Below, in pieces: positions 1 through 64,000 of a stretch of DNA of 64,000 bases; position 1 is the stretch's first letter, and each line of letters opens with the position of its first letter. This DNA is from Microscilla marina ATCC 23134. Lineage in GTDB: Bacteria > Bacteroidota > Bacteroidia > Cytophagales > Microscillaceae. A model generated the notes under the pieces. That model ran no database searches, had not been told where the DNA came from, and saw nothing but the letters and a program-made list of their open reading frames with translations. The stretch covers positions 248,001 through 312,000 of the forward strand of contig NZ_AAWS01000003.1 in assembly GCF_000169175.1 (NCBI RefSeq). Reading direction: 5' to 3'. Both the position numbers and the translations under genes were made by a program.

Positions 1-19
1 TATGAATTTGTTAGTTAAA

Positions 20-230
20 AGTATTTAGTCGATAGTCCATAGCTGATTCGAGTAAATGTTCACCTTGTTAAATGCTGTAAACCAGTATCTTATATTAAGG
101 TTGTGTACTCGCTTTATTTTTAAAAGAGTTTCGGTTTTACGCCTAAATACCCAATTAAATAGTTTTTAAATTCATCAATAACTGATAACCAGCAAACAAC
201 TTTGACTAAAATCACTGCGGAGTATTGTAT
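20..230. repeat. 211-base direct repeat, copy 1
   Basis: This stretch matches 2382-2592 over its full 211 bases without gaps and with about 16 mismatches by my hand alignment, roughly 92 percent identity. It carries no convincing reading frame. The two copies lie in the same orientation on either side of the serpin and DUF4291 genes. They could be an intergenic repeat family of this genome or scars of a duplication or insertion. I recognise no terminal inverted repeats or transposase. Confidence 0.9.
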
Positions 231-241
231 TAAGGAACAGA

Positions 242-272
242 AAAAAAATAACCCCCGAATCAAGTTCGGGGC
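242..272 (-). terminator. Intrinsic terminator downstream of the serpin gene
   Basis: CCCCGAA (253-259) pairs with TTCGGGG (265-271) around a 5-base loop. On the minus strand the stem is followed by a T-rich run (the A run at 241-250). It lies about 190 bases past the serpin stop and just beside repeat copy 1, so the serpin transcript probably ends here. Confidence 0.7.
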
Positions 273-292
273 TGTAAGTTTTCAGTTTGGAG

Positions 293-336
293 GTGCTCTT
301 TCACCCTGATACTTCGTTACTTTTAGCCTTTGGCAG
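293..336. repeat. Short dispersed repeat, copy A
   Basis: These 44 bases resemble 12956-12995, with shared blocks such as TTCGTTA and TTTGGCAG at matching spacing. Both copies are intergenic and 3' of genes. The similarity is imperfect, so this is offered as a probable member of a degenerate intergenic repeat family. Confidence 0.45.
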
Positions 337-459
337 AGCTCGGCGCAGCAGGGCTGCAGCCATCGGTTTTAGCCGTAGCTATGGCTACGCCTGCAAAAAG
401 TGCCTCGTCTCAGAATAAAATCCCTACCTCAAAATCGGTAATTTATTTTTTCACCATTC

Positions 460-1695
460 CTAAATGGCTTGTTTGGGGGTAATAAGTCTGCCAATAAATA
501 AAATACTACCCGTGGTGTTGTCTTTAATGATAAACATAAATGGATGATCTGCCTTAAATATTTTAGGAGGAATAGGTTGTTCAGGATTGTAGGAGGTAGA
601 CCTGGGTCTTGACATAATAACGGCAGTAGCCGCCGCAGCTTCGGTTCCTTTTTCGCTCACCTCTATAAACGCCTTATGTACCACCTCTGATATTACCAAA
701 GATTCACTCTGCATGATTTTGCTAAAATCGGCCTGTTTGGTGAAAGGTATTCTCATTCCCAAGGCTTTTAAAGCATTTTTGAGTGGAACATTTTTGGTCA
801 TTTTAAACTTGGGTAAGTGTAAGATAACTTTTGTGTGAAACAAGCTTGTTGTAAGCGCTTGATAGGTCTTTGACGTAAGCCATTGTTCCACCTGATAGAG
901 CCCGTTTTTATGTTTGGGCAACAATACCACCGTACTCACTTTGTCTCCTGCATAAGGTAACTCTATTGCCTGTAAAATCGCATTTTCAGTATATTTAATT
1001 GAGTTAGTAATGTGCATAAACTTTATATCAGGGTAAGTGATCTTATGGGCGATAAAGTTCATCTTACGGGTATTGCTTTTATCAAATCTGAGTTTCCATT
1101 TCCCTTGAAAGTAAATGGCATTGGTAAGCACCATACGAGTGTTGCCACTGATCATACCAGAGGGAATAAGGTTTTTGATTTTATCCTGAGTTTTTTTGGC
1201 TACCCATTGATTGATCACTATTCTTGATTTTTTTGGCTGATTTTTAAAATCCAATTTGCCCAGTTTAGCCTGATAATAGGTGTGATTTAATTTGAGAAAT
1301 GAAGGTTGAAACTTTTTACTTTTTTCGCCCCAGATCGCATTGACTATCGAGAGCTGTAAACCTTTGCTGTTGAGGTGGTTGAAATGATGATTCAAAAATT
1401 GATAATCTTTATCTAACGATTTGGGGCTAAAATGAAGTGTATGCGCCATTTGCTGCGCGGTACTGCCTTTTGCCCCAGCGTAAGTCATGGCCAATGCCGA
1501 TGAAATGCTGTAGGGAGATACAAATACATTATTATCTTGGGTCTGGTGAGAGGCTTTTGATAATTGCTTGTAAAGTTGCAAAGCAAAGCGAGTGTTGCCT
1601 TGTACAGTAGGGTTATTGGGCAAAAGTTGGGCTTGTAAACTAACACACAGCAGGCATAGCAGTAGGGTCATAAGAAAAGAGGTACGGTGTATCAT
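460..1695 (-). CDS. Secreted serpin (serine protease inhibitor)
   Basis: This is a 411-residue protein with the usual full serpin length. Residues 1-23 form a signal peptide ending in LQAQ, so it is exported. Serpin core motifs are visible: FVSPYSISSALAM (58-70), LTNAIYFQGKW (190-200), and the C-terminal DHPFMFIIKD and GRL signatures (383-403). The reactive-centre hinge KGTEAAAATA (349-358) has small residues, which in this family marks an inhibitory serpin able to insert its loop. Counting 17 residues from E348 puts P1 near P364 with arginines at 363 and 365, so a trypsin-like target is possible. The loop before the DHPF motif is several residues longer than in antitrypsin, making P1 uncertain. 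DUF4291 lies 85 bases upstream in the same direction and may be co-transcribed. The biological target is unknown; defence against grazers' or its own secreted proteases is inference. Confidence 0.95.
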   Translation of the reverse strand: MIHRTSFLMTLLLCLLCVSLQAQLLPNNPTVQGNTRFALQLYKQLSKASHQTQDNNVFVSPYSISSALAMTYAGAKGSTAQQMAHTLHFSPKSLDKDYQFLNHHFNHLNSKGLQLSIVNAIWGEKSKKFQPSFLKLNHTYYQAKLGKLDFKNQPKKSRIVINQWVAKKTQDKIKNLIPSGMISGNTRMVLTNAIYFQGKWKLRFDKSNTRKMNFIAHKITYPDIKFMHITNSIKYTENAILQAIELPYAGDKVSTVVLLPKHKNGLYQVEQWLTSKTYQALTTSLFHTKVILHLPKFKMTKNVPLKNALKALGMRIPFTKQADFSKIMQSESLVISEVVHKAFIEVSEKGTEAAAATAVIMSRPRSTSYNPEQPIPPKIFKADHPFMFIIKDNTTGSILFIGRLITPKQAI

Positions 1696-1780
1696 AGTTA
1701 TGGTAAATAATAAAAGAAGTAAACATTTATTACCAAGACATCTCTATGAACAAAAAGAAGTAGAAAAGGGGTGTTTTTAG

Positions 1781-2365
1781 TTAAAAACACCCCAGGGCAA
1801 GCGCCATTTCTTCTGATACAGGATAAAGCCGTTCTTCGGGGGTTTCAGGCAATGGAGGGTTACGTCGCTTTTGCAAACTCCCGATGGCATGCGCCAGCTC
1901 TGTGACATCTTCTATACCCAAAATCCATTCGTTCACGTAACGCAACGATAACTCTTCGCTCCGAACGCCCACTTGAATAGCCGCTCTGTCCAGTTTTTTG
2001 CCCAGCAAATCACGCTCTGGGTCCCATTGGTGAATGACCACTGCCTTGTCTAATGCCTGTTGCCAGTCTTCTTCATTGGTGTAGCGTTGGGCATCGTATT
2101 GAGTAGGCACAGCTTGCCGTAATAGGTGCAACCAACCCTCGTGCGATAACTTGATACGAGCTATCGCGTTCATCCGGTGTTTGGTAGCATACTTGGTGCG
2201 CTGCAATACCCACGCAAACGAAGGCTTGATCCAGGTAAGGCGATTGGTATTAAAACCAGTCCCAAAAGTACCTTTAGCCGCAGCAGTGGCCACTACTTTA
2301 GGTTTAAATGCCTGATACACAAACAAACCTTCGTCGTCGTAAGCAGCATAAATTTGTTTTTGCAT
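1781..2365 (-). CDS. DUF4291 family protein
   Basis: This 194-residue protein matches my memory of the DUF4291 family. It opens with an IYAAYDDEG segment, then VYQAFKPKVVATAAA, then the hallmark NRLTWIKPSFAWVL (about 41-54) followed by a charged KHR region. It has no signal peptide or membrane segment and is probably cytosolic. The family has no established biochemical role that I can state. The gene sits between the serpin and repeat copy 2, and the pair is bracketed by the 211-base repeats. It ends with ALALGCF. The start ATG at 2365 is the only reasonable one and leaves a 16-base gap to the repeat. Confidence 0.85.
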   Translation of the reverse strand: MQKQIYAAYDDEGLFVYQAFKPKVVATAAAKGTFGTGFNTNRLTWIKPSFAWVLQRTKYATKHRMNAIARIKLSHEGWLHLLRQAVPTQYDAQRYTNEEDWQQALDKAVVIHQWDPERDLLGKKLDRAAIQVGVRSEELSLRYVNEWILGIEDVTELAHAIGSLQKRRNPPLPETPEERLYPVSEEMALALGCF

Positions 2366-2381
2366 ATATTCAATAGTCCAT

Positions 2382-2592
2382 AGTATTTAGTCGATAGTCC
2401 ATAGCTGATTCGAATAAATGTTTACCTTGTTAAATGCTGTAAACCAGTACTTTATATTCAAATTGCGTACTCACTTTATTTTTAAAAGCGTTTCGGTTTT
2501 ACGCCTAAACACCCCATTAAATAGTTTTTAAATTCATCAATAACTGATCACCAGCAACCAACTTTGATTAAAATCACTACGGAGTATTGTAT
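2382..2592. repeat. 211-base direct repeat, copy 2
   Basis: This is the second copy of the repeat at 20-230, ungapped. The boundary is sharp: similarity begins at AGTATTTAGTCG and ends at GGAGTATTGTAT on both sides. A short extra ATAGTCCATA lies at 2372, just outside, echoing the ATAGTCCATAG inside the repeat. The copy fills most of the gap between DUF4291 and the dnaE stop, where no dnaE terminator hairpin is otherwise evident. Confidence 0.9.
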
Positions 2593-2618
2593 ATTTATAA
2601 ATAGCTTGTGAAACTATA

Positions 2619-5600
2619 TTAATACACCATTTTGCAAGCCAGTTCGAGCGATTCAAACTTTTGTTGCAATCGTTCATCTGCCTGTACCTTGTATTTCTGT
2701 GAGTTGAGCTCTACCATCATAGTAGGTTGTTCCTGCAAGTCATACACCCAAATCTTAAGCTCGTGTTCACCCGTATTCTCTTGGGCTACCTTTTCCATTT
2801 TTTCCATGAGCTCATCGTTTAGCTTGGCAATGTCTACCTGAATAACTAACCCCCGACACATCTTCTCTTGCATCTCTTCGAGGGGTTTTATCTGCGAGGT
2901 GCGCAGCTCATAGCGATCTTCTGAACCATACCGCTTTTGTACTTTACCCGTGAGCAGTATCAGTTGATTTACCTCAATCAGATCGCTTAATGTTTCGTGG
3001 CTTTCGCCAAACAAAGCCAAATCCATCGACGTGCTGTAATCTTCTATACTAAAAGAGGTGAAAGGTTTGCCATTTTTGGTTTGCCTTAATTCTTTTTTGG
3101 TCACAATACAGGCTACAGTCACTTCCTGGTGCTGAAAAGACTCTATTTTATCAAGGGCTACCGCACCAAATTTTTTCATTCCGGCACGGTATCGGTCTAG
3201 TGGGTGCCCCGACATATAAAAACCTACCACTTCTTTTTCACGGTTCAGCTTTTCCAATTGGCTCCAGGGCTCGGTATAAGGCACCTTGGGCTGGGCTATA
3301 GTGACCGCCCCGCTTGCCCCAAACAAAGAGGTTTTGGCATTTTCTATCTCTTTTTGATAAGCATTGCCAAATTTGATGATGCGTTCCAAAAAAGTAGCCG
3401 TATCATTGGGCATAGCAGCAAAAAACTGCGCCCGGTGTAGTTTGCCCAAATTGTCGAAGGCCCCTGCCTGAGCAAAACACTCAAAAGATTTTTTGTTAAC
3501 CGTTCGCAGATTTACCCTACGGGCAAAATCAAACATATCCTTAAAAGGACCGTTCTTTTTGCGCTCCTCTATGATATTTTCTACGGCAGCGTCGCCAGTG
3601 CCTTTTACTGCGCCCAAACCAAAACGAATTTGCCCTACTGGGTTTACCGTAAAGCTCTGTTCACTTTCGTTTACATCAGGTCCCAGTATTTGCAGCCCCA
3701 TGTTTTTGGTTTCATCAATAAAGAAAGTAACCTTATCAATGTTATTCATGTTGTGCGTAAGCACCGATGCCATGTATTCAGAAGGGTAATTAGCTTTGAG
3801 GTAAGCCGTTTGGTAAGCCACCACCGAATAAGCTGCCGAGTGCGAACGGTTAAAACCATACTTGGCAAACTCTTTCATTACCTCAAAAACCTTCCTCGAC
3901 TTCTCTTCAGGAATCCCATGAATTTCTTTGGCTCCCTTCATGAAAATGACCTCTTGGCGGTCCATTTCCTCAAGCTTCTTTTTACCCATTGCCCGGCGTA
4001 GCAAATCGGCACCCCCCAGGCTATAGCCTCCCAAAATCTGGGCAGTCTGCATAATTTGCTCCTGGTATACCATAATCCCATAAGTATTGTTGAGGATAGG
4101 CTCCAGCAAATCGTGTGGGTATTCAACTTCTTCAGTTCCGTGTTTACGGTTGATAAAGTTGGGGATAAACTGCAATGGACCAGGGCGATAAAGGGCGTTC
4201 ATTGCAATCAGGTCTTCAATGTTGGTAGGTTTGAGCTGCTTTAGGTACATCCGCATTCCTTCCGACTCAAACTGGAATGTTCCTACGGTTTCGCCGTTTT
4301 GGTAAAGCTCAAGAGTAGCCTGATCATCCAATGGAATCTTGTCCATGTCTATGTCAATGTCATAGTTTTTCTTAATCATTCGCAGGGCATCCTTGATCAC
4401 GGTCAGGGTCTTAAGCCCCAAAAAGTCCATCTTCAGCATTCCGGCATCTTCAATCACCTTACCGTCAAACTGAGTTACCAGCAAGTCGGCATCCTTAGAG
4501 GTACATACCGGAATATATTTAAGCAAATCATCAGGAGCAATAATTACCCCTGCAGCGTGAATACCTGTACCTCTGACCGACCCTTCCAAAATCTTGGCTT
4601 GGCGCAACACTTGATTTTCTAAATCGCCTTCAGGCCTTGCCAATACATCTTTTAGTTCTTGCACTTCGGCAAAGGCGTCTTTGAGCTTGGTTCCCGGTTT
4701 GTCAGGCACATACTTGGCAAGTTTGTTTGAGTCGGGAATAGGCAGCTCCAGCACTCGTGCTACATCCTTGATGGCCATTTTAGCCGCCATAGTACCATAG
4801 GTAATGATTTGGGCTACCTGGTTTTTACCATATTTATCAATTACATAATTAATGGCATCTTGTCGCCCTTCGTCATCAAAATCAATATCCACATCAGGCA
4901 TACTTACCCTTTCCGGATTGAGGAAACGCTCAAAAAGCAGGTTATACTTGATAGGATCAATATTGGTAATACCAATACAAAACGCGACTGCCGAACCCGC
5001 TGCCGAACCCCGTCCGGGACCTACAAAAACTCCCATGTCGCGAGCGGCATTGATAAAGTCTTGCACAATGAGAAAGTACCCCGGAAACCCCATCGATTTG
5101 ATGATGTTAAGTTCATGGTCAAGGCGCTCTCTTATTTCTTCTGTAATCTCTCCATACCGTTTGGTGGCTCCTTCGTAGGTCAAGTGACGCAAGTAATCAT
5201 CCTGAGTAGCAAACTCAGACGGCATTTCATATACAGGCATCAGTATGTCTCGCTTGAGTTTGATAGGCGAGCATTTATCTACAATTTCCTGAGTGGTTTC
5301 CAGAGCAATAGGAATGTCAGAAAACAACTCGTTCATTTCTTCCGGCGTTTTCATGTAATACTCCTCATTGGGCATTCCATAACGCAGGTTACGCCGCTTT
5401 ATATCAGGCGTAAACATTTTGGGCGTACTTTTCTTGTCAGCTCCCTTTACACAAAGCAGCGAGTCGTGGGCATCGGCATCTTCATCACCAATGTAATACA
5501 CATTATTGGTAGCAATGGGTTTTACCCCATATTTTGCCGCAAATTTAAGCAACACCTCATTTACCCGTTCTTCCTCTTCTTGTCCGTGGCGCATAATCTC

Positions 5601-6830
5601 CACATAAAAATCATCGCCAAACAAGTTATGCCACCACTTAAACGCCTCTTCTGCTTCGTGCTCGCCCTGGTTCAATATCAAATCAGGAATCTCGCCTTGT
5701 AAGTTACCCGTCAAGGCAATCAAGCCCTCGTGATATTCTTCTATCAGGTCTTTGCCAATCCGTGGAAAACCAGCATAATAACCCTCTATATAGCCTAAAG
5801 AGCTTAGTTTGGCGAGGCGGTGGTAAGCCTCCTGGTCTTTGGCAAGCAATACTTGGTTAAATCTTCGGTCGCGATCGCTCTTGGTAAATTTAGTCTTAGT
5901 ACGCTCTTGAGCCACATAAAACTCACAGCCAATAATCACCTTTACATCATTTTTGGCGCCTTCGCCTACAGCCTTAAAAGCCGCGTGCATGTTGCCATGG
6001 TCAGTAAAAGCAATGGCAGGCATGCCGTGTTCTTTAGCAAACTTGATCAAACCGCCTACGCTGGCTGTACTTTGCAAAATAGAAAACTGAGAGTGTACAT
6101 GCAGGTGAGAAAAAGGGATAAATTTATCTACTTTTCCCTTAAATATCTCCGGGATTTTAATCCCTTTTTTCTTTTTACGTTTCTCAAAGTTGGCAGCATC
6201 GAGCACTGGAGGCTCATACACCACAGCATCTGCTTCCAGGTCGCCCAGGGGTGGAGCAATACCTATTGAGATCAAGCCAAAATAACAACGGGCAGTTGCC
6301 AACACATCATATGCTGCATCGTGGGCATCGTCAAAGCTTTCACTAAAAAGCTTGGTGTGAAGTTCGGTAAGGGTAGGCCATTTAAATTTACCGCCTCGTC
6401 CCCCCTGAATGCCTACATACTCAGCGGTTTCTTCGCTTTTGGTGTCATAAGTCGGTACTTCGTGAAGCTTACTATCTACAGTAGTCCGCACATACTCAGC
6501 TCCCATGATGTTTACATCAAAGCCAATGTTATGACCAATGATGAGTTCGGAACGGGCAATGTCAACCGCAAATTTTTCGAGCACTTCATTCAGCGGCAAG
6601 CCCTCTTCCAAAGCAATTTCGGTAGAAATACCGTGCACCTTTTCAGCGTTGAAAGGAATCGTAAAACCTTCAGGCTTTACAATCATATTTTCGGCACTGA
6701 CAAGCTTACCATTGTAGTCGTGCAACTGCCAGGCAATTTGTACCAACCTTGGCCAGTTGTCCACATCGGTGTGTGGCGCATTAAAATCTTTTGGAAGCCC
6801 GGTAGTTTCCGTATCAAAAATTAAATACAT
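2619..6830 (-). CDS. dnaE: DNA polymerase III alpha subunit fused to an N-terminal DEDDh exonuclease
   Basis: This 1403-residue protein is the replicative polymerase. Residues 1-185 form an epsilon-type 3'-5' exonuclease with FDTETTGL (5-12), HNIGFDVN (100-107) and HDAAYDV (170-176), the three DEDDh motifs. A basic linker (217-225) precedes the PHP domain (about 240-520). The polymerase core has GPGRGSAAGS (604-613), PDVDIDF (645-651; probable catalytic D648 and D650) and KMDFLGLK. An OB-fold lies near the C terminus (VTVACIVTKKELR). The PHP metal site is damaged: the family aspartate in the LDG position is Q253, and the usual NDVHY is NNVYY (442-446), so D and H ligands are lost. This suggests the PHP domain no longer proofreads and the fused exonuclease does. 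A typical Bacteroidota DnaE lacks residues 1-185, as far as I recall. The start at 6830 is chosen because YLIFDTET follows directly. Confidence 0.97.
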   Translation of the reverse strand: MYLIFDTETTGLPKDFNAPHTDVDNWPRLVQIAWQLHDYNGKLVSAENMIVKPEGFTIPFNAEKVHGISTEIALEEGLPLNEVLEKFAVDIARSELIIGHNIGFDVNIMGAEYVRTTVDSKLHEVPTYDTKSEETAEYVGIQGGRGGKFKWPTLTELHTKLFSESFDDAHDAAYDVLATARCYFGLISIGIAPPLGDLEADAVVYEPPVLDAANFEKRKKKKGIKIPEIFKGKVDKFIPFSHLHVHSQFSILQSTASVGGLIKFAKEHGMPAIAFTDHGNMHAAFKAVGEGAKNDVKVIIGCEFYVAQERTKTKFTKSDRDRRFNQVLLAKDQEAYHRLAKLSSLGYIEGYYAGFPRIGKDLIEEYHEGLIALTGNLQGEIPDLILNQGEHEAEEAFKWWHNLFGDDFYVEIMRHGQEEEERVNEVLLKFAAKYGVKPIATNNVYYIGDEDADAHDSLLCVKGADKKSTPKMFTPDIKRRNLRYGMPNEEYYMKTPEEMNELFSDIPIALETTQEIVDKCSPIKLKRDILMPVYEMPSEFATQDDYLRHLTYEGATKRYGEITEEIRERLDHELNIIKSMGFPGYFLIVQDFINAARDMGVFVGPGRGSAAGSAVAFCIGITNIDPIKYNLLFERFLNPERVSMPDVDIDFDDEGRQDAINYVIDKYGKNQVAQIITYGTMAAKMAIKDVARVLELPIPDSNKLAKYVPDKPGTKLKDAFAEVQELKDVLARPEGDLENQVLRQAKILEGSVRGTGIHAAGVIIAPDDLLKYIPVCTSKDADLLVTQFDGKVIEDAGMLKMDFLGLKTLTVIKDALRMIKKNYDIDIDMDKIPLDDQATLELYQNGETVGTFQFESEGMRMYLKQLKPTNIEDLIAMNALYRPGPLQFIPNFINRKHGTEEVEYPHDLLEPILNNTYGIMVYQEQIMQTAQILGGYSLGGADLLRRAMGKKKLEEMDRQEVIFMKGAKEIHGIPEEKSRKVFEVMKEFAKYGFNRSHSAAYSVVAYQTAYLKANYPSEYMASVLTHNMNNIDKVTFFIDETKNMGLQILGPDVNESEQSFTVNPVGQIRFGLGAVKGTGDAAVENIIEERKKNGPFKDMFDFARRVNLRTVNKKSFECFAQAGAFDNLGKLHRAQFFAAMPNDTATFLERIIKFGNAYQKEIENAKTSLFGASGAVTIAQPKVPYTEPWSQLEKLNREKEVVGFYMSGHPLDRYRAGMKKFGAVALDKIESFQHQEVTVACIVTKKELRQTKNGKPFTSFSIEDYSTSMDLALFGESHETLSDLIEVNQLILLTGKVQKRYGSEDRYELRTSQIKPLEEMQEKMCRGLVIQVDIAKLNDELMEKMEKVAQENTGEHELKIWVYDLQEQPTMMVELNSQKYKVQADERLQQKFESLELACKMVY

Positions 6831-7149
6831 GCAGCGAGTCTTTTTATAGTCAATGAGTTAAGCCCCTAAGGGCGCTCATGTTGAAATCTTAACTTTAAGG
6901 CAGCTTCTAAATTACGAAAAAAAAGAGGGATTTGAAAGGCTTCAATAGGGTATGTTGATAAAGATTACATCTTGCGTTGTGAGTACTCTCCTCTTTGCTT
7001 TTTCTTTCGTCAGAGGCATTTTTTTTGGCTAAAGTGGATAGCTGATTACCCACATTAGGCAGGTATAGTAAAAGAAGGATATGTTGATAAAACCCTGGTA
7101 TTGAGGCTGTAGCTGGATGAAGTATAAAGTTTTGTCATATACAATGCAA
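6831..7149. other. Gap of 319 bases without a clear gene
   Basis: A small hairpin with GCCC/GGGC arms lies at about 6865-6876 in the dnaE leader. The 12-mer TATGTTGATAAA occurs twice (about 6951 and 7080). A 27-codon minus-strand frame at 7055-7138 starts 11 bases after the oxygenase stop; it is Ser/Thr/Tyr-rich, has no acidic residues and is not accepted as a gene. No terminator for the upstream oxygenase gene is obvious. Confidence 0.4.
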
Positions 7150-8388
7150 TCAGGTTGGCTTCATTTCTATAGCCTGGTGATTTAACATTAAAGTGAAAAA
7201 TTCAAGTAAAAATGTTTGATAGTCAGGGTGTTGAGCCATTACTTGCCCTATTTCTATTACCTCACCCGCGTTCAACTGTTCTAGCAAAGGCAACAACAGA
7301 GAAGCATGGGAAAAATTACTTTTGTTTCGTCGGTAATATAGTCTTACCTGATCATTTTTTAGCGGTTGATGGTATATACAGAAAGGAGCGACAATTTGTA
7401 CACTTTGTTTGGTCAATTCAGGAAAAGTTTTTTGATCAGACCAGCGCGGAGGGCGAAACCCACAATTGCTTTTGAGCGACAATTGATAATCTTCCATAGC
7501 CGCCTTTACCCAGCCACCAAATTTTTGTTCATGTACCTCAGTGCCAATCAAACCACTGGCTAAAATGTCGTCCACCTCAGCTTCATACCCTGCCAAAATC
7601 TCTGGGTCAAACGATGCTGTATTCATTTCAGCCAAAGCATTGCTGAGCCAGTCTTTGACCGAAATACCCTTGATCACCACCGTCAACGCCATTGAAAACT
7701 CCTCAGTGTTACCAATGTGAAAAGGACCTTCGGGCAAGTAAAACGTATCGTGCGCTTCTATTTGGCAGGTAGTACCATAGGGCAATATTTTCTCTGGCTC
7801 GCAATAATGCAACCTCGACCCGGTCTTCTCTACAAACACCTCTTCATCCCACAGTGTCATCAGTTTCTTACCTGGTCCCTGATGAAAGTGAATCACACTA
7901 TTGGCTTCACCGTCGTAGTGTACCCCAAACGGAGTATACCCATAATTGCCCACAAATATAGTAGCGTTCAGGTCTAACCAAGGAATCCCAAGCTCTTCTA
8001 CAATCCCCTGATAAAGAGGAGCAAGTCGTTGGGCAAGCGTATCGTGGTATTGGGTAGCACGATTGAGAATGATGCCAAATTTTTGCTTGCCAAATATACG
8101 TTGGGTAAAGTCTTGCAGGCCTTCGTGAGTTTGTAAAGGAGCGCGGTACATCTCGCTCAACTCTTTAATCACCTGTTTACCATCAGTATATACCCTGAGT
8201 CCGGGAGTACCAAACGAAAGCTTTTCTGGAACTTCTTGGATAATATTTAAAATGTCTTGTTCAGTAAAAAACTGAGCAGGCACACTGTTTTTGATCAAAC
8301 AAGCCTCTGTAAGGTAGTTAGACTCTTCTAAAAGCACGTTCCACCAGGCTTGGCTAAAAACGGTATGAGGAGGAGTAATAGATGCCAT
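7150..8388 (-). CDS. JmjC/cupin-like Fe(II)/2-oxoglutarate oxygenase in a peptide-maturation operon
   Basis: This 412-residue protein has a double-stranded beta-helix iron site. HYD (157-159) sits inside YTPFGVHYDGEANS, followed by GPGKKLMTLWDEE (171-183) and then LPEGPFHIGNT (218-227) with H224 as the third ligand. This pattern is that of the JmjC/cupin_4/cupin_8 hydroxylases (established family knowledge). Residues 1-110 are a helical N-terminal region and residues about 240-412 resemble the winged-helix-type tails of ribosomal oxygenases, but I cannot assign them firmly. It is soluble, with no signal peptide. The gene is the last of the operon: 34 bases separate it from the ATP-grasp gene, which follows a small peptide gene. 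I infer that it hydroxylates or otherwise oxidises that peptide. A role on a ribosomal protein is the main alternative. Confidence 0.75.
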   Translation of the reverse strand: MASITPPHTVFSQAWWNVLLEESNYLTEACLIKNSVPAQFFTEQDILNIIQEVPEKLSFGTPGLRVYTDGKQVIKELSEMYRAPLQTHEGLQDFTQRIFGKQKFGIILNRATQYHDTLAQRLAPLYQGIVEELGIPWLDLNATIFVGNYGYTPFGVHYDGEANSVIHFHQGPGKKLMTLWDEEVFVEKTGSRLHYCEPEKILPYGTTCQIEAHDTFYLPEGPFHIGNTEEFSMALTVVIKGISVKDWLSNALAEMNTASFDPEILAGYEAEVDDILASGLIGTEVHEQKFGGWVKAAMEDYQLSLKSNCGFRPPRWSDQKTFPELTKQSVQIVAPFCIYHQPLKNDQVRLYYRRNKSNFSHASLLLPLLEQLNAGEVIEIGQVMAQHPDYQTFLLEFFTLMLNHQAIEMKPT

Positions 8389-8422
8389 TGATTACTATAT
8401 ATAGTGATTATAAAACATTGAG

Positions 8423-9427
8423 TTAATAAAGGTTGAGTGGACTATTACGTCTACGAGCCCGGTTGAGCAAGACATTGGCAATTGCTTCGGATATTTTTTT
8501 ATTAAAAGCCTGATCCAGCCAACTAAACTCACCCACGGGGTTAACTTCTAAAAATACAAACTTGCCTTCCGGAGTTTTAATTAAATCTACCGCCCCATAG
8601 TTGAGTCCAAAATAGTCCATAAGGTGAAGCAGCTTCAGCTGAATACTGGCGGGTAAGTCACAAGGTTCTATGTCATCTATCAGGCTCCCATCTTTACGCC
8701 AGTCAGCTTGCCCTTCGGTAGATTGTTGAGAGGGTATTTTACCACAAAAAATCTGTTCTCCTACAATGGCCACCCTAAACTCACATTCTTTTTCTACATA
8801 TTCCTGAAAAATCATAGGCGAAAATTCCAACCCCGTCATATCTTCCAACTCTTCGGGCTGCCACTTGTGGCTATATACCTTATACTCGTCTTCAGTACCA
8901 TCATAAATGCTAAAAGCGTATTGCATCTTTGAGATCACCGCCGAATAGTTGTGGGCAAAAGCTTTTACTTCTTGCGCCGAGTTGGTAATAAGGGTAGCAG
9001 GAATGCGCAAACCCAGGCGGTTGGCTACCTTAAGTTGCAATTGTTTGTTTTCGGCACGTCGGATGTCCGCTACAGCGTCTAACACAAACTTGCCAATGCC
9101 CCAACTGGCAAGGGTACCCCAGAAAGTAGTTTTTGATTCTTCTATGGCAGGTATTTTATACTCATCTGCCATTTCTTCGGGCAGCTCTTGCCCAATGCGG
9201 ATGCGTCTATACCATACTGCGTCAAACTTTGCCAGGTCGTGTACCACATCTTCACTGATGATTTTTACCTGTTCGGTATTGTTAATATAATGGCTGGCAA
9301 GCTGAATTTGGGTGGGGTAATAGTTGGTATTAAACCTGTATACATTGGCTCCTTTATTTTGCAATGCTTCAGTTACATTGTTGATACCTTCGTCGTCATC
9401 ACTATATGTGACAATTAACACTTCCAT
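8423..9427 (-). CDS. ATP-grasp peptide ligase, MvdC/MvdD (graspetide synthetase)-like
   Basis: This 334-residue enzyme has the layout of RiPP ATP-grasp ligases that close ester or amide rings. The N-terminal pre-ATP-grasp domain contains FDAVWYRR (68-75), the typical WxRR signature. The grasp fold follows: NKQLQLKVANRLGLRIP (127-143), an ISKMQY lysine strand (165-170), FQEYVEKECEFRV (207-219), and the metal site DLIK...FLEVNP (281-297) ending in VGEFSWLD, which matches the family's P.GEW.WL. Catalytic D281, E294 and N296 are all present, so it should be active. By family knowledge such enzymes phosphorylate a side-chain carboxylate and join it to Ser, Thr or Lys. Its likely substrate is the 43-residue peptide encoded 106 bases upstream. 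RimK-like and glutathione-synthetase-like functions are less likely given the WYRR domain. Confidence 0.9.
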   Translation of the reverse strand: MEVLIVTYSDDDEGINNVTEALQNKGANVYRFNTNYYPTQIQLASHYINNTEQVKIISEDVVHDLAKFDAVWYRRIRIGQELPEEMADEYKIPAIEESKTTFWGTLASWGIGKFVLDAVADIRRAENKQLQLKVANRLGLRIPATLITNSAQEVKAFAHNYSAVISKMQYAFSIYDGTEDEYKVYSHKWQPEELEDMTGLEFSPMIFQEYVEKECEFRVAIVGEQIFCGKIPSQQSTEGQADWRKDGSLIDDIEPCDLPASIQLKLLHLMDYFGLNYGAVDLIKTPEGKFVFLEVNPVGEFSWLDQAFNKKISEAIANVLLNRARRRNSPLNLY

Positions 9428-9473
9428 AAAGTTATAAGTAGCTAAATTTTTTTGGTATATTGCTTACCAAACT

Positions 9474-9506
9474 ACATAAAAAAAGGGACTATTGCTAGTC
9501 CCTTTT
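9474..9506 (-). terminator. Terminator or attenuator between the peptide gene and the ATP-grasp gene
   Basis: AAAAGGGACTA (9481-9491) pairs perfectly with TAGTCCCTTTT (9496-9506) around TTGC, an 11-base stem. On the minus strand the stem is followed by seven T residues. It lies 27 bases past the peptide stop and 47 bases before the ATP-grasp start. Such a hairpin would let partial read-through make much peptide and little enzyme, a common RiPP arrangement. Confidence 0.85.
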
Positions 9507-9533
9507 GCTTGATTCACTGGCGGGTAAATGTGA

Positions 9534-9665
9534 TTATTTTCTTTTAACCACTTTTCTTTTTTCTAGTTGTTTGGCGAAGAAAGGCTTGGTAGTACTTTTA
9601 GCAGTTTTTATTTCTTTGCTACCAAATGTGTTTGGACTGTCAAAATCACCATTAATATGTCCCAT
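9534..9665 (-). CDS. Candidate graspetide precursor peptide (43 residues)
   Basis: This short frame starts with ATG at 9665 and stops with TAA at 9534-9536. The peptide begins MGHINGDFDSPN, continues with a K/S/T-rich middle (residues 16-27) and carries KPFFAKQLEK at residues 27-36, ending in KRKVVKRK. PFFAxxLE closely matches the PFFARFLE leader helix that microviridin ligases recognise (established for that family). Unusually, only eight basic residues follow the motif, so the normal C-terminal TxKxPSD core is missing. Reading the other frames past the stop shows no such core. The core could instead be N-terminal (D7, D9, S10, T13, E18 and the S/T/K run), or this is a degraded or regulatory leader. 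Position first in an operon with an ATP-grasp ligase and an oxygenase, plus the hairpin after it, supports a precursor role. Confidence 0.7.
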   Translation of the reverse strand: MGHINGDFDSPNTFGSKEIKTAKSTTKPFFAKQLEKRKVVKRK

Positions 9666-10006
9666 GTTTTTAATTTTTTAAATTTAACCTTTGTTTTAAA
9701 TAATAGTTGTTTGTTGTATTATGGTTGCAAAGTAAGGGGGGAATGGGTAGATAAAAAAATGCTTTTTTGAAAAAATATTACAAACGACGAAACTTTTTTC
9801 ATTGATTGTCGTAGTGCACTTTCCTGCGTTTTGAAATACTTAATAATAAGTATACAATAATTGTAAAGAAATATACTGAGGGCTTACTGTAGATAAATAG
9901 TTGGGGTTTACAATGTAACTCAATGGTTTATTTTGGGAAATACCTTTTTTTTCGTTTTAGTCAAAGGTTTATACATAAATGCGAAAAGTAAAGTTTTAAT
10001 AAAATT
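9666..10006. other. Divergent regulatory gap between the peptide operon and the 7TM gene
   Basis: These 341 bases are AT-rich and separate two divergent transcription units. On the minus strand TTACTTTGC (about 9727-9735) is one base short of the Bacteroidota TAnnTTTG -7 box and may serve the peptide operon. A 27-residue minus frame (9719-9802) overlaps this box and is not accepted. No terminator or repeat was found. Confidence 0.35.
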
Positions 10007-12244
10007 GTGGTGGTAACCTTGTTTAATTCAGCTCAAATATTTCATCAATTTGAAAAAAAATGCTTGATTTCACCTGCTTTTTTTTGTGTGATATTTCTTT
10101 GTATCTTTTCAAAAGTAAGAGTTATTGCTCAAAACCCGTTAGACTCACTGGTTGTACAGGTTACTGACGATATAAGTAAATTGACTAACCTGAATCCGCG
10201 AATGTACATCTTAGAAGATTCGTCAAATAGCCTAAGTTTTAAGCAAATCACTTCTTCTAAATATCATAACTACTTCATTCCTTATAATGAATTTCAAAAG
10301 AAGTCCCCAAGGTTGCAAAGAGAGAGAGTTTATTGGGCAAAATTGACGCTCTATAACCAGTCAAGCAGGAATCACTGGATTTTGTATGCCGCGAAGGGCG
10401 CAAATATTCAGCTATACTACCCTGATAATAATGGTCATTATTCTAAAAAACTAAATGGTCGTCTTGTACCACAATCGTTAAGAGATATTAGCAAGCATAT
10501 TGTGGAGTTTAAGTACAAGTTTCGCCTATTTTTACCTGTTCAAAAAAAAATTACAATTTATATTAGACTGAAAGGAGTAATGTATACACCTCGTTATACA
10601 TTAAAGCTTCGTTCACCTCAAGCATACTTGCATGAGGAATCTACATTAAACATTATTCAAGGTGTCTTTCAAGGCGCTTTATGGATTATACTTCTTTATA
10701 ATATAATACTATTTCTAGTTGTTAAAGACAAAACCTACCTTTACTACACTACTTACATATTTGCATACTCAGTATATTATTTAGGGTATTACGACTTCTT
10801 TTCTGAGTATCCAGTTTTGCAAACATTCATTGGAGTAGCCAGTAGTCAATCAACAATGATTTTCTACTTTTTATTCATGAAGCTTTTTGTTGATGCTAAA
10901 AGACTAATCCCAAGGTGGAATAAAGTTATTCACTATTGGATGATAATCAAAGTGTCGATTGACTGCTGTTTGCTGCTTTATATATCTCTAACTTTAAATC
11001 TGGCTGATGCTGAAATATATTTATTAATTATAATATTAATTGATACAAGCTTATTTATATTAACACTCATTTTCTTATTGAGAACGAGAAATGTTTTAGC
11101 CCGCTATTTCGTTACAGGTTCTTTTTTCTTAATATTAGGCTGGGCGTTAAGTTCAATGGGGTTTTTGATTCATGTGAAGGTAGGGTTCAACATTAATTAC
11201 TTCTCCCAAGCAGGTTTATTTCTCGAACTAGTGCTTTTCTCGGTAGGTTTGGGGTACCGCGAACGAAAAAACGAGCAAGACAAACGATTGGCACAAGAAG
11301 AAAATGCCCGAATACTGAGAGAGCAAAATGTAACCCTGGAGCGCAAGGTAAAAGAACGTACCAAAGAGATTACCGAAAAGAACGAAGAGCTCCAGCTCCA
11401 GAAAGAAGAAATATTGACCCAACGAGATTCGTTGCAGGAACGAGGCGAAGAACTTCAGTTTGCTTACAATCAAATCACAGACAGTGTACGCTACGCCCAA
11501 ACCATCCAAAATGCCATTTTACCTTTTGAACCTAAAATCAAGCAGATTTTTGAAGAGTACTTTATCATCTACCAACCCAAAGACATTGTGTCAGGCGATT
11601 TTTACTGGTTTAACACCATCAAAGGTGAAAACTTTACCAAAACTGTAGTAGCAGTGATAGACTGTACCGGGCATGGTGTACCGGGTGCTTTTATGAGCAT
11701 GATAGGCAATACATTGCTCAACGAAACGATCAACGAAAAGCATATCTTTGACCCGGCAAAGGTGATGACCCTTTTACACCAAAAAATCCGCAGTGACTTG
11801 CGACAGGCAGAAACCAACAACAGTGATGGAATGGACATGTCGCTCTGTGTGATTGAGCCGCTGGCTGCTCAAAAGTTTAAGGTGATTTTTTCGGGTGCCA
11901 AACGCCCCTTGTATTATGTACAGGAAGGGGAATTTAACCAGCTCAAGGCTGACCGTTTTTCTATTGGTGGCGAAGTATACGAAGATGAACGTACCAGGGT
12001 TTTTACCAACCAAGAGCTTATGTTGGCTAAAGGCGATGCTTTGTATATGATGACCGATGGTTTTGGCGATACTCCCGATGCCGAGCGTCGCCGTTTTGGT
12101 TCTCGTAACATCAAAAAAATGATCAGCCATTATGCACATTTATCTATGGAAGAGCAACAAATTGCTTTTGAAGCTACTCTAGCCAAACATCAAGGAAGTC
12201 AGGACGCCCGCGATGATGTCACAATGTTGGGCTTGAGGCTTTAA
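10007..12244 (+). CDS. 7TM-DISM membrane receptor with cytoplasmic SpoIIE (PP2C) phosphatase
   Basis: This protein of about 745 residues has a hydrophobic export segment (about 22-40), an extracytoplasmic 7TMR-DISMED2-like beta domain (about 45-205), seven hydrophobic segments (about 215-415), a long charged coiled coil (about 418-490) and a SpoIIE-type Ser/Thr phosphatase domain (about 510-745). Phosphatase motifs are GDFYWF, DCTGHGVPGAFMS, DGMDMS, MTDGFGD and the final DDVTMLGL. By family knowledge it senses a ligand outside and dephosphorylates a STAS-type or similar protein inside. The metallophosphoesterase gene starts 18 bases downstream and is likely co-transcribed. The assigned start is GTG; no in-frame ATG exists before residue 66, so a GTG or TTG start is needed and the exact one is uncertain. 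A second SpoIIE phosphatase with a near-identical core is at 36191-37660. Confidence 0.9.
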   Translation: MVVTLFNSAQIFHQFEKKCLISPAFFCVIFLCIFSKVRVIAQNPLDSLVVQVTDDISKLTNLNPRMYILEDSSNSLSFKQITSSKYHNYFIPYNEFQKKSPRLQRERVYWAKLTLYNQSSRNHWILYAAKGANIQLYYPDNNGHYSKKLNGRLVPQSLRDISKHIVEFKYKFRLFLPVQKKITIYIRLKGVMYTPRYTLKLRSPQAYLHEESTLNIIQGVFQGALWIILLYNIILFLVVKDKTYLYYTTYIFAYSVYYLGYYDFFSEYPVLQTFIGVASSQSTMIFYFLFMKLFVDAKRLIPRWNKVIHYWMIIKVSIDCCLLLYISLTLNLADAEIYLLIIILIDTSLFILTLIFLLRTRNVLARYFVTGSFFLILGWALSSMGFLIHVKVGFNINYFSQAGLFLELVLFSVGLGYRERKNEQDKRLAQEENARILREQNVTLERKVKERTKEITEKNEELQLQKEEILTQRDSLQERGEELQFAYNQITDSVRYAQTIQNAILPFEPKIKQIFEEYFIIYQPKDIVSGDFYWFNTIKGENFTKTVVAVIDCTGHGVPGAFMSMIGNTLLNETINEKHIFDPAKVMTLLHQKIRSDLRQAETNNSDGMDMSLCVIEPLAAQKFKVIFSGAKRPLYYVQEGEFNQLKADRFSIGGEVYEDERTRVFTNQELMLAKGDALYMMTDGFGDTPDAERRRFGSRNIKKMISHYAHLSMEEQQIAFEATLAKHQGSQDARDDVTMLGLRL

Positions 12245-12262
12245 ACATTAAAATGAACCCTC

Positions 12263-12889
12263 ATGAAAATAGTTTGTATATCAGACACCCACGGAAAACA
12301 TAGCCAAATAGCGGTGCCTGAAGGTGATTTGTTGATTCACGCCGGAGACCTAAGCGCTCGGGGCAGACCCAAAGAAATACGCCGTTTTAACAACTGGCTG
12401 GCTACTTTGCCTCACCGTCATAAGGTAGTTATTGCTGGGAATCACGATTTTTTGTTTGAAGATGAACCCCATCAGGCAGAAGCACTTTTAACCAATGCCA
12501 TTTATCTCAACGACAGTGGAGTTACTATAGAAGGTGTCAATATATGGGGGTCTCCCATTACTCCTTGGTTTTTCGACTGGGCGTTTAATCGTGCCAGAGG
12601 AGCAGACATTCGTAAACACTGGGATTTGATTCCTGAAAATATTGATATTTTGGTTACCCATGGACCACCCAAAGGAGTGTTAGACCAAACGGCAAAAGGG
12701 GAGGAGGTTGGTTGTGAAGAATTAACCGAAGTAATCCAAGATATACGTCCAAGATACCACATTTTTGGTCACATTCATGAAGCACGTGGCAGGGTAGAAG
12801 TTAACGGCACCCACTATATCAATGCCAGCATGTTGAACCTACAATATGAAGCAGTACACCAGGCCGTTGTCATAGATTATATGAGATAA
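12263..12889 (+). CDS. Calcineurin-like metallophosphoesterase
   Basis: This 208-residue cytosolic protein has the complete metallophosphoesterase metal motifs: ISDTHGKH (6-13), HAGDLS (26-31), AGNHDF (58-63), VTHGPP (about 131-136) and FGHIHEARG (about 169-177). Length and motif spacing match the small MPPED-like branch of the calcineurin superfamily, which hydrolyses phosphodiesters or phosphomonoesters at a two-metal site. The substrate cannot be told from sequence. It follows the 7TM-SpoIIE gene by 18 bases, so the two may form a signalling unit, perhaps with the esterase acting on a nucleotide messenger; that link is inference. Confidence 0.9.
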   Translation: MKIVCISDTHGKHSQIAVPEGDLLIHAGDLSARGRPKEIRRFNNWLATLPHRHKVVIAGNHDFLFEDEPHQAEALLTNAIYLNDSGVTIEGVNIWGSPITPWFFDWAFNRARGADIRKHWDLIPENIDILVTHGPPKGVLDQTAKGEEVGCEELTEVIQDIRPRYHIFGHIHEARGRVEVNGTHYINASMLNLQYEAVHQAVVIDYMR

Positions 12890-12955
12890 ACCTGGCGCTG
12901 TTGGTAGTCCGATTGAGAACAAATTAGCTTCGCATAGCTTTGACTTTATTCTGTG

Positions 12956-12995
12956 GTTCTCTTTACTGTCTTTCGTTATTTTTAGCTTTTGGCAG
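12956..12995. repeat. Short dispersed repeat, copy B
   Basis: This is the partner of 293-336. It lies in the 209-base gap between the convergent phosphoesterase and amidase genes. Matching blocks are CTCTTT, TTCGTTA and TTTGGCAG with small gaps between them. No clear rho-independent terminator was seen for either flanking gene. Confidence 0.4.
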
Positions 12996-13098
12996 TCCTG
13001 AGTATATGCACTCAATCTCGACACTTATTTTGACCAGGCTCCTTAAGTTTTTAGGCTAACTCTTCTTGGTGAAGGACACTTGCCTACTGCAAGGTGAT

Positions 13099-14034
13099 TT
13101 ATCGTCCCGATTTGCTTGCTACCAAAAAAGCTTCTTTGAAACCTACAGAGTGAATTTCGTTGAGTAAACGACGTGCTCCCTTTAGAGTATATTCCCAGCC
13201 TGTCACATAGCGGTATTTATATTTTTTTGAGTGTTTGTTAGGTACTCGTTTCACTTCTTTCGGCACATCTTTGAAATGCTCAGAATCTGGCGATATAGGT
13301 TTTTGGGTGGCCATCAACTGCACCTGGTATACAATTTCGCGGCGCTCACGGGGACGCTTAGATTGGGTGTAAACCCTAAAAGCCCTAAAAATAGCAGAAG
13401 CAATAATGCTTTGTCCCCGATCAGAGTTCAGGTATTTTTCTTCGCTGGTATTGGTCATGTAGCCACACTCTACCAGCACACTAGGCATACGGGTATATTG
13501 TACCACATAAAAGTTCTTTTGGCGTTTGTCTGCATCATAAATGCCCCTGACTTTTCTCCCAGCGCGTTGTTTAAACTGTTTGTTGATCAGTTTTGCCAAG
13601 TATTTGCTGGCGGGCAAGTCAAAACTATGAATGTGCAACTCTGTTCCATGTACTTGCTTGTGTTCTACCGAGTTGCAGTGCACACTTATAAAAGCATCTG
13701 CGTCTTTGCCGTGGGCAAAATCTACCCGTTCTTCCAGCGAGAGGTAGCGGTCGGTAGTGCGGGTATAGTATACTTTGATATGAGGCAGGTATTTTTTTAC
13801 ATATTTTCCCAGCTTAAGCGCAATGGTAAGGTTGAGGCTCTTTTCGTGTTTCATGCTTTTTGAGCCGCGCAAACGTCCGGTATCTTTTCCCCCATGTCCG
13901 GGATCAATCACCAATACAAAACCTTTATTTTGGCTTGTGTTGGGACGCTTTTTTTTTTGAGCAATTCCTTGTCCCAGTGTGAGCGTAACCAACCAAGCAA
14001 TGACAACCCCTAAAGATAAAAGCCTAATGTGCAT
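13099..14034 (-). CDS. N-acetylmuramoyl-L-alanine amidase (Amidase_3) with SPOR-like tail
   Basis: This 311-residue protein starts with a hydrophobic export segment (residues 4-24). The Amidase_3 domain (about 38-215) has all zinc and catalytic residues: VIDPGHGGKD (H47), HEKSLNL (E64), ISVHCNS (H119) and VLVECGYMTN (E189). It cuts the bond between muramic acid and the stem peptide in peptidoglycan, in the periplasm. The C-terminal 80 residues (VYQVQLMATQ through FLVAS) resemble a SPOR domain, which in this kind of enzyme binds denuded glycan at division sites. The start at 14034 is fixed by the signal sequence. No clear promoter box was found within 60 bases. Confidence 0.93.
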   Translation of the reverse strand: MHIRLLSLGVVIAWLVTLTLGQGIAQKKKRPNTSQNKGFVLVIDPGHGGKDTGRLRGSKSMKHEKSLNLTIALKLGKYVKKYLPHIKVYYTRTTDRYLSLEERVDFAHGKDADAFISVHCNSVEHKQVHGTELHIHSFDLPASKYLAKLINKQFKQRAGRKVRGIYDADKRQKNFYVVQYTRMPSVLVECGYMTNTSEEKYLNSDRGQSIIASAIFRAFRVYTQSKRPRERREIVYQVQLMATQKPISPDSEHFKDVPKEVKRVPNKHSKKYKYRYVTGWEYTLKGARRLLNEIHSVGFKEAFLVASKSGR

Positions 14035-14183
14035 TATATGATTTTTTTATAGTGAAGTACTAAGGTAATACCAAAATATTACCATGTCAACCAGTATAAA
14101 TTAAGCTTTATTATCTGTAACTCCACATTTTATCTGGCGTTTATATGCATAAGCCCTCTCTTTTCCTTAAACAAGTCACTATT

Positions 14184-14855
14184 ATGAAGACAATACATCC
14201 ATTGATTCACTTATCAAAGTGGTTCAGTTTTATATTATTTAGCACCACCCTGTTTACCACAACCTATGCCCAGTGCCCCAAAGGCTCGGTAGAGTCAAAT
14301 AATTTGGTGGTGAATGGAAACTTTTCTCAAGGCAATCGTTATTTTCATTCGGGCTATCGTGTTTCTAACGACCTATACCCTGAAGGTACCTATCAGGTAG
14401 GAACCAACCCCACCAAATACCATGGACATTTTAAAGGACGGAGCAGGAGAGGTGCCAGAGATAAGTTTTTGATTGTAAACGGTAGCCCACGCCCCAATGT
14501 ATCGGTGTGGTGTCAACAAATAAAAATACGCCCTAAAACCTATTATAATTTTTCTGCCTGGATTACCACCTTGGTAGCACGTAGCCCGGCACGCTTGCAT
14601 TTTAGTGTCAATGGGCATGTATTGGGTACCAATATCAATGCACCTGATTGGGAGTATAACTGGAAAAAGTTTGAAGTGACTTGGTTTTCGGGCAATGAAA
14701 CGACTGCTAATATCTGTATTGTAAATTTGTCAACTTTGAAGGGAGGCAACGATTTTGGTTTAGACAATATTCGTTTTACAAGTTGTGTACCTATAGTAAC
14801 CAAGGCAAAAGCGGTAACATCTGAAGAAGCCGCCGCACAAGTAAGAGAATACTAG
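14184..14855 (+). CDS. Secreted protein with a carbohydrate-binding-like beta domain
   Basis: I place the start at ATG 14184 because it gives a clean signal peptide (KTIHPLI through TTTYAQ, about 30 residues); the frame can be extended to 14145 but that adds a poor leader. The mature part (about 190 residues) starts with the NLVVNGNFSQGN pattern and contains WCQQIKIRPKTYYNFSAW and later FGLDNIRF, typical of jelly-roll carbohydrate-binding modules (CBM4_9 or discoidin-like) that recognise sugars or decorate surface proteins. Two cysteines at the front and CVP near the end may form disulphides. There is no T9SS-type C-terminal domain. Function beyond likely binding is unknown. Confidence 0.7.
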   Translation: MKTIHPLIHLSKWFSFILFSTTLFTTTYAQCPKGSVESNNLVVNGNFSQGNRYFHSGYRVSNDLYPEGTYQVGTNPTKYHGHFKGRSRRGARDKFLIVNGSPRPNVSVWCQQIKIRPKTYYNFSAWITTLVARSPARLHFSVNGHVLGTNINAPDWEYNWKKFEVTWFSGNETTANICIVNLSTLKGGNDFGLDNIRFTSCVPIVTKAKAVTSEEAAAQVREY

Positions 14856-14918
14856 CGGGCTTAGTGGCAACCAAGGGTGGTTTTTACCGTTAGGAATGGT
14901 AAAAATAAAAAGGTAAAT

Positions 14919-15329
14919 ATGAAATATGCAACATTAGATGCCTCTCACGACCCAGTAATGATTTTACACTTTACTGGTGAAGAGCCCACTGAAGAAAGCT
15001 TTGACGATTATTTGAACCTGTACCTAAATGCAGTAAAGCAAAAGAAAGGCAGAGGAGTAGTGATGGAAGCAAAAAAAGTGGGTTTTGTGCCTGTAAAATA
15101 CAGAATCAAACAAGGCAAGTTTTTGAAGGAGCATGAAGCCCTTCTGAAAAAAAATATCGCAGGCATTGCGTTTGTTTTCAAGTCGGTCATTACTCGTTTT
15201 ATGATCACTGCCGTATTTGTCATTAAAAAGCCCCCTTTTCCGTATTACCTTACCGGAGACCTGGATGAGGCTGTTCGTTGGGTACAACAAAAGATAAAAG
15301 AACAACAAAGCCAGGAAGAAGTGCTTTAA
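14919..15329 (+). CDS. SpoIIAA-like STAS-family protein
   Basis: This is a 136-residue protein if started at ATG 14919; the frame runs back to 14877 but the first conserved strand (KYATLDASHDPVMILHFTG) begins at 14919. Alternating strand-helix pattern with EESFDDYLNLYLNAV and a mobile KYRIKQGKFLKEH helix resembles the SpoIIAA-like STAS fold (PF11964-type). Such small proteins are often targets of PP2C/SpoIIE phosphatases, and the window has two of those, but no phosphorylatable residue can be named with confidence. It lies 64 bases after the carbohydrate-binding gene and overlaps the LysE stop by four bases tail to tail. The assignment is tentative. Confidence 0.6.
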   Translation: MKYATLDASHDPVMILHFTGEEPTEESFDDYLNLYLNAVKQKKGRGVVMEAKKVGFVPVKYRIKQGKFLKEHEALLKKNIAGIAFVFKSVITRFMITAVFVIKKPPFPYYLTGDLDEAVRWVQQKIKEQQSQEEVL

Positions 15330-15949
15330 GCAGGCATTTTGAAACCATAAAATGCAGAGTAAAACAACCAAAAAGCAAAGCATACCAAAGCAGCACCAGC
15401 AATTTTATTTACCCTATCCAGTACTTTTTCGGTCAAATACCCCCTGATATAGTTGGCAAGGTAAGCCTTGAGCAAGTCGGTAACAAACACGGTAGTAATG
15501 GCTCCGGCAAAAAAACTAAACATTTCATTGCTTTTGAGGTGACTATTAAATGCTACTGCCCCTATCCAAAATAAATACACCGATGGGTTGAGTACGTTTA
15601 ACAAAAAACCCTCAATGGCAAGGCGATAACCTTGGGCTTTTTTACTGATGCTATTTTCGGTTTCTGTACGTCTTTTTACTTTTTTAAAAAAAGGAAGCAA
15701 GCCAAACACCAACATCATAGAACCACCCACAATGCCCAAATAAAACTGAAACTCTTTTGTTTCGGCTAGTTGAGCCACACCTACCGCTACCAGTGCTATC
15801 ACAAAAGACTCACTTATAGCAATGCCGAGTGCCATCCAGGCCCCCGATGTAAAACCACGTTCGATACTTACTCGCAGCAGGGCAAAAAAAACAGGACCGA
15901 TTAACAGTGCTAGTGTGACACCATAAAGTACCCCTTGTAAATATATCAT
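15326..15949 (-). CDS. LysE/RhtB family amino-acid exporter
   Basis: This 207-residue integral membrane protein has about six hydrophobic segments and the family signature LIGPVFFALLRVSIERGFTS near the N terminus (residues 16-35), where GP(V/I)FF and the following Arg are typical of LysE/RhtB translocators. Family members export basic or neutral amino acids using proton motive force; the substrate here is unknown. It is monocistronic, tail to tail with the STAS-like gene. A Bacteroidota-type promoter lies almost on top of the start codon, suggesting a very short or absent leader. Confidence 0.88.
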   Translation of the reverse strand: MIYLQGVLYGVTLALLIGPVFFALLRVSIERGFTSGAWMALGIAISESFVIALVAVGVAQLAETKEFQFYLGIVGGSMMLVFGLLPFFKKVKRRTETENSISKKAQGYRLAIEGFLLNVLNPSVYLFWIGAVAFNSHLKSNEMFSFFAGAITTVFVTDLLKAYLANYIRGYLTEKVLDRVNKIAGAALVCFAFWLFYSAFYGFKMPA

Positions 15950-15953
15950 ACGG

Positions 15954-15985
15954 CAAAGTTAGTTGTTTGCAACTCTAAATATCAA
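15954..15985 (-). promoter_or_regulatory. Candidate promoter for the LysE gene
   Basis: On the minus strand TAACTTTG (15954-15961) matches the -7 consensus TAnnTTTG, and a TTG lies 21 bases upstream (15983-15985). Transcription would start within a few bases of the ATG at 15949, implying a leaderless message. The match could also be chance. Confidence 0.4.
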
Positions 15986-16061
15986 GTTTGTGTAAGAAAT
16001 GCGCGCGTTTACTTGTTCAGTTTTTGCATAACTGGCTAACTTTCATTCCTTTATTACAAAA

Positions 16062-16092
16062 TAAAAATCCCTCTGATGTACAATCAGAGGGA
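16062..16092 (-). terminator. Terminator of the GH3 gene
   Basis: TCCCTCTGAT (16068-16077) pairs with ATCAGAGGGA (16083-16092). On the minus strand it is followed by TTTTTAT. A second perfect hairpin, TGCACTTT/AAAGTGCA (16102-16120), sits between it and the stop codon. Confidence 0.85.
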
Positions 16093-16137
16093 CAGGTAAG
16101 GTGCACTTTCAAAAAGTGCAATCAATTATATATGGTG

Positions 16138-17700
16138 TTATACAGTGGTGCGATAATGTTGGTTCAGGTAGTTTTCCCACTCTTGGTATTGGTTGCTTTT
16201 CAGTACCCTGGGAAACTTATTTTGTCCACCTTCTTTGCCCTTCATTTTCATCCAGTTAAGAAAAACATCTGTAGGTAAAGTTTCTACATAAACCTCTTTC
16301 AAAGCGGCTGAACGCTCTACGGCATAATCATCGTTTAATTCTTTCAGCTTATTGTCAATCTTAGACTTGAGTACATCCAGATCAACCTTGTCGTTAGTGC
16401 CTATGTACCACTTGTGGGCAAACAGGTTTTCGTGAGGAATACCAGCTACGGTAAACTCTTTTACATCAATATTACACTCATTGGCTACCAACTCAACGGC
16501 TTTGTTCATATTGTCAACCGACAGGTGCTCTCCACATAAGCTCAAAAAATGCTTAGTACGACCTGTAATAATCATTTCGCTTTTTTCGCGATTGGTCAAA
16601 CGAACAGTGTCACCAATAAGGTAGCGCCAGGCACCTGCACAACTTGAAAGCAACAAAGCATAGTCTTTGTTCTCTTCAATTTCATGAATCATGTACGTTT
16701 TGGGGTTGCGAATCAACTCTCCATTAGTGTTGAAGTTGTCTTCGGTAAAGGGTACAAATTCATAAAACAAGCCGTTGTTTAGGACAAAACGCATGTTACT
16801 GTTGGGGTGAGTCTGAAAAGCTATGAACCCTTCAGAGGCCAAATAGGTTTCTATGTAGGTGATGGGTTCTCCCAACAACTTTTGAAACCCTTTTTTGTAA
16901 GGTTCAAAAGATACCCCTCCATGAGTATATACCATTAGATTTGGCCATATTTCGTGAATGTGGTTCAGGTTATGACGTTCAATGATTTTTTCCATCATAA
17001 TCTGAATCCAGGCAGGTACGCCCACTACAAAGCCCACATCCCATTTAGGTGCTTTTTCGGCTATTTCATCTAGCTTACTATTCCAATCAGTTTTTTTTGC
17101 AATCTTCTTTCCTGGCTTATAAAAATGTTGAAACCAGAAAGGAATCTGACTCGCGGTAATTCCACTGAGATCACCTTCAAAAAATGCCCCTTTACGGTTA
17201 AGGTGGGTACTGCCTCCAAGCATTACCATACCTTTGCCATAGAGTTTACTTGGCAAGTCTTTGAAGTTAGACAAAGAAAGAATTTGACGAATACTTGTGC
17301 GGTGAATTGCCTTCACCATTGCTTTTGTAACAGGAATATGTTTAGATGAAGAGCCTGAGGTTCCAGAGCTAAGCGCAAAGTATTTGACTGGACCTTTCCA
17401 GCAAACATCTTTTTCGCCTTTGCGGGCACGATGCCACCACTCGTTATAAATGGTGTCATAGTCAAATGTTGGAACACTTTCTCGGTAAGCTTCATAAAAA
17501 CTTAAATCATCACCTTTGGAATTATGGATCGCATGAATGATGTCCTTGAAATTGTAATGGGTACCAAAAGCAGTTTGTTTAGCAGAAGAGAGTAGTTGAA
17601 GAAGTTGTTTTTTCTGAAGATCAAAAGGTGTCTTTTTTTCTTGCTCTATACTTTTTCTTAACTTTATACCCTCTTTGAGCAATTTACCTAATATTGGCAT
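16138..17700 (-). CDS. GH3-family acyl-adenylate/amido-synthetase-like protein
   Basis: This is a 520-residue protein if started at ATG 17700. I prefer this start because the upstream extension to 17757 runs through a good promoter and lacks family similarity. GH3 proteins belong to the adenylate-forming superfamily; visible motifs are SSGTSGSSSKHIP (ATP loop), YLASEGFIAFQ (motif around an acidic residue), and LIGDTVRLTNREKSEMIITGRTKH with conserved D and R. In plants they join amino acids to hormones; bacterial members are widespread in Bacteroidota and their substrate is not established. It is cytosolic, monocistronic, and well terminated at 16062-16092. Confidence 0.9.
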   Translation of the reverse strand: MPILGKLLKEGIKLRKSIEQEKKTPFDLQKKQLLQLLSSAKQTAFGTHYNFKDIIHAIHNSKGDDLSFYEAYRESVPTFDYDTIYNEWWHRARKGEKDVCWKGPVKYFALSSGTSGSSSKHIPVTKAMVKAIHRTSIRQILSLSNFKDLPSKLYGKGMVMLGGSTHLNRKGAFFEGDLSGITASQIPFWFQHFYKPGKKIAKKTDWNSKLDEIAEKAPKWDVGFVVGVPAWIQIMMEKIIERHNLNHIHEIWPNLMVYTHGGVSFEPYKKGFQKLLGEPITYIETYLASEGFIAFQTHPNSNMRFVLNNGLFYEFVPFTEDNFNTNGELIRNPKTYMIHEIEENKDYALLLSSCAGAWRYLIGDTVRLTNREKSEMIITGRTKHFLSLCGEHLSVDNMNKAVELVANECNIDVKEFTVAGIPHENLFAHKWYIGTNDKVDLDVLKSKIDNKLKELNDDYAVERSAALKEVYVETLPTDVFLNWMKMKGKEGGQNKFPRVLKSNQYQEWENYLNQHYRTTV

Positions 17701-17724
17701 ATGCTTACAGTTTGTTGAACAGTA

Positions 17725-17758
17725 CAAAAGTATAAGTTTTTTTGACCTTTGTATCAAA
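17725..17758 (-). promoter_or_regulatory. Promoter of the GH3 gene
   Basis: On the minus strand TACTTTTG (17725-17732) fits the TAnnTTTG -7 box and TTTG (17755-17758) lies 22 bases upstream, the Bacteroidota sigma-ABfr layout. The predicted leader to ATG 17700 is about 18 bases. It excludes the longer frame start at 17757. Confidence 0.6.
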
Positions 17759-17815
17759 AAAACTAAATAATTATATAAAAAACTTAAATAGTTATACTAA
17801 ATACGTTTACTTAAT

Positions 17816-18496
17816 ATGAATATTGCCCAAAACATTGAAAATATTAACACAAAACTTACACCTACTAATACAAAACTAGTAGCGGTAAGTAAAACCAAAC
17901 CCGCCGAAATGATTCAGAAGACTTATGACACTGGTTGGCGTAGGTTTGGCGAAAATAAGGTGCAGGAAATGGTAGAAAAACATGAAATATTGCCTAAAGA
18001 TATTGAGTGGCACCTGATAGGGCATTTGCAAAGTAACAAGGTAAAATACATTGCACCATTTGTGTCATTGATCCACGGGGTAGACTCAATGAAATTGCTG
18101 AAAGAAATAAACAAACAAGCCGCCAAAAACGAGCGGGTGATCCAGTGCTTATTGCAGTTACACATAGCAGAGGAAGATACCAAGTTTGGTTTGTCGTTTG
18201 CCGAAGCCAAAGAAATACTGGCTTCGCAAGAGCTGACTACGCTGAAAAATGTGCACGTGGTGGGTGTAATGGGAATGGCTACTTTTACTGATGACAAAAC
18301 CCAGGTACGAAACGAATTCCGTAATTTGAAAACTTTTTTTGATGAGATAAAAACCGAGGTTGGTCATTTGACCAATGTAGACTTGCAGGAAGTGTCTATG
18401 GGGATGAGTGGTGACTACGAGATAGCTATAGAAGAAGGCAGTACCATGGTAAGAGTGGGCAGTGCTATTTTTGGGACAAGAACCTATAATAACTAA
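17816..18496 (+). CDS. yggS: YggS/PROSC family pyridoxal-phosphate homeostasis protein
   Basis: This 226-residue protein is a full-length COG0325 member. It binds PLP on K26 in LVAVSKTKP (21-29), and shows RRFGENKVQEM (about 42-52), EWHLIGHLQSNK (the conserved IGHLQxNK), and SMGMSGDYEIAI near the C terminus, which contacts the phosphate. It is a single-domain alanine-racemase-like barrel that buffers PLP and amino-acid pools and has no racemase partner domain. The gene is divergent from GH3, with about 115 bases between starts, and ends in its own hairpin. Confidence 0.97.
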   Translation: MNIAQNIENINTKLTPTNTKLVAVSKTKPAEMIQKTYDTGWRRFGENKVQEMVEKHEILPKDIEWHLIGHLQSNKVKYIAPFVSLIHGVDSMKLLKEINKQAAKNERVIQCLLQLHIAEEDTKFGLSFAEAKEILASQELTTLKNVHVVGVMGMATFTDDKTQVRNEFRNLKTFFDEIKTEVGHLTNVDLQEVSMGMSGDYEIAIEEGSTMVRVGSAIFGTRTYNN

Positions 18497-18526
18497 TAAT
18501 GTTCTAAAGTCAAATAGTATCCTTGA

Positions 18527-18570
18527 ACTGGTGGCTTGATATTTTCAAACCACCAGTAGCTTGTGTTTAT
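18527..18570. terminator. Hairpin shared by convergent yggS and lipoprotein genes
   Basis: ACTGGTGG (18527-18534) pairs with CCACCAGT (18550-18557), with a TTGA/TCAA inner stem. A T-rich tract follows on the plus strand. It fits termination of yggS and lies just beyond the stop of the minus-strand lipoprotein. Confidence 0.65.
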
Positions 18571-19265
18571 TTATTTATTTCCTTTCTTAGTTTGCCTGCC
18601 CAGGCGCGTATTGTGTTGTTTCGTTTATTTATTATGTTATTGCGTGCATTATTTGCAATAGCCTCTGCCACATTATTGTCGATAATGACAACATATCCAT
18701 CCGATGAGGCTTCAAGTAATTGGCTGCCTACTATGTGGCTATTCTGTACATCGATCAACCAAAACCATACTTGATAATGAGCAGGTTTTGTAATACTGGT
18801 TTTATCACCTTTCCCAGGAGTAAACGATTTGACACGAGAAACACAAATGTATTTGAGACCATGTAGTTTGTTAACATAAAATGCATGTTGCTCGACGGTA
18901 AATTTATTTTCTGCAAATGGATGAGGATCAAGTTTTCCCCAAGAGGTGGACGAAAACAAAAACCTTTGTTTCTTCTTCAATTCTATGGCGTCTTTACTTC
19001 CATTGGCAACCGAAATAAAATATTTGTAATCTATTGCTTCATATCCTAATACTTCTTTTTTATGTAGAGAGTCATAAGTTACAATATCAGCTATAAATCT
19101 AGGTGTGATGAGTTTTTCGTCGCCATTCTTGGGTATAAGAGGCTCTACTTTTTTTAATCGCGCTCTTATTTCCTCTATTTTTTTTAATGTTTTTTCTGAA
19201 GGCTTGGAATTGCATGAGTATAGAATAAAAAGAATAAATAGCAAAAAATAAGAGAGTTTATACAT
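18567..19265 (-). CDS. Hypothetical lipoprotein
   Basis: This 232-residue protein has a hydrophobic leader (FLLFILFIL) and lipobox LYSC with Cys18, so it is lipid-anchored after processing. A helical charged segment (KKIEEIRARLKKVEP) follows, then a beta-rich region with YFISVANGSKDAI and YQVWFWLIDVQNSHIVG, and a final helical Asn/Arg-rich stretch. I do not recognise the family. Neighbours are unrelated (yggS convergent, recQ divergent), so context gives no function. Confidence 0.75.
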   Translation of the reverse strand: MYKLSYFLLFILFILYSCNSKPSEKTLKKIEEIRARLKKVEPLIPKNGDEKLITPRFIADIVTYDSLHKKEVLGYEAIDYKYFISVANGSKDAIELKKKQRFLFSSTSWGKLDPHPFAENKFTVEQHAFYVNKLHGLKYICVSRVKSFTPGKGDKTSITKPAHYQVWFWLIDVQNSHIVGSQLLEASSDGYVVIIDNNVAEAIANNARNNIINKRNNTIRAWAGKLRKEINK

Positions 19266-19334
19266 AAGAGGAATTTGTTAAGTTTTGATAATCAGAAGAT
19301 ACTTATTTTTATATAAAATATAAGATAAACTCCG

Positions 19335-19342
19335 TAATTTTG
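19335..19342 (+). promoter_or_regulatory. Candidate -7 box of recQ
   Basis: TAATTTTG fits TAnnTTTG and lies 39 bases before the recQ ATG. The region about 20 bases upstream is T-rich but has no clean TTTG. Confidence 0.4.
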
Positions 19343-19381
19343 TGTTAAAGGTTACTTTAAAAATTTAAACAAACTATTCAC

Positions 19382-21520
19382 ATGCATACTGCCTCTCCTG
19401 AAGCTACTCTACAGCAATATTTTGGTTACAAACAATTTCGCCCTCTACAAAAAGACATCATTGACCAGGTGCTGGCAGGCAACGACGCCCTGGTGTTAAT
19501 GCCTACTGGAGGCGGAAAGTCGCTTTGTTATCAGGTACCCGCCCTAATGATGGAAGGCATTGCCATAGTAGTTTCGCCCTTGATAGCCCTTATGCAAGAC
19601 CAGGTAGAAGCTTTGCAACGCAACGACATTGCGGCTGCTTTTTACAACAGTACCCAAACATCGAGTGAACAAAGCGAGATAGAACGCCAGTGTATGGATG
19701 GCAAAATCAAGCTCTTGTATGTGTCACCCGAAAAATTGTTAAGTGGAACTTTTATCGAGTTTTTACAGCGCCTTCAGATCAACTTGTTTGCTATAGATGA
19801 GGCACATTGTATCTCAAGCTGGGGACACGACTTTCGCCCAGAGTATGCCCAACTAAAAATGCTCAAGAAGGTATTTCCCAGTGTGCCAGTGGTAGCCTTG
19901 ACTGCCACGGCTGATAAGACTACCCGCAACGATATTTTAAATCAGTTGAACTTACAACAGCCTGAAACATTTCTTGCTTCGTTTGACCGTGAAAATATTC
20001 GTTTGCATGTATCACCAGGACAAAACCGAATCAAGAAAATTATTAAATACCTGGAAACCCGCCCCAATCAATCGGGCATTATTTATTGCCTGAGCCGTAA
20101 AAGTACTGAGCAGATTGCCCAAAAGTTAAAAGATGCAGGGTTTTCGGCAGACTATTACCACGCCAAAATGGACAGTAATCGTCGGGCGGCTGTGCAGCAA
20201 AGTTTTTTGAAAGATGATACGCACATCATTTGCGCCACCATTGCTTTTGGCATGGGAATAGACAAACCCAATGTACGGTTTGTGATTCATTACAATATGC
20301 CCAAAAACGTAGAAGGGTACTATCAGGAGATTGGTCGGGCCGGGCGTGATGGTCTCAAGAGCGACGCTATTTTGTTTTATAGCTACGGTGATGTGAAAAT
20401 ACTGCGGGAATTTATCCACAATATAGACAATGAAGGTTTCAAAGCCTTGCAATTTGCTAAACTTGAGCGCATGCTACAGTTTGCCGACGCCGATATTTGC
20501 CGACGTCGTATTTTACTCAACTACTTTAACGAAAACTTCCAGCAAGACTGTGGCAACTGTGATGTGTGCCGAAACCCTCCTCAAAAGTTTGATGGAACTA
20601 TACTTGCCCAAAAAGCTTTGTCAGCCTGCTTACGCGTTAAACAACAAGTGGGAATCAATGCTTTGATAGACGTATTGCGAGGGGCGAAAAACCAGCAAAT
20701 CATAGAAAATGGCTACCATCAGATCAAAACTTTTGGTGCAGGCAAAGACGTGAGTTTTCAGGACTGGCGTGATTACTTGCAGCAAATGATTAACCTGGGG
20801 GTATTTGAGATTGCCTACGACCAAAACCTTGCGTTGAAAACTGCAGAGTTGGGCAATCAAATATTGGCAGGAGCCCAAAAATTATTGTTGTCAAAACCGA
20901 CCGAAAAAACGTTTGCAAAAGCACCTGCCGAAAGACCCAAATCGAAAAAGGCAGTGGCAAAAGAAGGGTTGTTTGAGGCATTAAGAACTTTGCGCAAGCA
21001 AATAGCCGATTCGCAGAGCATAGCCCCTCACATTATTTTTAATGATGCAACCTTGACCGAAATGAGCGATAACCGCCCTTACACCAAGGCTGATTTTTTG
21101 GAAGTTTCGGGGGTTACCCAAACCAAAATGGAGCAGTACGGACAAACTTTTATAAACGAAATAGTACGGGTATCAGTCGCGCAATATCAGGCAGGAGCTA
21201 CAGTAAAAGGGGCATCACCTCTCACTACTTATCAATTGTATAAACAAGGGTTGACTCCTAAAGAGATTGTGGCCGAACGCGCCAAAGCTGAAGGCAAAGC
21301 CCTGAATCCGGTAACTGTAGAAGGACATTTGATTTCATTGTATAAAAAAGGGTATTCAGTAGATTTGATGAGGTTTACAAACGCCACCGCAGTGAGTGAT
21401 ATTCAGCAGGTACTACACCAAGACTTAGGTGAAGATGGTTTCAAGGGCATTCACGAACAGTTTGGTGGTAAATATTCTTATTTTGAGATTAGAATAGCTA
21501 AAGCTTTGTTGGGAGAGTAA
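19382..21520 (+). CDS. recQ: ATP-dependent DNA helicase RecQ
   Basis: This 712-residue 3'-5' superfamily 2 helicase acts in recombination and fork repair. Motif 0 is YFGYKQFRPLQ, Walker A MPTGGGKSLCYQ (about 40-51), Walker B AIDEAHCISSWGHDF (DEAH box), motif III ALTATA, and motif VI QEIGRAGRDG. The zinc-binding domain shows CRRRIL...CGNCDVC (about 370-398). An RQC winged helix follows, then an HRDC domain (about 530-600). A C-terminal HTH-like unit (LYKQGLTPKEIVAERAKAEG...VTVEGHLISLYKKG) is the extra domain often seen in Bacteroidota RecQ. The LRR gene begins 6 bases after the stop, so the two are probably co-transcribed. Confidence 0.98.
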   Translation: MHTASPEATLQQYFGYKQFRPLQKDIIDQVLAGNDALVLMPTGGGKSLCYQVPALMMEGIAIVVSPLIALMQDQVEALQRNDIAAAFYNSTQTSSEQSEIERQCMDGKIKLLYVSPEKLLSGTFIEFLQRLQINLFAIDEAHCISSWGHDFRPEYAQLKMLKKVFPSVPVVALTATADKTTRNDILNQLNLQQPETFLASFDRENIRLHVSPGQNRIKKIIKYLETRPNQSGIIYCLSRKSTEQIAQKLKDAGFSADYYHAKMDSNRRAAVQQSFLKDDTHIICATIAFGMGIDKPNVRFVIHYNMPKNVEGYYQEIGRAGRDGLKSDAILFYSYGDVKILREFIHNIDNEGFKALQFAKLERMLQFADADICRRRILLNYFNENFQQDCGNCDVCRNPPQKFDGTILAQKALSACLRVKQQVGINALIDVLRGAKNQQIIENGYHQIKTFGAGKDVSFQDWRDYLQQMINLGVFEIAYDQNLALKTAELGNQILAGAQKLLLSKPTEKTFAKAPAERPKSKKAVAKEGLFEALRTLRKQIADSQSIAPHIIFNDATLTEMSDNRPYTKADFLEVSGVTQTKMEQYGQTFINEIVRVSVAQYQAGATVKGASPLTTYQLYKQGLTPKEIVAERAKAEGKALNPVTVEGHLISLYKKGYSVDLMRFTNATAVSDIQQVLHQDLGEDGFKGIHEQFGGKYSYFEIRIAKALLGE

Positions 21521-21526
21521 CAGGCA

Positions 21527-22429
21527 ATGAACAAACCAACCGAGGTGGAGAAGAAAATATGGCAGTTACTGGCAAGTGTAGATGCCAAAAATGTAGAATT
21601 GGGTTTTCAGCTTTGCCTGATGCTGGGAGGAGAGCATAGTAAAAAAATAGCCTTAAGGCTGAGAATGTATCCGCTTTGGTGCGCAAAATATGGATTGGAA
21701 GAGGCCTATTGTTACCACCTTAAAGAACTCGATCTGAGCAACCAACACTTAGAGGTACTGCCCCCTGAAATTACCCGGTTTACTCATTTAGAAGTACTCG
21801 ATTTATCCAATAATCGATTAAGCGCATTGCCCACTGATATAGGGCAACTCGCTCGTTTGGAATACTTGTGTGTAGACGCCAACTATTTGACCACCTTACC
21901 TGCCGAGATAGGACAATTGATCCGGCTTAAAGGTCTTTATTTAAGCGAGAACCATTTGCAGGTGATTCCTGATGCAATTGGGTGTTTAGAGCAATTGCAA
22001 ATAATGAAACTGAACACCAATCAACTAAGTAAACTGCCTGAGTGCATAGGCGGTTTGTCTGGCTTGGTCGAGCTGCACCTAAAAGATAATCAGTTGACAT
22101 ATTTATCGCCTACTTTGCGCCAACTTACGACACTCGAAACACTAGACGTGAGTCATAACTATTTAAATACTTTTACCGAGGCAATGACAGCCTTAACCTC
22201 TCTAGTGAAACTGAACCTGGCTAAAAACAATATACGTCATATCCCTGAATCTATTCAACAATTAGCAAGGCTGGAGTGGCTTAATTTACGTTTAAACGAT
22301 CTCAAAGAGCTACCTGCGTCTATTCGACAGTTGCACCATTTGCAGTTTCTAGACATAGCAGACAATCACCTTTCTTTGAAAGCAATGAACACTTTGAGGC
22401 AACATTTGCCTATGTGTGATATTTGGTAG
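21527..22429 (+). CDS. Leucine-rich-repeat protein
   Basis: This 300-residue protein has a helical N-terminal domain (1-55; LLASVDAKNVELGFQL, ending CAKYGLEEA) and about ten 23-residue LRRs of the bacterial LxxLxLxxNxLxxLPxxIxxL type (about 65-300). It has no signal peptide and is probably a cytosolic protein-binding scaffold. The N domain and the C-terminal LPMCDIW resemble those of the LRR protein at 23077-23796, so the two are paralogues. It sits 6 bases after recQ and 24 bases before the AlkB-like gene. A binding partner cannot be inferred. Confidence 0.9.
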   Translation: MNKPTEVEKKIWQLLASVDAKNVELGFQLCLMLGGEHSKKIALRLRMYPLWCAKYGLEEAYCYHLKELDLSNQHLEVLPPEITRFTHLEVLDLSNNRLSALPTDIGQLARLEYLCVDANYLTTLPAEIGQLIRLKGLYLSENHLQVIPDAIGCLEQLQIMKLNTNQLSKLPECIGGLSGLVELHLKDNQLTYLSPTLRQLTTLETLDVSHNYLNTFTEAMTALTSLVKLNLAKNNIRHIPESIQQLARLEWLNLRLNDLKELPASIRQLHHLQFLDIADNHLSLKAMNTLRQHLPMCDIW

Positions 22430-22453
22430 TATTATTTTATTAGTATTTTATAT

Positions 22454-23032
22454 ATGAACCACCTTACCCAATCAATACCTGGCTTACAATACATTCCAGA
22501 TTTTGTAGGTCAAACTACCCAAACCGCCCTGATAGAGGCTATAGATGCTTTGCCTTGGTTAACCGACCTGAAGCGAAGGGTGCAACACTATGGCTATAAG
22601 TATGATTACAAAAAACGAGCGATTGATGCTTCGATGAAAGTGGGTGATTTGCCCCATTGGGCACAAAAAATAGTACAGCAAGCTGTAGATGAGCAGCTGT
22701 TGTCTGAGTACTTTGACCAGATGATTATCAATGAATACCTGCCAGGGCAGGGCATTGCCAGGCATGTAGATTGCGAGCCTTGTTTTGACCATACCATTAT
22801 GTCGGTGAGTTTGGGTACAGCTTGTGTCATGCATTTTAACTCACTGGAAGACAAAAATCTGGACGTACCAGTATTGTTGGCTCCCGGAAGCGCCATCTTG
22901 TTATCGGGTGATGCACGTTATCGGTGGCAGCACAGTATAAGAGCCAATAAAAGTGAAATGTTTGAAGGGCAAAAAATAGTCAGAGGTCGCAGGGTATCAC
23001 TTACGTTTCGTAAGGTGATTATTCAGACATAA
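22454..23032 (+). CDS. AlkB-like Fe(II)/2-oxoglutarate dioxygenase
   Basis: This 192-residue protein has the AlkB fold and residues: INEYLPGQGIARHVD (H104 and D106), SVSLG, H160 in YRWQHSI, and RRVSLTFR with R180 and R186 matching the AlkB RxxxxxR pair that binds 2-oxoglutarate. A nucleotide-recognition lid lies in residues about 35-65 (RRVQHYGYKYDYKKR). It probably reverses alkyl damage on DNA or RNA. It follows recQ and the LRR gene on the same strand, consistent with a repair-linked operon. Protein or tRNA substrates, as for the ALKBH8 branch, remain possible. Confidence 0.92.
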   Translation: MNHLTQSIPGLQYIPDFVGQTTQTALIEAIDALPWLTDLKRRVQHYGYKYDYKKRAIDASMKVGDLPHWAQKIVQQAVDEQLLSEYFDQMIINEYLPGQGIARHVDCEPCFDHTIMSVSLGTACVMHFNSLEDKNLDVPVLLAPGSAILLSGDARYRWQHSIRANKSEMFEGQKIVRGRRVSLTFRKVIIQT

Positions 23033-23076
23033 TCCCCTTTATGGTAACTTTTCTAAAATAACTATGGCATCGTTGC

Positions 23077-23796
23077 TTAAAATCGGACATCGGTGTGAGG
23101 CAGCCATTGGCAAATCTGCTGTATATGCATAGGAGGCAAAGGATTGTAGCGAATGTCTAAAGTTTTGAGGTGTTGTAATTGTTGAATGCTTTTGGGCAAT
23201 CTACTCAACTGATTGTTTCTTAATTGTAGCTTTACCAAACGATGCAAGTTGCCTATTTCGTTGGGCAGTGCCTGCAGCAAATTACTGGTAAGGTCTAGCT
23301 CTCTCATTTGTTGCCATTGTCCTATTTCAGGAGGCAACACTTGTAGTTGATTGCGTACCAATGATACATATTGTAGGTTTTTGAGCTGCCCTATACTGGT
23401 GGCCGATAAGCTTTGCAATTGATTGTATTGTAGGTGCAACACTTTTAACTGCTGTAGGTTGCCCAAGCTCTCCGGGCAGTTTTTTAGGGCGTTGAACGAA
23501 ACATCGAGGCTACTTAAATGTGGTAAGTCACCAATAGATTGTGGTAAGTGTGACATATTGAGGTTGCTTAGCCTAAGTATGTCCATAGTTTGCAAAGGTT
23601 CAACCAAACCCATTTTTAGGCACAAATAGCGTTTGTAGCGCGAGTTTCTCATTTCCTGGTACAACACCTGTGGCACACCTACTCCTTGCATGAGAGTAAA
23701 GGCAAGGTGTATATTATTTTCATTGTCATTGGTGAGCAAGTAAAACAAGTGTTTTATTTCTTCTACGGAAAGGTTGGTGGTAGCTTGGGGGCGCAT
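23077..23796 (-). CDS. Leucine-rich-repeat protein, paralogue of 21527-22429
   Basis: This 239-residue protein has a helical N domain (1-80; LFYLLTNDNENNIHLAFTLM and CLKMGLVEPL, echoing its paralogue) and about six LRRs of the LPxxIGxLxxLxxLxLxxN type. It ends in LPHTDVRF, similar to the LPMCDIW end of the other LRR protein. No signal peptide. It is convergent with the AlkB-like gene, 44 bases away, with no obvious terminator between them. The pair likely arose by duplication with inversion. Confidence 0.88.
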   Translation of the reverse strand: MRPQATTNLSVEEIKHLFYLLTNDNENNIHLAFTLMQGVGVPQVLYQEMRNSRYKRYLCLKMGLVEPLQTMDILRLSNLNMSHLPQSIGDLPHLSSLDVSFNALKNCPESLGNLQQLKVLHLQYNQLQSLSATSIGQLKNLQYVSLVRNQLQVLPPEIGQWQQMRELDLTSNLLQALPNEIGNLHRLVKLQLRNNQLSRLPKSIQQLQHLKTLDIRYNPLPPMHIQQICQWLPHTDVRF

Positions 23797-24055
23797 GGAA
23801 TGTAATTTTTGTACTTGAATAGTGGGTAATATGATATTTTAACGAAAAATACCCGCTTTTTTGTCTAGTAATAATATACTAATGTTATTTTGAATATTGA
23901 TATTAATGGTTGTTTGTTGGTTTTTATGCTTGTTTTGCGGTGATATGTTTGGTGTTTATAGTGTTTGTTAAAATTAAATACTGTAAGTTTTCGTTGTTTT
24001 TTGGTTAAAAAGTGAACTTTTGTTGATATTATATTAAGTGTGATGAAGACCCGTG

Positions 24056-24093
24056 TTTTGATTAGAATAATACACTTAAGCAAGCTACCTTTG
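24056..24093 (+). promoter_or_regulatory. Candidate promoter for an intergenic RNA
   Basis: TACCTTTG (24086-24093) is a perfect TAnnTTTG -7 box. A TTTTG ends at 24060, 25 bases upstream, slightly more than the usual spacing. It lies in a 927-base gap and points toward the terminator at 24465-24499. Confidence 0.45.
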
Positions 24094-24099
24094 TATTAA

Positions 24100-24499
24100 C
24101 AAGTTTTCAAAATAGCAACTAACAAATTGTAATACAGTATTTTATACTACTGTATATGATGAAGAAAATACAAAGGGTTGTGATGATCCTTAAAAAAAAT
24201 TATCAGGCAAAATACCTTTCACTATAAGTGGAATCAAATGTGGATAAAAAGTTTGCAAATTTGAAAAACTGTATTGTGCGGGAGATTTCAGAGGCGGATT
24301 GAATAACTGATTTAGAAAGTCAAAAGTATTTCTTAGCATTAAGCTAAGCCTAACCACAAATAGATTAAATATACATAATATTAATTCAGTTGAGACACGA
24401 AGAGACAGACAGCAAAGTGAAGGGGATGTAGAACGGTAAATGGTAGTAAAACTGAAAATGATTTAAAACCCTGGTTCATTGATGAGCCGGGGTTTTTTT
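24100..24499 (+). ncRNA. Candidate noncoding RNA of about 400 bases
   Basis: The gap 23797-24723 holds no convincing gene, yet has a consensus -7 box (24086-24093) and a strong terminator (24465-24499) in the same direction. Between them only a 23-codon frame (24156-24227) and an 8-codon frame just before the hairpin exist. I see no hallmark of RNase P, tmRNA or SRP RNA. It may be a structured or regulatory RNA, or a leader with an attenuator for the lipoprotein at 24724. The 5' end is inferred from the box; minus-strand transcription is not excluded. Confidence 0.4.
24465..24499 (+). terminator. Intrinsic terminator inside the 24 kb gap
   Basis: A 13-pair stem with two G-T pairs (24465-24477 with 24484-24496) encloses ATTGAT and runs into seven T residues. 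It cannot belong to the LRR gene at 23796, which points the other way, so it implies another plus-strand transcript. Confidence 0.85.
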
Positions 24500-24723
24500 A
24501 TTAACCCCTGTTTTGAAGAAGGTAAAAAAACTTAGATTTTTAGTATATTAGAGATTACCAGGCCTTTATTCTTGTATTGATGGATCAATAAAAATCAGTG
24601 ATGCTAAAGTTGTTTTATATGATCTCTATTGAGCGTTTGTTTAAAATTTATCGAAAATCACGTGAAACGCGAAAACTTAAATAAGCTCTGAAAGTATAAA
24701 TAACCATACTTAACATTATGTAG

Positions 24724-25377
24724 ATGGAAAAATACAGTTGGTTGTTTGTGTTAACAATGTTTGCTTGTACCCCAAAACACCAAACAAGTGTGGCATTGAC
24801 TCATCATGAAAAAGAGGCTACTCAAGAGTCTACTACCCTACCTAAAAAAAACTATATGGTAGTAGAGTTTTATAAAGGAGTAAGCCAAACCCAGGCACAA
24901 CAAGTATTGGATAGCTTAAATTGTACTTATCAATGGCAATCGGGTGACAAAGAAGACGACTCCCATCAAAACCAAGTCATCACTTCGGGTGTGGGGCACA
25001 AGTATTTACTCACCTTTTATGACTCCCAAAAACAAGCGGCGTTTTTGAAGCAAACTCAAGTAAAACCTGCAATTTTTAGAATATGGGATGAGCACAACCA
25101 AAAGAGTTATACCTACAATAAAAACAATGCTTTGGTGGTGGTTTTTAAACTCAAACAAACCGAAGATAACTGCAATCATTTGTTACAGCAGTGGAATTGT
25201 ACTTATTATTCAGGAATGGATTCGGGCAAAGGGAAAAAGTATTTTTATTCTACAGGCCCTAAATTTATTGTAAACTTTCCGAACAAAACCCAGGCACAGG
25301 CTTTTATAGACGAGCATAAAAAAATGCCCGAAATACACGAAATATACCCTCCAGACTGGGGCATCTTCAAAGATTAA
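24724..25377 (+). CDS. Hypothetical lipoprotein with an internal duplication
   Basis: This 217-residue protein has a short leader and lipobox TMFAC (Cys15). Residues about 43-125 and 135-212 repeat the same plan: a VV(E/V)F strand, a helix ending in (L/W)NCTY, a G-rich loop, (K)(Y/F)(L/I)(L/V)(T/N)F, a helix with (T)QAQA, and a closing (I)(F/H)(R/E)I(W/Y) strand. This looks like two copies of an alpha/beta fold of about 75 residues. I do not recognise the family. It stands alone behind the candidate RNA. Confidence 0.75.
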   Translation: MEKYSWLFVLTMFACTPKHQTSVALTHHEKEATQESTTLPKKNYMVVEFYKGVSQTQAQQVLDSLNCTYQWQSGDKEDDSHQNQVITSGVGHKYLLTFYDSQKQAAFLKQTQVKPAIFRIWDEHNQKSYTYNKNNALVVVFKLKQTEDNCNHLLQQWNCTYYSGMDSGKGKKYFYSTGPKFIVNFPNKTQAQAFIDEHKKMPEIHEIYPPDWGIFKD

Positions 25378-25546
25378 GGAATGCTTGATTTTCAATGCCT
25401 TTCATTACATAAGTGAACTATTTTTTTAAGTTTTGGTGAACTATTTCTAACTTTACTACCAATTTTTAGATGATCTTGTAATATTCAATCACAAAGATTG
25501 TTTGATTAACTCATTAATAGTTCTGATTCCAAATATTGTAATCAAC

Positions 25547-25927
25547 ATGGGAAAAAAAATATTGATCGCAGAAGACAGTTCTGTAATTCAAAATATTGCT
25601 ACCAAAGTCTTGTCATTTCAGCGTTATGAGATCGACTCTGCCAAAGATGGTAAGCAAGTAATGGCAAAAGTTGCCAAGGAAAACTATGACGTGATTTTGA
25701 TGGATATCAACATGCCTAAACTGGATGGTATGGAGTGTTCACGTCAAATCAGAGCATTGGAAGACGAACAAAAGGCGAAAACGCCCATTATTGCCATTAC
25801 CGGAAACGCCAAAAACTATTCACCAGAAGACTTTTCGGCGGCTGGTATCAATGACTTTATGCCTAAGCCGATTGATTTTGATTTATTGGTGCAAAAGGTA
25901 AAAGAATTTACCGGAAGCGAAGTGTAA
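25547..25927 (+). CDS. Single-domain response regulator (CheY-like)
   Basis: This is a 126-residue receiver domain if started at ATG 25547, directly before KKILIAEDSS; the frame could extend to 25502 but the extra 15 residues are not family-like. Landmarks are the acidic pair in AEDSS (8-12), the phosphoacceptor Asp in VILMDINMPKLDG, IAITGNA with the conserved Thr, and the KPIDFDLL lysine. With no output domain it probably relays phosphate or regulates by protein contact. Its kinase is not adjacent; the nearest is the multi-PAS kinase at 27331. A strong hairpin ends the transcript. Confidence 0.93.
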   Translation: MGKKILIAEDSSVIQNIATKVLSFQRYEIDSAKDGKQVMAKVAKENYDVILMDINMPKLDGMECSRQIRALEDEQKAKTPIIAITGNAKNYSPEDFSAAGINDFMPKPIDFDLLVQKVKEFTGSEV

Positions 25928-25952
25928 AAGCTTTTTTGACAAAAGATATATG

Positions 25953-26000
25953 CTATTTGGTATGCTTGGTTTTATTCAAGGTTTACCAAATAGTTTTTTT
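25953..26000 (+). terminator. Terminator of the CheY-like gene
   Basis: CTATTTGGTA (25953-25962) pairs with TACCAAATAG (25984-25993), with an inner CTTG/CAAG stem, and is followed by seven T residues. Confidence 0.85.
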
Positions 26001-26026
26001 TGGTAAAAAAAGCATGAATCATCTCT

Positions 26027-26326
26027 ATGAAAGTAAAGTACAATAATAAGTTTCAGCAATCATTAGAAGACTTGTTCAAAAACATTGGCTACATGGTACG
26101 TTATGAGAAAGGAAATTTCAAATCGGGTTATTGCATTCTCAAAAACAATAGTGTAGTAGTTATCAACAAATATTTTACTCAAGAAGGAAAAATTAATTGT
26201 TTGATAGATATTTTAAGACAAATTCCTTTTGATCAGTGCAATTTGAACGAAGCCGATCAAAAACTATATGAAGGCTTGATGTCTTTACCCTCCAAAAATA
26301 ATAACTCTGCCGTTGGTAAAGAGTAA
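26027..26326 (+). CDS. Small conserved-looking protein of unknown function
   Basis: This 99-residue protein has a helix (NNKFQQSLEDLFKNIGY), a strand-rich middle (VRYEKGNFKSGYCILKNNSVVVIN) and a second helical part (LIDILRQIPFDQC...DQKLYEGL). From memory, similar short proteins sit next to metallo-hydrolase genes in Bacteroidota, as here with 27 bases between stop and start, so co-transcription is likely. No catalytic motif is visible and no function is proposed. Confidence 0.75.
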   Translation: MKVKYNNKFQQSLEDLFKNIGYMVRYEKGNFKSGYCILKNNSVVVINKYFTQEGKINCLIDILRQIPFDQCNLNEADQKLYEGLMSLPSKNNNSAVGKE

Positions 26327-26353
26327 CTAACTCATAAACATATATTTAGAATA

Positions 26354-27121
26354 ATGAAAGTAACAGTTCTGGGAAGTGGTACATCGCAGGGTGTACCTGT
26401 AATAGCATGTGATTGTGAGGTGTGCCAATCGTTAGATTACCGAGATCAGAGGTTGAGGGCAGCTATTCATATAGAGGTTGACAATCAAAGCATTGTAGTG
26501 GATACAGGACCCGATTTCAGACAACAGATGTTGCGTGAACGTATTACTTCGCTTGATGCTGTATTGTATACCCACCAACACAAAGACCACACGGCTGGTA
26601 TGGATGACTTGCGTTCTTTTAACTTCAAACAAGAAAAGGATGTGCCTGTGTATGCCCGTGCCGAAGTAATGCAACAACTCAAGCAGGAATTTGCTTATAT
26701 TTTTGTGGCAAAAGAAAAAAAATACCCAGGTGTGTTGAACATAGAAGAGTTCATCATTGAGAACAGACCTTTTGACATTAATGGCACCACAATTATTCCT
26801 ATAGAAGTGCTACATCATAAGTTGCCTGTTTTTGGATTTAGAGTACAAAATTTTACCTATGTAACCGATACGAACTACATTGCTGACAATGAAATTGAAA
26901 AAATGAAGGGAACAGAATTCCTTATTTTGGATGCCCTACGCAAAGAAGAGCATATTTCGCACTTTAATATTGATCAGGCACTGGAAGTGATTGCTAAAGT
27001 TCAACCCAAACAAGCCTACCTTACCCACATTAGCCATAAGATGGGGTTACACGCAGATGTGAATGCAGAACTGCCTGAAAACGTGCAGCTTGCCTATGAT
27101 GGTCTACAGATTGAGTGTTAG
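26354..27121 (+). CDS. MBL-fold metallo-hydrolase, PhnP-like
   Basis: This 255-residue protein begins VTVLGSGTSQGVPVIACDCEVC, the opening typical of the PhnP-like branch, with a CxCxxC cluster (about 19-24) that may bind a structural zinc. The metallo-beta-lactamase motif is YTHQHKDHTAGMDD (HxHxDH), followed by a later LHHKLPVFGFR, TDTNYI and THISHKMG. Family members hydrolyse cyclic phosphodiesters or similar. It is cytosolic and pairs with the small gene just upstream. Confidence 0.92.
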   Translation: MKVTVLGSGTSQGVPVIACDCEVCQSLDYRDQRLRAAIHIEVDNQSIVVDTGPDFRQQMLRERITSLDAVLYTHQHKDHTAGMDDLRSFNFKQEKDVPVYARAEVMQQLKQEFAYIFVAKEKKYPGVLNIEEFIIENRPFDINGTTIIPIEVLHHKLPVFGFRVQNFTYVTDTNYIADNEIEKMKGTEFLILDALRKEEHISHFNIDQALEVIAKVQPKQAYLTHISHKMGLHADVNAELPENVQLAYDGLQIEC

Positions 27122-27250
27122 TACTTAGATAGTAAAAGAGAAAGCTTTCTTAATTTTATTTTATCAAATCAGCGAGTTATTTTTCCTGCATTTACGTATT
27201 ACCTTAATAAGTAACCTTATTGCCCCAACAACTGGTTTTTGAATGAAAGT

Positions 27251-27302
27251 AAGCCTCTTAGCGTCAACTTGAGTGGGAGATATTTCACATTTTAAGAGGC
27301 TT
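27251..27302. other. Long-range inverted repeat before the multi-PAS kinase gene
   Basis: AAGCCTCTTA (27251-27260) pairs perfectly with TAAGAGGCTT (27293-27302), enclosing a 32-base loop that has its own GTG/CAC hairpin potential. No T run follows at once, so it may be a weak terminator for the hydrolase gene or a leader structure for the kinase, whose start is 28 bases downstream. Confidence 0.5.
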
Positions 27303-27330
27303 TCCTGTTTAATTTTCAGCACAAATTATA

Positions 27331-30300
27331 ATGTCAGAAAAACCGACCTATGAAGTCCTCGCGCAAAAAGTAGCAGTGCTCGAAACACGCCTACAACAAC
27401 TAGAATACCTCGATTTATTTTTTCAGTACTCTACAGACGGAATCTTTTTGATGATGCTGGATGCACCTGTGCATTGGAACAATGCCATCGACAAAGAAGC
27501 TACACTTGATTATATTTTTGCTCACCAACGGATTACGCGGTTTAATCAGGAAATTCTCAAACAAAATGAAATGTCGGCAGAAGCCTATCAAGGAATGACA
27601 CTTGATGATATGTATAAAGGCAACCTGAGCAAAGGGCGAAAGTTATGGACCGCTTTTTTAGATAAAGGGCGTTGGGAATCGGAACAAAATCTTTTGCTGA
27701 CTTTTGCTAAAAAAACATTGGTTATAAAAGGAGTATATCAGGCAATATATGATGATCAAGGCAGGTTTTTTGGACTCTTTGGGGTGCATAAAGACATTAC
27801 TGAACAAAAAAGAAATGAGCAGCAGCTTAAGGAGATTCAGCATTTTAATGAGGTGGTGTTTAACTCATTGGATGCCAATATTTGTGTATTAGACCCAGAG
27901 GGCGAAATAGTACAAACTAACCAAGCCTGGAAAGATTTTGCCCTAGAAAATGGTGGCGACTTTTCCAGGGTAGCCGAAAATGTCAACTACCTGAATGTAT
28001 GCGGGGTAGAGGGGAGCTCTGATTTGAAAAGCAGGAATGACCAACAGGAAGCAGCAAAGGCACAACAAGGAATAAGCGATGTATTGCAAGGCAAACAAAC
28101 CCATTTTCAGTTACAGTACCCTTGTCATGGAAAAGACGAAGAAAGATGGTTTTTAATGAATGTAAGAGCCTTGAATGGAAATATAAAAGGGGCGGTAGTT
28201 TCTCATGTAAATGTTACATCACTTAAAAAAGCTTACGATAAGATACAGGATAGTGAGCATAAGATGCAGTTGATTACCAATGCGTTACAATTATCGATTT
28301 ATCAGTTTATTTCTTATAAAGAGGAGTTTATCCGGTTTGAGTTTGTGAGCGGAGGTGTAAAAGGAGTACTCAAGCAAAATGTGAATAAAACAATTGACCT
28401 TAAAGACCTGGTGGGGAGTATTAGTCAAAACTATAGGCATGAGTTCAACACGTCAATCAAAGAAGCCCTTAAGAACAAAACTCCTTGGGTGATGGAATTT
28501 CCGGTAATGGTTTCGCCCACTGAAGAAAAGTGGTTGCTTGCCCAGGCTTTTCCAGAAGAGGCAGGCGCAGATAAGGTATACTGGAATGGCTTGTTGATGG
28601 ATATTAGTTCACACAAAGCTCTAGACAGACATTTACAGTTACAAGAGGCAATTATTCACAATTTGAATGATGCTATTTTGGTGACAGAAGCAGAGCCGAT
28701 TGACAAACCTGGCCCACGTATTTTGTATGTAAATGCTGCTTTTGAGAAAATGACAGGGTATGCTATAGGTGAGATAAAGGGAGAAACACCCAGGATTTTG
28801 CAAGGTGCTAAAACAGATCGGGCTGTTTTGGACAAAATGAGGAGTGCATTTGAAAACTGGGAGCCAATAGAGGTGGAGCTGATAAATTATACAAAAAGCG
28901 GAGAAGAGTTTTGGGTAAATATTTCAATTGTACCCATAGCCAACGAAACGGGGTGGTACACACACTGGGTGTCAATTCAGAAAGATATCACTGAACGTAA
29001 AAAACAAGAGGAAAAAATAAGAGCCAGCGAAATCAAGTACCGTACTTTCTTTGAAGAGTCGCCAGTAGGGGTGGCAATTATTGACCTTGATACCAAAAAA
29101 GCAGTAGAGTACAACGAGCAAGCAGCTACTATACTAGGTTATAGTAAAGAGGAATTTAAAGACCTAAGTTTACTGGACTATATCAAAAAAAACGAAGAAG
29201 AAATTAACGCAGTGATTCATAAATTGGATACGCAGGTAGTGTTTACTTCTGAACAAGACATAGTGAAAAAGAATGGAGAGGATGGGTGTATGTTGGTGAC
29301 TCTCAAAAAGATAGAAATGGAGGGGCGAGAACTGGTATTTAGTTTAAGGTTGGATCTTACCCGGCAAAAACACCTCGAAAACCAATTCAATGCATTTTTT
29401 GAAACGAGTCTTGACCTATTATCAATGATAAGTTTTGATGGCTACTTTATCAAGTTGAATAAAGCCTGGGAGTATACCTTGGGTTATACACTGGAAGAAA
29501 TGAAAAGCCAGCCTTTTATTGAGTTTATTCATGAAGATGATAGAGAGGTGTCTGTGAGCGAAGCGGCCAAGCTTACGAATGGAGGGAGCTCTATAGGGTT
29601 TATTAATCGCTATAAGTGCAAAAATGGACAATACATCTGGCTTGAATGGAACGCCATTGCTATACCCAGCGAAAAACTACTGTACGCTTCTGCCCGCGAT
29701 ATTACCAGTGAACTCAAGGCAAAAGAAGACCTGGCAATCAAAGAAGCCAAGTATCGGGCTTTATTTGAATATTCGCCTGAGGGTATCTTGTTATTTGATG
29801 AGAATGACTGGAAACCTACCGAATTTAACGATAAGGTAGTGGAAATTTTAGGGTATTCCAGGGAAGAGTTTAGGCAAATGCCGCTTCAGCAATACCTGGT
29901 AGATTATCCTGATCGTGTACAAATAGACGAGGTAGCCGAACTGGTAAAAAAGAGTGAATCGCTGGAAATGGAGATCAGGATGGTTCATAAGAATGGCGAG
30001 ATAAGAATTATTTTGGCTAAAATAAAATACATAGAGCTGGCCGAGCATGGGGTATTTTTTGATATTTGGGCAGACATTACCGAGAAAAAACGAGCAGAAG
30101 AAAATATAAGAGTGAGTGAAGAACGGTTTCGTTCGGCAATAGATAGCAACTTGGACGCTTTTTATATATTAGATGCCTATTACGATGCGCAAGGCGGGGT
30201 AATCGATTTTACTTTTGTAGACATGAATAAGGTAGGGTGCGATGTCATTAAACTGCCAAGAGAAGAAATATTTGGTAAAAAATTGTGTGATATATTACCT

Positions 30301-32571
30301 CTCAATCGTGAACAGGGCTTTTTTGAGAAGTATAAACAAGTTTTTTTAACTGGCAAAACCTTGGATGAGGAAGTTTATCTGGAAGATGCCAAGTTAAAAC
30401 TAAGCTGGATACATCATACAGTTATTAAGCTCAAAAGTGGCATAGCCATTACTACACGAGACATTCATCAGCGTAAGTTCAACGAAGAACAAATTTCAAT
30501 TGCCAACGAACAACTAAGAACACAACAACGACAAATGGAAGACTTGCTACAGGAAATTACTGTAAGCGAGCAAAAATTTAGGAGCCTTGCCGAAAACATA
30601 AAAGATGTATTCTGGGTGTTTAAGAATGGTTCTATAGAATACGTAAGCCCGGCATATGAAGATATATGGCAAAAAAGCATTCAAAGTTTACACAACCACA
30701 GTGATATGCTTTTAGACAGGGTGCACCCCGATGACAAAGTACGTGTGAAGGATGTATTTTATGGGGAGTACTATCGTAAAACAGGTAATTTTAGTGAGGA
30801 ATACAGATTATTGAGAGACGATGGGACTATACATTGGGTAGACGTACGAACTTTTCCGGTGGTTGTAACCGATGCAACTTTTCATATTGTAGGCATCGCC
30901 AAAGATATTACCAAAAGAAAAGAAACAGAGAAACAATTGCGGCAACTAAACCTCAAGCTTGCTGCACAAAACAATGAACTTATTACCCGTGAGGAAGAGT
31001 TAAAGCTTACAAATGAGGAGTTAAATGCTAATAAAGAGACGCTAGAGGAAGCGTTGGATCAATTGGTGCGGAGTGAAAGCAACCTAAAAGCTTTATTTGA
31101 TAGTTCAGATCAGGCAATTGTATTATTAGACACCCAGTTTAAGGTAATATCTTTCAACAAAGCGGTAAACTTGTTTCACCCTCAACTGGAGCAAAATCCA
31201 CTAAAAGTGGGTAACTCAATATTCGATCATTATTTTGATACGCTTGAGATGAAAAATGCTTATAGTAATAAGCTCAAAGCTTGTCTGGCTGGCAAAGTGA
31301 TTATGTTTGAGCGCCAGTTGAATTACCCTGATTCTGCTGGGGTACGTTGGGTAGAAACCTCACTTTACCCAGTGCGTGACCACTACCAACAAATCATTGG
31401 TGTGGCATTGAACGAAAAAGACATTACTGCTCAACGGCACATTGCCCTTAAACTTAGAAAAAGCGAGATAAGACTCCGTGGTGTGCTCAACAATACCGTG
31501 CAAGCCTTTTTTCTTCTGGATAAAAATCATCAGTTGTTACTGTATAATACAGCCGCAGTAGACTATACCAGACAAGCCTTTGGAGAGCAGCTCAAGGTAG
31601 GCAGTGATTTTATGGAGTTTATGCCCGAAGATATCAAAGAAGTATTTAACGTGAGGTTTGCAGAGGCACTTGAAGGTAAGTGGAGTTCAAGAGAAAGAGA
31701 CATTGTATTTTTAGACGGCAGCAGGCATTGGTTTGAGGTAAACTATGCTCCAGTAGAAAGTCCGGAAGGAGACCGGGACATGGTGGTGTTTTCTATGCTT
31801 GACATTACAGAGAGAAAAAGGGCGGAGGAACGGGAGAAAAAATTGTTACAAGAGCAAATCAAGTATCAACTGGAGCAGGAAGCCCTCAAACGCAGTGCTA
31901 TTCTGGAGGGGCAAGAAAAGGAGAGTCACCGGATATCGCGTGAGCTGCACGATAGTGTAGGGCAAATGTTATCTGCTTTGAGTTACCATCTCAACGACCT
32001 GGACACCATGTTGAAAGACAACAGAAACCTGGGTGCCCCTGTAGAAGGGGTTAATAAAGTAGATGTGACAGTCGAACGGGCAAAAGAATTATTGAAAGAA
32101 GTGATTCAAGAGGTAAGGGAAATATCTCATAATTTAATGCCTAAAATTCTGACCGATTATGGTTTGATAGAAGCACTTAAGCAGTTAAGGGTTGACTTTG
32201 CGTCGGCAGTAAACATACCTATTAACCTGGATATTTTCTGTGAATCTGAAAGGTTTGATGATAACATAGAAATTAGTATTTTTAGAATTACGCAAGAGGC
32301 AGTGAATAACATACTTAAATATGCAGAAGCTTCTGAAGTAAATATTCAATTGATAGAGCACGAAACCAACCTACAGTTATTGGTAGAAGATAATGGCAAA
32401 GGGTTTAAACTGGTTGATGTAAAAACAAAAAGTGGGAATGGGCTCATTAACATGGAAGAAAGAGCAAGATTGGTAGGGGGAACACTCTCGATAGATACTG
32501 AAATAAATAAAGGAACGTGCATTATGGTAGAGATACCATTGGAGCATTTTGGTAATGAACAAGCAAAATAA
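27331..32571 (+). CDS. Giant multi-PAS sensor histidine kinase (HisKA_3/NarL type)
   Basis: This 1746-residue soluble kinase has, by my count, eleven tandem PAS/PAC units between about residues 20 and 1490; several end in the DITERK-like linker that joins PAS domains. One (about 440-560) has the GETPRILQG signature. There is no signal peptide or membrane segment, so inputs are cytosolic (redox, ligands or light-like cues, unknown). The catalytic end has the HisKA_3 dimerisation motif RISRELHDSVGQ with phospho-acceptor H1540, then an HATPase_c domain with NNILKYA, DNGKGF and GNGLINMEERA. The partner regulator follows 6 bases downstream. PAS repeats this numerous in one protein suggest repeated internal duplication. 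Confidence 0.95.
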   Translation: MSEKPTYEVLAQKVAVLETRLQQLEYLDLFFQYSTDGIFLMMLDAPVHWNNAIDKEATLDYIFAHQRITRFNQEILKQNEMSAEAYQGMTLDDMYKGNLSKGRKLWTAFLDKGRWESEQNLLLTFAKKTLVIKGVYQAIYDDQGRFFGLFGVHKDITEQKRNEQQLKEIQHFNEVVFNSLDANICVLDPEGEIVQTNQAWKDFALENGGDFSRVAENVNYLNVCGVEGSSDLKSRNDQQEAAKAQQGISDVLQGKQTHFQLQYPCHGKDEERWFLMNVRALNGNIKGAVVSHVNVTSLKKAYDKIQDSEHKMQLITNALQLSIYQFISYKEEFIRFEFVSGGVKGVLKQNVNKTIDLKDLVGSISQNYRHEFNTSIKEALKNKTPWVMEFPVMVSPTEEKWLLAQAFPEEAGADKVYWNGLLMDISSHKALDRHLQLQEAIIHNLNDAILVTEAEPIDKPGPRILYVNAAFEKMTGYAIGEIKGETPRILQGAKTDRAVLDKMRSAFENWEPIEVELINYTKSGEEFWVNISIVPIANETGWYTHWVSIQKDITERKKQEEKIRASEIKYRTFFEESPVGVAIIDLDTKKAVEYNEQAATILGYSKEEFKDLSLLDYIKKNEEEINAVIHKLDTQVVFTSEQDIVKKNGEDGCMLVTLKKIEMEGRELVFSLRLDLTRQKHLENQFNAFFETSLDLLSMISFDGYFIKLNKAWEYTLGYTLEEMKSQPFIEFIHEDDREVSVSEAAKLTNGGSSIGFINRYKCKNGQYIWLEWNAIAIPSEKLLYASARDITSELKAKEDLAIKEAKYRALFEYSPEGILLFDENDWKPTEFNDKVVEILGYSREEFRQMPLQQYLVDYPDRVQIDEVAELVKKSESLEMEIRMVHKNGEIRIILAKIKYIELAEHGVFFDIWADITEKKRAEENIRVSEERFRSAIDSNLDAFYILDAYYDAQGGVIDFTFVDMNKVGCDVIKLPREEIFGKKLCDILPLNREQGFFEKYKQVFLTGKTLDEEVYLEDAKLKLSWIHHTVIKLKSGIAITTRDIHQRKFNEEQISIANEQLRTQQRQMEDLLQEITVSEQKFRSLAENIKDVFWVFKNGSIEYVSPAYEDIWQKSIQSLHNHSDMLLDRVHPDDKVRVKDVFYGEYYRKTGNFSEEYRLLRDDGTIHWVDVRTFPVVVTDATFHIVGIAKDITKRKETEKQLRQLNLKLAAQNNELITREEELKLTNEELNANKETLEEALDQLVRSESNLKALFDSSDQAIVLLDTQFKVISFNKAVNLFHPQLEQNPLKVGNSIFDHYFDTLEMKNAYSNKLKACLAGKVIMFERQLNYPDSAGVRWVETSLYPVRDHYQQIIGVALNEKDITAQRHIALKLRKSEIRLRGVLNNTVQAFFLLDKNHQLLLYNTAAVDYTRQAFGEQLKVGSDFMEFMPEDIKEVFNVRFAEALEGKWSSRERDIVFLDGSRHWFEVNYAPVESPEGDRDMVVFSMLDITERKRAEEREKKLLQEQIKYQLEQEALKRSAILEGQEKESHRISRELHDSVGQMLSALSYHLNDLDTMLKDNRNLGAPVEGVNKVDVTVERAKELLKEVIQEVREISHNLMPKILTDYGLIEALKQLRVDFASAVNIPINLDIFCESERFDDNIEISIFRITQEAVNNILKYAEASEVNIQLIEHETNLQLLVEDNGKGFKLVDVKTKSGNGLINMEERARLVGGTLSIDTEINKGTCIMVEIPLEHFGNEQAK

Positions 32572-32577
32572 AAAACT

Positions 32578-33219
32578 ATGATAACTTTTTATATTGTAGA
32601 AGATCATACAATTGTACGGCAGGGACTTAAGCAGCTGCTGGCAAAATACGCAGAAATGAAAGTGTTGGCAGAGTTTGGAGTACCTGATCAGATTATGGAC
32701 AATCTGGCAAAAGGAGAACGCCCTGATATTGTGTTGTGTGACATAAACTTGCCAGGGATGGATGGGCTGGCCTTGACCGAAAAAATTAAACAAAAGTACC
32801 CTGATCAGAAGATAATTATATTGACCATGCACCAAAAAGAGTTTTATGTATTAAAAGCATTTGATGCAGGAGCAGATGGTTACTTTCATAAAGACACTGA
32901 AGAAAGTGAGCTCATTATGGGGATCAAAAAGATATACAATGGTCAAAAGTATTTTTGCCAGTCTGTATCACAAATCCTCATCAACCGTTTACTTGACACT
33001 AAAAACTCGTCGGGTAAAACCTTGTTACCTACGCTTACTTTCCGGGAGAAAGAAGTGCTGGAACAGGTCGTGGCAGGTTTGGGCAATCGTGAAATAGGCG
33101 ATAAATTATGTATAAGTACCCGTACTGTGGAAAATCACCGAGCAAATATATTGAGAAAGTTTGGTTTGAAAAACACTGTGGAGTTGGTAAAGTTTGCCAT
33201 AGAAAACTCTTTAGTTTAA
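32578..33219 (+). CDS. LuxR/NarL-family response regulator
   Basis: This 213-residue protein has a receiver domain (1-120) with EDH near the start, phosphoacceptor D55 in VLCDINLPGMDG, the T of ILTMHQKEFYV and K in FHKDTEESEL, and a C-terminal LuxR HTH (about 150-213; LTFREKEVLEQVVAGLGNRE and TRTVENHRANILRKFGL). It is the natural target of the multi-PAS kinase encoded 6 bases upstream. A perfect 18-base palindrome (33209-33226) spans the stop codon. Target promoters are unknown. Confidence 0.96.
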   Translation: MITFYIVEDHTIVRQGLKQLLAKYAEMKVLAEFGVPDQIMDNLAKGERPDIVLCDINLPGMDGLALTEKIKQKYPDQKIIILTMHQKEFYVLKAFDAGADGYFHKDTEESELIMGIKKIYNGQKYFCQSVSQILINRLLDTKNSSGKTLLPTLTFREKEVLEQVVAGLGNREIGDKLCISTRTVENHRANILRKFGLKNTVELVKFAIENSLV

Positions 33220-33423
33220 ACTAAAGGGCAAAAAATATACCCCAATAAAATCGAGGTATATTTTAGGAAAGTAAGTGCAAGTACAAATACAACAAAATAT
33301 CTTTGTGCTAAATTTTATCTCTTTAGGAATTGAATAATATAAATATTTTATTGAATCATTCAATTATAACAAATATAATAACTTCAATAAAATATCTCAA
33401 TGCGTAAAGTATTGGGTTTGAAT

Positions 33424-33461
33424 GTAAGGGTAACTACTTAGTGAAGTAAGGGTAACTACTT
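33424..33461. repeat. Two 16-base direct repeats in phase
   Basis: GTAAGGGTAACTACTT occurs at 33424-33439 and again at 33446-33461, 22 bases apart start to start, about two helical turns. The spacing suits side-by-side protein binding, though the site lies at the 3' end of the minus-strand small genes. A small tandem duplication is the simpler reading. Confidence 0.6.
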
Positions 33462-33475
33462 TTGTTGCTGTGATT

Positions 33476-33802
33476 TTAAGTAGTAATGCTTTCTAGCTTT
33501 TCTTCTAGTTTTTTGCAGTAGTCAATGGCATCTTCAAGCATTACTCGTTGAGCATCGTTCATTTCTTGGTGATATTCCAACTTGGTTTGTAATTCTTGGG
33601 CATGCAATTCTAGTTCCTGAGTGATTTTCTGAATTTCAGATTCATACTGCTTTTTGAGTGCAATTAACTCCGCCTGAGTCCATATTTTAGAGCGGCGGAG
33701 TTGATTTTCATAATACGTTTTGATTCGCTTTACTTTACTTTCTTGTTGCAAACAAGTCATTTTTTGTTTTTTTATCATAGTGTCTTTTATTGGTTCAAAC
33801 AA
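33476..33802 (-). CDS. Small coiled-coil protein
   Basis: This 108-residue protein is almost entirely helical and highly charged, with heptad-like KKQYESEIQKITQELELHAQ and a final DAIDYCKKLEEKLES. No signal peptide. The start at 33802 lies 6 bases past the stop of the upstream gene (33809), so the two are co-transcribed; M9 is an alternative start. Probably a scaffold or regulator of its neighbour. No family recognised. Confidence 0.7.
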   Translation of the reverse strand: MFEPIKDTMIKKQKMTCLQQESKVKRIKTYYENQLRRSKIWTQAELIALKKQYESEIQKITQELELHAQELQTKLEYHQEMNDAQRVMLEDAIDYCKKLEEKLESITT

Positions 33803-33808
33803 GATAGT

Positions 33809-34237
33809 TTAATGATCGATCGCTTCGTCAAGCGTTGAGGCATATTGAATATCCATTTGTTTGTATTTACCATCTGGAAAGCTGCTTTCTATCTTTTGAC
33901 GGCCAATTTTTACACTTTGCATAAAAATATCATCAACAGGCAAAATTTTGCGATGAGTAGTGAGTCCTTGATAATACATGTCCTCTTTCCAGCTTACAAA
34001 GTACCACTCCATAGATGGTTGATGGAATACCTTCAGGTTACGTTTATCAAAGATTAACTTGGTAATCTTTTCTTTGGTTACCAGGCTTCCTATGTACTCA
34101 AAAGTTTCTTTAAACTCTTCTATTGGTATATAGTTAGAGGTAGCCGTTACAATACAAATATGTGGCAAACTTTCTATGGTTTCTACTTTAGTGTATTTAC
34201 TTACTCTCTTAGAAATCAAATTCATTGTCGGGATCAT
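33809..34237 (-). CDS. SpoIIAA/STAS-like small protein
   Basis: This is a 142-residue protein (137 if started at M5, MNLISKRV, which I consider equally likely). The strand-helix order (ICIVTATSNY, EEFKETFEYIGSLV, ITKLIFDKRNLKVF, then a C-terminal helix) resembles the SpoIIAA-like STAS fold also seen at 14919-15329, but similarity between them is low. In such systems SpoIIE/PP2C phosphatases act on STAS partners. It heads a two-gene unit with the coiled-coil protein. Tentative. Confidence 0.6.
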   Translation of the reverse strand: MIPTMNLISKRVSKYTKVETIESLPHICIVTATSNYIPIEEFKETFEYIGSLVTKEKITKLIFDKRNLKVFHQPSMEWYFVSWKEDMYYQGLTTHRKILPVDDIFMQSVKIGRQKIESSFPDGKYKQMDIQYASTLDEAIDH

Positions 34238-34316
34238 ATCAATTATATTTATTGTACTTTAATACAATTATAACCCATAGCCCGACAAATTGTTTATGAC
34301 ATTGGTACTTAGTGTA

Positions 34317-35168
34317 TTAGTTCTCATTTTGCCTGAACAATACATTTTGATAAGGGTAAGGGATTTCAATATTATGCTTGCTAAATGCTTCTTTGATTTG
34401 TTTCAATAAATCACATTTCATCGCAAACCCATCACCAGAGTTTACAGACCAAACATAAGCCCTTAGGGTGACCGAGTAATTGTTAAGCGTGATGACCCGT
34501 ACTAATATTTGAGGCGCTCCTTCGGCTATTTCTTCCTTGGTTCGGTTGTCTATGCAGTTAGGGTGTTTGAGCGCCTGCTCAGTCATAATTTTAATAGCCT
34601 CGTTAATATTGGCATTGTACCCTATGTCTACCTCCACAAAATTACATACCCTTTCGTCGGTAATGCTTGAATTGAGAATCGTAGCTGAGCTGATAATAGA
34701 GTTAGGTATGACAATGCGTCGGTTTTCCAAACTATTGATAATCGTATGCCTTAATGTAATATCCTCGACTGTACCAGGGTTTTCTTTACCTACTTTGATA
34801 AAGTCGCCTACCCTAAAAGGCTTAAAAAGTACAATAAAGATACCTCCAATGATATTGGAAAAGGCTTGCTGAGACGCAAAACCTACAATGGCGGCTAGTA
34901 TACCTGCACTTGCCACAAGTGTATTCCCTATGTTTCTGAGCTGAGGAATAGACCTGAATATGACAATGAGTGCAATTATATATACAGAAAACGTTACAGC
35001 ATTTTTAAAAAAATTATAATTCGTAGGATCGCCCTTGAGCAAGTGCATCGCATTTTCAAAATACTTGTTCAAAAGCTTGTTTAAAATTTTAGCAATAATG
35101 GTAGCAACTAAGAAAGTTAGCACTACAAATAATATGTTTTGAGTAATTCCAAGTTTTAAATATTCCAT
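34317..35168 (-). CDS. Small-conductance mechanosensitive channel (MscS family)
   Basis: This 283-residue inner-membrane protein has three hydrophobic segments (about 12-32, 55-75 and 88-125). The third is the pore helix, with ASAGILAAIVGFASQQAFSNIIGG followed by PFRVGDFIKVG, the MscS signature. A beta domain and a C-terminal alpha/beta domain (CDLLKQIKEAFSKHNIEIPYPY) complete the family layout at its usual length. It releases solutes on hypo-osmotic shock. It appears monocistronic. Confidence 0.95.
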   Translation of the reverse strand: MEYLKLGITQNILFVVLTFLVATIIAKILNKLLNKYFENAMHLLKGDPTNYNFFKNAVTFSVYIIALIVIFRSIPQLRNIGNTLVASAGILAAIVGFASQQAFSNIIGGIFIVLFKPFRVGDFIKVGKENPGTVEDITLRHTIINSLENRRIVIPNSIISSATILNSSITDERVCNFVEVDIGYNANINEAIKIMTEQALKHPNCIDNRTKEEIAEGAPQILVRVITLNNYSVTLRAYVWSVNSGDGFAMKCDLLKQIKEAFSKHNIEIPYPYQNVLFRQNEN

Positions 35169-35213
35169 ATGACAAAAACATAGAAATTTTGCCTAAAAAA
35201 GCAAATTACTCAC

Positions 35214-35259
35214 AAAAAAAGCAGATGAGGCGTGTATAAACACCTCACCTGCTTTTTTT
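35214..35259. terminator. Bidirectional terminator between mscS-like and UPF0173 genes
   Basis: GCAG(A)TGAG...CTCA(C)CTGC forms a long stem with a small bulge, flanked by seven A residues on one side and seven T on the other. On the minus strand it ends the UPF0173 transcript before the mscS-like promoter region. Confidence 0.85.
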
Positions 35260-35352
35260 ATAAAAATATTGAACTTGAAATTATAGTAGTATAATATTTT
35301 AGGAATCAACTGCTTATCGCCGATCATTGTTGGTAGATAACTACCAATAGCA

Positions 35353-36033
35353 TTATAAATCTATAGTTTCGCCAATATCAAGCAAAATAAGATCTTTGCC
35401 TGCCTTTTTGAAAGTTTCTTTAGCTGCTTTATGGTCTATTTTTATATAACCAAACGTGTCGTAATGGATACCCACAATTTTATTACATTCAATAAAGTCA
35501 GCTGCTATTACAGCGTCGTCTATACCCATAGTAAAGTTATCGCCAATAGGCAGTATTGCAAAATCCAGCTTGGCAAACTTAGGAATAAGCTGCATGTCCA
35601 GCGTAAGAGCTGTGTCTCCTGCATTATAAAAAGTCTGTTCATTGCCATATACCACAAACCCACCTGCATTGCCCCCATACGAACCGTCAGGTAGCATACT
35701 AGAGTGCACTGCGTTTACATATTTTACCTTACCAAAGTCAAATTGCCAACTACCCCCGTGGTTCATAGGATGTCCCTTCTCTATTCCTTGGTTCTGAAAC
35801 CAAGTCACAATCTCATAATTTGATACAATAGTAGCATCTGATTGTTTGGCTATTTGGGCTGCATCGGCTACGTGATCGCCGTGTCCGTGGGTAAGTAAAA
35901 TGTAATCTGCCTTTATATCTGCTACCTTAATATCTTTAGCTAGTTCATTGTCGGTGATAAAAGGGTCAAATAAAATGGTTTTTCCATTCATTTCTACCGA
36001 AAAGCATGCATGCCCGTAAAAAGTAAATTTCAT
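35353..36033 (-). CDS. UPF0173 metal-dependent hydrolase
   Basis: This 226-residue MBL-fold protein starts MKFTFYGHACFSVEMNGK, as UPF0173 members do. The metal motif is LLTHGHGDHVADA (HxHxDH), with later VHSSMLPDG, NAGDTALTLD and a C-terminal GIHYDTFGYIK supplying further ligands. It is cytosolic. The reaction is unknown for the family. It is transcribed alone, ended by the hairpin at 35214-35259. Confidence 0.94.
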   Translation of the reverse strand: MKFTFYGHACFSVEMNGKTILFDPFITDNELAKDIKVADIKADYILLTHGHGDHVADAAQIAKQSDATIVSNYEIVTWFQNQGIEKGHPMNHGGSWQFDFGKVKYVNAVHSSMLPDGSYGGNAGGFVVYGNEQTFYNAGDTALTLDMQLIPKFAKLDFAILPIGDNFTMGIDDAVIAADFIECNKIVGIHYDTFGYIKIDHKAAKETFKKAGKDLILLDIGETIDL

Positions 36034-36132
36034 GATGTGGTGATTTATTGAATGATTAAAAATTAGTTTCGCTTTTGTTCACAAGTTAAAAACATGTAAG
36101 CTATTCCTGACAATCATTGTTTAAAAAACTCA

Positions 36133-36165
36133 CAAAAAAACCACTGGGTATAGTCCAATGGTTTT
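36133..36165 (-). terminator. Terminator of the GAF-SpoIIE gene
   Basis: AAACCACTGG pairs with CCAATGGTTT with one mismatch (36138-36164). On the minus strand a run of T residues follows (A run at 36134-36140). It is 25 bases past the stop. Confidence 0.8.
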
Positions 36166-36190
36166 GCTTATTTGACATTCATTTGAAAAA

Positions 36191-37660
36191 TTATATCTGA
36201 ATGCCTAAAAGCGTCACATCATCTCTTTGAGGTGTACCTTGCTGATATTCTTTGATTTGAGCTTGCATAAACTCTCTGTGCTGGAGCATACTAAACTGGG
36301 TGCCTTTTTGTAGCAAACTTTCAAATTTGCGTAACCCTAAACTTTTACGTTGAGGGCTGGCTATATCTTTGAATCCATCGGTAGATAAAAACAGCTTATC
36401 TCCTGGCGAAAGTACAATGCTTTGGCTAGTAAATGGTTGATTTTGATTTTCGCCTCCAACCCTTCTTCTATCACCATCTAATTTATGCAACAACCCATCC
36501 TGTAGATAATACAAAGGGCGTTTAGCGCCAGTATAAGTTACCTTTGTTTTGTCAGAAGCACAAGCTTCAATCTTGCAGAGACAAATATCCATTCCATCTT
36601 TATTTTGTCCCTGAGATTGTTTCAACCTTGAGCGCACGCCTACATGCATCATTTTAAGTATTTGAGCTGGGTCGGTTAAGCCTTTTCTGTTCACTATTTC
36701 ATTAAGCAACGTGTTGCCTATAATGCTCATAAATGCCCCTGGCACACCGTGCCCAGTACAATCTACTACTGCAGCAAAGATTATTTTTTTTGCCTTTGCC
36801 TGGTGAGCCTCCCGATGTATAACTTGAGTTAACCAATAAAAATCACCTGAAACAATGTCTTTTGGCTGGTAAATCAGAAAGTGATCTGAAAACACTTTCT
36901 CAAAACTTGAAGCATTCGGCAAAATAGCCGATTGTATATTACTGGCATAATTAATACTTTCGGTAAGGTGAGTGTGTAATTTGCGGAATTCTTCGGAATC
37001 GTCGAGTTGCTTATTTAAAGCATCATTTTTCTCTTGTATCTGTGCGTTTGCCAATAAACACAAGTTGGTGCCCATGTTAGAGGCTATGCGCTGTAAAAAT
37101 TCAAGACGTTGGGCTTTTATGGGTTGATAAAACAGTATTTCTAATACCCCCTGAATATTGTTTTGGTGTGTAATAGGAAAAGTAAGAATACTCTGTATAG
37201 GTATAGGCTGAGTAGCGCTTACCCCTGTAAAATTATCTTTTAATGTAGGGTTTACAATATGGTTCATCTGCATTGTTTTAGCCACTAACCCTACAGTATT
37301 TTGTCCTATCTTTATTTGTGGAGCTACTTCATTAAAATTGATGGCATAACTGCCGATTAACTCCAGTGTTTCGGGACAAGTTTTCATGTACAAAGTTGCT
37401 TGAAACCCCTTTACAAAAGGAATCAAGTGTTTTAGGAGGTTATCCGCCCAGTTTTGACAGTTTTGTCCAGGTTGTACCTGCATAATATCGGTAAAGTTTG
37501 CCCAGTTTTTATAAAAAGACAGTTCGTCTTCCTGGGATAAGGTAGGTTTCTGGGGAGTTTCTTGGTTAGAAGACACTGGGTGTGTCTTGTATAAAGTAGT
37601 ATTAGGAGGGCCCTTCTTTATTGAAAAATTTTTCTTGTTGCTTATATTTTTAGGAAACAT
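36191..37660 (-). CDS. GAF-domain SpoIIE-type (PP2C) phosphatase
   Basis: This 489-residue protein lacks membrane segments. Residues 1-60 are polar and basic. A GAF-like sensor domain (about 62-205) contains FQATLYMKTCPETLELIG and SILTFPITHQNNIQGVLEI. A short coil (about 210-240) leads to the phosphatase (about 245-489) with IYQPKDIVSGDFYW, DCTGHGVPGAFMS, DGMDICLC, STDGFKD and DDVTLLG. The core is strikingly similar to that of the 7TM protein at 10007-12244, so the two differ mainly in sensor input. A small Lys-rich gene lies 105 bases upstream. Confidence 0.93.
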   Translation of the reverse strand: MFPKNISNKKNFSIKKGPPNTTLYKTHPVSSNQETPQKPTLSQEDELSFYKNWANFTDIMQVQPGQNCQNWADNLLKHLIPFVKGFQATLYMKTCPETLELIGSYAINFNEVAPQIKIGQNTVGLVAKTMQMNHIVNPTLKDNFTGVSATQPIPIQSILTFPITHQNNIQGVLEILFYQPIKAQRLEFLQRIASNMGTNLCLLANAQIQEKNDALNKQLDDSEEFRKLHTHLTESINYASNIQSAILPNASSFEKVFSDHFLIYQPKDIVSGDFYWLTQVIHREAHQAKAKKIIFAAVVDCTGHGVPGAFMSIIGNTLLNEIVNRKGLTDPAQILKMMHVGVRSRLKQSQGQNKDGMDICLCKIEACASDKTKVTYTGAKRPLYYLQDGLLHKLDGDRRRVGGENQNQPFTSQSIVLSPGDKLFLSTDGFKDIASPQRKSLGLRKFESLLQKGTQFSMLQHREFMQAQIKEYQQGTPQRDDVTLLGIQI

Positions 37661-37765
37661 GTGTGCTTAATTTATTGATATGCTTGGTTCGTAAATGGTG
37701 TTTGCATAGGATGGCTTATTACTTGTACTTCAAGTGATATATTATCATTACTGGTCGAGTCCGTA

Positions 37766-37960
37766 TTAGCAGTTACCTTTTTTGGGCTTTTCTGAGAAAT
37801 GTTTTTTTTGTTGTTTGATCAAGTCTAAAGCTATTTCTTGTTCCTTATTGAGCTTTTCAATAAGCGTTTTGACTTTTTTTGAGCTATAAGAAGGTAAGGG
37901 GGCTTTTTCTAATATGTTTGATCCACTTCTTGCTTCTTTACCTTTAGATTTCACTTTCAT
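37766..37960 (-). CDS. Small Lys-rich hypothetical protein
   Basis: This 64-residue frame has a basic N terminus (KVKSKGKEARSGS), a helix with KKVKTLIEKLNKEQEIALDLIKQQ and a basic C terminus ending in GNC. It reads like a real small helical protein rather than a shadow frame, and lies 105 bases upstream of the GAF-SpoIIE gene on the same strand. No family recognised; existence is uncertain. Confidence 0.5.
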   Translation of the reverse strand: MKVKSKGKEARSGSNILEKAPLPSYSSKKVKTLIEKLNKEQEIALDLIKQQKKHFSEKPKKGNC

Positions 37961-38051
37961 TCCATTTAAGTTTTAAAATTGAATAACTGTTTGCACAAAA
38001 ATGGTTGACATGTGTTTTCAGATAAGTATATTTCTCTGGCTGAATATAAGT

Positions 38052-38296
38052 AGTAATACCTATATTACTTGACTTCTAGTGTAAAAGTTTCATAAATATT
38101 GAATTATTAGTTGGATTTTTCGATAAATGGAGGGTATTATGGGAGGAGAGTACCTAAGTATAAATACTTGATTTTTGAAAGAAATGAAATATGGTACTTG
38201 TAGTAAATTAAAAGTTATTCTATATAGCTTAATATGATAAAATTGTATGAGATCACCAAAAACAAAAGGATTTTATATCTTAAGTAAATATACTTA
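38052..38296. promoter_or_regulatory. Three AAGTA/TACTT-type inverted repeats before the lipoprotein pair
   Basis: The 462-base gap before the first lipoprotein holds no gene. It carries AGTAATA-CCTA-TATTACT (38052-38069), AAGTAT-AA-ATACTT (38156-38169) and TAAGTA-AATA-TACTTA (38281-38296). The arms share an AGTA/TACT theme, which could mark an operator family. AT-rich DNA makes chance palindromes common, so the call is weak. No clear -7 box was found near 38400. Confidence 0.35.
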
Positions 38297-38422
38297 GATA
38301 TACAATATTCCAGAAATAACCTCTACACTTTATAAAAATGCCTTTAATTTGTAATTTGGAAGCAGGCAATGATTGATTAATTACCTGGCTTGTAAATCAA
38401 CAAACTATATCTAAAAACAATC

Positions 38423-39637
38423 ATGAAACAAAACTATTACTTGGCATTATTTGCCTTTTGCTTATTGATAGGCTTACAGGCGTGTGGGGGAGAAGACAAG
38501 GGTAATAATATCCAGCAAGGTACAGATACTACTACTGCACAAAACGCTAAAGATTCTGCCCAAACCAAGGCAGTCACTGAGAAAACTGTTAGTGTAAACC
38601 CTAAGTTAACCGCCCATGCCTATTTGTTTGCAGGACTTACCCCTGACAATAAAGGAGAGATGGATCAGATTTTTGAGCAACAAGGAGCAAAACAACACCT
38701 GAAACTGTTTGGGCAACAGTGGCAAAAACTGGAAAACACCCGACTCAAGAACATGCGTAAATGGCGTGAAACCGAATTAACAAAATTGAATGGAGAAACA
38801 CATAACTTGTTTTACCCATTTAGTGGACCCGACTTTATCAATGCTTATGAGTTTTTTCCCAATTGTGACAACTACCTGATGTTTGGTTTAGAAAAAGTAG
38901 GCAATCTTCCTGATTTCTCTAAAGAAAATGCAGGTTTTGTCAGTGGTTACCTAAGTAATGTGCGCAATGCCTTAGGCGAAATTTTTCAACGAAACTACTT
39001 TATTACCACATTCATGGGGAGCGAACTCAATACCAATGTACAAGGAGTAGCCCCTATATTGCTTACTTTTTTGGCGCGTACCAATAACCACATTGTAAAG
39101 GTGGAAAAAATTCAATTACAAAAAGATGGAACTCCCAAAGCGTTTCCTCTGGATGAAAAACTTGATCCTAAAAAAAGTGTGGTAGGTTTGATGATAGAGT
39201 TTTTAGGCAAAGACAAAACTAAACCACAACGTATCTATTACTTTGGCACCGATGTACGAGATGCGCAAATGCCCAAAAAGATGGAGTTGTCCAAGTTTAT
39301 CAAGAGCTTTCCTCATAAAATATCATTCGTAAAATCTTGCCAATACACACTGCATGAGTCTCAGTTTAAAGTAATGCGTAACCTTATCTTAAACGATACC
39401 GAAGCCGTATTGCAGGATGATACCGGAGTACGTTATGAAGTACTCAAAGAGAACGGATGGAAAGTGAAACTATATGGTAAATATGCCTGGCCTATTGCTG
39501 ACTTTGGTAAATATACCTACCAACCCAAACTTAAGCAGGCGTTTGCCAAAGATTCAAGCGTAAAACCGCTCAATTTTACTTATGGTTATCATTGGAACAC
39601 TGACAATACCAGTGTAATTTTAGCATTTAAAAAATAA
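38423..39637 (+). CDS. Lipoprotein of unknown family, tandem copy 1
   Basis: This 404-residue protein has a signal peptide and lipobox LQAC (Cys21), followed by a low-complexity Asp/Thr/Gln-rich linker (about 25-60) and one large domain (about 62-404). Landmarks are HNLFYPFSGPDF, FPNCDNYLMFGLE, QRNYFITTFMGS, YYFGTD, ILNDTEAVLQDDTGV and a final YGYHWNTDNTS. It shares these in the same order with the next gene (39662-40885), so they are tandem duplicates. Probably an outer-membrane lipoprotein; no function known to me. Confidence 0.85.
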   Translation: MKQNYYLALFAFCLLIGLQACGGEDKGNNIQQGTDTTTAQNAKDSAQTKAVTEKTVSVNPKLTAHAYLFAGLTPDNKGEMDQIFEQQGAKQHLKLFGQQWQKLENTRLKNMRKWRETELTKLNGETHNLFYPFSGPDFINAYEFFPNCDNYLMFGLEKVGNLPDFSKENAGFVSGYLSNVRNALGEIFQRNYFITTFMGSELNTNVQGVAPILLTFLARTNNHIVKVEKIQLQKDGTPKAFPLDEKLDPKKSVVGLMIEFLGKDKTKPQRIYYFGTDVRDAQMPKKMELSKFIKSFPHKISFVKSCQYTLHESQFKVMRNLILNDTEAVLQDDTGVRYEVLKENGWKVKLYGKYAWPIADFGKYTYQPKLKQAFAKDSSVKPLNFTYGYHWNTDNTSVILAFKK

Positions 39638-39661
39638 CAGTTATTAATTGATTATTATTTA

Positions 39662-40885
39662 ATGAAACTACTCAATAAATACATCACCTTGGCTTTGCTG
39701 ATAAGCTTGTTAGGGTTGGGTGCTTGTGGTGGCAAAGGCGAAAACAAAGAAAATAGTAATGCCACTGATACCTCTAAGACCACTAAAAAAGATTCTGCGA
39801 AAACAGACACAAAACAACCTGAAGTAACTACCAATGTAAAGCCTGATGCCGCACTTACGGCTAAAGCTCACTTAATGGCAGGTATAGAGCTAGACGATAA
39901 GGGGGGAATGGACGAATTATTTGCCACTTCTGAAGCGCAGGAACACTTCAAGCTACTCAACAAAAGCTGGCAACAGTTAGAAGACAATCGTTTGAGTAAA
40001 ATACGCCCCTGGAGAGACAAAGAAATAGGACATATCAATAAAGAAAAACATAACTTGTTTTATCCTTTCAGTGGTCCTGATTTTTTGAATGCCTTCTTGT
40101 ATTTTCCCAACTGTGACAATTACATCATGTTTGGGTTGGAGCCTATTGGTGAGTTGCCTAAATTTGACATAAAAGATAAAAAATTCCTAAAAAACTACTT
40201 ATATCGATCAAGAGAAGCATTGGCTGAGCTTTTAAAAAGAAATTATTTCATTACTAGTTTTATGAGCGGAGACTTAAACACTGCCACAATGAAAGGGGTG
40301 TTGCCACTCATGGCTATTTTCTTGTCACGTACTGGAAGCAAAATAGTGAAGATAGAACGCATTGTTTTTGATACTAATGGCAACCGCAAAATAGTACCTG
40401 TTACAGTGCCTACCGATAAAAACCGCACTTTACTTCATATAGAGTTTTTGGCCAAAGGCAAAGCTAACTCTCAGCATATTTACTATTTTGGGTCAGATAT
40501 TCAAGAAAAGTATGTAAAACAGAAAAAACACTTTATTGATTTTATCAAAAGTTTCGATAATAAAGTTACACTGACCAAGTCAGCTTCTTACTTACCCCAT
40601 TACGAGATTTTCACCACTATTCGCAATATCATTCTTGACGAAAGTTCGGCGGTATTGCAAGATGATACAGGAGTGCCTTATCGCTATTACAAAGAGCGTG
40701 GCTGGAACGTACAATTGTATGGCAAGTATGCCCGCCCCGTTGCCGATTTTAAGAGTGGTTATCAGCCTGCTTTACGCGATGCTTTTAAGACTGGTAATAC
40801 AGTAAAAAAGCTTGATTTTACTTATGGCTACCACTGGAAAACCGACAATACCAGTTTGTTGTTTTGCCAAAAGCCTAAGAAATAG
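39662..40885 (+). CDS. Lipoprotein of unknown family, tandem copy 2
   Basis: This 407-residue protein has lipobox LGAC (Cys22) and a Lys/Asp/Thr-rich linker. It repeats the landmarks of its upstream paralogue: HNLFYPFSGPDF, FPNCDNYIMFGLE, KRNYFITSFMSGD, YYFGSD, ILDESSAVLQDDTGV and YGYHWKTDNTS. The strict conservation of the aromatic and Asp-rich blocks between diverged copies suggests a functional site. It starts 24 bases after copy 1 and ends at a strong bidirectional terminator, giving a two-gene operon. Confidence 0.85.
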   Translation: MKLLNKYITLALLISLLGLGACGGKGENKENSNATDTSKTTKKDSAKTDTKQPEVTTNVKPDAALTAKAHLMAGIELDDKGGMDELFATSEAQEHFKLLNKSWQQLEDNRLSKIRPWRDKEIGHINKEKHNLFYPFSGPDFLNAFLYFPNCDNYIMFGLEPIGELPKFDIKDKKFLKNYLYRSREALAELLKRNYFITSFMSGDLNTATMKGVLPLMAIFLSRTGSKIVKIERIVFDTNGNRKIVPVTVPTDKNRTLLHIEFLAKGKANSQHIYYFGSDIQEKYVKQKKHFIDFIKSFDNKVTLTKSASYLPHYEIFTTIRNIILDESSAVLQDDTGVPYRYYKERGWNVQLYGKYARPVADFKSGYQPALRDAFKTGNTVKKLDFTYGYHWKTDNTSLLFCQKPKK

Positions 40886-40900
40886 AAATAAACCTATAAT

Positions 40901-40946
40901 AAAAACAAACCCCCAATGACTTAACGGTCATTGGGGGTTTGTTTTT
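40901..40946. terminator. Strong bidirectional terminator
   Basis: A perfect 20-base stem (40901-40920 with 40927-40946), GC-rich in its upper part (CCCCC/GGGGG) and A/T at its base, separates the plus-strand lipoprotein pair from the minus-strand SPOR-like gene. It ends both convergent units. Confidence 0.95.
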
Positions 40947-40963
40947 ATTACCTTATGGTACAA

Positions 40964-41620
40964 TCAAAGCCCAAGTTTATTCAATAAATCCCGTACATCA
41001 ATAATTATCTTATCGTTGGCATAACCCACTACATAAGGTTGATATTTTTCGCCTTCCCGGTTCATTATTTTAGCAAGGTACTTTTGAAAATACAATGCTT
41101 CCCAGTAACTGGTAAAATACCCCAGACAGTAGCGATAGTAAGTTTTATTATCTTTAGGGTTTTCATAAGGGGCAATCACAAAACTTTTATGCTTATTGGC
41201 AAATTCGCTGAAGTTTTTGGTAGTATACGAACCAATAATTACTTTAAAGGTAGTATCAGAGGAGCTTACTGTAGTGCGTTGTGGTGTAGCGTTTACCTCT
41301 TTTTGGGTTTTATTCAGTGCCTTGATCTCATCATGCAACGCTTGAACAGCAATTTTTTTGTCACGCAATTCCTTTTGTTTTTTATCTATCTCTGCTCGTT
41401 TGTTTGTGATTTCAACTGTCTTTTCCTTAATTTTTTTGTCCAGTTCGCCTTCTTGCAACAACATTTTGCGAAAACCCTCCAAATTGCGGTTAAGTCCTTT
41501 AATTTCTTTGCTGATTGCCCGTTTTTCGGCCTTAGAGAGTTCCTGAGCGTATGTGGTTACCCCAGTACTACACAAAACGATTGCTGCCAGTACCAAAGAA
41601 CGGAATTTGTAAAGTGTCAT
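40964..41620 (-). CDS. Secreted coiled-coil protein with SPOR-like domain (1 of 3)
   Basis: This is a 218-residue protein if started at ATG 41620, which yields a clean signal peptide (TLYKFRSLVLAAIV through TYAQ); the frame extends to 41677 without one. The mature protein opens with the shared ELSKAEKRAISKEIKGL element, then a coiled coil (about 50-120) and a SPOR-like end (FKVIIGSYTT, YYRYCLGYFTSYWEALYFQKYL). SPOR-type domains bind glycan. It has two downstream-strand relatives at 41658-42248 and 42361-43026. Periplasmic or envelope role inferred. Confidence 0.75.
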   Translation of the reverse strand: MTLYKFRSLVLAAIVLCSTGVTTYAQELSKAEKRAISKEIKGLNRNLEGFRKMLLQEGELDKKIKEKTVEITNKRAEIDKKQKELRDKKIAVQALHDEIKALNKTQKEVNATPQRTTVSSSDTTFKVIIGSYTTKNFSEFANKHKSFVIAPYENPKDNKTYYRYCLGYFTSYWEALYFQKYLAKIMNREGEKYQPYVVGYANDKIIIDVRDLLNKLGL

Positions 41621-41657
41621 AGTTTTTAAGTTTAAATTCGAGAAATAGAAGTACAGA

Positions 41658-42248
41658 TTAGTCAACCCTTTGACCATTTGTATAAGTGACTACTTTAGCC
41701 TCTTTTACAAAAAGCCCACTCAGTATTTTGACAAACTTATCTGCTTCTGTTTTGTCTTGAAAATAGCCCAGGGTGTATTTTTTTAAACCATCGCTGTCCA
41801 TATCTCCAGTAAAAACAGGTTTTTTTTCCCCTTTAACAAACTCTTTGTATAAATCTTCGTCAGTAATTTCTACTTGTACTTTATATACTGTTCCTTGAGC
41901 GTTCGTTTCTTTTTTTATAACAGTGGTAGTTTCTTTTTTTTCATTCTTCAGACGCTCTATTTCTGCCTTTAATTTTTGCTCTTCCTGAGTTTTTGCCGCA
42001 ATCTCTTTCTCAATAGCCTCAGTATTTACTGGGGCTTGCAATTGTTTTTCTATATCTGCAAGGTTGCTCTTTTTTTCCTCAATATTTTGTTTAAACTTTT
42101 TATATGTTTCAGGATTTTTGTAAAAACTTTTAAGCTTTTTCCTTAATTCTCTCTTCGACATTTGGGCGGGGTCTTTTTGAGCTATCCCGTCGATAGATAC
42201 CCCTGCCGAGAAAGCAAATAAGAGAAGTATTGATAATAGATGTTTCAT
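41658..42248 (-). CDS. Secreted coiled-coil protein with SPOR-like domain (2 of 3)
   Basis: This is a 196-residue protein started at ATG 42248 (KHLLSILLLFAFSAGV signal peptide to IAQ); the longer frame would need a TTG. It has the QMSKRELRKKLKSFYKNP element, a coiled coil (IEEKKSNLADIEKQL, EEQKLKAEIERLKNEKKE) and a SPOR-like end (YKVQVEITDEDLYKEF, KYTLGYFQDKTEADKFV). It lies 37 bases upstream of copy 1 and about 110 bases downstream of copy 3, with a hairpin in that gap. Confidence 0.75.
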   Translation of the reverse strand: MKHLLSILLLFAFSAGVSIDGIAQKDPAQMSKRELRKKLKSFYKNPETYKKFKQNIEEKKSNLADIEKQLQAPVNTEAIEKEIAAKTQEEQKLKAEIERLKNEKKETTTVIKKETNAQGTVYKVQVEITDEDLYKEFVKGEKKPVFTGDMDSDGLKKYTLGYFQDKTEADKFVKILSGLFVKEAKVVTYTNGQRVD

Positions 42249-42278
42249 TGGTATCAATTGTTTAAATAATGATCAATG

Positions 42279-42310
42279 CTTTCTATACCACAAATTGATG
42301 GTATAGAAAG
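42279..42310. other. Perfect 12-base hairpin between SPOR-like genes
   Basis: CTTTCTATACCA (42279-42290) pairs with TGGTATAGAAAG (42299-42310) around CAAATTGA. It lacks a T run on either strand, so it may stabilise or divide the polycistronic message rather than end it. Confidence 0.6.
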
Positions 42311-42360
42311 ACTTGTGATACAGTTACATAGTGGAACATATTGGGGTAGGTTTACAGATT

Positions 42361-43026
42361 TTATTTACCTCCTCCGTTATTGTCATCTTTCACCGGAGTA
42401 GTGCCTCCAAGCGCCTCCTGTACGCTAATTCTGTTACCATCTTTAAATGCCACTACCCAAGCGCCTTTAATGCCTAGTTGTGTCAAGTGCTCAGCAAACG
42501 ATTTAGCGGCTTGGTATTGACTAAAAGTACCTAGTACATGTTTGTTGTAGCCATCCGCATTCTCTTTGGTGTAGTCTGTATTATTATTATGGTCAAAACT
42601 TCTGTTTTTATAAGCTCCTACCTGTACCCTAAACACAATTCCCTTAGTAGAAGCTACCCCACTGATAGTGGTAGGATTAGTAGAGGTTATCGACTTATTA
42701 TTTTCGAGTTCTTTGATACGATCTTGAGCTCTTTTAAGGCGAGCACTTAAGCTATCAATTGTACTAAGCATTACCGATTCACGCTGTTCAAAGTCGTGTT
42801 GGGTGGCTTTTAGCTTCAATATCTCTGTTTTGGTAGTTGCAAGTGCTTCATCGCTTTCCTTCTTACCATCTTTGAGTGCTTTTAGCTTAGTCACATCTTT
42901 ATACATTGCCTTAGCTTCTTTCTTCAAAGCCCTTTTTTCAGTTTTGGTTAATTCCTGTGCTTGACTACTGACAGCTGTCAATCCTATCAAAACACTCATT
43001 ACTATGCCTTTTATGATAAACTTCAT
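42361..43026 (-). CDS. Secreted coiled-coil protein with SPOR-like domain (3 of 3)
   Basis: This 221-residue protein has a signal peptide (KFIIKGIVMSVLIGLT to SQAQ), the ELTKTEKRALKKEAKAMYKD element, a coiled coil (ESVMLSTIDSLSARLKRAQD and following) and the clearest SPOR-like domain of the three (FRVQVGAYKNRSF, YNKHVLGTFSQYQAAKSFAEHL). It ends in a Gly/Asn-rich tail. It is the first gene of the three-gene minus-strand cluster. All three share the same plan despite low identity, so they are diverged paralogues. Confidence 0.8.
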   Translation of the reverse strand: MKFIIKGIVMSVLIGLTAVSSQAQELTKTEKRALKKEAKAMYKDVTKLKALKDGKKESDEALATTKTEILKLKATQHDFEQRESVMLSTIDSLSARLKRAQDRIKELENNKSITSTNPTTISGVASTKGIVFRVQVGAYKNRSFDHNNNTDYTKENADGYNKHVLGTFSQYQAAKSFAEHLTQLGIKGAWVVAFKDGNRISVQEALGGTTPVKDDNNGGGK

Positions 43027-43104
43027 GATGTTAATGCATTAGTTGTTTAAAATGTGAAAAATAATGCCTCTACAAAACGAGAAAGCATTAGATCAGCAAT
43101 AAAT

Positions 43105-43127
43105 AGCGAGGGAACTAAGCCCTCGCT
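43105..43127 (-). terminator. Hairpin downstream of fumC
   Basis: AGCGAGGG (43105-43112) pairs with CCCTCGCT (43120-43127). On the minus strand a T/A-rich tract follows. It is about 100 bases past the fumC stop, a weak but plausible terminator. Confidence 0.5.
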
Positions 43128-43227
43128 TATAATGAGACAACGTTAAAAAAGTAATCAAATTTGGTTTGAACAGTGACACCGTCGTTTTTATCAAGGCTAA
43201 TAAAAGTTGAACACTGCCAGTATCAAA

Positions 43228-44625
43228 CTATTTTTTTATACTGCCAATCATATTTTGAGGTACTACCCACTCATCAAACTGTTCGCTGGTGAGTAAACCA
43301 AGTGCTATAGCGGCTTCACGTAAAGTACTATTTTCATTGTATGCTTTTTTGGCAATCTTAGCCGCATTTTCGTAGCCTATGTGCGTATTAAGCGCTGTCA
43401 CCAACATGAGAGAGTTTTCAAGGTTTTCTTTGATCATCTGGTGATTTGGTTCAATGCCTACAGCACAATTTCTGTCAAACGAGTCACAAGCATCGCCTAA
43501 AATACGGGCAGAGTGCAACAAGTTAAAAATCATCATAGGTTTGAAAACATTCAACTCAAACTGACCAGTAGCGCCACCTATCGACACTGCCACATCATTG
43601 CCCATTACCTGAGCACATACCATAGTCAAAGCCTCACACTGAGTAGGGTTTACTTTGCCAGGCATAATAGATGAACCAGGCTCGTTTGCTGGAATAATGA
43701 TTTCACCAATGCCACAACGAGGTCCAGAGCTAAGCATACGAATGTCATTACCTATCTTCATCAAACTTACTGCCAACTGCTTAAGTGCGCCAGAAGTCTC
43801 CACCATAGCGTCGTGCGCTGCTAAAGCCTCAAATTTGTTAGGAGCAGTTTGAAAAGGTAGGTTAGTAAGTGCGGCAATTTTTTGAGCTACTTTTTCGGCG
43901 TAACCTGCAGGAGTGTTCAAACCTGTACCTACTGCAGTGCCACCCAAAGCCAAGTAACTCATGTGGTCTAAGGTGTTTTTAATTGCCTTGATTGCAAAGT
44001 CAAGTTGAGCTACATACCCCGAAAACTCTTGTCCTAAGGTAAGTGGGGTAGCATCCATAAAGTGAGTACGACCAATTTTTACCACGTCTTTAAAAGCATT
44101 GGCTTTTTGTTGAAGGGTATTGCGCAACTGCTGAATTTTAGGTAAAGTATGGCGCTCTACCATCTTGTAAGCAGCAATGTGCATGGCGGTAGGAAAGGTG
44201 TCATTAGATGATTGTGACTTGTTTACATCATCATTGGGGTGAATAAACTTATCGTTGTCATTAAGTTTCCCTCCTTTGAGCACATGAGCGCGGTTTGCTA
44301 CTACCTCGTTTACGTTCATGTTCGACTGGGTTCCAGAGCCAGTTTGCCATACAACCAATGGAAACTGGTCGTCTAAATCTCCATTAGAAATTTCGTCACA
44401 AACCTTGGCTATGTATTGTGCCTTTTCTTCTGGCAATACTCCCAGCTCGGCATTAGTCAAAGCTGCTGCTTTTTTTAATACAGCAAAAGCCCTGATAACT
44501 TCCAAAGGCATTTGATTGTCGCCAATGGCAAAGTTTTCACGAGAACGTTGGGTTTGAGCACCCCAGTATTTATCGGCAGGTACTTTTACCTCGCCCATTG
44601 TATCTTTTTCTATGCGATATTCCAT
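43228..44625 (-). CDS. fumC: Fumarate hydratase, class II
   Basis: This 465-residue protein (start ATG 44625, [12 protein letters not shown]) is a class II fumarase that converts fumarate and malate in the TCA cycle. Visible motifs are [12 protein letters not shown], the [12 protein letters not shown] block, [20 protein letters not shown], and the superfamily signature [17 protein letters not shown] with the catalytic loop serine. Length and order are those of FumC, not of aspartase or argininosuccinate lyase, though aspartate ammonia-lyase is the closest alternative. It is cytosolic and monocistronic. Confidence 0.97.
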
Positions 44626-44674
44626 GAACAAAAACTGTGTTGTAGTTTCTTTATCAATAATTTATTTTCTTGAA

Positions 44675-44682
44675 CAAAATTA
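44675..44682 (-). promoter_or_regulatory. Candidate -7 box of fumC
   Basis: On the minus strand TAATTTTG fits TAnnTTTG and lies 50 bases before the fumC start. No clear -33 TTTG was found upstream. Confidence 0.35.
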
Positions 44683-44832
44683 AAATATTTTAGAGTATAA
44701 GCATTGAAGGTAAACAGGAAAGTTGTCGAAAGTTTGAAAAGAGCAGTATTTCGTTATTGTTAAAGCCAAAAAATGAAGTTGATTGATCAATAACTAATAA
44801 CCGAAGAAGGGTAATAGTAGGGGAGGGGTAAT

Positions 44833-44861
44833 AAAAAAAGGTTGGCTTGATAGCCAACCTT
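44833..44861 (-). terminator. Terminator of the rimP-nusA-infB operon
   Basis: AAGGTTGGCT (44838-44847) pairs with AGCCAACCTT (44852-44861) around TGAT. Seven T residues follow on the minus strand. It is 28 bases past the infB stop. Confidence 0.93.
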
Positions 44862-44889
44862 CGAGTTTATATCTATGTCAAAACAGACA

Positions 44890-47800
44890 TTATTTAAGTG
44901 TACGCTTGATTTCACGTTGTTCAAAGCTTTCAATAATATCTCCTACAAGAATATCATTAAAGTTTTTAACGCTCAAACCACACTCATAGCCTGCTCTTAC
45001 TTCTTGAACATCGTCTTTGAATCGTTTCAGAGAACCTAGCTCACCTTCATATTTCACTATTTGGTCGCGAATCAGGCGAATCTTGTTATTTCTCTTCATA
45101 TACCCATCCAATACATAACAACCAGCAATGGTACCCATTTTTGATATTTTGAATGTTTCGCGTATTTCTACGTTGCCTACAATCACTTCTTCAAACTTAG
45201 GTGCCAACATACCCACCATCGCGTCTTTTACATCGTTGATGGCATTGTATATAATAGAGTAAAGTTTTATCTGAACTCCTTCTTGCTCAGCCAATCGTTT
45301 GGCAGTATTAAATGGTCTTACCTGGAATCCAATGATAATTGCCTCAGAAGCAATGGCAAGTTGTACATCTGCCTCTGAAATACCCCCTACTGCTTTGTGA
45401 ATTACCCTTACGGCAATTTCTTCAGTAGATAGTTTCAACAGTGAATCTGACAAGGCTTCTACCGAACCATCCACATCACCTTTTACAATGATCTTTAACT
45501 CCTGGAAGTTTCCAAGAGCGATTTCTCGTCCGATATCTTCCAGTGTTTTTCCACGAGTAGCCCTTACTTTTTGAGCACGTTGAATTTGCTCACGTTTGTT
45601 GGCTATTTCACGTGCTTCCCGCTCATTTTCCATTACTTTGAGCAAGTCACCCGATTGTGGTGCTCCATTTAATCCCAATACCTGTACAGGTGTAGAAGGT
45701 CCTACTTTTTGTAGGCGTCGTCCTAGATGATCCGTCATTGCTTTTACTCTACCGTGGTGAGATCCAGCCAAGATAACATCTCCAACTTCCATTGTTCCCG
45801 CTTGTACAAGTACAGTGGTTACATATCCTTTACCTTTATCCAGAGAAGCTTCCACTACAGTACCAGAAGCATTTTTATCGGGATTAGCCTTTAGTTCAAG
45901 TAGTTCAGCTTCCAGCAATACTTTTTCAAGTAATTCAGGAATACCTGCACCTGTTTTTGCCGAGATTTCCTGATCTTGGAATTTGCCACCCCAAGATTCA
46001 ACCAATACCCCTTGCGAAGAAAGTTCTTCCCGGATTTTATCAGGATTAGCTGTTTCTTTATCTACCTTGTTAATAGCAATTACAATAGGTACATCAGCAT
46101 TTTTGGCGTGATTGATTGCTTCCTTAGTTTGAGGCATCACGCGGTCATCGGCTGCCACCACCAATATCACTACGTCAGTTAGTTTGGCACCCCTTGCCCT
46201 CATCGCTGTAAAAGCTTCGTGACCAGGAGTATCAAGGAAAGCAATGCGTTTGCCACCGTCGGTTACTACATCATAAGCACCAATGTGCTGAGTAATACCC
46301 CCCGACTCAGAGTCGGTTACGTTACTGCTTCTGACATAGTCAAGCAAAGAAGTTTTACCGTGGTCTACGTGTCCCATAATGGTCACAATAGGTGCTCTTT
46401 CAGAGAGGTCTTCAACACGGTCAGGAGTTTCCTCCTCTTCCATCTTCACATCTTCTTCAGTACTGATAAAGTCTACATCATCATAATCAAACTCAAGTGC
46501 TATAAATTTAATAGCCTCTGCATCAAGACGTTGGTTAATAGATACAAACATCCCTAGGTTCAAACAAGTAGAAATCACCTCATTCACAGATACATCCATC
46601 AAAGATGCCATATCATTGGCTGAGATAAACTCTGTTACCTTTAAGATTTTTGTTGTCTCCTCTTCTTGTCCTTCTGCTTCTTTACGTTTGGCTCGTTTCT
46701 GAGCTTTGATCTTACTTCGGGTACTACCACTTGATCCTGTACCAGATCCCTGCACTTGCGCCATCGTTGCTTTTAAGCGATCGCGTATTTGCTTTGCAGA
46801 AATTTCTGTTTTCTGAGGATCATTGTTTCCTTTACCCTTATTTCTTCTGTCTTTTCTATTCCGAGACTGATTGTTCGAGTTTCGGTTACCACCACCTTGA
46901 CTACGGTTTTGGTTGCCACCACCTTGGCTACGGTTTTGGTTATTGCCACCTTGACGATTGCCACCACCTTGGTTACGGTTTTGGTTATTGCCACCTTGAC
47001 GATTGCCACCACCTTGGTTGTTGTTTGTGCCTCCTTGTTTGTTACCGTCAGAAGAGTTTTGCCCAACCTTTCGGTTTCTGACAAGTTTTTTCTTTTTCTT
47101 CTTTCTTTTCTCGTCAGAAGATGCAACAGGCTTACCTTTTTTCTTTGGTTTTTCTACCGGAAGCTCAATCTTACCTTTAATAGTAAGTCCCGAAAGTTGT
47201 TCAGCTTTTGCTTTGATTACCTCAACTTCAGGTTTCTTTTCTGTATCAGCTTTACCACTGGTGGTTGCCGATGACTCTTTTGCCTGGGCATTTTTTGCCG
47301 CAGGCTTTTCAACTTTTTCTTTGCTCTTATCCTTGTTTTTGTCCACAGGAGTTTTTTGAACGTTTGTAGAGGGTCTTTCCACTGTTTTTTCAGTTTGTGC
47401 CCTTGGTTTTTCTTCCTTGGGTTTGATGGGGTCTTTGGATTTCTGAATATTAGATGACACTGTTTTTTCTTCTGGGGCAGGTTTACCATCATTAGTAGCT
47501 TTTGCCTTATCAGAAGTATTTTTCTTATGAACTTCTTTGTTCGAAGTACCAGAGTTTTTTGGCTTATTTTTCTGGTTTGCTTTTCCTTTCTGCTGAGCGT
47601 TACCTTCTAAGTCTATTTTTCCTTTTACAGTAAGTCCTGGAAGTTTAGACGATGACTGTTTGTTGTCAGCGGTATCCGAGTTTTTTGTTTCTACAGTTTT
47701 TGGCGGAGTATTGGTTTTAGTTTTCCCTTCGTTGGGATTTGTTTCAACTTTTGTTTTCTTGTTTTCAGCACTAGCAGCGGTATCCGGGGTTTTAACTTTT

Positions 47801-48054
47801 TCCTTTTTGTTTTCTTGCTTGGCAGCTACATTTTCTTTTTTGCTAGATGTAGGTTTTTCCTCTATCAGGTTGTTGAGAGGCACATTAAACTCATTGGCCA
47901 AAATTTTCAATGCATCTACTGAAATTTTTGTACTTGGTTTAGGTTTAGTCTCTACCTTGACTCCTTTCGATATAAGAACCTCGGCAATGGTAGAAATGCC
48001 TACATTGAGTTTTTTTGCCGCCTGGCTTAGTTTTATGGTGTTTTTATCTGCCAT
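44890..48054 (-). CDS. infB: Translation initiation factor IF-2
   Basis: This 1054-residue GTPase brings initiator tRNA to the 30S subunit. Residues 1-55 form an IF2_N helical domain (IKLSQAAKKLNVGIS). A very long low-complexity Lys/Asn/Gly/Thr-rich linker (about 60-430) follows and contains two related blocks (GLTVKGKIDL and GLTIKGKIEL) and an Asn/Gly/Gln/Arg repeat tract. A second IF2_N domain (about 465-525) precedes the G domain (about 555-720) with GHVDHGKTS (G1), DTPGHEAF (G3) and NKVDK (G4), then domains II-IV ending in the fMet-tRNA-binding region. It is the third gene of the rimP-nusA-infB operon. The linker is longer than in most bacteria. Confidence 0.98.
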   Translation of the reverse strand: MADKNTIKLSQAAKKLNVGISTIAEVLISKGVKVETKPKPSTKISVDALKILANEFNVPLNNLIEEKPTSSKKENVAAKQENKKEKVKTPDTAASAENKKTKVETNPNEGKTKTNTPPKTVETKNSDTADNKQSSSKLPGLTVKGKIDLEGNAQQKGKANQKNKPKNSGTSNKEVHKKNTSDKAKATNDGKPAPEEKTVSSNIQKSKDPIKPKEEKPRAQTEKTVERPSTNVQKTPVDKNKDKSKEKVEKPAAKNAQAKESSATTSGKADTEKKPEVEVIKAKAEQLSGLTIKGKIELPVEKPKKKGKPVASSDEKRKKKKKKLVRNRKVGQNSSDGNKQGGTNNNQGGGNRQGGNNQNRNQGGGNRQGGNNQNRSQGGGNQNRSQGGGNRNSNNQSRNRKDRRNKGKGNNDPQKTEISAKQIRDRLKATMAQVQGSGTGSSGSTRSKIKAQKRAKRKEAEGQEEETTKILKVTEFISANDMASLMDVSVNEVISTCLNLGMFVSINQRLDAEAIKFIALEFDYDDVDFISTEEDVKMEEEETPDRVEDLSERAPIVTIMGHVDHGKTSLLDYVRSSNVTDSESGGITQHIGAYDVVTDGGKRIAFLDTPGHEAFTAMRARGAKLTDVVILVVAADDRVMPQTKEAINHAKNADVPIVIAINKVDKETANPDKIREELSSQGVLVESWGGKFQDQEISAKTGAGIPELLEKVLLEAELLELKANPDKNASGTVVEASLDKGKGYVTTVLVQAGTMEVGDVILAGSHHGRVKAMTDHLGRRLQKVGPSTPVQVLGLNGAPQSGDLLKVMENEREAREIANKREQIQRAQKVRATRGKTLEDIGREIALGNFQELKIIVKGDVDGSVEALSDSLLKLSTEEIAVRVIHKAVGGISEADVQLAIASEAIIIGFQVRPFNTAKRLAEQEGVQIKLYSIIYNAINDVKDAMVGMLAPKFEEVIVGNVEIRETFKISKMGTIAGCYVLDGYMKRNNKIRLIRDQIVKYEGELGSLKRFKDDVQEVRAGYECGLSVKNFNDILVGDIIESFEQREIKRTLK
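46880..47025. repeat. Tandem repeats inside infB
   Basis: The DNA encodes repeats of a GGGNRQGGNNQNR-like unit. The plus strand shows near-identical blocks of about 60 bases built from GCCACCACCTTGG and TTGGTTATTGCCACC. Such repeats are prone to slippage and may vary in number between strains. It is coding sequence, not a CRISPR. Confidence 0.85.
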
Positions 48055-48116
48055 CTAATACTTTTTTGTGTCTAATGCGTCTGTCTATGTTAAACTTTGA
48101 CCCTTCTGATAAATAT

Positions 48117-49388
48117 TTACTCTTGTTCTTCTTCTTCTTCAAACTCTCGTTTCAGAAGAGCAAGCAAATAATCTACAGTTTCTTCTTCTAGTTCGCTTCT
48201 GTTAATCAGGAGTTCTCTACCAACATTTAGGACACTTTTGGCGGTTTCCATACCCAAACGACGAAGTTCATCTCTTATCCAAGGTTCTATTTCTTCATCG
48301 TCAAATTCAGAAAGTTCTATGTCTTCCTCAATTTCATACTCGTCCATATCACGGTATACATCAATCTCCATTCCTACCAATTTACTGGCAAGCTTGATGT
48401 TATGCCCTCCTTTTCCGATGGCAAGTGATACTTGGTCTGGTTTTAAAAACACAGATACTCTGCCATCATCCTCCATTTTAATGCTTGTGATTTTTGCGGG
48501 GCTCAACGCACGAGTGATGTACAAATCTAAATTGTCGGTATAGTTTATTACATCAATGTTTTCGTTGTTTAGTTCACGAACAATACTATGGATTCGCGAA
48601 CCCTTCATTCCAACACAAGCACCTACAGGATCTATGCGATCATCATAAGACTCTACTGCAACTTTTGCTCTTTCACCTGGTTGTCTTACTACTTTTTTAA
48701 TAGTAATCAAGCCATCATACACTTCTGGTATTTCGCTTTCAAAAAGCCTTTCCAGAAAAATTGGAGATGTACGAGATAGGATGATCTTTGGGTTACCATT
48801 GATCATATCTACCCTGTGTACTACAGCTTTTGACATTTCGCCCTTACGGTATCTGTCTTTAGGTATCAGCTCGTTTTTAGGAAGCGAAAGCTCATTACCT
48901 TCAGAGTCAAGCAGTAACAATTCTCTGCTCAAAATCTGATGTACCTCAGTTACCACAATCTCATCCGTCATGTCTTTATATTTCAGATATAGATTCTCTT
49001 TTTCTACATCCTTGATTTTCTGAATGAGCGTTTGCCTTGCTGTCAAAATTGCGCGTCGACCAAAATCGCTTAGATAAACCGTCTGAGGAAATTCATCCCC
49101 AATGTCTTCTTCTGCAATTTCAGGGTCTATTTTTTTTGCCTCTGACAGGGTTACTTTGTCTAGTTCTTGGGCTTCTGGAGAATCATCTTCTACAATAATT
49201 CGGTTCCGATACATTTCCAAATCACCATCTTCTATGTTAACTATCACATCGAAGTTTTCATCAGAGGTGTATTTTTTCCGAATCATTGTTCTGAACACTT
49301 CTTCCAGAACTTGTTCCATCAAGACCTTGTCAATGTTTTTTGCCCGAGCAAATTCTGCAAACGAACTAATGATTTCTTGCTTGTCCAA
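48117..49388 (-). CDS. nusA: Transcription termination/antitermination factor NusA
   Basis: This 423-residue protein has the N-terminal RNA-polymerase-binding domain (1-130), an S1 domain (about 135-200; VVTEVHQIL), and two KH domains (about 220-350), with VGMKGSRIHSIVRELNNENIDVI and the second GKGGHNIKLASKLVGMEIDV. An acidic linker (EYEIEEDIELSEFDDEE) and a short C-terminal helical part follow. It lacks the two acidic repeats of E. coli NusA, normal for this phylum. It is the middle gene of the operon, 62 bases upstream of infB. Confidence 0.98.
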   Translation of the reverse strand: MDKQEIISSFAEFARAKNIDKVLMEQVLEEVFRTMIRKKYTSDENFDVIVNIEDGDLEMYRNRIIVEDDSPEAQELDKVTLSEAKKIDPEIAEEDIGDEFPQTVYLSDFGRRAILTARQTLIQKIKDVEKENLYLKYKDMTDEIVVTEVHQILSRELLLLDSEGNELSLPKNELIPKDRYRKGEMSKAVVHRVDMINGNPKIILSRTSPIFLERLFESEIPEVYDGLITIKKVVRQPGERAKVAVESYDDRIDPVGACVGMKGSRIHSIVRELNNENIDVINYTDNLDLYITRALSPAKITSIKMEDDGRVSVFLKPDQVSLAIGKGGHNIKLASKLVGMEIDVYRDMDEYEIEEDIELSEFDDEEIEPWIRDELRRLGMETAKSVLNVGRELLINRSELEEETVDYLLALLKREFEEEEEQE

Positions 49389-49433
49389 TTTGTATATCTT
49401 TTAATAAAAGTCTAATCTGTAAAATAAACTCAA

Positions 49434-49892
49434 TCAACCAAACGAAATCATCACTTTGGTTTTCATTATCTGATCAAAAGGAATTTCTTCCTTTTCGGGA
49501 ATTATTTTACCCTTCTTTTCAGGTTGTATTACAATGAGTTTGTCTTCAACTTTTTCTAAAACGCCTGTTTTATTGCCACCTTCATTTAGCGATACTTTTA
49601 CTTTTCGCCCAATGTTTTTTATATACTGCCTTTGATTTTTTAGAGGCAAGTCTACTCCGGGAGATGAAACCTCCAGTGTATATGCACCTTCTATCAGGTT
49701 TTCTTCTTCTATGTATTTGCCAAGCCATCGGCTTAGTGTGGCACACCTGTCTATAGAAACGCCTTGGTCACCATCAATCAGTACTGTGAGTTTGGCTTTA
49801 GGCTTTTGATTTTTTAATATCACATCAATTAAAAAATACTCAGGCTCAAGGTGTTCTTTAATAAGTGTTGTTAATTTTTCTTCTTGATTCAT
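49434..49892 (-). CDS. rimP: Ribosome maturation factor RimP
   Basis: This 152-residue protein has the RimP N domain (EPEYFLIDVILKNQKPKAKLTVLIDGDQGVSIDRCATLSR) with the conserved DGDxGVSIDxC pattern and LEVSSPGVDLPL, and the SH3-like C-terminal domain. It helps assemble the 30S subunit. It heads the classical rimP-nusA-infB operon and is 45 bases from nusA. A consensus promoter and a terminator-like hairpin lie in its leader. Confidence 0.97.
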   Translation of the reverse strand: MNQEEKLTTLIKEHLEPEYFLIDVILKNQKPKAKLTVLIDGDQGVSIDRCATLSRWLGKYIEEENLIEGAYTLEVSSPGVDLPLKNQRQYIKNIGRKVKVSLNEGGNKTGVLEKVEDKLIVIQPEKKGKIIPEKEEIPFDQIMKTKVMISFG

Positions 49893-49933
49893 TTAGTTAT
49901 TGTGAACTCAAAAACTTTGAAACCCTTAAAATG

Positions 49934-49960
49934 AAAAAAAGGGCATGAAGCCCTTTTTTT
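49934..49960 (-). terminator. Terminator-like hairpin in the rimP leader
   Basis: AAAAAAAGGGC (49934-49944) pairs with GCCCTTTTTTT (49950-49960) around ATGAA. It lies between the predicted promoter (49980-50011) and the rimP start (49892), with no gene in front of it, so it looks like an attenuator of the operon. Confidence 0.7.
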
Positions 49961-49979
49961 TATATTTTGAGTAAGATTG

Positions 49980-50011
49980 CAAACCTAAAAGTTAAAAACT
50001 TTATTTGCAAA
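49980..50011 (-). promoter_or_regulatory. Promoter of the rimP-nusA-infB operon
   Basis: On the minus strand TAGGTTTG (49980-49987) fits the -7 consensus and TTTG (50008-50011) lies 20 bases upstream, the textbook Bacteroidota layout. The predicted leader is about 80 bases. Confidence 0.7.
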
Positions 50012-50305
50012 CTTTGTTATGTACAAAATAATATATTACAAGGACTTCTTCATAATATCACTTCAGTAATTGAGAGTATAAGCTTTTAAAAACTTTTCTT
50101 TGAGTCACAAAAATAGAGTATTTTAGGTTGCCATACAAATTAAATTTTTACTTTATTTAAATTAAGTCTTGAATTAGAGCCCATTAAACTATTTTGTAAT
50201 CCAAAAAGTAAGATGCGTGTTTGCTATAACTATAGACAAAAGGGCAATGATGGAGGTATGATTATTATTTACTTTGATGACTTTTGGAATAACTTTTTAT
50301 TAACA

Positions 50306-50334
50306 TTGCAAAAATTGAATTATTTCTAAATTTG
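50306..50334 (+). promoter_or_regulatory. Candidate promoter of cysS
   Basis: TAAATTTG (50327-50334) fits TAnnTTTG with TTG at 50306-50308, 18 bases upstream. The leader would be about 100 bases. The rest of the divergent gap 49893-50442 has a twice-occurring GAGTCACAAAAA (about 50103 and 50380) and nothing else recognisable. Confidence 0.45.
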
Positions 50335-50442
50335 TTGCCCAATGTTTTATTCACAAATCAAAAAATATCATTGGGTTTTGAGTCACAAAAAAGGTGTCAA
50401 AATAATTAGTCAAATCATAACATTGTATATAACACTATTGGT

Positions 50443-52149
50443 ATGAGTAGAGATAACCAGAAACAAGCATTTATTCCACCATTAAAAATTCAGAATACAC
50501 TTACTAACACAAAAGAGGTTTTCGAGCCTTTAAATCCTCCCTTTGTAGGAATGTATGTTTGTGGTCCTACTGTATATAATAACCCACACATAGGCAACGC
50601 CCGCCCCGCAGTGTTTTTTGATGTGTTATCCCGTTATCTTACGTATCTTGGCTATAAAGTGCGTTATGTGCGCAACATTACCGATGTGGGGCATTTGACA
50701 GGTAGCGAAAACGATGGAGAAGATAGGATCTCAAAGCAAGCCAAGCTTGAGCAGCTTGAGCCTATGGAGATAGTAAACATATATACCAACAAATACCTGG
50801 AGTTGATGGATGCCCTTAATGTAAAGCGTCCTAGCATTTCTCCAACAGCTACCGGACATATTGTAGAGCAAATAGATACTGTGCAAAAAATACTGGATGC
50901 AGGGCTGGCTTATGAGTCTGAAGGTTCGGTATATTTTGATGTGAAAAAATACAACGAGCGTCATAATTATGGAGAGCTTTCGGGCAGGGTAATAGATGAG
51001 TTGTTGGCAAATACGAGAGAAAATCTAGAGGGGCAAAGTGAGAAAAAGAACCCAATGGATTTTGCTATCTGGAAAAAAGCTTCTCCTGAACATTTGATGC
51101 GTTGGAACTCGCCTTGGGGCGAAGGTTTTCCTGGTTGGCACCTAGAGTGCAGCGTAATGAGCACAAAGTATCTGGGCGAACAGTTTGACATTCATGGGGG
51201 AGGAATGGACTTGATGTTTCCTCATCATGAATGTGAAATAGCTCAGGCAAAGGCTGCTAATGGTGGCAAAGCTCCGGTAAAGTATTGGATGCATAATAAT
51301 ATGTTAACCATTGATGGAGTAAAAATGAGTAAGTCGCCCAGGGTAAAGTGGAGCGAAGAAGCATTGACCAACCTGAAGACTGGAGGGCTTCCTGATGATT
51401 TGGTAGCCAAGGTAAAGGACTTGAACCAACCTCAGAAAGACGAGTTTGATGAAAAACCTGAGAAGTATTTGGGGAAGGAGGCACAACCGCATTTTAGACA
51501 AATACAAGAGCAGGCACAAGAGTTTGTAAACTTCATTACGATAGAAGAAGTTTTTACTGGAGAGCACGAAATTTTGGCTCAGGCGTACTCCCCTATGACC
51601 ATTCGTTTGTTTATTTTACAGGCGCACTACCGTAGTACCATTGACTTTTCGAACAAAGCCTTGTTGGATGCTCAAAAAGCCTATAAGAAGTTAATGAATA
51701 GTTTGCGAGTCCTTAAGTTGATGGAGTATCCTACAGCAGCAGGAACACTTAATACAAAACTGGATCAGCAAATCAATGGGTTTTGTGACAATGCATTGCG
51801 TAGTATGAATGATGACATGAACACCGCAAAAGCATTGGCTCAAATATTTAACATCAATAAAAAAATTAATCATTTTTATACTCACCCACAAGACATAGCT
51901 ACTATAGAGAAGGCAACATTTGACCGTATGAAGTCTTTCTTTATTACTTTTATTGTAGACGTGTTTGGGTTGATAGAAGAGAAAACGAATAAGCAAGAAG
52001 TATTAATCCAGGGAATGCTGGACTTGTATAAAGATGCTAAAGAAAATAAAGACTATGACAAAGTAGATCAGATTAGGACCACCTTCAAAGAAAGTGGCTT
52101 GCTGATCAAAGACCTAAAAACCGGGGTGGATTGGGCTTATGAGGAATAA
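50443..52149 (+). CDS. cysS: Cysteinyl-tRNA synthetase with an insertion after KMSKS
   Basis: This 568-residue class I synthetase charges tRNA-Cys. It has VCGPTVYNNPHIGNARP (zinc ligand C40 and the HIGH-type motif), WHLECSVM (C236), FPHHECEIAQ (H261 and E263-region zinc ligands), and KMSKS (294-298). In most CysRS the KMSKS loop continues directly as LGNFITL; here about 64 residues (299-362; PRVKWSEEALTNL through QAQEF) intervene before VNFITIEEVFTGEHEIL. The insert is charged and helical-looking. The remainder (AYSPMTIRLFILQAHYRSTIDFS) is canonical. Total length is larger than the usual 460-500 residues. It is monocistronic with a strong terminator. Confidence 0.97.
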   Translation: MSRDNQKQAFIPPLKIQNTLTNTKEVFEPLNPPFVGMYVCGPTVYNNPHIGNARPAVFFDVLSRYLTYLGYKVRYVRNITDVGHLTGSENDGEDRISKQAKLEQLEPMEIVNIYTNKYLELMDALNVKRPSISPTATGHIVEQIDTVQKILDAGLAYESEGSVYFDVKKYNERHNYGELSGRVIDELLANTRENLEGQSEKKNPMDFAIWKKASPEHLMRWNSPWGEGFPGWHLECSVMSTKYLGEQFDIHGGGMDLMFPHHECEIAQAKAANGGKAPVKYWMHNNMLTIDGVKMSKSPRVKWSEEALTNLKTGGLPDDLVAKVKDLNQPQKDEFDEKPEKYLGKEAQPHFRQIQEQAQEFVNFITIEEVFTGEHEILAQAYSPMTIRLFILQAHYRSTIDFSNKALLDAQKAYKKLMNSLRVLKLMEYPTAAGTLNTKLDQQINGFCDNALRSMNDDMNTAKALAQIFNINKKINHFYTHPQDIATIEKATFDRMKSFFITFIVDVFGLIEEKTNKQEVLIQGMLDLYKDAKENKDYDKVDQIRTTFKESGLLIKDLKTGVDWAYEE

Positions 52150-52198
52150 ATATTGAATCAGCACTTTTACTACTCATCTCTTTTAAAATACAAACATC

Positions 52199-52232
52199 AA
52201 AAAAAGTCAGGTGCATGCACCTGACTTTTTTT
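52199..52232 (+). terminator. Terminator of cysS
   Basis: A 34-base perfect palindrome with AGTCAGGTGC arms, flanked by A and T runs, lies 50 bases past the cysS stop. Confidence 0.93.
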
Positions 52233-52339
52233 GTGGGTAAACCTCCTTTACTCTAGGTGTTGTATCATTTCAAAGCCTCTTACGTTACACTTACAGAGTA
52301 TCGTTTACCTCTTTGTGATTTTAAGTATAAAACAATAAG

Positions 52340-53440
52340 ATGTTTAAGAATTTATTACTGCTATTTATTACTACATTAATTTTTAGTAAAACGTATAGTC
52401 AAAGTTCCACTAGTAGTGCAGGTGGTGTTACTGCTCCCAAGTTTAGCAATGAGTTTATGAATATAGGAGTAGGTGCACGTGCTCTGGGTATGGCAAATAC
52501 TCAGGTATCTATTGTCCAAGATGTAACCTCAGGTTATTGGAATCCAGCAGGTTTGCTGGACATAAAAAGTGATTATGATGTGGCGTTGATGCACTCTGAG
52601 TATTTTGGAGGCATCATTCAGTATGATTACGCTGGCTTTGCGGTGCCTATAGACTCTATGAGTCATTTAGGTATCTCTGTCATAAGACTAGGCGCAGATG
52701 ATATTCCTGATACCCGGTTTTTATACGATGCTGACGGACGCTTAAATTATGACAATATCCGTTTTTTTGGGGTGGCAGATTATGGTTTTCTAGTATCCTA
52801 TGCTCGCCACTTGCCCTGGATCAAAGGGCTGAAGGGGGGCGCCAATTTTAAAATTATCTATAGAAACGTAGGTAATTTTGCCAACGCCTGGGGTTTTGGT
52901 TTAGATGCTGGCTTAAAACTAGACCTTAAGAATGGTTGGCACTTTGGCGCAATGGCAAGAGATATTACAGGAACCTTTAATGCCTGGGCACACAATACTG
53001 CTTTGGTAGCTGAAGTTTTTGCCCAAACGGGCAATGCTATTCCAAGAAACTCTATTGAAATTACCTTGCCTCGCTTGATATTGAGTGCTTCTAAAGAGTT
53101 TGTGATTCATAAAAAATTTGGGGCACTCATTGCTGTTGACCTGAATACTACTTTTGATGGACGCAGAAATGTACCCATTCAAACCGAAAGAATTTCTATT
53201 GATCCTGGAATGGGAGTGGAACTTAACTACTTGAAAAAAGTGTTTCTAAGAGGTGGAGTGCACAATATTCAGCAAATTAAAGATACCAAAGGGGGAACGT
53301 TTACCTCTTTTCAGCCCACTTTTGGTGTAGGTATAAATATCAGTCGTTTTACTATCGACTATGCTTTTACTGATGTAGGCAATCAGTCTGAAGCATTATA
53401 CTCCAATGTTTTTTCATTGAAAGTAGCCATCAATAAATAA
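52340..53440 (+). CDS. PorV/PorQ-family outer-membrane protein of the type IX secretion system
   Basis: This 366-residue protein has a signal peptide (to TYSQ, about residue 20) and a FadL-like outer-membrane beta-barrel pattern. It opens with FMNIGVGARALGMANTQVSIVQDVTSGYWNPAGLL, the PorV/PorQ signature, and has repeated aromatic-ended strands to the end. PorV carries cargo from the T9SS translocon to the attachment complex. The PorU2-like gene starts 45 bases downstream, which supports the assignment. It could be a PorV paralogue rather than the main PorV. Confidence 0.88.
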   Translation: MFKNLLLLFITTLIFSKTYSQSSTSSAGGVTAPKFSNEFMNIGVGARALGMANTQVSIVQDVTSGYWNPAGLLDIKSDYDVALMHSEYFGGIIQYDYAGFAVPIDSMSHLGISVIRLGADDIPDTRFLYDADGRLNYDNIRFFGVADYGFLVSYARHLPWIKGLKGGANFKIIYRNVGNFANAWGFGLDAGLKLDLKNGWHFGAMARDITGTFNAWAHNTALVAEVFAQTGNAIPRNSIEITLPRLILSASKEFVIHKKFGALIAVDLNTTFDGRRNVPIQTERISIDPGMGVELNYLKKVFLRGGVHNIQQIKDTKGGTFTSFQPTFGVGINISRFTIDYAFTDVGNQSEALYSNVFSLKVAINK

Positions 53441-53485
53441 AACATCCCTGCTAAAAGCTCAGTTTACGATAAAATCAATTCTCTA

Positions 53486-56400
53486 ATGAAATTTAATCAT
53501 ACAAAATACTACTACTTGTTCTTGATTGCCATGATGATCTTAGGGGCGGTAAATGCCCAAGCTCAAACTTATGGCAATGAATGGATTAACTATAGCCAAC
53601 AGTACTATAAAATTCCTGTGGTAAAGAAAGGAGTGTATAAGATAAGTTATACACAACTTCAGAGTGCAGGTATTCCAGTAGCATCAGTAAAACCCAAAAA
53701 TCTCCAAATATTTCATCGGGGCAAAGAACAAGCCATTGTGGTAAATAGTGCAAGTAATGAGGTATTCTCTAGTAGTGATTATGTCTTGTTTTATGGAGAA
53801 AAGAATGATGGAACTCAAGATGCTTTGATGTATAAAGATCCTGCTTGGTTGGTAAACAAATACTATAATTTATACTCAGATACTACCGCTTATTTTCTTA
53901 CCTGGACAGTAGATGGTTCTTTAGGGAAACGAATGATTGAAACCAATGAGGCTAATACTGGTGGCCTTACAGCAGAGAGTTATCACTGGAAAGAGGAGTT
54001 GTTAGTGTTTAATAATCAATATGCCCTAGGACGAAAATACCCCATAGGTACTACAAATAGCATATATATCAGCGATTTTGATATTGCCGAGGGGTGGGTA
54101 GGTTCACCTATAGGAGCAGCTGGTGCCAATTTTAATTTCAATGTTAGCAATATTAACAGTGGGAGTGGAGTAAAACCAAAGCTTGAGATAAGGTATATAG
54201 GACGAAACTCAGTAAAGGTAAACAAGACTAAAATATATGTAGGCAACTCTACTGGAAACTTACGTTTGCTGGACGATGTGCAAACTGTTTTTCAAGTAAA
54301 CTATACTTATACTAAAGAAATAGAGTTAAGTGATATTTCGGGTACTGGTCAGGTAGTTGTTCGGTTAGAAGAGCCAACGGGTAGCATAAGCATAGCATAC
54401 ATTAAACTTACCTATCCACAGAGAGTAGACATGCAGTCTCAGGCAAGTTACAACTTTAGGTTGAGAGCAAACGGAGGAGGTAAGTCTTACCTGGAAATCA
54501 GTAGTCCAGTAGCAAATGCTCAGGTGTTTGACATTACAGACAAAGATAATGTAGGAAGGGTGATCACTGGAACGAATGCTGGAAAACTTACTGCCATTGT
54601 CAATAACACTGCAATTGAGCGCCAGCTGTATGTGAGCAATAATACCTTGTTTGACAATGTGATTGGGATTGAGAAGGCTCCCTTTAGAAATATAGATGCG
54701 GCCAAACATAATTATTTAATTATTACACATGCGTCTTTACGACAAGCCACAGGAGGGGTAAGCGACCCTGTACAGGCTTATGCAGCTTACCGAGCATCTA
54801 CCGAAGGAGGAGGGTTTGATACCTTGACAGTCAATGTAAAACTACTCTACAATCAGTTTAATTATGGCGAGTATAGTCCACTTGCTATTAAAAAATTTGC
54901 TCGTTATATGTACGATAAGGGGAATCCAAAATTTTTGTTTTTAATAGGTAAAGGATTGTCAATTGACCAGTCTGCAACAAGCTTAAACCCTCGAATCATT
55001 CCTGCCCATCGTGGACAAGATTTAATTCCACCTTTTGGTTACCCACCTTCTGATGTAATGTATACTGCTGGGTTTAACCCTATAAGCCCTCAAACTCCTA
55101 TGATACCTACAGGTAGGCTTAGCACCCGGTTGGCTAGTCAGGTACTTAATTATTTAAACAAAGTAAAAGAGCATGAGGTACTCAAAGGCGAAGCCATTTG
55201 GATGAAGAATTTTATTCATTTAAGTGGAGGAAATAATGCCAGTGAGCAGCAATTATTGAGAGCTTATGTCGATTCTTATGCTCAATTGGCTTCTGGGGGA
55301 CTACTTACCCCCGTTTTTACTACTTTGTCTAAAAACATTTCTCAACTTGTAGAAGTAATTAATGTGTCAGAGTTGGTAAACCAGGGAGTAGGGGTCATTA
55401 CCTTCTTTGGGCACTCTGCTGTAGGTGTTACCGATTTAGAAATAGGTTTTGTGACAGATGACATAGAGGGGTACAGAAACAAGGGAAAGTATCCGATGAT
55501 TATAGCCAATGGTTGCCAATTGGCCAGTATATTTAGTGGCGATTTCCGGTCACTTTCAGAAGACTGGATCAATACAGCAGATCGGGGCTCTATCGGGTTT
55601 CTTGCTCATACTTATATAGGTTATACAGTACCACTGTGGCGTTACTCACAAAGGTTTTATGCAGTAGCTTTCAATAGTACCCAGTTTGTGGGCAGACCAG
55701 TAGGCGAAATTATTCAAGAAGTAATAAGAACCCAACCAAGAACAAATGAACAAGCAGAAGTAACGGTTGATCAGCAAATGTTATTACAGGGAGATCCTGC
55801 CATACGTTTAAGCAGGGGCAACAAGCCAGACTATTACACTTCTAGTGAGTTTGTCACACTTAAATCTTTTGATGGTAACCCTTTGTCAGCGGTTTCAGAT
55901 TCGTTTCAGGTAAATGTAGTAGTGGCAAATGTAGGCATTAAAGATAACCAACCTTTTAGAATGTCAGTAGAGCGAACTTATGCTGATGGAACAAGCACTG
56001 TTTATACCAATAATGTAGATTACTCTCCTATCAACCTGCAAGATACTGTGTCGTTTACAGTCAAACGTGATCCAGCTAAAAACGGGAGTGGCTTGAACAA
56101 AATAAAAGTACATATTGACTACTTGAACAATATTGATGAAGTAAGTGAAACTAATAATATTGCCGAAATAGAATACTTGTTTCAGGCCCAGGGAGCGGTT
56201 CCTTTGAGTCCGTATGATTTTAGTATAGCTACCAAAAATCCCATTGATTTTACTGCTTTTTCAGGATCACTTACAAACGAAAACAGACAGTTTGTATGTG
56301 AAATAGATACGCTTAACTCTTTTGATAGTCCAGGCAAAAAAACAGTTTTTATACAGCCAAGCTTATTGCTCAACTGGAGCTCTGAGGTATTTGCGGGTGA

Positions 56401-58519
56401 TACAGGGCAAGATAGTACTGTATATTATTGGCGGATTAATTATGCTGACCAGATAGGTAACCCTAACCCTACTTCTTTGTGGGCAGACCGTTCTTTTACT
56501 TATATTCCTGGAAGCCCAGAGGGATGGTCACAAAGCGAGTTCTCCCAATTTGAAAAAGACATCATTACAGGAAACCTGCAGCTAGATAAAGCGAATAATC
56601 AGTGGAAGTTTAAGAGTGTTGATACAAAACTGGCAGTGAATACTTCTGGCGCTAATGCATCTAGTCCACTTACCCAGGTAATGTATAACGGCATCCCTTT
56701 AATTACTCCATCAGACTGTGCGGGTGACCAAGTCATAGTGATGGCGTTTAAAAAAGAAACTTTTCAGCCTTATCTATTATTTACTCCTTCTATTACAAAC
56801 CCTACTTGTGGGCGTAACGGTAACAGTAGTGGCAATGGTTTGTCTGCCAATGTTTATACCAATGCTATGACTACTAATTTGAAAAACTACCTGGACGCAA
56901 TACCTAGCGGCGACTATGTCTTATTATTAAGCAAAGGGAATGTAACATTTAGTAGTTGGGATGCTACTATCAAAACTGCTTTACAAAACGTAGGGGCAAG
57001 CTCAGGAGCTTTGAACACATTGCAAAATGGGCATCCATATATATTATTGGGGCAAAAAGGGGGGAGTGCTTTACAAGAGGTGATTTCTACCAGTTTATCA
57101 GGGCAAACCTCAGAAAGTATTGTCATGAACTATAATTATACCGAAAGCTTTTCTTCTGGTGAGGTTACAACATTACCTATAGGACCTGCCAAAGAATGGG
57201 GCAAACTCTATGGTAAAATGGTTGCAAATGCCAATGATGTAATAACTTATCAGATCATAGGTATTAACACTCAAGGTCAAGAGTCGGTAGTATTTTCTCA
57301 GCAAGCAGCTTTACCCTCAGAGTTTGACTTGAAGAATATACTAAATGCTGGAACCTACCCATTTATCAGGCTAAAATTGGTATTAAAAGATGAGGTCGAT
57401 TTTACTCCAGCTCAGCTTAAGCGCTGGATGGTCACCTATGAAGCTTTGCCAATACCTGAAGGACTGATAGATATAGAGACTATTGGTAAAGAGAAGTATG
57501 TAATTGCAGACAAACAAGAAGGGGAAAGTGTGAATGTTGAATTTGCTTTTAGAAATATTACTGATGTAGCGTTTTCATCCGATTCATTATGGGTACGTTA
57601 TGTGCTCACTACCGACAATAAGGAGGTACTGAGAGACTCAGTGAAAATACTTGCCCCTCAACCCAAAAGTGTGGTGAGGTTTAGTCGACAAATAGAAACT
57701 TTGGGTAGGGTAGGAGCCAACGTGCTCACAGTATATGTAAACCCCCGGATAGCAGCAGAGCTGTATTATGACAATAATTTGTATCAGGTGAATTTCAATG
57801 TGCTTAAAGATAATGCCAACCCTATACTGGAGGTCTCGTTTGATGGGAGGCAAATTATGGATGGTGAAATCGTATCGCCCAGCCCAGTCATTAATATTCG
57901 TTTGAGGGACGAAAATTCATTCAAAGTGCTGACTGACACTAGTAACTTAAATGTTTTATTGAGAAAATGTGAAACTTGTGATTTTGAAACAATCGTATTC
58001 AGCGATCCTAACGTGAAATGGACAAGTGGCCCTAGCTTGACTGAAGTAGAGTTTCATCCTAAAAACCTGGCAAATGGTCAATATGCCCTAAAGGTGCAAG
58101 GGCGTGATGCTTCGGATAATAAAGCTGGGGTAAACCCTTATACTATTAATTTTGAGGTAGTGAACGAGTCTACTGTAACCCATGTGTTTCCTTATCCTAA
58201 TCCCTTTTCTACCAAAACTCAATTTGTTTTTACGCTTACCGGGGGAGCAATACCTGATGAGATGAAAATTCAGATAATGACCGTTACCGGAAAAGTTGTG
58301 CGGGAGATTACCAAGGAAGAACTTGGCCCAATAGTGATAGGGAATAATCGGTCTCAGTATGCCTGGGATGGCAGGGATGAGTACGGCGACTTGCTTGCCA
58401 ATGGGTTGTACCTTTATCGTGTGGTAATGAAGATAAACGGACAACCAATAGAACAGCGAAAAACCAGTGCTGACAAGGCATTTAAAAATGGCTTTGGTAA
58501 ACTATACATCTTACGATAG
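53486..58519 (+). CDS. Type IX secretion sortase PorU/PorU2-like C25 peptidase
   Basis: This 1677-residue exported protein has a signal peptide (to AQAQ, about 27), an N-terminal beta domain, and a C25 gingipain-type catalytic region (about 410-780) with GHS (His643 in VITFFGHSA) and Cys677 in IIANGCQLAS, the His/Cys dyad. Downstream are CARDB/Ig-like modules (about 780-1560) and a C-terminal FlgD-like Ig/T9SS-type domain (about 1570-1677) with VFPYPNPFSTKTQFVF, YAWDGRDEYG and LANGLYLYRV. PorU removes cargo CTDs and attaches cargo to lipopolysaccharide; the larger PorU2 form is common in Cytophagales as I recall. It is co-transcribed with the PorV-like gene. A surface peptidase of other use is the alternative. 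Confidence 0.9.
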   Translation: MKFNHTKYYYLFLIAMMILGAVNAQAQTYGNEWINYSQQYYKIPVVKKGVYKISYTQLQSAGIPVASVKPKNLQIFHRGKEQAIVVNSASNEVFSSSDYVLFYGEKNDGTQDALMYKDPAWLVNKYYNLYSDTTAYFLTWTVDGSLGKRMIETNEANTGGLTAESYHWKEELLVFNNQYALGRKYPIGTTNSIYISDFDIAEGWVGSPIGAAGANFNFNVSNINSGSGVKPKLEIRYIGRNSVKVNKTKIYVGNSTGNLRLLDDVQTVFQVNYTYTKEIELSDISGTGQVVVRLEEPTGSISIAYIKLTYPQRVDMQSQASYNFRLRANGGGKSYLEISSPVANAQVFDITDKDNVGRVITGTNAGKLTAIVNNTAIERQLYVSNNTLFDNVIGIEKAPFRNIDAAKHNYLIITHASLRQATGGVSDPVQAYAAYRASTEGGGFDTLTVNVKLLYNQFNYGEYSPLAIKKFARYMYDKGNPKFLFLIGKGLSIDQSATSLNPRIIPAHRGQDLIPPFGYPPSDVMYTAGFNPISPQTPMIPTGRLSTRLASQVLNYLNKVKEHEVLKGEAIWMKNFIHLSGGNNASEQQLLRAYVDSYAQLASGGLLTPVFTTLSKNISQLVEVINVSELVNQGVGVITFFGHSAVGVTDLEIGFVTDDIEGYRNKGKYPMIIANGCQLASIFSGDFRSLSEDWINTADRGSIGFLAHTYIGYTVPLWRYSQRFYAVAFNSTQFVGRPVGEIIQEVIRTQPRTNEQAEVTVDQQMLLQGDPAIRLSRGNKPDYYTSSEFVTLKSFDGNPLSAVSDSFQVNVVVANVGIKDNQPFRMSVERTYADGTSTVYTNNVDYSPINLQDTVSFTVKRDPAKNGSGLNKIKVHIDYLNNIDEVSETNNIAEIEYLFQAQGAVPLSPYDFSIATKNPIDFTAFSGSLTNENRQFVCEIDTLNSFDSPGKKTVFIQPSLLLNWSSEVFAGDTGQDSTVYYWRINYADQIGNPNPTSLWADRSFTYIPGSPEGWSQSEFSQFEKDIITGNLQLDKANNQWKFKSVDTKLAVNTSGANASSPLTQVMYNGIPLITPSDCAGDQVIVMAFKKETFQPYLLFTPSITNPTCGRNGNSSGNGLSANVYTNAMTTNLKNYLDAIPSGDYVLLLSKGNVTFSSWDATIKTALQNVGASSGALNTLQNGHPYILLGQKGGSALQEVISTSLSGQTSESIVMNYNYTESFSSGEVTTLPIGPAKEWGKLYGKMVANANDVITYQIIGINTQGQESVVFSQQAALPSEFDLKNILNAGTYPFIRLKLVLKDEVDFTPAQLKRWMVTYEALPIPEGLIDIETIGKEKYVIADKQEGESVNVEFAFRNITDVAFSSDSLWVRYVLTTDNKEVLRDSVKILAPQPKSVVRFSRQIETLGRVGANVLTVYVNPRIAAELYYDNNLYQVNFNVLKDNANPILEVSFDGRQIMDGEIVSPSPVINIRLRDENSFKVLTDTSNLNVLLRKCETCDFETIVFSDPNVKWTSGPSLTEVEFHPKNLANGQYALKVQGRDASDNKAGVNPYTINFEVVNESTVTHVFPYPNPFSTKTQFVFTLTGGAIPDEMKIQIMTVTGKVVREITKEELGPIVIGNNRSQYAWDGRDEYGDLLANGLYLYRVVMKINGQPIEQRKTSADKAFKNGFGKLYILR

Positions 58520-58542
58520 TGGTATTTAGTATAATCTTTGAG

Positions 58543-58560
58543 AAGAGAAATCTCTTTTAA
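58543..58560 (+). terminator. Weak hairpin after the PorU-like gene
   Basis: AAGAGA (58543-58548) pairs with TCTCTT (58551-58556) and is followed by TTAA. It is a short stem 24 bases past the stop and may be only a weak terminator. The 216 bases after it up to 58772 show nothing further. Confidence 0.35.
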
Positions 58561-58772
58561 TGATTGAGACTTTATTATAACGCTTAATAAGCAAGTGCAA
58601 AGTTTCAATTGTTATTAATTAAGTAGTCAGAGTTGTGAATGTTCAAATGGTGATGGGGTGATACATAGCAAAAAATGTGACCAAACAACCATTGAATGAT
58701 GCAGCAATGGTGAATACTTATTCTGTTACTTACTTAAATTAATCGTAGTTTATTACCTAATAGAAAGCCATT

Positions 58773-59189
58773 ATGTCATATAAAAGCCAAGTTGAAGAAA
58801 TGATTCAAGAGTATGTTGAGTCGGTTGGTTTGACCAAAAAAGACACTTATAATGCTGAGACTGATTCGTGGAATTGGAAGAGAGGATCAGCATCTATAGA
58901 AGTATTTATTGCAGATGGAAAAAACAATAGAGAGTACCTGTGTATTTACTCTCCTTTGATGAAGATTCCAGCAAAAGAAGAATTTAGCTTTTACCGCCAT
59001 TTGTTAGAACTCAATTACTCAAAATTGGGTTTAAAATTAGCTATCCGCTCTAGTAGTGAATTTGTATACGCGGTGTCAGAACGAGATATTAATGGAATGG
59101 ATTACAACGAGTTGAGTGTGTGTATCAAAGACCTAGAGTGGTGGGCAGACAAGTTAGATGATGAGTTACAAGAACTTTTCCCTCATTGA
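58773..59189 (+). CDS. YbjN/CesT-like small protein
   Basis: This 138-residue protein has no signal peptide. Its order (helix VEEMIQEYVESVGL, strand ETDSWNWKRGSASIEVFIAD, strand EYLCIYSPLMKIP, helix FYRHLLELNYSKLGLKLAI, strands, and a final acidic helix CIKDLEWWADKLDDEL) is that of the YbjN/type III-chaperone-like fold. Family members are small alpha/beta proteins that may bind partners; a chaperone role is inference. It is convergent with the AAA gene and shares its terminator. Confidence 0.7.
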   Translation: MSYKSQVEEMIQEYVESVGLTKKDTYNAETDSWNWKRGSASIEVFIADGKNNREYLCIYSPLMKIPAKEEFSFYRHLLELNYSKLGLKLAIRSSSEFVYAVSERDINGMDYNELSVCIKDLEWWADKLDDELQELFPH

Positions 59190-59214
59190 TAGTTTATTCA
59201 TATAAGACCAAAAT

Positions 59215-59247
59215 AAAAGCGGAGATTGTACAACGGTCTCCGCTTTT
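59215..59247. terminator. Bidirectional terminator between YbjN-like and AAA genes
   Basis: AAAAGCGGAGA (59215-59225) pairs with TCTCCGCTTTT (59237-59247). It just overlaps the AAA-gene stop at 59246 and ends both convergent transcripts. Confidence 0.85.
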
Positions 59248-60928
59248 ATTTTTTAAAGCCTATCATACGGTCATTCTTCCCAAAAAACTCGTTAGTGCAT
59301 AATTCTCTTAGTTCGGCTATGTTAGGTAGGCTGTCTTTAAGTATATTCTCAAGGGTGTATTTTCTTACTACATTGGCTATTTGCCCACCAGTAAGTAAAA
59401 AATCCCTTGCTAGTTTTTTTGCATCTTTGTCGCTTATATCAGCAATTTTTGATTGCCAAATTAATTGACGGGTTTTAGTATCAGGTTTGTGAAACTTTAC
59501 TTTATATAAAAAACGTCTTTCAAAGGCGTTGTCCAGGTTCATATTCATATTAGAGGTAGCAATCAAAATACCTTCAAAATCTTCTAGCTCTTGTAGTAAG
59601 ATATTTTGCATGCTGTTGTTCATCTGGTCTACACTTGATGAAACTTCATAACGTTTACTTATCAGTGCATCAGATTCATTAAAAAACAAAATAGGGCACT
59701 GATCATAATAATCTTTAGCTTGTTTATAGGTTTTAAACACCTGCTTTATTCTCTTTTCTGACTCTCCTACATACTTATCACGAATAGATGAAATATCTAC
59801 CAATAACAATGGTCGGTTGGTGGTATGTGCCAAGTTATAGGCTATTTGGGTTTTTCCGGTGCCAGGGTCTCCATAAAGCAAAAAAGTAAGCCCAGATGCA
59901 TACCCCATTTTCTCAAACTTAGTGATGGTTTTCTTAAAATTATTCTCTTCCAACAGTTCAAAAAACAAATCAAGTTGCTTCTTTTCTTCTTGGTTGAAAA
60001 AAAGCGACACTGGTTTTATCTTTTCTGGGGCAATGAATATGCAATGTTTAGGATTAAAGGGTTTGCTTTTTTCCAAAGCCCCCAAATCTTCAGAAAATAA
60101 TAAATCTATAGCTTTGTCAGTAAGTGCTAACTCTTTACCCCCATAAAAACTATCATCAACAAAGCAGGCAAGGTCTTGCTCAATCAATTGCGACTGCCCT
60201 GAAAACAGGTTTTTCTTTGCCCTGATTTTACTTCCCATAGAGTCGTATACATAATATATATAACGTTCTATGTCTGCTTCGTTTGAGTCGTTGGCAAAGG
60301 CATGGCAAAGGTGTACTAACAATAGTGTATCATCTTCATAAAGATTGAAGTCCAAGATGCTTTGTACAAGTTTAAAACGTTTAGCCTCACGCTTTAACAA
60401 ATCCAGCCCTTCAGTAAAAAGTTCGTCGGTAGGAATGTTGTTTTTTTCCCGTTCGCAAATCATTTCATTGACTCGCTCTATTACTTCATACACATCTTCA
60501 AAATGATCGTTTTTTGGGATAGATTTATTAAGGGAAATAGCATTGAACACATAGTTTGATACGTGAAAACGGGTGGCAATGACTTTCATATCATACCCAG
60601 TATTTTTGATGAGTAAACGTTTACTCACCAGGCTTTCTAACACAGGAGAAAGGCTTACAATAAAGAAGGGATTGCAAGACAGGTATTGAGTAAGACTATC
60701 CAAATCGGTATCTTTTCCGCTAATACTCATTGCAAACATTACAGAGAAGAGCCAGGCTTCGTCATCGCTGCAGTGAAGAAAATCTTTTACAACTTTGGTT
60801 TCTTCACGCAAAGAGTGCAAAATTTTTGTTTTATTTTGATCGGTTAGTTCAGATTCTTTAAAAGCCATTGATAGCTTTTCTATGCTTTTAAGAACTAAAT
60901 TAGGCTCAATGTTTTGAATATTTTTCAT
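59246..60928 (-). CDS. AAA-family ATPase with a modified Walker B
   Basis: This 560-residue protein has a long helical N-terminal region (about 1-310) that I do not recognise and a classic AAA domain (about 320-530). Walker A is GDPGTGKT (353-360); the sensor/arginine region shows ATSNMNMNLDNAFERRFLYK. The Walker B is ILFFNESDAL (413-422): the usual metal-binding Asp is Asn (FFNE instead of hhDE). A variant FNE(A/S)D is known to me in some AAA proteins, so activity is likely retained but altered. It may be a remodelling ATPase of unknown target. It appears monocistronic. Confidence 0.88.
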   Translation of the reverse strand: MKNIQNIEPNLVLKSIEKLSMAFKESELTDQNKTKILHSLREETKVVKDFLHCSDDEAWLFSVMFAMSISGKDTDLDSLTQYLSCNPFFIVSLSPVLESLVSKRLLIKNTGYDMKVIATRFHVSNYVFNAISLNKSIPKNDHFEDVYEVIERVNEMICEREKNNIPTDELFTEGLDLLKREAKRFKLVQSILDFNLYEDDTLLLVHLCHAFANDSNEADIERYIYYVYDSMGSKIRAKKNLFSGQSQLIEQDLACFVDDSFYGGKELALTDKAIDLLFSEDLGALEKSKPFNPKHCIFIAPEKIKPVSLFFNQEEKKQLDLFFELLEENNFKKTITKFEKMGYASGLTFLLYGDPGTGKTQIAYNLAHTTNRPLLLVDISSIRDKYVGESEKRIKQVFKTYKQAKDYYDQCPILFFNESDALISKRYEVSSSVDQMNNSMQNILLQELEDFEGILIATSNMNMNLDNAFERRFLYKVKFHKPDTKTRQLIWQSKIADISDKDAKKLARDFLLTGGQIANVVRKYTLENILKDSLPNIAELRELCTNEFFGKNDRMIGFKK

Positions 60929-61133
60929 GGAGATTGTATAATATATACTATACCTTGGGATTGTGAGATACCATCTTTAAAAATAACGAATAATGTAGAT
61001 GAATGTTAGTAGTTAGGGGTAATGAAACTATCAGAAACATTACAATGTCTAAAAAAACAAAATAAAAATCACTTCAAGTTTTTATATAAGTAGTGAAATA
61101 GGGTATTGATCTTTTAAGAAAAAATAAAAAATA

Positions 61134-61177
61134 AGGCAGTTAATATATACTTTACGTAAAAACTACATTAACTGCCT
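61134..61177 (-). terminator. Terminator of fabG
   Basis: AGGCAGTTAAT (61134-61144) pairs with ATTAACTGCCT (61167-61177), with a TTTACGTAAA inner hairpin. A-rich plus-strand flank gives T residues on the minus strand. It starts 8 bases past the fabG stop. Confidence 0.85.
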
Positions 61178-61184
61178 GTTTGTT

Positions 61185-61931
61185 TTAAGTAAGCATTCCG
61201 CCGTCTACTTGTAGCACTTGTCCAGTCATATAACTTGACATGTCAGAACCTAAGAATGCCACACAATCGGCCACCTCATTGGTCGCTCCTGCTCTTTTCA
61301 ATGGTATGCCTTGTTTCCATTCGTCAACTACTTTTTGGTCAAGCTCGCCTGTCATTTCAGTTTCTATAAAACCGGGAGCTACGGCGTTAGAGCGCACATT
61401 TCTTGAGCCTAGTTCTAATGCTACCGACTTGGTAAAACCAATGATTCCCGCTTTTGACGCAGAGTAATTGGCTTGTCCGGCATTGCCTCTTATGCCTACT
61501 ACCGAAGTAATATTCACAATAGACCCACTTTTTTGCTTCATCATTTGACGCATACTGGCTTTGGTCAGGTTAAAAACTGACTTAAGGTTTACTTCTATTA
61601 CACGGTCCCATTGCTCTTCAGACATCCTCATGAGCAACCCATCTTTTGTAATACCTGCATTATTTACCAAAACATCTAACCTGCCAAAATCTTGGATGAC
61701 ATTATTTACAAGCTCTATAGCTGCCTCATGGTTTGACGCATCAGAACGATACCCCTTTACTTTACCGCCCGCCTGCTGCAACTCTTGCTCAAGTGCTTGA
61801 CCTTTCTCTACACTAGATAAATAAGTAAAAGCTACCTGGGCGCCTTGTTCAGCATATTTCTGCGCAATGGCTTTTCCGATTCCTTTTGAAGCACCAGTAA
61901 TCAGGGCTACTTTTCCTTCTAATAATTTCAT
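61185..61931 (-). CDS. fabG: 3-oxoacyl-[acyl-carrier-protein] reductase
   Basis: This 248-residue short-chain dehydrogenase reduces 3-oxoacyl-ACP in fatty-acid elongation, using NADPH. It has TGASKGIG (12-19), NNAG (90-93), N115, the catalytic S143, Y156 and K160 (YSASK), and the FabG-typical PGFIETEMT and VLQVDGGM ends. FabG identity is supported by GIRGNAGQANYSASKAG. It is next to two desaturase genes on the same strand, but with its own terminator and a terminator between, so co-regulation through one message is unlikely. Other SDR functions cannot be fully excluded. Confidence 0.95.
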   Translation of the reverse strand: MKLLEGKVALITGASKGIGKAIAQKYAEQGAQVAFTYLSSVEKGQALEQELQQAGGKVKGYRSDASNHEAAIELVNNVIQDFGRLDVLVNNAGITKDGLLMRMSEEQWDRVIEVNLKSVFNLTKASMRQMMKQKSGSIVNITSVVGIRGNAGQANYSASKAGIIGFTKSVALELGSRNVRSNAVAPGFIETEMTGELDQKVVDEWKQGIPLKRAGATNEVADCVAFLGSDMSSYMTGQVLQVDGGMLT

Positions 61932-61976
61932 TAGTAATGGGTTTAACGATATAAAAATGAACGCTATTAATAAGCA

Positions 61977-62011
61977 AAAACCTTATGATCTTTATCAAAT
62001 CATAAGGTTTT
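61977..62011 (-). terminator. Terminator of the first desaturase gene
   Basis: AAAACCTTATGAT (61977-61989) pairs with ATCATAAGGTTTT (61999-62011). A T run follows on the minus strand. It is 55 bases past the desaturase stop. Confidence 0.9.
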
Positions 62012-62066
62012 AATATTTAAGGGTGTAAAAAACGAAAATTATTCAAATAAAAACAAAAAAGAGGTT

Positions 62067-63191
62067 TTAAGCAGGGGTTGATTGTAGCTCTACTTGCCCC
62101 AATTGTTTCAATGTTTTTAGATGAGATTTTATTGCGCTGCGAAATGTAGGCATTTCATTATAAGGCAGGTTAAACTGTTGTGCAGTGTTTTTTACAATGT
62201 CAGAAATAGCTTTATAGTGCACATGGCAAATGTTAGGGAACAAGTGATGCTCTATTTGAAAGTTAAGCCCCCCTACATACCAAGATAATAACCTGTTGTT
62301 ACGGGCAAAGTCAGCGGTGGTGTGTAGTTGGTGGGCTGCCCAGGTATTTTCCAGGTTGTCTTCATTGTCCAGTACTTGATGGTGTTCAGTGTTTTCTACT
62401 ACATGAGCCAATTGAAAAACTACACTTAGGATAATGCCTGTAGTAAAATGCGCTACACAAAATCCAATGGCAAGTTGCCATACAGTAATGTCAAGCAATA
62501 GGTAAGGCAACAAGAGTACACAGCCTAAATAGGCAAGTTTAGTAAGTATAAGAATGGTTACCTCTTTGAACTGGGTAGTTTTTGCCTTGAACTGAAAGTT
62601 TTTGCTGGTATAGCTTATTACCTGAGTAAAGTCCTTGACCAAAACGGCCAGGGTGAGAAAGCAATAAAGAGGCAAAGCATAAATGTGTTGATATTTATGA
62701 AACTTTTTTAGCTCAGCGTAAGGCGACAAACGAATGATAAATTTACTGTCGATATCTTCGTCCATATCGTAGATATTGGTATAAGTATGGTGCAGTACAT
62801 TGTGTTGTATTTTCCAGGCAAAAGTACTGGCTCCTAACAAATACATGGTATTGCCCAGAACTTTGTTGATAGTTTTGGAAGGGTAAGCTGAGCCGTGATT
62901 AGCATCATGCATCACACACATTCCGATACCAGCTTTGCCAATACCAATAAGAAATGTGAAAAATAACATTACCCAGATTGAAAAATATCCAGTCAAAATC
63001 AGTACAAATGGTATAATGTACAAACCAAGCATTGTTGCTGTTTTAATGGCAAAATGATGATTGCCATATTTAGAAATTTCATTTTCTTTGAAATAATTAT
63101 CTACATTTTTGCGAAGTGTAGAAAAAAAATCAGCCTTGCTTGTTGGGTAAAATCGCAACTTGGCGGCTTGAGGGTCGTTTTTGCGACTCAT
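62067..63191 (-). CDS. Membrane fatty acid desaturase, copy 1
   Basis: This is a 374-residue protein if started at ATG 63191 (SRKNDPQAAKLRFYPTSKAD); the frame runs to 63257 but the added part has no family match. It is a di-iron membrane desaturase with His boxes HDANHGSA, HNVLHHTY and QIEHHLFP, a final box matching acyl-lipid/front-end desaturases (PF00487), and three to four hydrophobic spans. There is no cytochrome b5 domain, so an external electron donor is needed. It introduces double bonds into membrane acyl chains, likely in cold or fluidity adaptation. The tandem paralogue lies 226 bases upstream. Confidence 0.93.
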   Translation of the reverse strand: MSRKNDPQAAKLRFYPTSKADFFSTLRKNVDNYFKENEISKYGNHHFAIKTATMLGLYIIPFVLILTGYFSIWVMLFFTFLIGIGKAGIGMCVMHDANHGSAYPSKTINKVLGNTMYLLGASTFAWKIQHNVLHHTYTNIYDMDEDIDSKFIIRLSPYAELKKFHKYQHIYALPLYCFLTLAVLVKDFTQVISYTSKNFQFKAKTTQFKEVTILILTKLAYLGCVLLLPYLLLDITVWQLAIGFCVAHFTTGIILSVVFQLAHVVENTEHHQVLDNEDNLENTWAAHQLHTTADFARNNRLLSWYVGGLNFQIEHHLFPNICHVHYKAISDIVKNTAQQFNLPYNEMPTFRSAIKSHLKTLKQLGQVELQSTPA

Positions 63192-63356
63192 AATGAAAAA
63201 TAGTATTTTAAGATTGTGTGTGATTGATTGACTAGCCCTCAACACTCCCAAAACCAAAGTATGATACTTTATATAAACGGTATTATAAAGAAGAATTAAA
63301 AGCTATATATTGTACCCTTTGATAGTATGGGTATAACTGTCACTTAAATTTTAAGT

Positions 63357-63399
63357 AAAACATAAGCACTTTATCTCTGAGACAAAGTGCTTATGTTTT
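63357..63399 (-). terminator. Terminator between the two desaturase genes
   Basis: AAAACATAAGCACTTT (63357-63372) pairs with AAAGTGCTTATGTTTT (63384-63399), a perfect 16-base stem. It lies 18 bases past the second desaturase stop, so the two copies are transcribed separately. Confidence 0.93.
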
Positions 63400-63416
63400 T
63401 TGCAGGCAACACAGTT

Positions 63417-64000
63417 TTAGGCATGGGTAGGCTGTAACTCATTGCTTCCCAAAGCCTTCAAGGTTTTTAGGTGAGAAACTATAGCACTGCGAAATGTAGG
63501 CATTTCATTGTAAGGCAGGTTAAACTCTAGTGCGGTGTTTTTCACAATTTCAGAAAGAGCTTTGTAATGCACATGGCATATATGAGGGAACAAGTGGTGC
63601 TCTATTTGGAAGTTAAGCCCTCCTATGTACCACGATAATAGCTTATTATTACGGGCAAAGTCGGCGGTGGTGTGTAGCTGGTGTACAGCCCAGGTATTTT
63701 CCAGGTTTTGTCCATTTTCTGGAATATGATGATGTTCTGTATCTTCTACTACGTGCGCCATCTGAAAAATTACACTCAAAATAAACCCTGTAGTGAAGTG
63801 AGCTACACAGAAGCCAATCAGTAGTTGCCACCAGGTAATATCAACCAATAACAAAGGTAAACCAATAGCTACTAGCAGATAAAGAATTTTGGTAGAAAAA
63901 AGAATAAGAACTTCTTTTGCCTGGTTGGTATTTTTCTTTTTAAACTGAGAGTTTTTGCTGGTATAGCGAAACACCTTGACAAAGTCTTTAAAAAGCATCG
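63417..64000 (-). CDS. Membrane fatty acid desaturase, copy 2 (partial, runs off the window)
   Basis: The C-terminal 194 or so codons are present; the N terminus lies beyond 64000. The ATG at 63998 is internal, because it aligns with LVKDFTQVISYTSKN in copy 1. The visible part has TTADFARNNKLLSWYIGG, QIEHHLFPHICHVHYK and FNLPYNEMPTFRSAI, nearly the same as copy 1 (QIEHHLFPNICHVHYK and FNLPYNEMPTFRSAI). It is a tandem duplicate with the same di-iron desaturase chemistry. Divergence is mostly in the hydrophobic stretches and extreme C terminus. Confidence 0.92.
   Translation of the reverse strand, partial: MLFKDFVKVFRYTSKNSQFKKKNTNQAKEVLILFSTKILYLLVAIGLPLLLVDITWWQLLIGFCVAHFTTGFILSVIFQMAHVVEDTEHHHIPENGQNLENTWAVHQLHTTADFARNNKLLSWYIGGLNFQIEHHLFPHICHVHYKALSEIVKNTALEFNLPYNEMPTFRSAIVSHLKTLKALGSNELQPTHA

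Follow-up and report, generated by a model that had tools for sequence, protein, structure and literature searches.

Microscilla marina carries a conserved operon encoding a small peptide with a ligase-docking motif, a predicted graspetide-type ATP-grasp ligase and an oxygenase whose metal ligands are preserved (Table 1). We predict, with moderate confidence, that this operon makes a hydroxylated graspetide-type RiPP from a precursor whose leader is C-terminal. All positions refer to the window, the whole 64,000-nucleotide stretch of DNA that was analysed.

Table 1. Features of the peptide–ligase–oxygenase operon and its neighbourhood
Feature	Position in window	Strand	Basis
Precursor-like peptide gene, 43 aa	9534..9665	-	ORF list, related peptides, between-strain comparison
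DFDSP (peptide residues 7–11), DxD[ST]P motif common to the C44 peptide; proposed core, role putative	9633..9647	-	
PFFAKQLE (peptide residues 28–35), ligase-docking (leader) motif, C-terminal	9561..9584	-	Sequence; comparison with ordinary precursors
Terminator-like hairpin between peptide and ligase genes	9481..9506	-	Terminator scan, folding energy
MvdC/MvdD-type ATP-grasp ligase, 334 aa	8423..9427	-	Profile searches, solved-structure matches
JmjC oxygenase, ribosomal-oxygenase (ROX) architecture, 412 aa	7150..8388	-	Profile, metal ligands, predicted fold
Receptor-like gene (7TMR-DISMED2, 7TMR-DISM_7TM, SpoIIE phosphatase), divergent from operon	10007..12244	+	Putative member of the system
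Low-DNA-identity block versus second Microscilla genome: part of intergenic region and receptor sensory half	9760..11205	.	

The three genes and the hairpin are real features. As the first-pass annotation had described, peptide, hairpin, ATP-grasp ligase and oxygenase follow one another on the minus strand, and the ORF coordinates give intergenic gaps of 106 and 34 bases. Its remark that no protease or transporter gene is adjacent also holds, the nearest identified genes being those for a receptor, a metallophosphoesterase, a serpin and a DUF4291 protein. The hairpin 3′ of the peptide gene comprises 11 pairs and a T run, with a minimum free energy of −18.6 kcal/mol (z −4.5) that none of 200 shuffles equalled; the terminator scan that called it returned two terminator-like sites versus 2.3 expected in shuffles. 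Sigma-70 promoter models are ill-suited to Bacteroidota.

The ligase is predicted to be a graspetide-type enzyme of the MvdC/MvdD kind. It matches the MvdD pre-ATP-grasp domain (PF21068, 135.6 bits against a cut-off of 27), retains the WYRR motif that had been reported as intact, and finds its best solved-structure matches in MdnC (5ig9, 1.5e-76) and CdnC (7mgv, 2.2e-64). Its scores lie below the equivalog cut-offs for MvdD (TIGR04184, 381.1 vs 475) and MvdC (TIGR04185, 263.2 vs 425), and it is thus a relative rather than the named equivalog.

The oxygenase is predicted to fold like the ribosomal oxygenases NO66 and YcfD. The modest structural model (pLDDT 72.5) has the JmjC, dimerisation and winged-helix architecture; NO66 aligns with it at Z 15.9 (346 residues over 7–412) and a YcfD-like protein at Z 14.4 (329 residues), both with high rmsd values (7.0 and 6.0, respectively). 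The HYD...H metal ligands are intact, as first noted: H157-Y-D159...H224 is present in both Microscilla oxygenases, and four distant relatives have D, E or G at the middle position. The PF08007 score is below the gathering score (16.6 vs 22 bits), and a sequence search of solved structures returned only chance matches to portal proteins. The ribosomal oxygenases NO66, MINA53 and YcfD share the whole-length fold and the HxD...H ligands with the Microscilla protein but only ∼10–15% identity, and the Microscilla gene lies in a peptide operon. One relative of the oxygenase is located in a RiPP cluster.

The peptide carries its docking motif at an end that is unusual for a graspetide precursor. Ordinary precursors have an N-terminal PFFAxxLE leader and then a donor/acceptor core; here the motif sits at residues 28–35 of 43. 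PFFAKQLE is near-identical to the PFFAKFLE and PFFAQFLE leaders of ordinary graspetide precursors in the same genome. It is followed by KRKVVKRK, which contains no acidic residue, and a stop codon lies directly 3′ of this tail, so that no longer peptide frame exists (the open frame spans 47 codons in total). Because PFFAKQLE is C-terminal, the 43-mer has no usual core, and the ordinary microviridin reading of the peptide is ruled out. The earlier assignment to small MvdC/MvdD-type precursors therefore stands for the size and the docking motif but not for the layout. A motif scan of ligase loci, which also returned many chance matches, recovered ordinary precursors with the N-terminal motif and usual layout (C58, G047:C26, G100 and G232), and found no convincing precursor at ligase loci L002, L005 and L038–L044. 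Neither an exporter nor a signal peptide was identified for the peptide. The C-terminal position of the motif had been overlooked in the first pass. To our knowledge, no natural C-terminal-leader graspetide has been described.

Two paralogous peptides in the same genome (C44 and C15) have the same C-terminal-motif layout, and no such ligase gene lies beside either. The DxD[ST]P motif is present in the peptides of C3, of the second Microscilla genome (G047) and of C44, and absent from that of C15. The C15 peptide gene is followed by a weaker hairpin (−9.3 kcal/mol, z −2.6), matched by 3 of 200 shuffles, and the terminator scan listed none for C44. The trio is syntenic in the second Microscilla genome, with amino acid identities of 93.0% (peptide), 98.5% (ligase) and 92.7% (oxygenase), which argues that the arrangement is more than chance. 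The ligase dN/dS between the two strains is ∼0.016 (0.0063/0.397). The corresponding peptide values (dN 0.045, dS 0.20) rest on only nine differences, so the C44 and C15 relatives are the stronger evidence of a real gene. The amino acid changes in the peptide (H3T, N5I and F8L) are confined to residues 3–8, and the C-terminal 35 residues are identical; 7 of 33 versus 2 of 96 bases of the gene differ on the two sides of a cut that was chosen post hoc (p 0.001).

The operon has a narrow distribution in the genome sets searched, which are samples of larger groups. The oxygenase occurs in 6 of 390 Cytophagales genomes, four of the six being distant, and in 2 of 390 genomes of the phylum sample, its own genome counted; neither the ligase nor a PFFA peptide was seen in 16–17 kb around the four distant oxygenases. 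Ligase matches were found in 11 of 390 genomes at E 1e-30. Peptide matches came from 3 of 380 genomes, the third (G112) being weak and within a 655-aa frame, and peptide profile matches from 2 of 395 phylum genomes, the second (G105) being weak and containing an internal stop. A contig scan with exact short patterns reached only the record of the second Microscilla genome. The co-occurrence check proposed with the first description thus recovered the trio, but within Microscilla alone: among the genomes sampled, the oxygenase was never seen with the ligase outside the genus, and a trio elsewhere in the order or phylum can be rejected for these samples.

We propose a mechanism that combines the motif with the published behaviour of MdnC. 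The PFFAKQLE helix close to the C-terminus of the 43-mer would be the docking site of the ligase, which would phosphorylate a carboxylate, D7 and D9 being the best candidates; the activated carboxylate would then be linked to the side chain of a Ser, Thr or Lys within the N-terminal segment. The ROX-like oxygenase may hydroxylate the same peptide, the likeliest target being either a basic tail residue (Lys or Arg) or a core Asp. The hairpin could hold the peptide in excess over the enzymes, and the C44 and C15 peptides may be modified in trans. In favour of this mechanism, the MdnA leader is active in trans (PMC5934393), and in the engineered fuscimiditide (PMC13003496) the synthetase still responds to a leader relocated to follow the core, although only about half as fast. 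Fuscimiditide resembles the present case in that a leader after the core directs a graspetide ligase, but it is engineered, belongs to another ligase subfamily and has a long leader, whereas the Microscilla leader is natural and short.

Alternatively, leader and core may stand in the usual order if the core is very small: the tail E-K-x-K-V-x-K-x-K would be the substrate and form an E35–Lys isopeptide, with one Lys hydroxylated. We regard this as unlikely, although all five peptide sequences share E35, K36, K38, V39, K41 and K43, and the positions invariant in all three peptide types lie largely towards the C-terminus, a pattern that is also compatible with the tail as substrate and speaks against an N-terminal core. 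Lys residues of corallotide are likewise joined in an isopeptide and then hydroxylated (PMC13097080), and the oxygenase relative in G565 adjoins precursors with Lys-rich C-terminal tails. However, E35 matches the Glu of ordinary leaders (PFFAKFLE, PFFARFLE), which accounts for its conservation in another way; the sequence past the motif has no further acidic residue, and the conservation of DxD[ST]P between C3 and C44 would stay unexplained. It is quite improbable that the peptide is no substrate but a detached leader, activating the ligase in trans towards some other protein or peptide: residues 9–22 of MdnA do activate MdnC and AMdnC in trans (PMC5934393), and nothing core-like follows the motif here, but the first 27 residues would then be superfluous despite the DxD[ST]P common to C3, G047 and C44, and the operon contains no other substrate gene. 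Decay of a formerly ordinary graspetide locus, with loss of the core, would account for the absent core after the motif but is scarcely credible, given that three peptide types share the layout, that the C-terminal 35 residues do not change between strains and that the ligase is so strongly conserved.

Beside the predicted C-terminal-leader system lies a divergently transcribed 7TM-SpoIIE receptor gene, a neighbour that went unnoticed in the first pass. Between one pair of strains, the sensing half of the receptor has an identity of 0.518 versus 0.976 elsewhere in the protein, while 18 control receptor pairs from the same two strains range from 0.856 to 0.982 in the sensing half. Peptide and receptor are linked at C3 (G000 and G047) and at C44 (G000), where the closest paralogue of the receptor adjoins the peptide paralogue; the C15 peptide is without such a neighbour. 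The divergence is probably unrelated to the peptide, reflecting recombination among the members of a very large family of paralogues, with the adjacency a remnant of an old duplication. The genome contains at least 163 related matches as potential donors, the peptide changes at only 3 of 43 residues, and the comparison covers two genomes. The outer domain is similar to RetS and to sugar-binding-type folds; a fold search with the receptor half returned human WLS first (E 1.9e-5) and the RetS periplasmic domain second (E 3.5e-5, TMt 0.66), matches that are unspecific and name no ligand. Against this explanation, the sole outlier among 19 reciprocal-best pairs is exactly the peptide's neighbour, and C44 retains peptide and receptor in a changed orientation, with no other flanking genes in common. 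A literature search for DUF3865 found nothing related.

Allelic peptide pheromone–receptor systems include agr, comQXP and comCD. The peptide could serve in signalling between cells, and its product may act on the adjacent receptor. Although it is tempting to go further, we think it rather unlikely that the locus encodes a graspetide pheromone, its N-terminal part matured by the ligase and the ROX-type hydroxylase under a natural C-terminal leader and read by the adjacent receptor, with peptide and receptor retained together at two paralogous loci and with strains having exchanged the sensory half in the manner of agr/com pherotypes. The Microscilla locus shares with those systems a small peptide gene beside a receptor and between-strain divergence in the sensing rather than the output half. 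It differs in its Gram-negative host, 7TM-SpoIIE receptor and ATP-grasp maturation, and in that three peptide residues change between two genomes.

Microviridin-type graspetides (MdnC 5ig9, CdnC 7mgv and the Microscilla C58 locus) likewise combine an ATP-grasp enzyme of this family, a PFFAxxLE motif and a small precursor; here, the motif is C-terminal without a KYPSD-type core, and an oxygenase gene takes the place of a second ligase, acetyltransferase or transporter. The biphenomycin hydroxylases BipG and PbsQ (PMC12707348, PMC12257519), compared by description, are JmjC/cupin-like enzymes that also act on a RiPP precursor residue, but their substrate is an arginase-made ornithine and no ATP-grasp ligase is involved. 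The first-pass suggestion of a hydroxylated graspetide without described precedent has been overtaken: corallotide (CorABCD, PMC13097080) and, as described in the corallotide paper, SmaO/SmaX are graspetide-type clusters whose oxygenase hydroxylates the precursor, which rules out a new class on that ground. CorC is of the PF13640 type, whereas the Microscilla oxygenase is a ROX-like JmjC protein, and the long repeat precursor and beta-lactamase-like gene of corallotide contrast with a 43-mer and neither of these.

The pairing of a ribosomal-oxygenase-like enzyme with a graspetide ligase would broaden RiPP chemistry. A natural leader-after-core precursor, if confirmed, would mean that graspetide synthetases naturally serve either order of leader and core; the leader-last order we found in print only as engineered. 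Our search of the literature found no natural follower-type graspetide, no graspetide with a signalling role and no peptide ligand of a 7TMR-DISM receptor; if the receptor link is true, graspetides gain such a role and these receptors such a ligand, both directly testable within one genus. Receptors of the 7TMR-DISM family are present in many copies in this genome.

The first gene of the operon encodes a 43-aa peptide, MGHINGDFDSPNTFGSKEIKTAKSTTKPFFAKQLEKRKVVKRK, in which the PFFAKQLE docking motif occupies residues 28–35 and is followed only by KRKVVKRK. The first-pass annotation described MvdC/MvdD-like ligases as acting on small precursors with a PFFARFLE leader; a motif of this type is present here, but at the opposite end from the usual one. 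The annotated gene arrangement was confirmed: peptide, hairpin, ligase and oxygenase lie on one strand, with gaps of 106 and 34 bases. We consider a hydroxylated graspetide with a C-terminal leader the somewhat probable product of this operon. The hairpin (−18.6 kcal/mol, z −4.5) was equalled by none of 200 shuffles.

Coordinates of the operon, the divergent receptor gene and the plasmid loci with repeat peptides
Feature	Position	Strand	Description
Peptide gene	9534-9665	minus	ORF, first in operon
Hairpin	9506-9481	minus	Between peptide and ligase genes
Ligase gene	8423-9427	minus	Third element, 3′ of hairpin
Oxygenase gene	7150-8388	minus	Last in operon
Receptor	10007-12244	+	7TMR-DISMED2/7TM/SpoIIE protein, divergent from operon
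Repeat-peptide loci near distant oxygenase relatives	L050:6708-8227, L051:6746-8242, L052:4207-8302, L053:4356-8284		Nostoc and Streptomyces plasmids

Searching the two Microscilla genomes, that of M. marina (9.77 Mb, with the window at 248001-312000 of its contig C3) and a second one (G047), with a sequence profile recovered further peptides of the same layout: MGLLISDVDTPKIIVNQQAQSVKNTKPLFAQLLEKKKVAKHK on M. marina contig C44, and MDTFNKYSYSDKRP(R/K)ITRGFHRPFFMMDIEKKKVIKRK on M. marina contig C15 and G047 contig C137. Two more G047 matches (E 0.86 and 0.93) were excluded. Ten positions are invariant in five peptides (M1, D7, P28, F30, E35, K36, K38, V39, K41 and K43), that of D7 in the C15-type peptide depending on the alignment chosen. 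A hairpin also lies 3′ of the C44 peptide (−16.9, z −3.5, 0/200 shuffles), and the one after the C15 peptide is weaker than both. This third, C15-type peptide (38 aa; loci L031:1498-1614 and L026:1483-1599) adjoins, by eye, a response-regulator-like gene; neither locus has a ligase, oxygenase or 7TM receptor alongside it. The motif precedes a KYPSD-type core at M. marina contig C58, G047 contig C26 and in genomes G100 and G232, these being the only ligase relatives found with a motif-bearing precursor alongside. A C-terminal leader could nonetheless work, since the fuscimiditide ligase, whose native precursor has an N-terminal leader, continues to respond to a leader relocated to the far side of the core (0.017 versus 0.029 per min; PMC13003496), and the MdnA leader, which binds the β9–β10 loop and acts allosterically, also works in trans (PMC5934393).

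The window ligase passes PF21068 (135.6 versus a cut-off of 27 bits) and scores 381 bits against TIGR04184, below the equivalog cut-off of 475. Its closest solved structures are 5ig9 and CdnC 7mgv, and its residues P-E-E-L-E-D align with K-E-D-L-D-N of MdnC, which we take to be those that contact the leader. G047 carries a 99% identical ligase. Four such ligases occur in M. marina at E 1e-30 (that of the window, one on C27 and a pair on C58), with a fifth, weaker match on C23 (3.5e-14). The MvdD-like C27 ligase (L008:6308-7300) is 56% identical to that of the window and lies downstream of genes that appear kinase-like and FHA-like by eye. No PFFA peptide of the window kind was seen at its locus, and no match to this ligase was found in G047, a 760-contig assembly in which absence is no proof. 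The C58 locus (L009:5844-8777) is of the ordinary microviridin type, with the ligase pair and two precursors bearing PFFAKFLE or PFFAQFLE close to the N-terminus and MKYPSD-type cores. M. marina is named as a bearer of a microviridin gene cluster in PMC5934393, in a sentence that does not describe the window locus. In a search mostly outside the subscription literature we found no published description of this locus, of a natural C-terminal-leader graspetide or of a graspetide signal, and no publication joining graspetides with Microscilla. Among the matches listed, only a Sulfitobacter genome study brings graspetides together with quorum sensing and signaling.

The oxygenase matches PF08007 weakly (16.6 versus 22 bits), as do all six members of its family alignment (E up to 1). 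H157, K175, W180 and H224 are invariant across the six, while the D159 position holds D, E or G. Its predicted structure (pLDDT 72.5, from a six-row alignment) aligns over nearly the whole length with NO66 (Z 15.9, rmsd 7.0, 346 residues), a YcfD-like protein from R. marinus (Z 14.4, rmsd 6.0, 329 residues) and MINA53 (Z 13.8). Biphenomycin provides a published case of a RiPP precursor hydroxylated by a JmjC-type enzyme, at Orn (PMC12707348 and PMC12257519).

The oxygenase family is linked to small peptides repeatedly, though not always, with a leaning to those containing Lys or Arg, as the following contexts show. Genome G565 holds a RiPP cluster containing an oxygenase relative (L104:6322-13299): a ThiF-like gene, two tandem precursors (49–50 residues, GG-leader-like, their tails rich in Lys) and this relative, then a 167-aa ORF and an export ABC transporter of the peptidase type, with no ATP-grasp ligase seen in the cluster. 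Relatives also occur in 21 of 72,556 plasmid records, seven of which supplied gene contexts. Two Nostoc and two Streptomyces loci encode short peptides of (L/V)K(T/V/A/L)G(V/M)RP(D/G) repeats (4/4 translated), possibly a multi-core RiPP family; a GFA-family gene and a DUF3865 gene, the latter annotated as such in Streptomyces, are also present. At the Pantoea and Klebsiella loci (L054:5661-8736 and L055:4661-7904) an arginase-family gene, the oxygenase relative and a second cupin are consecutive, followed by further genes and an MFS transporter. Around four distant Cytophagales relatives no recognisable precursor-like gene was found. In genome G363 (L105:4419-9153) a relative lies among four similar genes of 174–175 aa, tail-collar-like by eye.

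Residues 132–745 of the receptor have at least 163 matches in M. marina, mostly to the SpoIIE-side half, and the genome holds a large expansion of SpoIIE-type signalling proteins. Among the matches listed the best paralogue is C44:27732-29570 (575 bits; next 345), which adjoins the C44 peptide with ∼50 bases between the 3′ ends. With only the sensory half as query C44 is again at the top, at 418.6 bits and 49% against 169 bits and 32% for the runner-up. The two loci are not an undisturbed duplicated segment, because a comparison of 19 kb from C44 with the entire window gave the receptor family as the sole gene match, and peptide and receptor are divergent in the window and convergent at C44. 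G047 has the window set; neither the C44 peptide nor the C44 receptor was found in its 760 contigs, where absence is no proof.

Six neighbouring genes are 92.7–98.8% identical between the two strains. For the receptor the figure is 71.9%, with 51.8% in the sensory half (417 aligned) and 97.6% in the remainder (333 aligned); dS is 2.7 (saturated) for the sensory segment versus 0.34. DNA identity per 60 bases drops from ∼0.9 to mostly 0.37–0.75 over 9760-11205 (one bin 0.85), and the block ends sharply within the receptor gene. As a control, 24 M. marina and 21 G047 loci, picked by similarity to the window sensory half, gave 19 reciprocal-best pairs (5/24 rows, not reciprocal-best, were excluded); sensory-half identity in the other 18 was 0.856–0.982 (mean 0.936, sd 0.031). 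The window sensory half is about equidistant from its orthologue and C44 (DISMED2 0.49 versus 0.46, 7TM 0.53 versus 0.54), its first 60 columns being nearer the orthologue (0.53 versus 0.18). Of the nine nucleotide differences in the peptide gene, seven are confined to its first 11 codons (7/33 versus 2/96 bases; Fisher p 0.001, with the cut set after seeing the data), giving H3T, N5I and F8L; residues 9–43 are identical.

The paralogue linkage, the G047 pattern, the sensory-half divergence with its controls and the N-terminal peptide changes are together compatible with a peptide–receptor unit whose sensing half would have been exchanged, by analogy with pheromone allele systems. We regard this as unlikely, and rank it below the C-terminal-leader hydroxylated graspetide, which we hold to be slightly more probable than not. 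The receptor reading is weakened by the comparison of two genomes only, with three peptide changes; by the C15 peptide, which lacks a 7TM receptor neighbour; and by the many paralogues able to donate sequence. The outer domain also resembles RetS, and SagS, a 7TMR-DISM protein, is reported to sense glucose-6-phosphate. Finally, neither an exporter nor a protease nor a signal peptide was identified, which agrees with the first-pass annotation on the absence of an adjacent protease or transporter gene and further weakens a pheromone role.

Elsewhere in the window, further low-identity bins between the strains lie at 7061-7120 and 12881-13060, both intergenic. A serpin gene (460-1695; PF00079, 391.6 bits) shares 60% identity with its G047 counterpart where the two align, against 96–99% for its neighbours.
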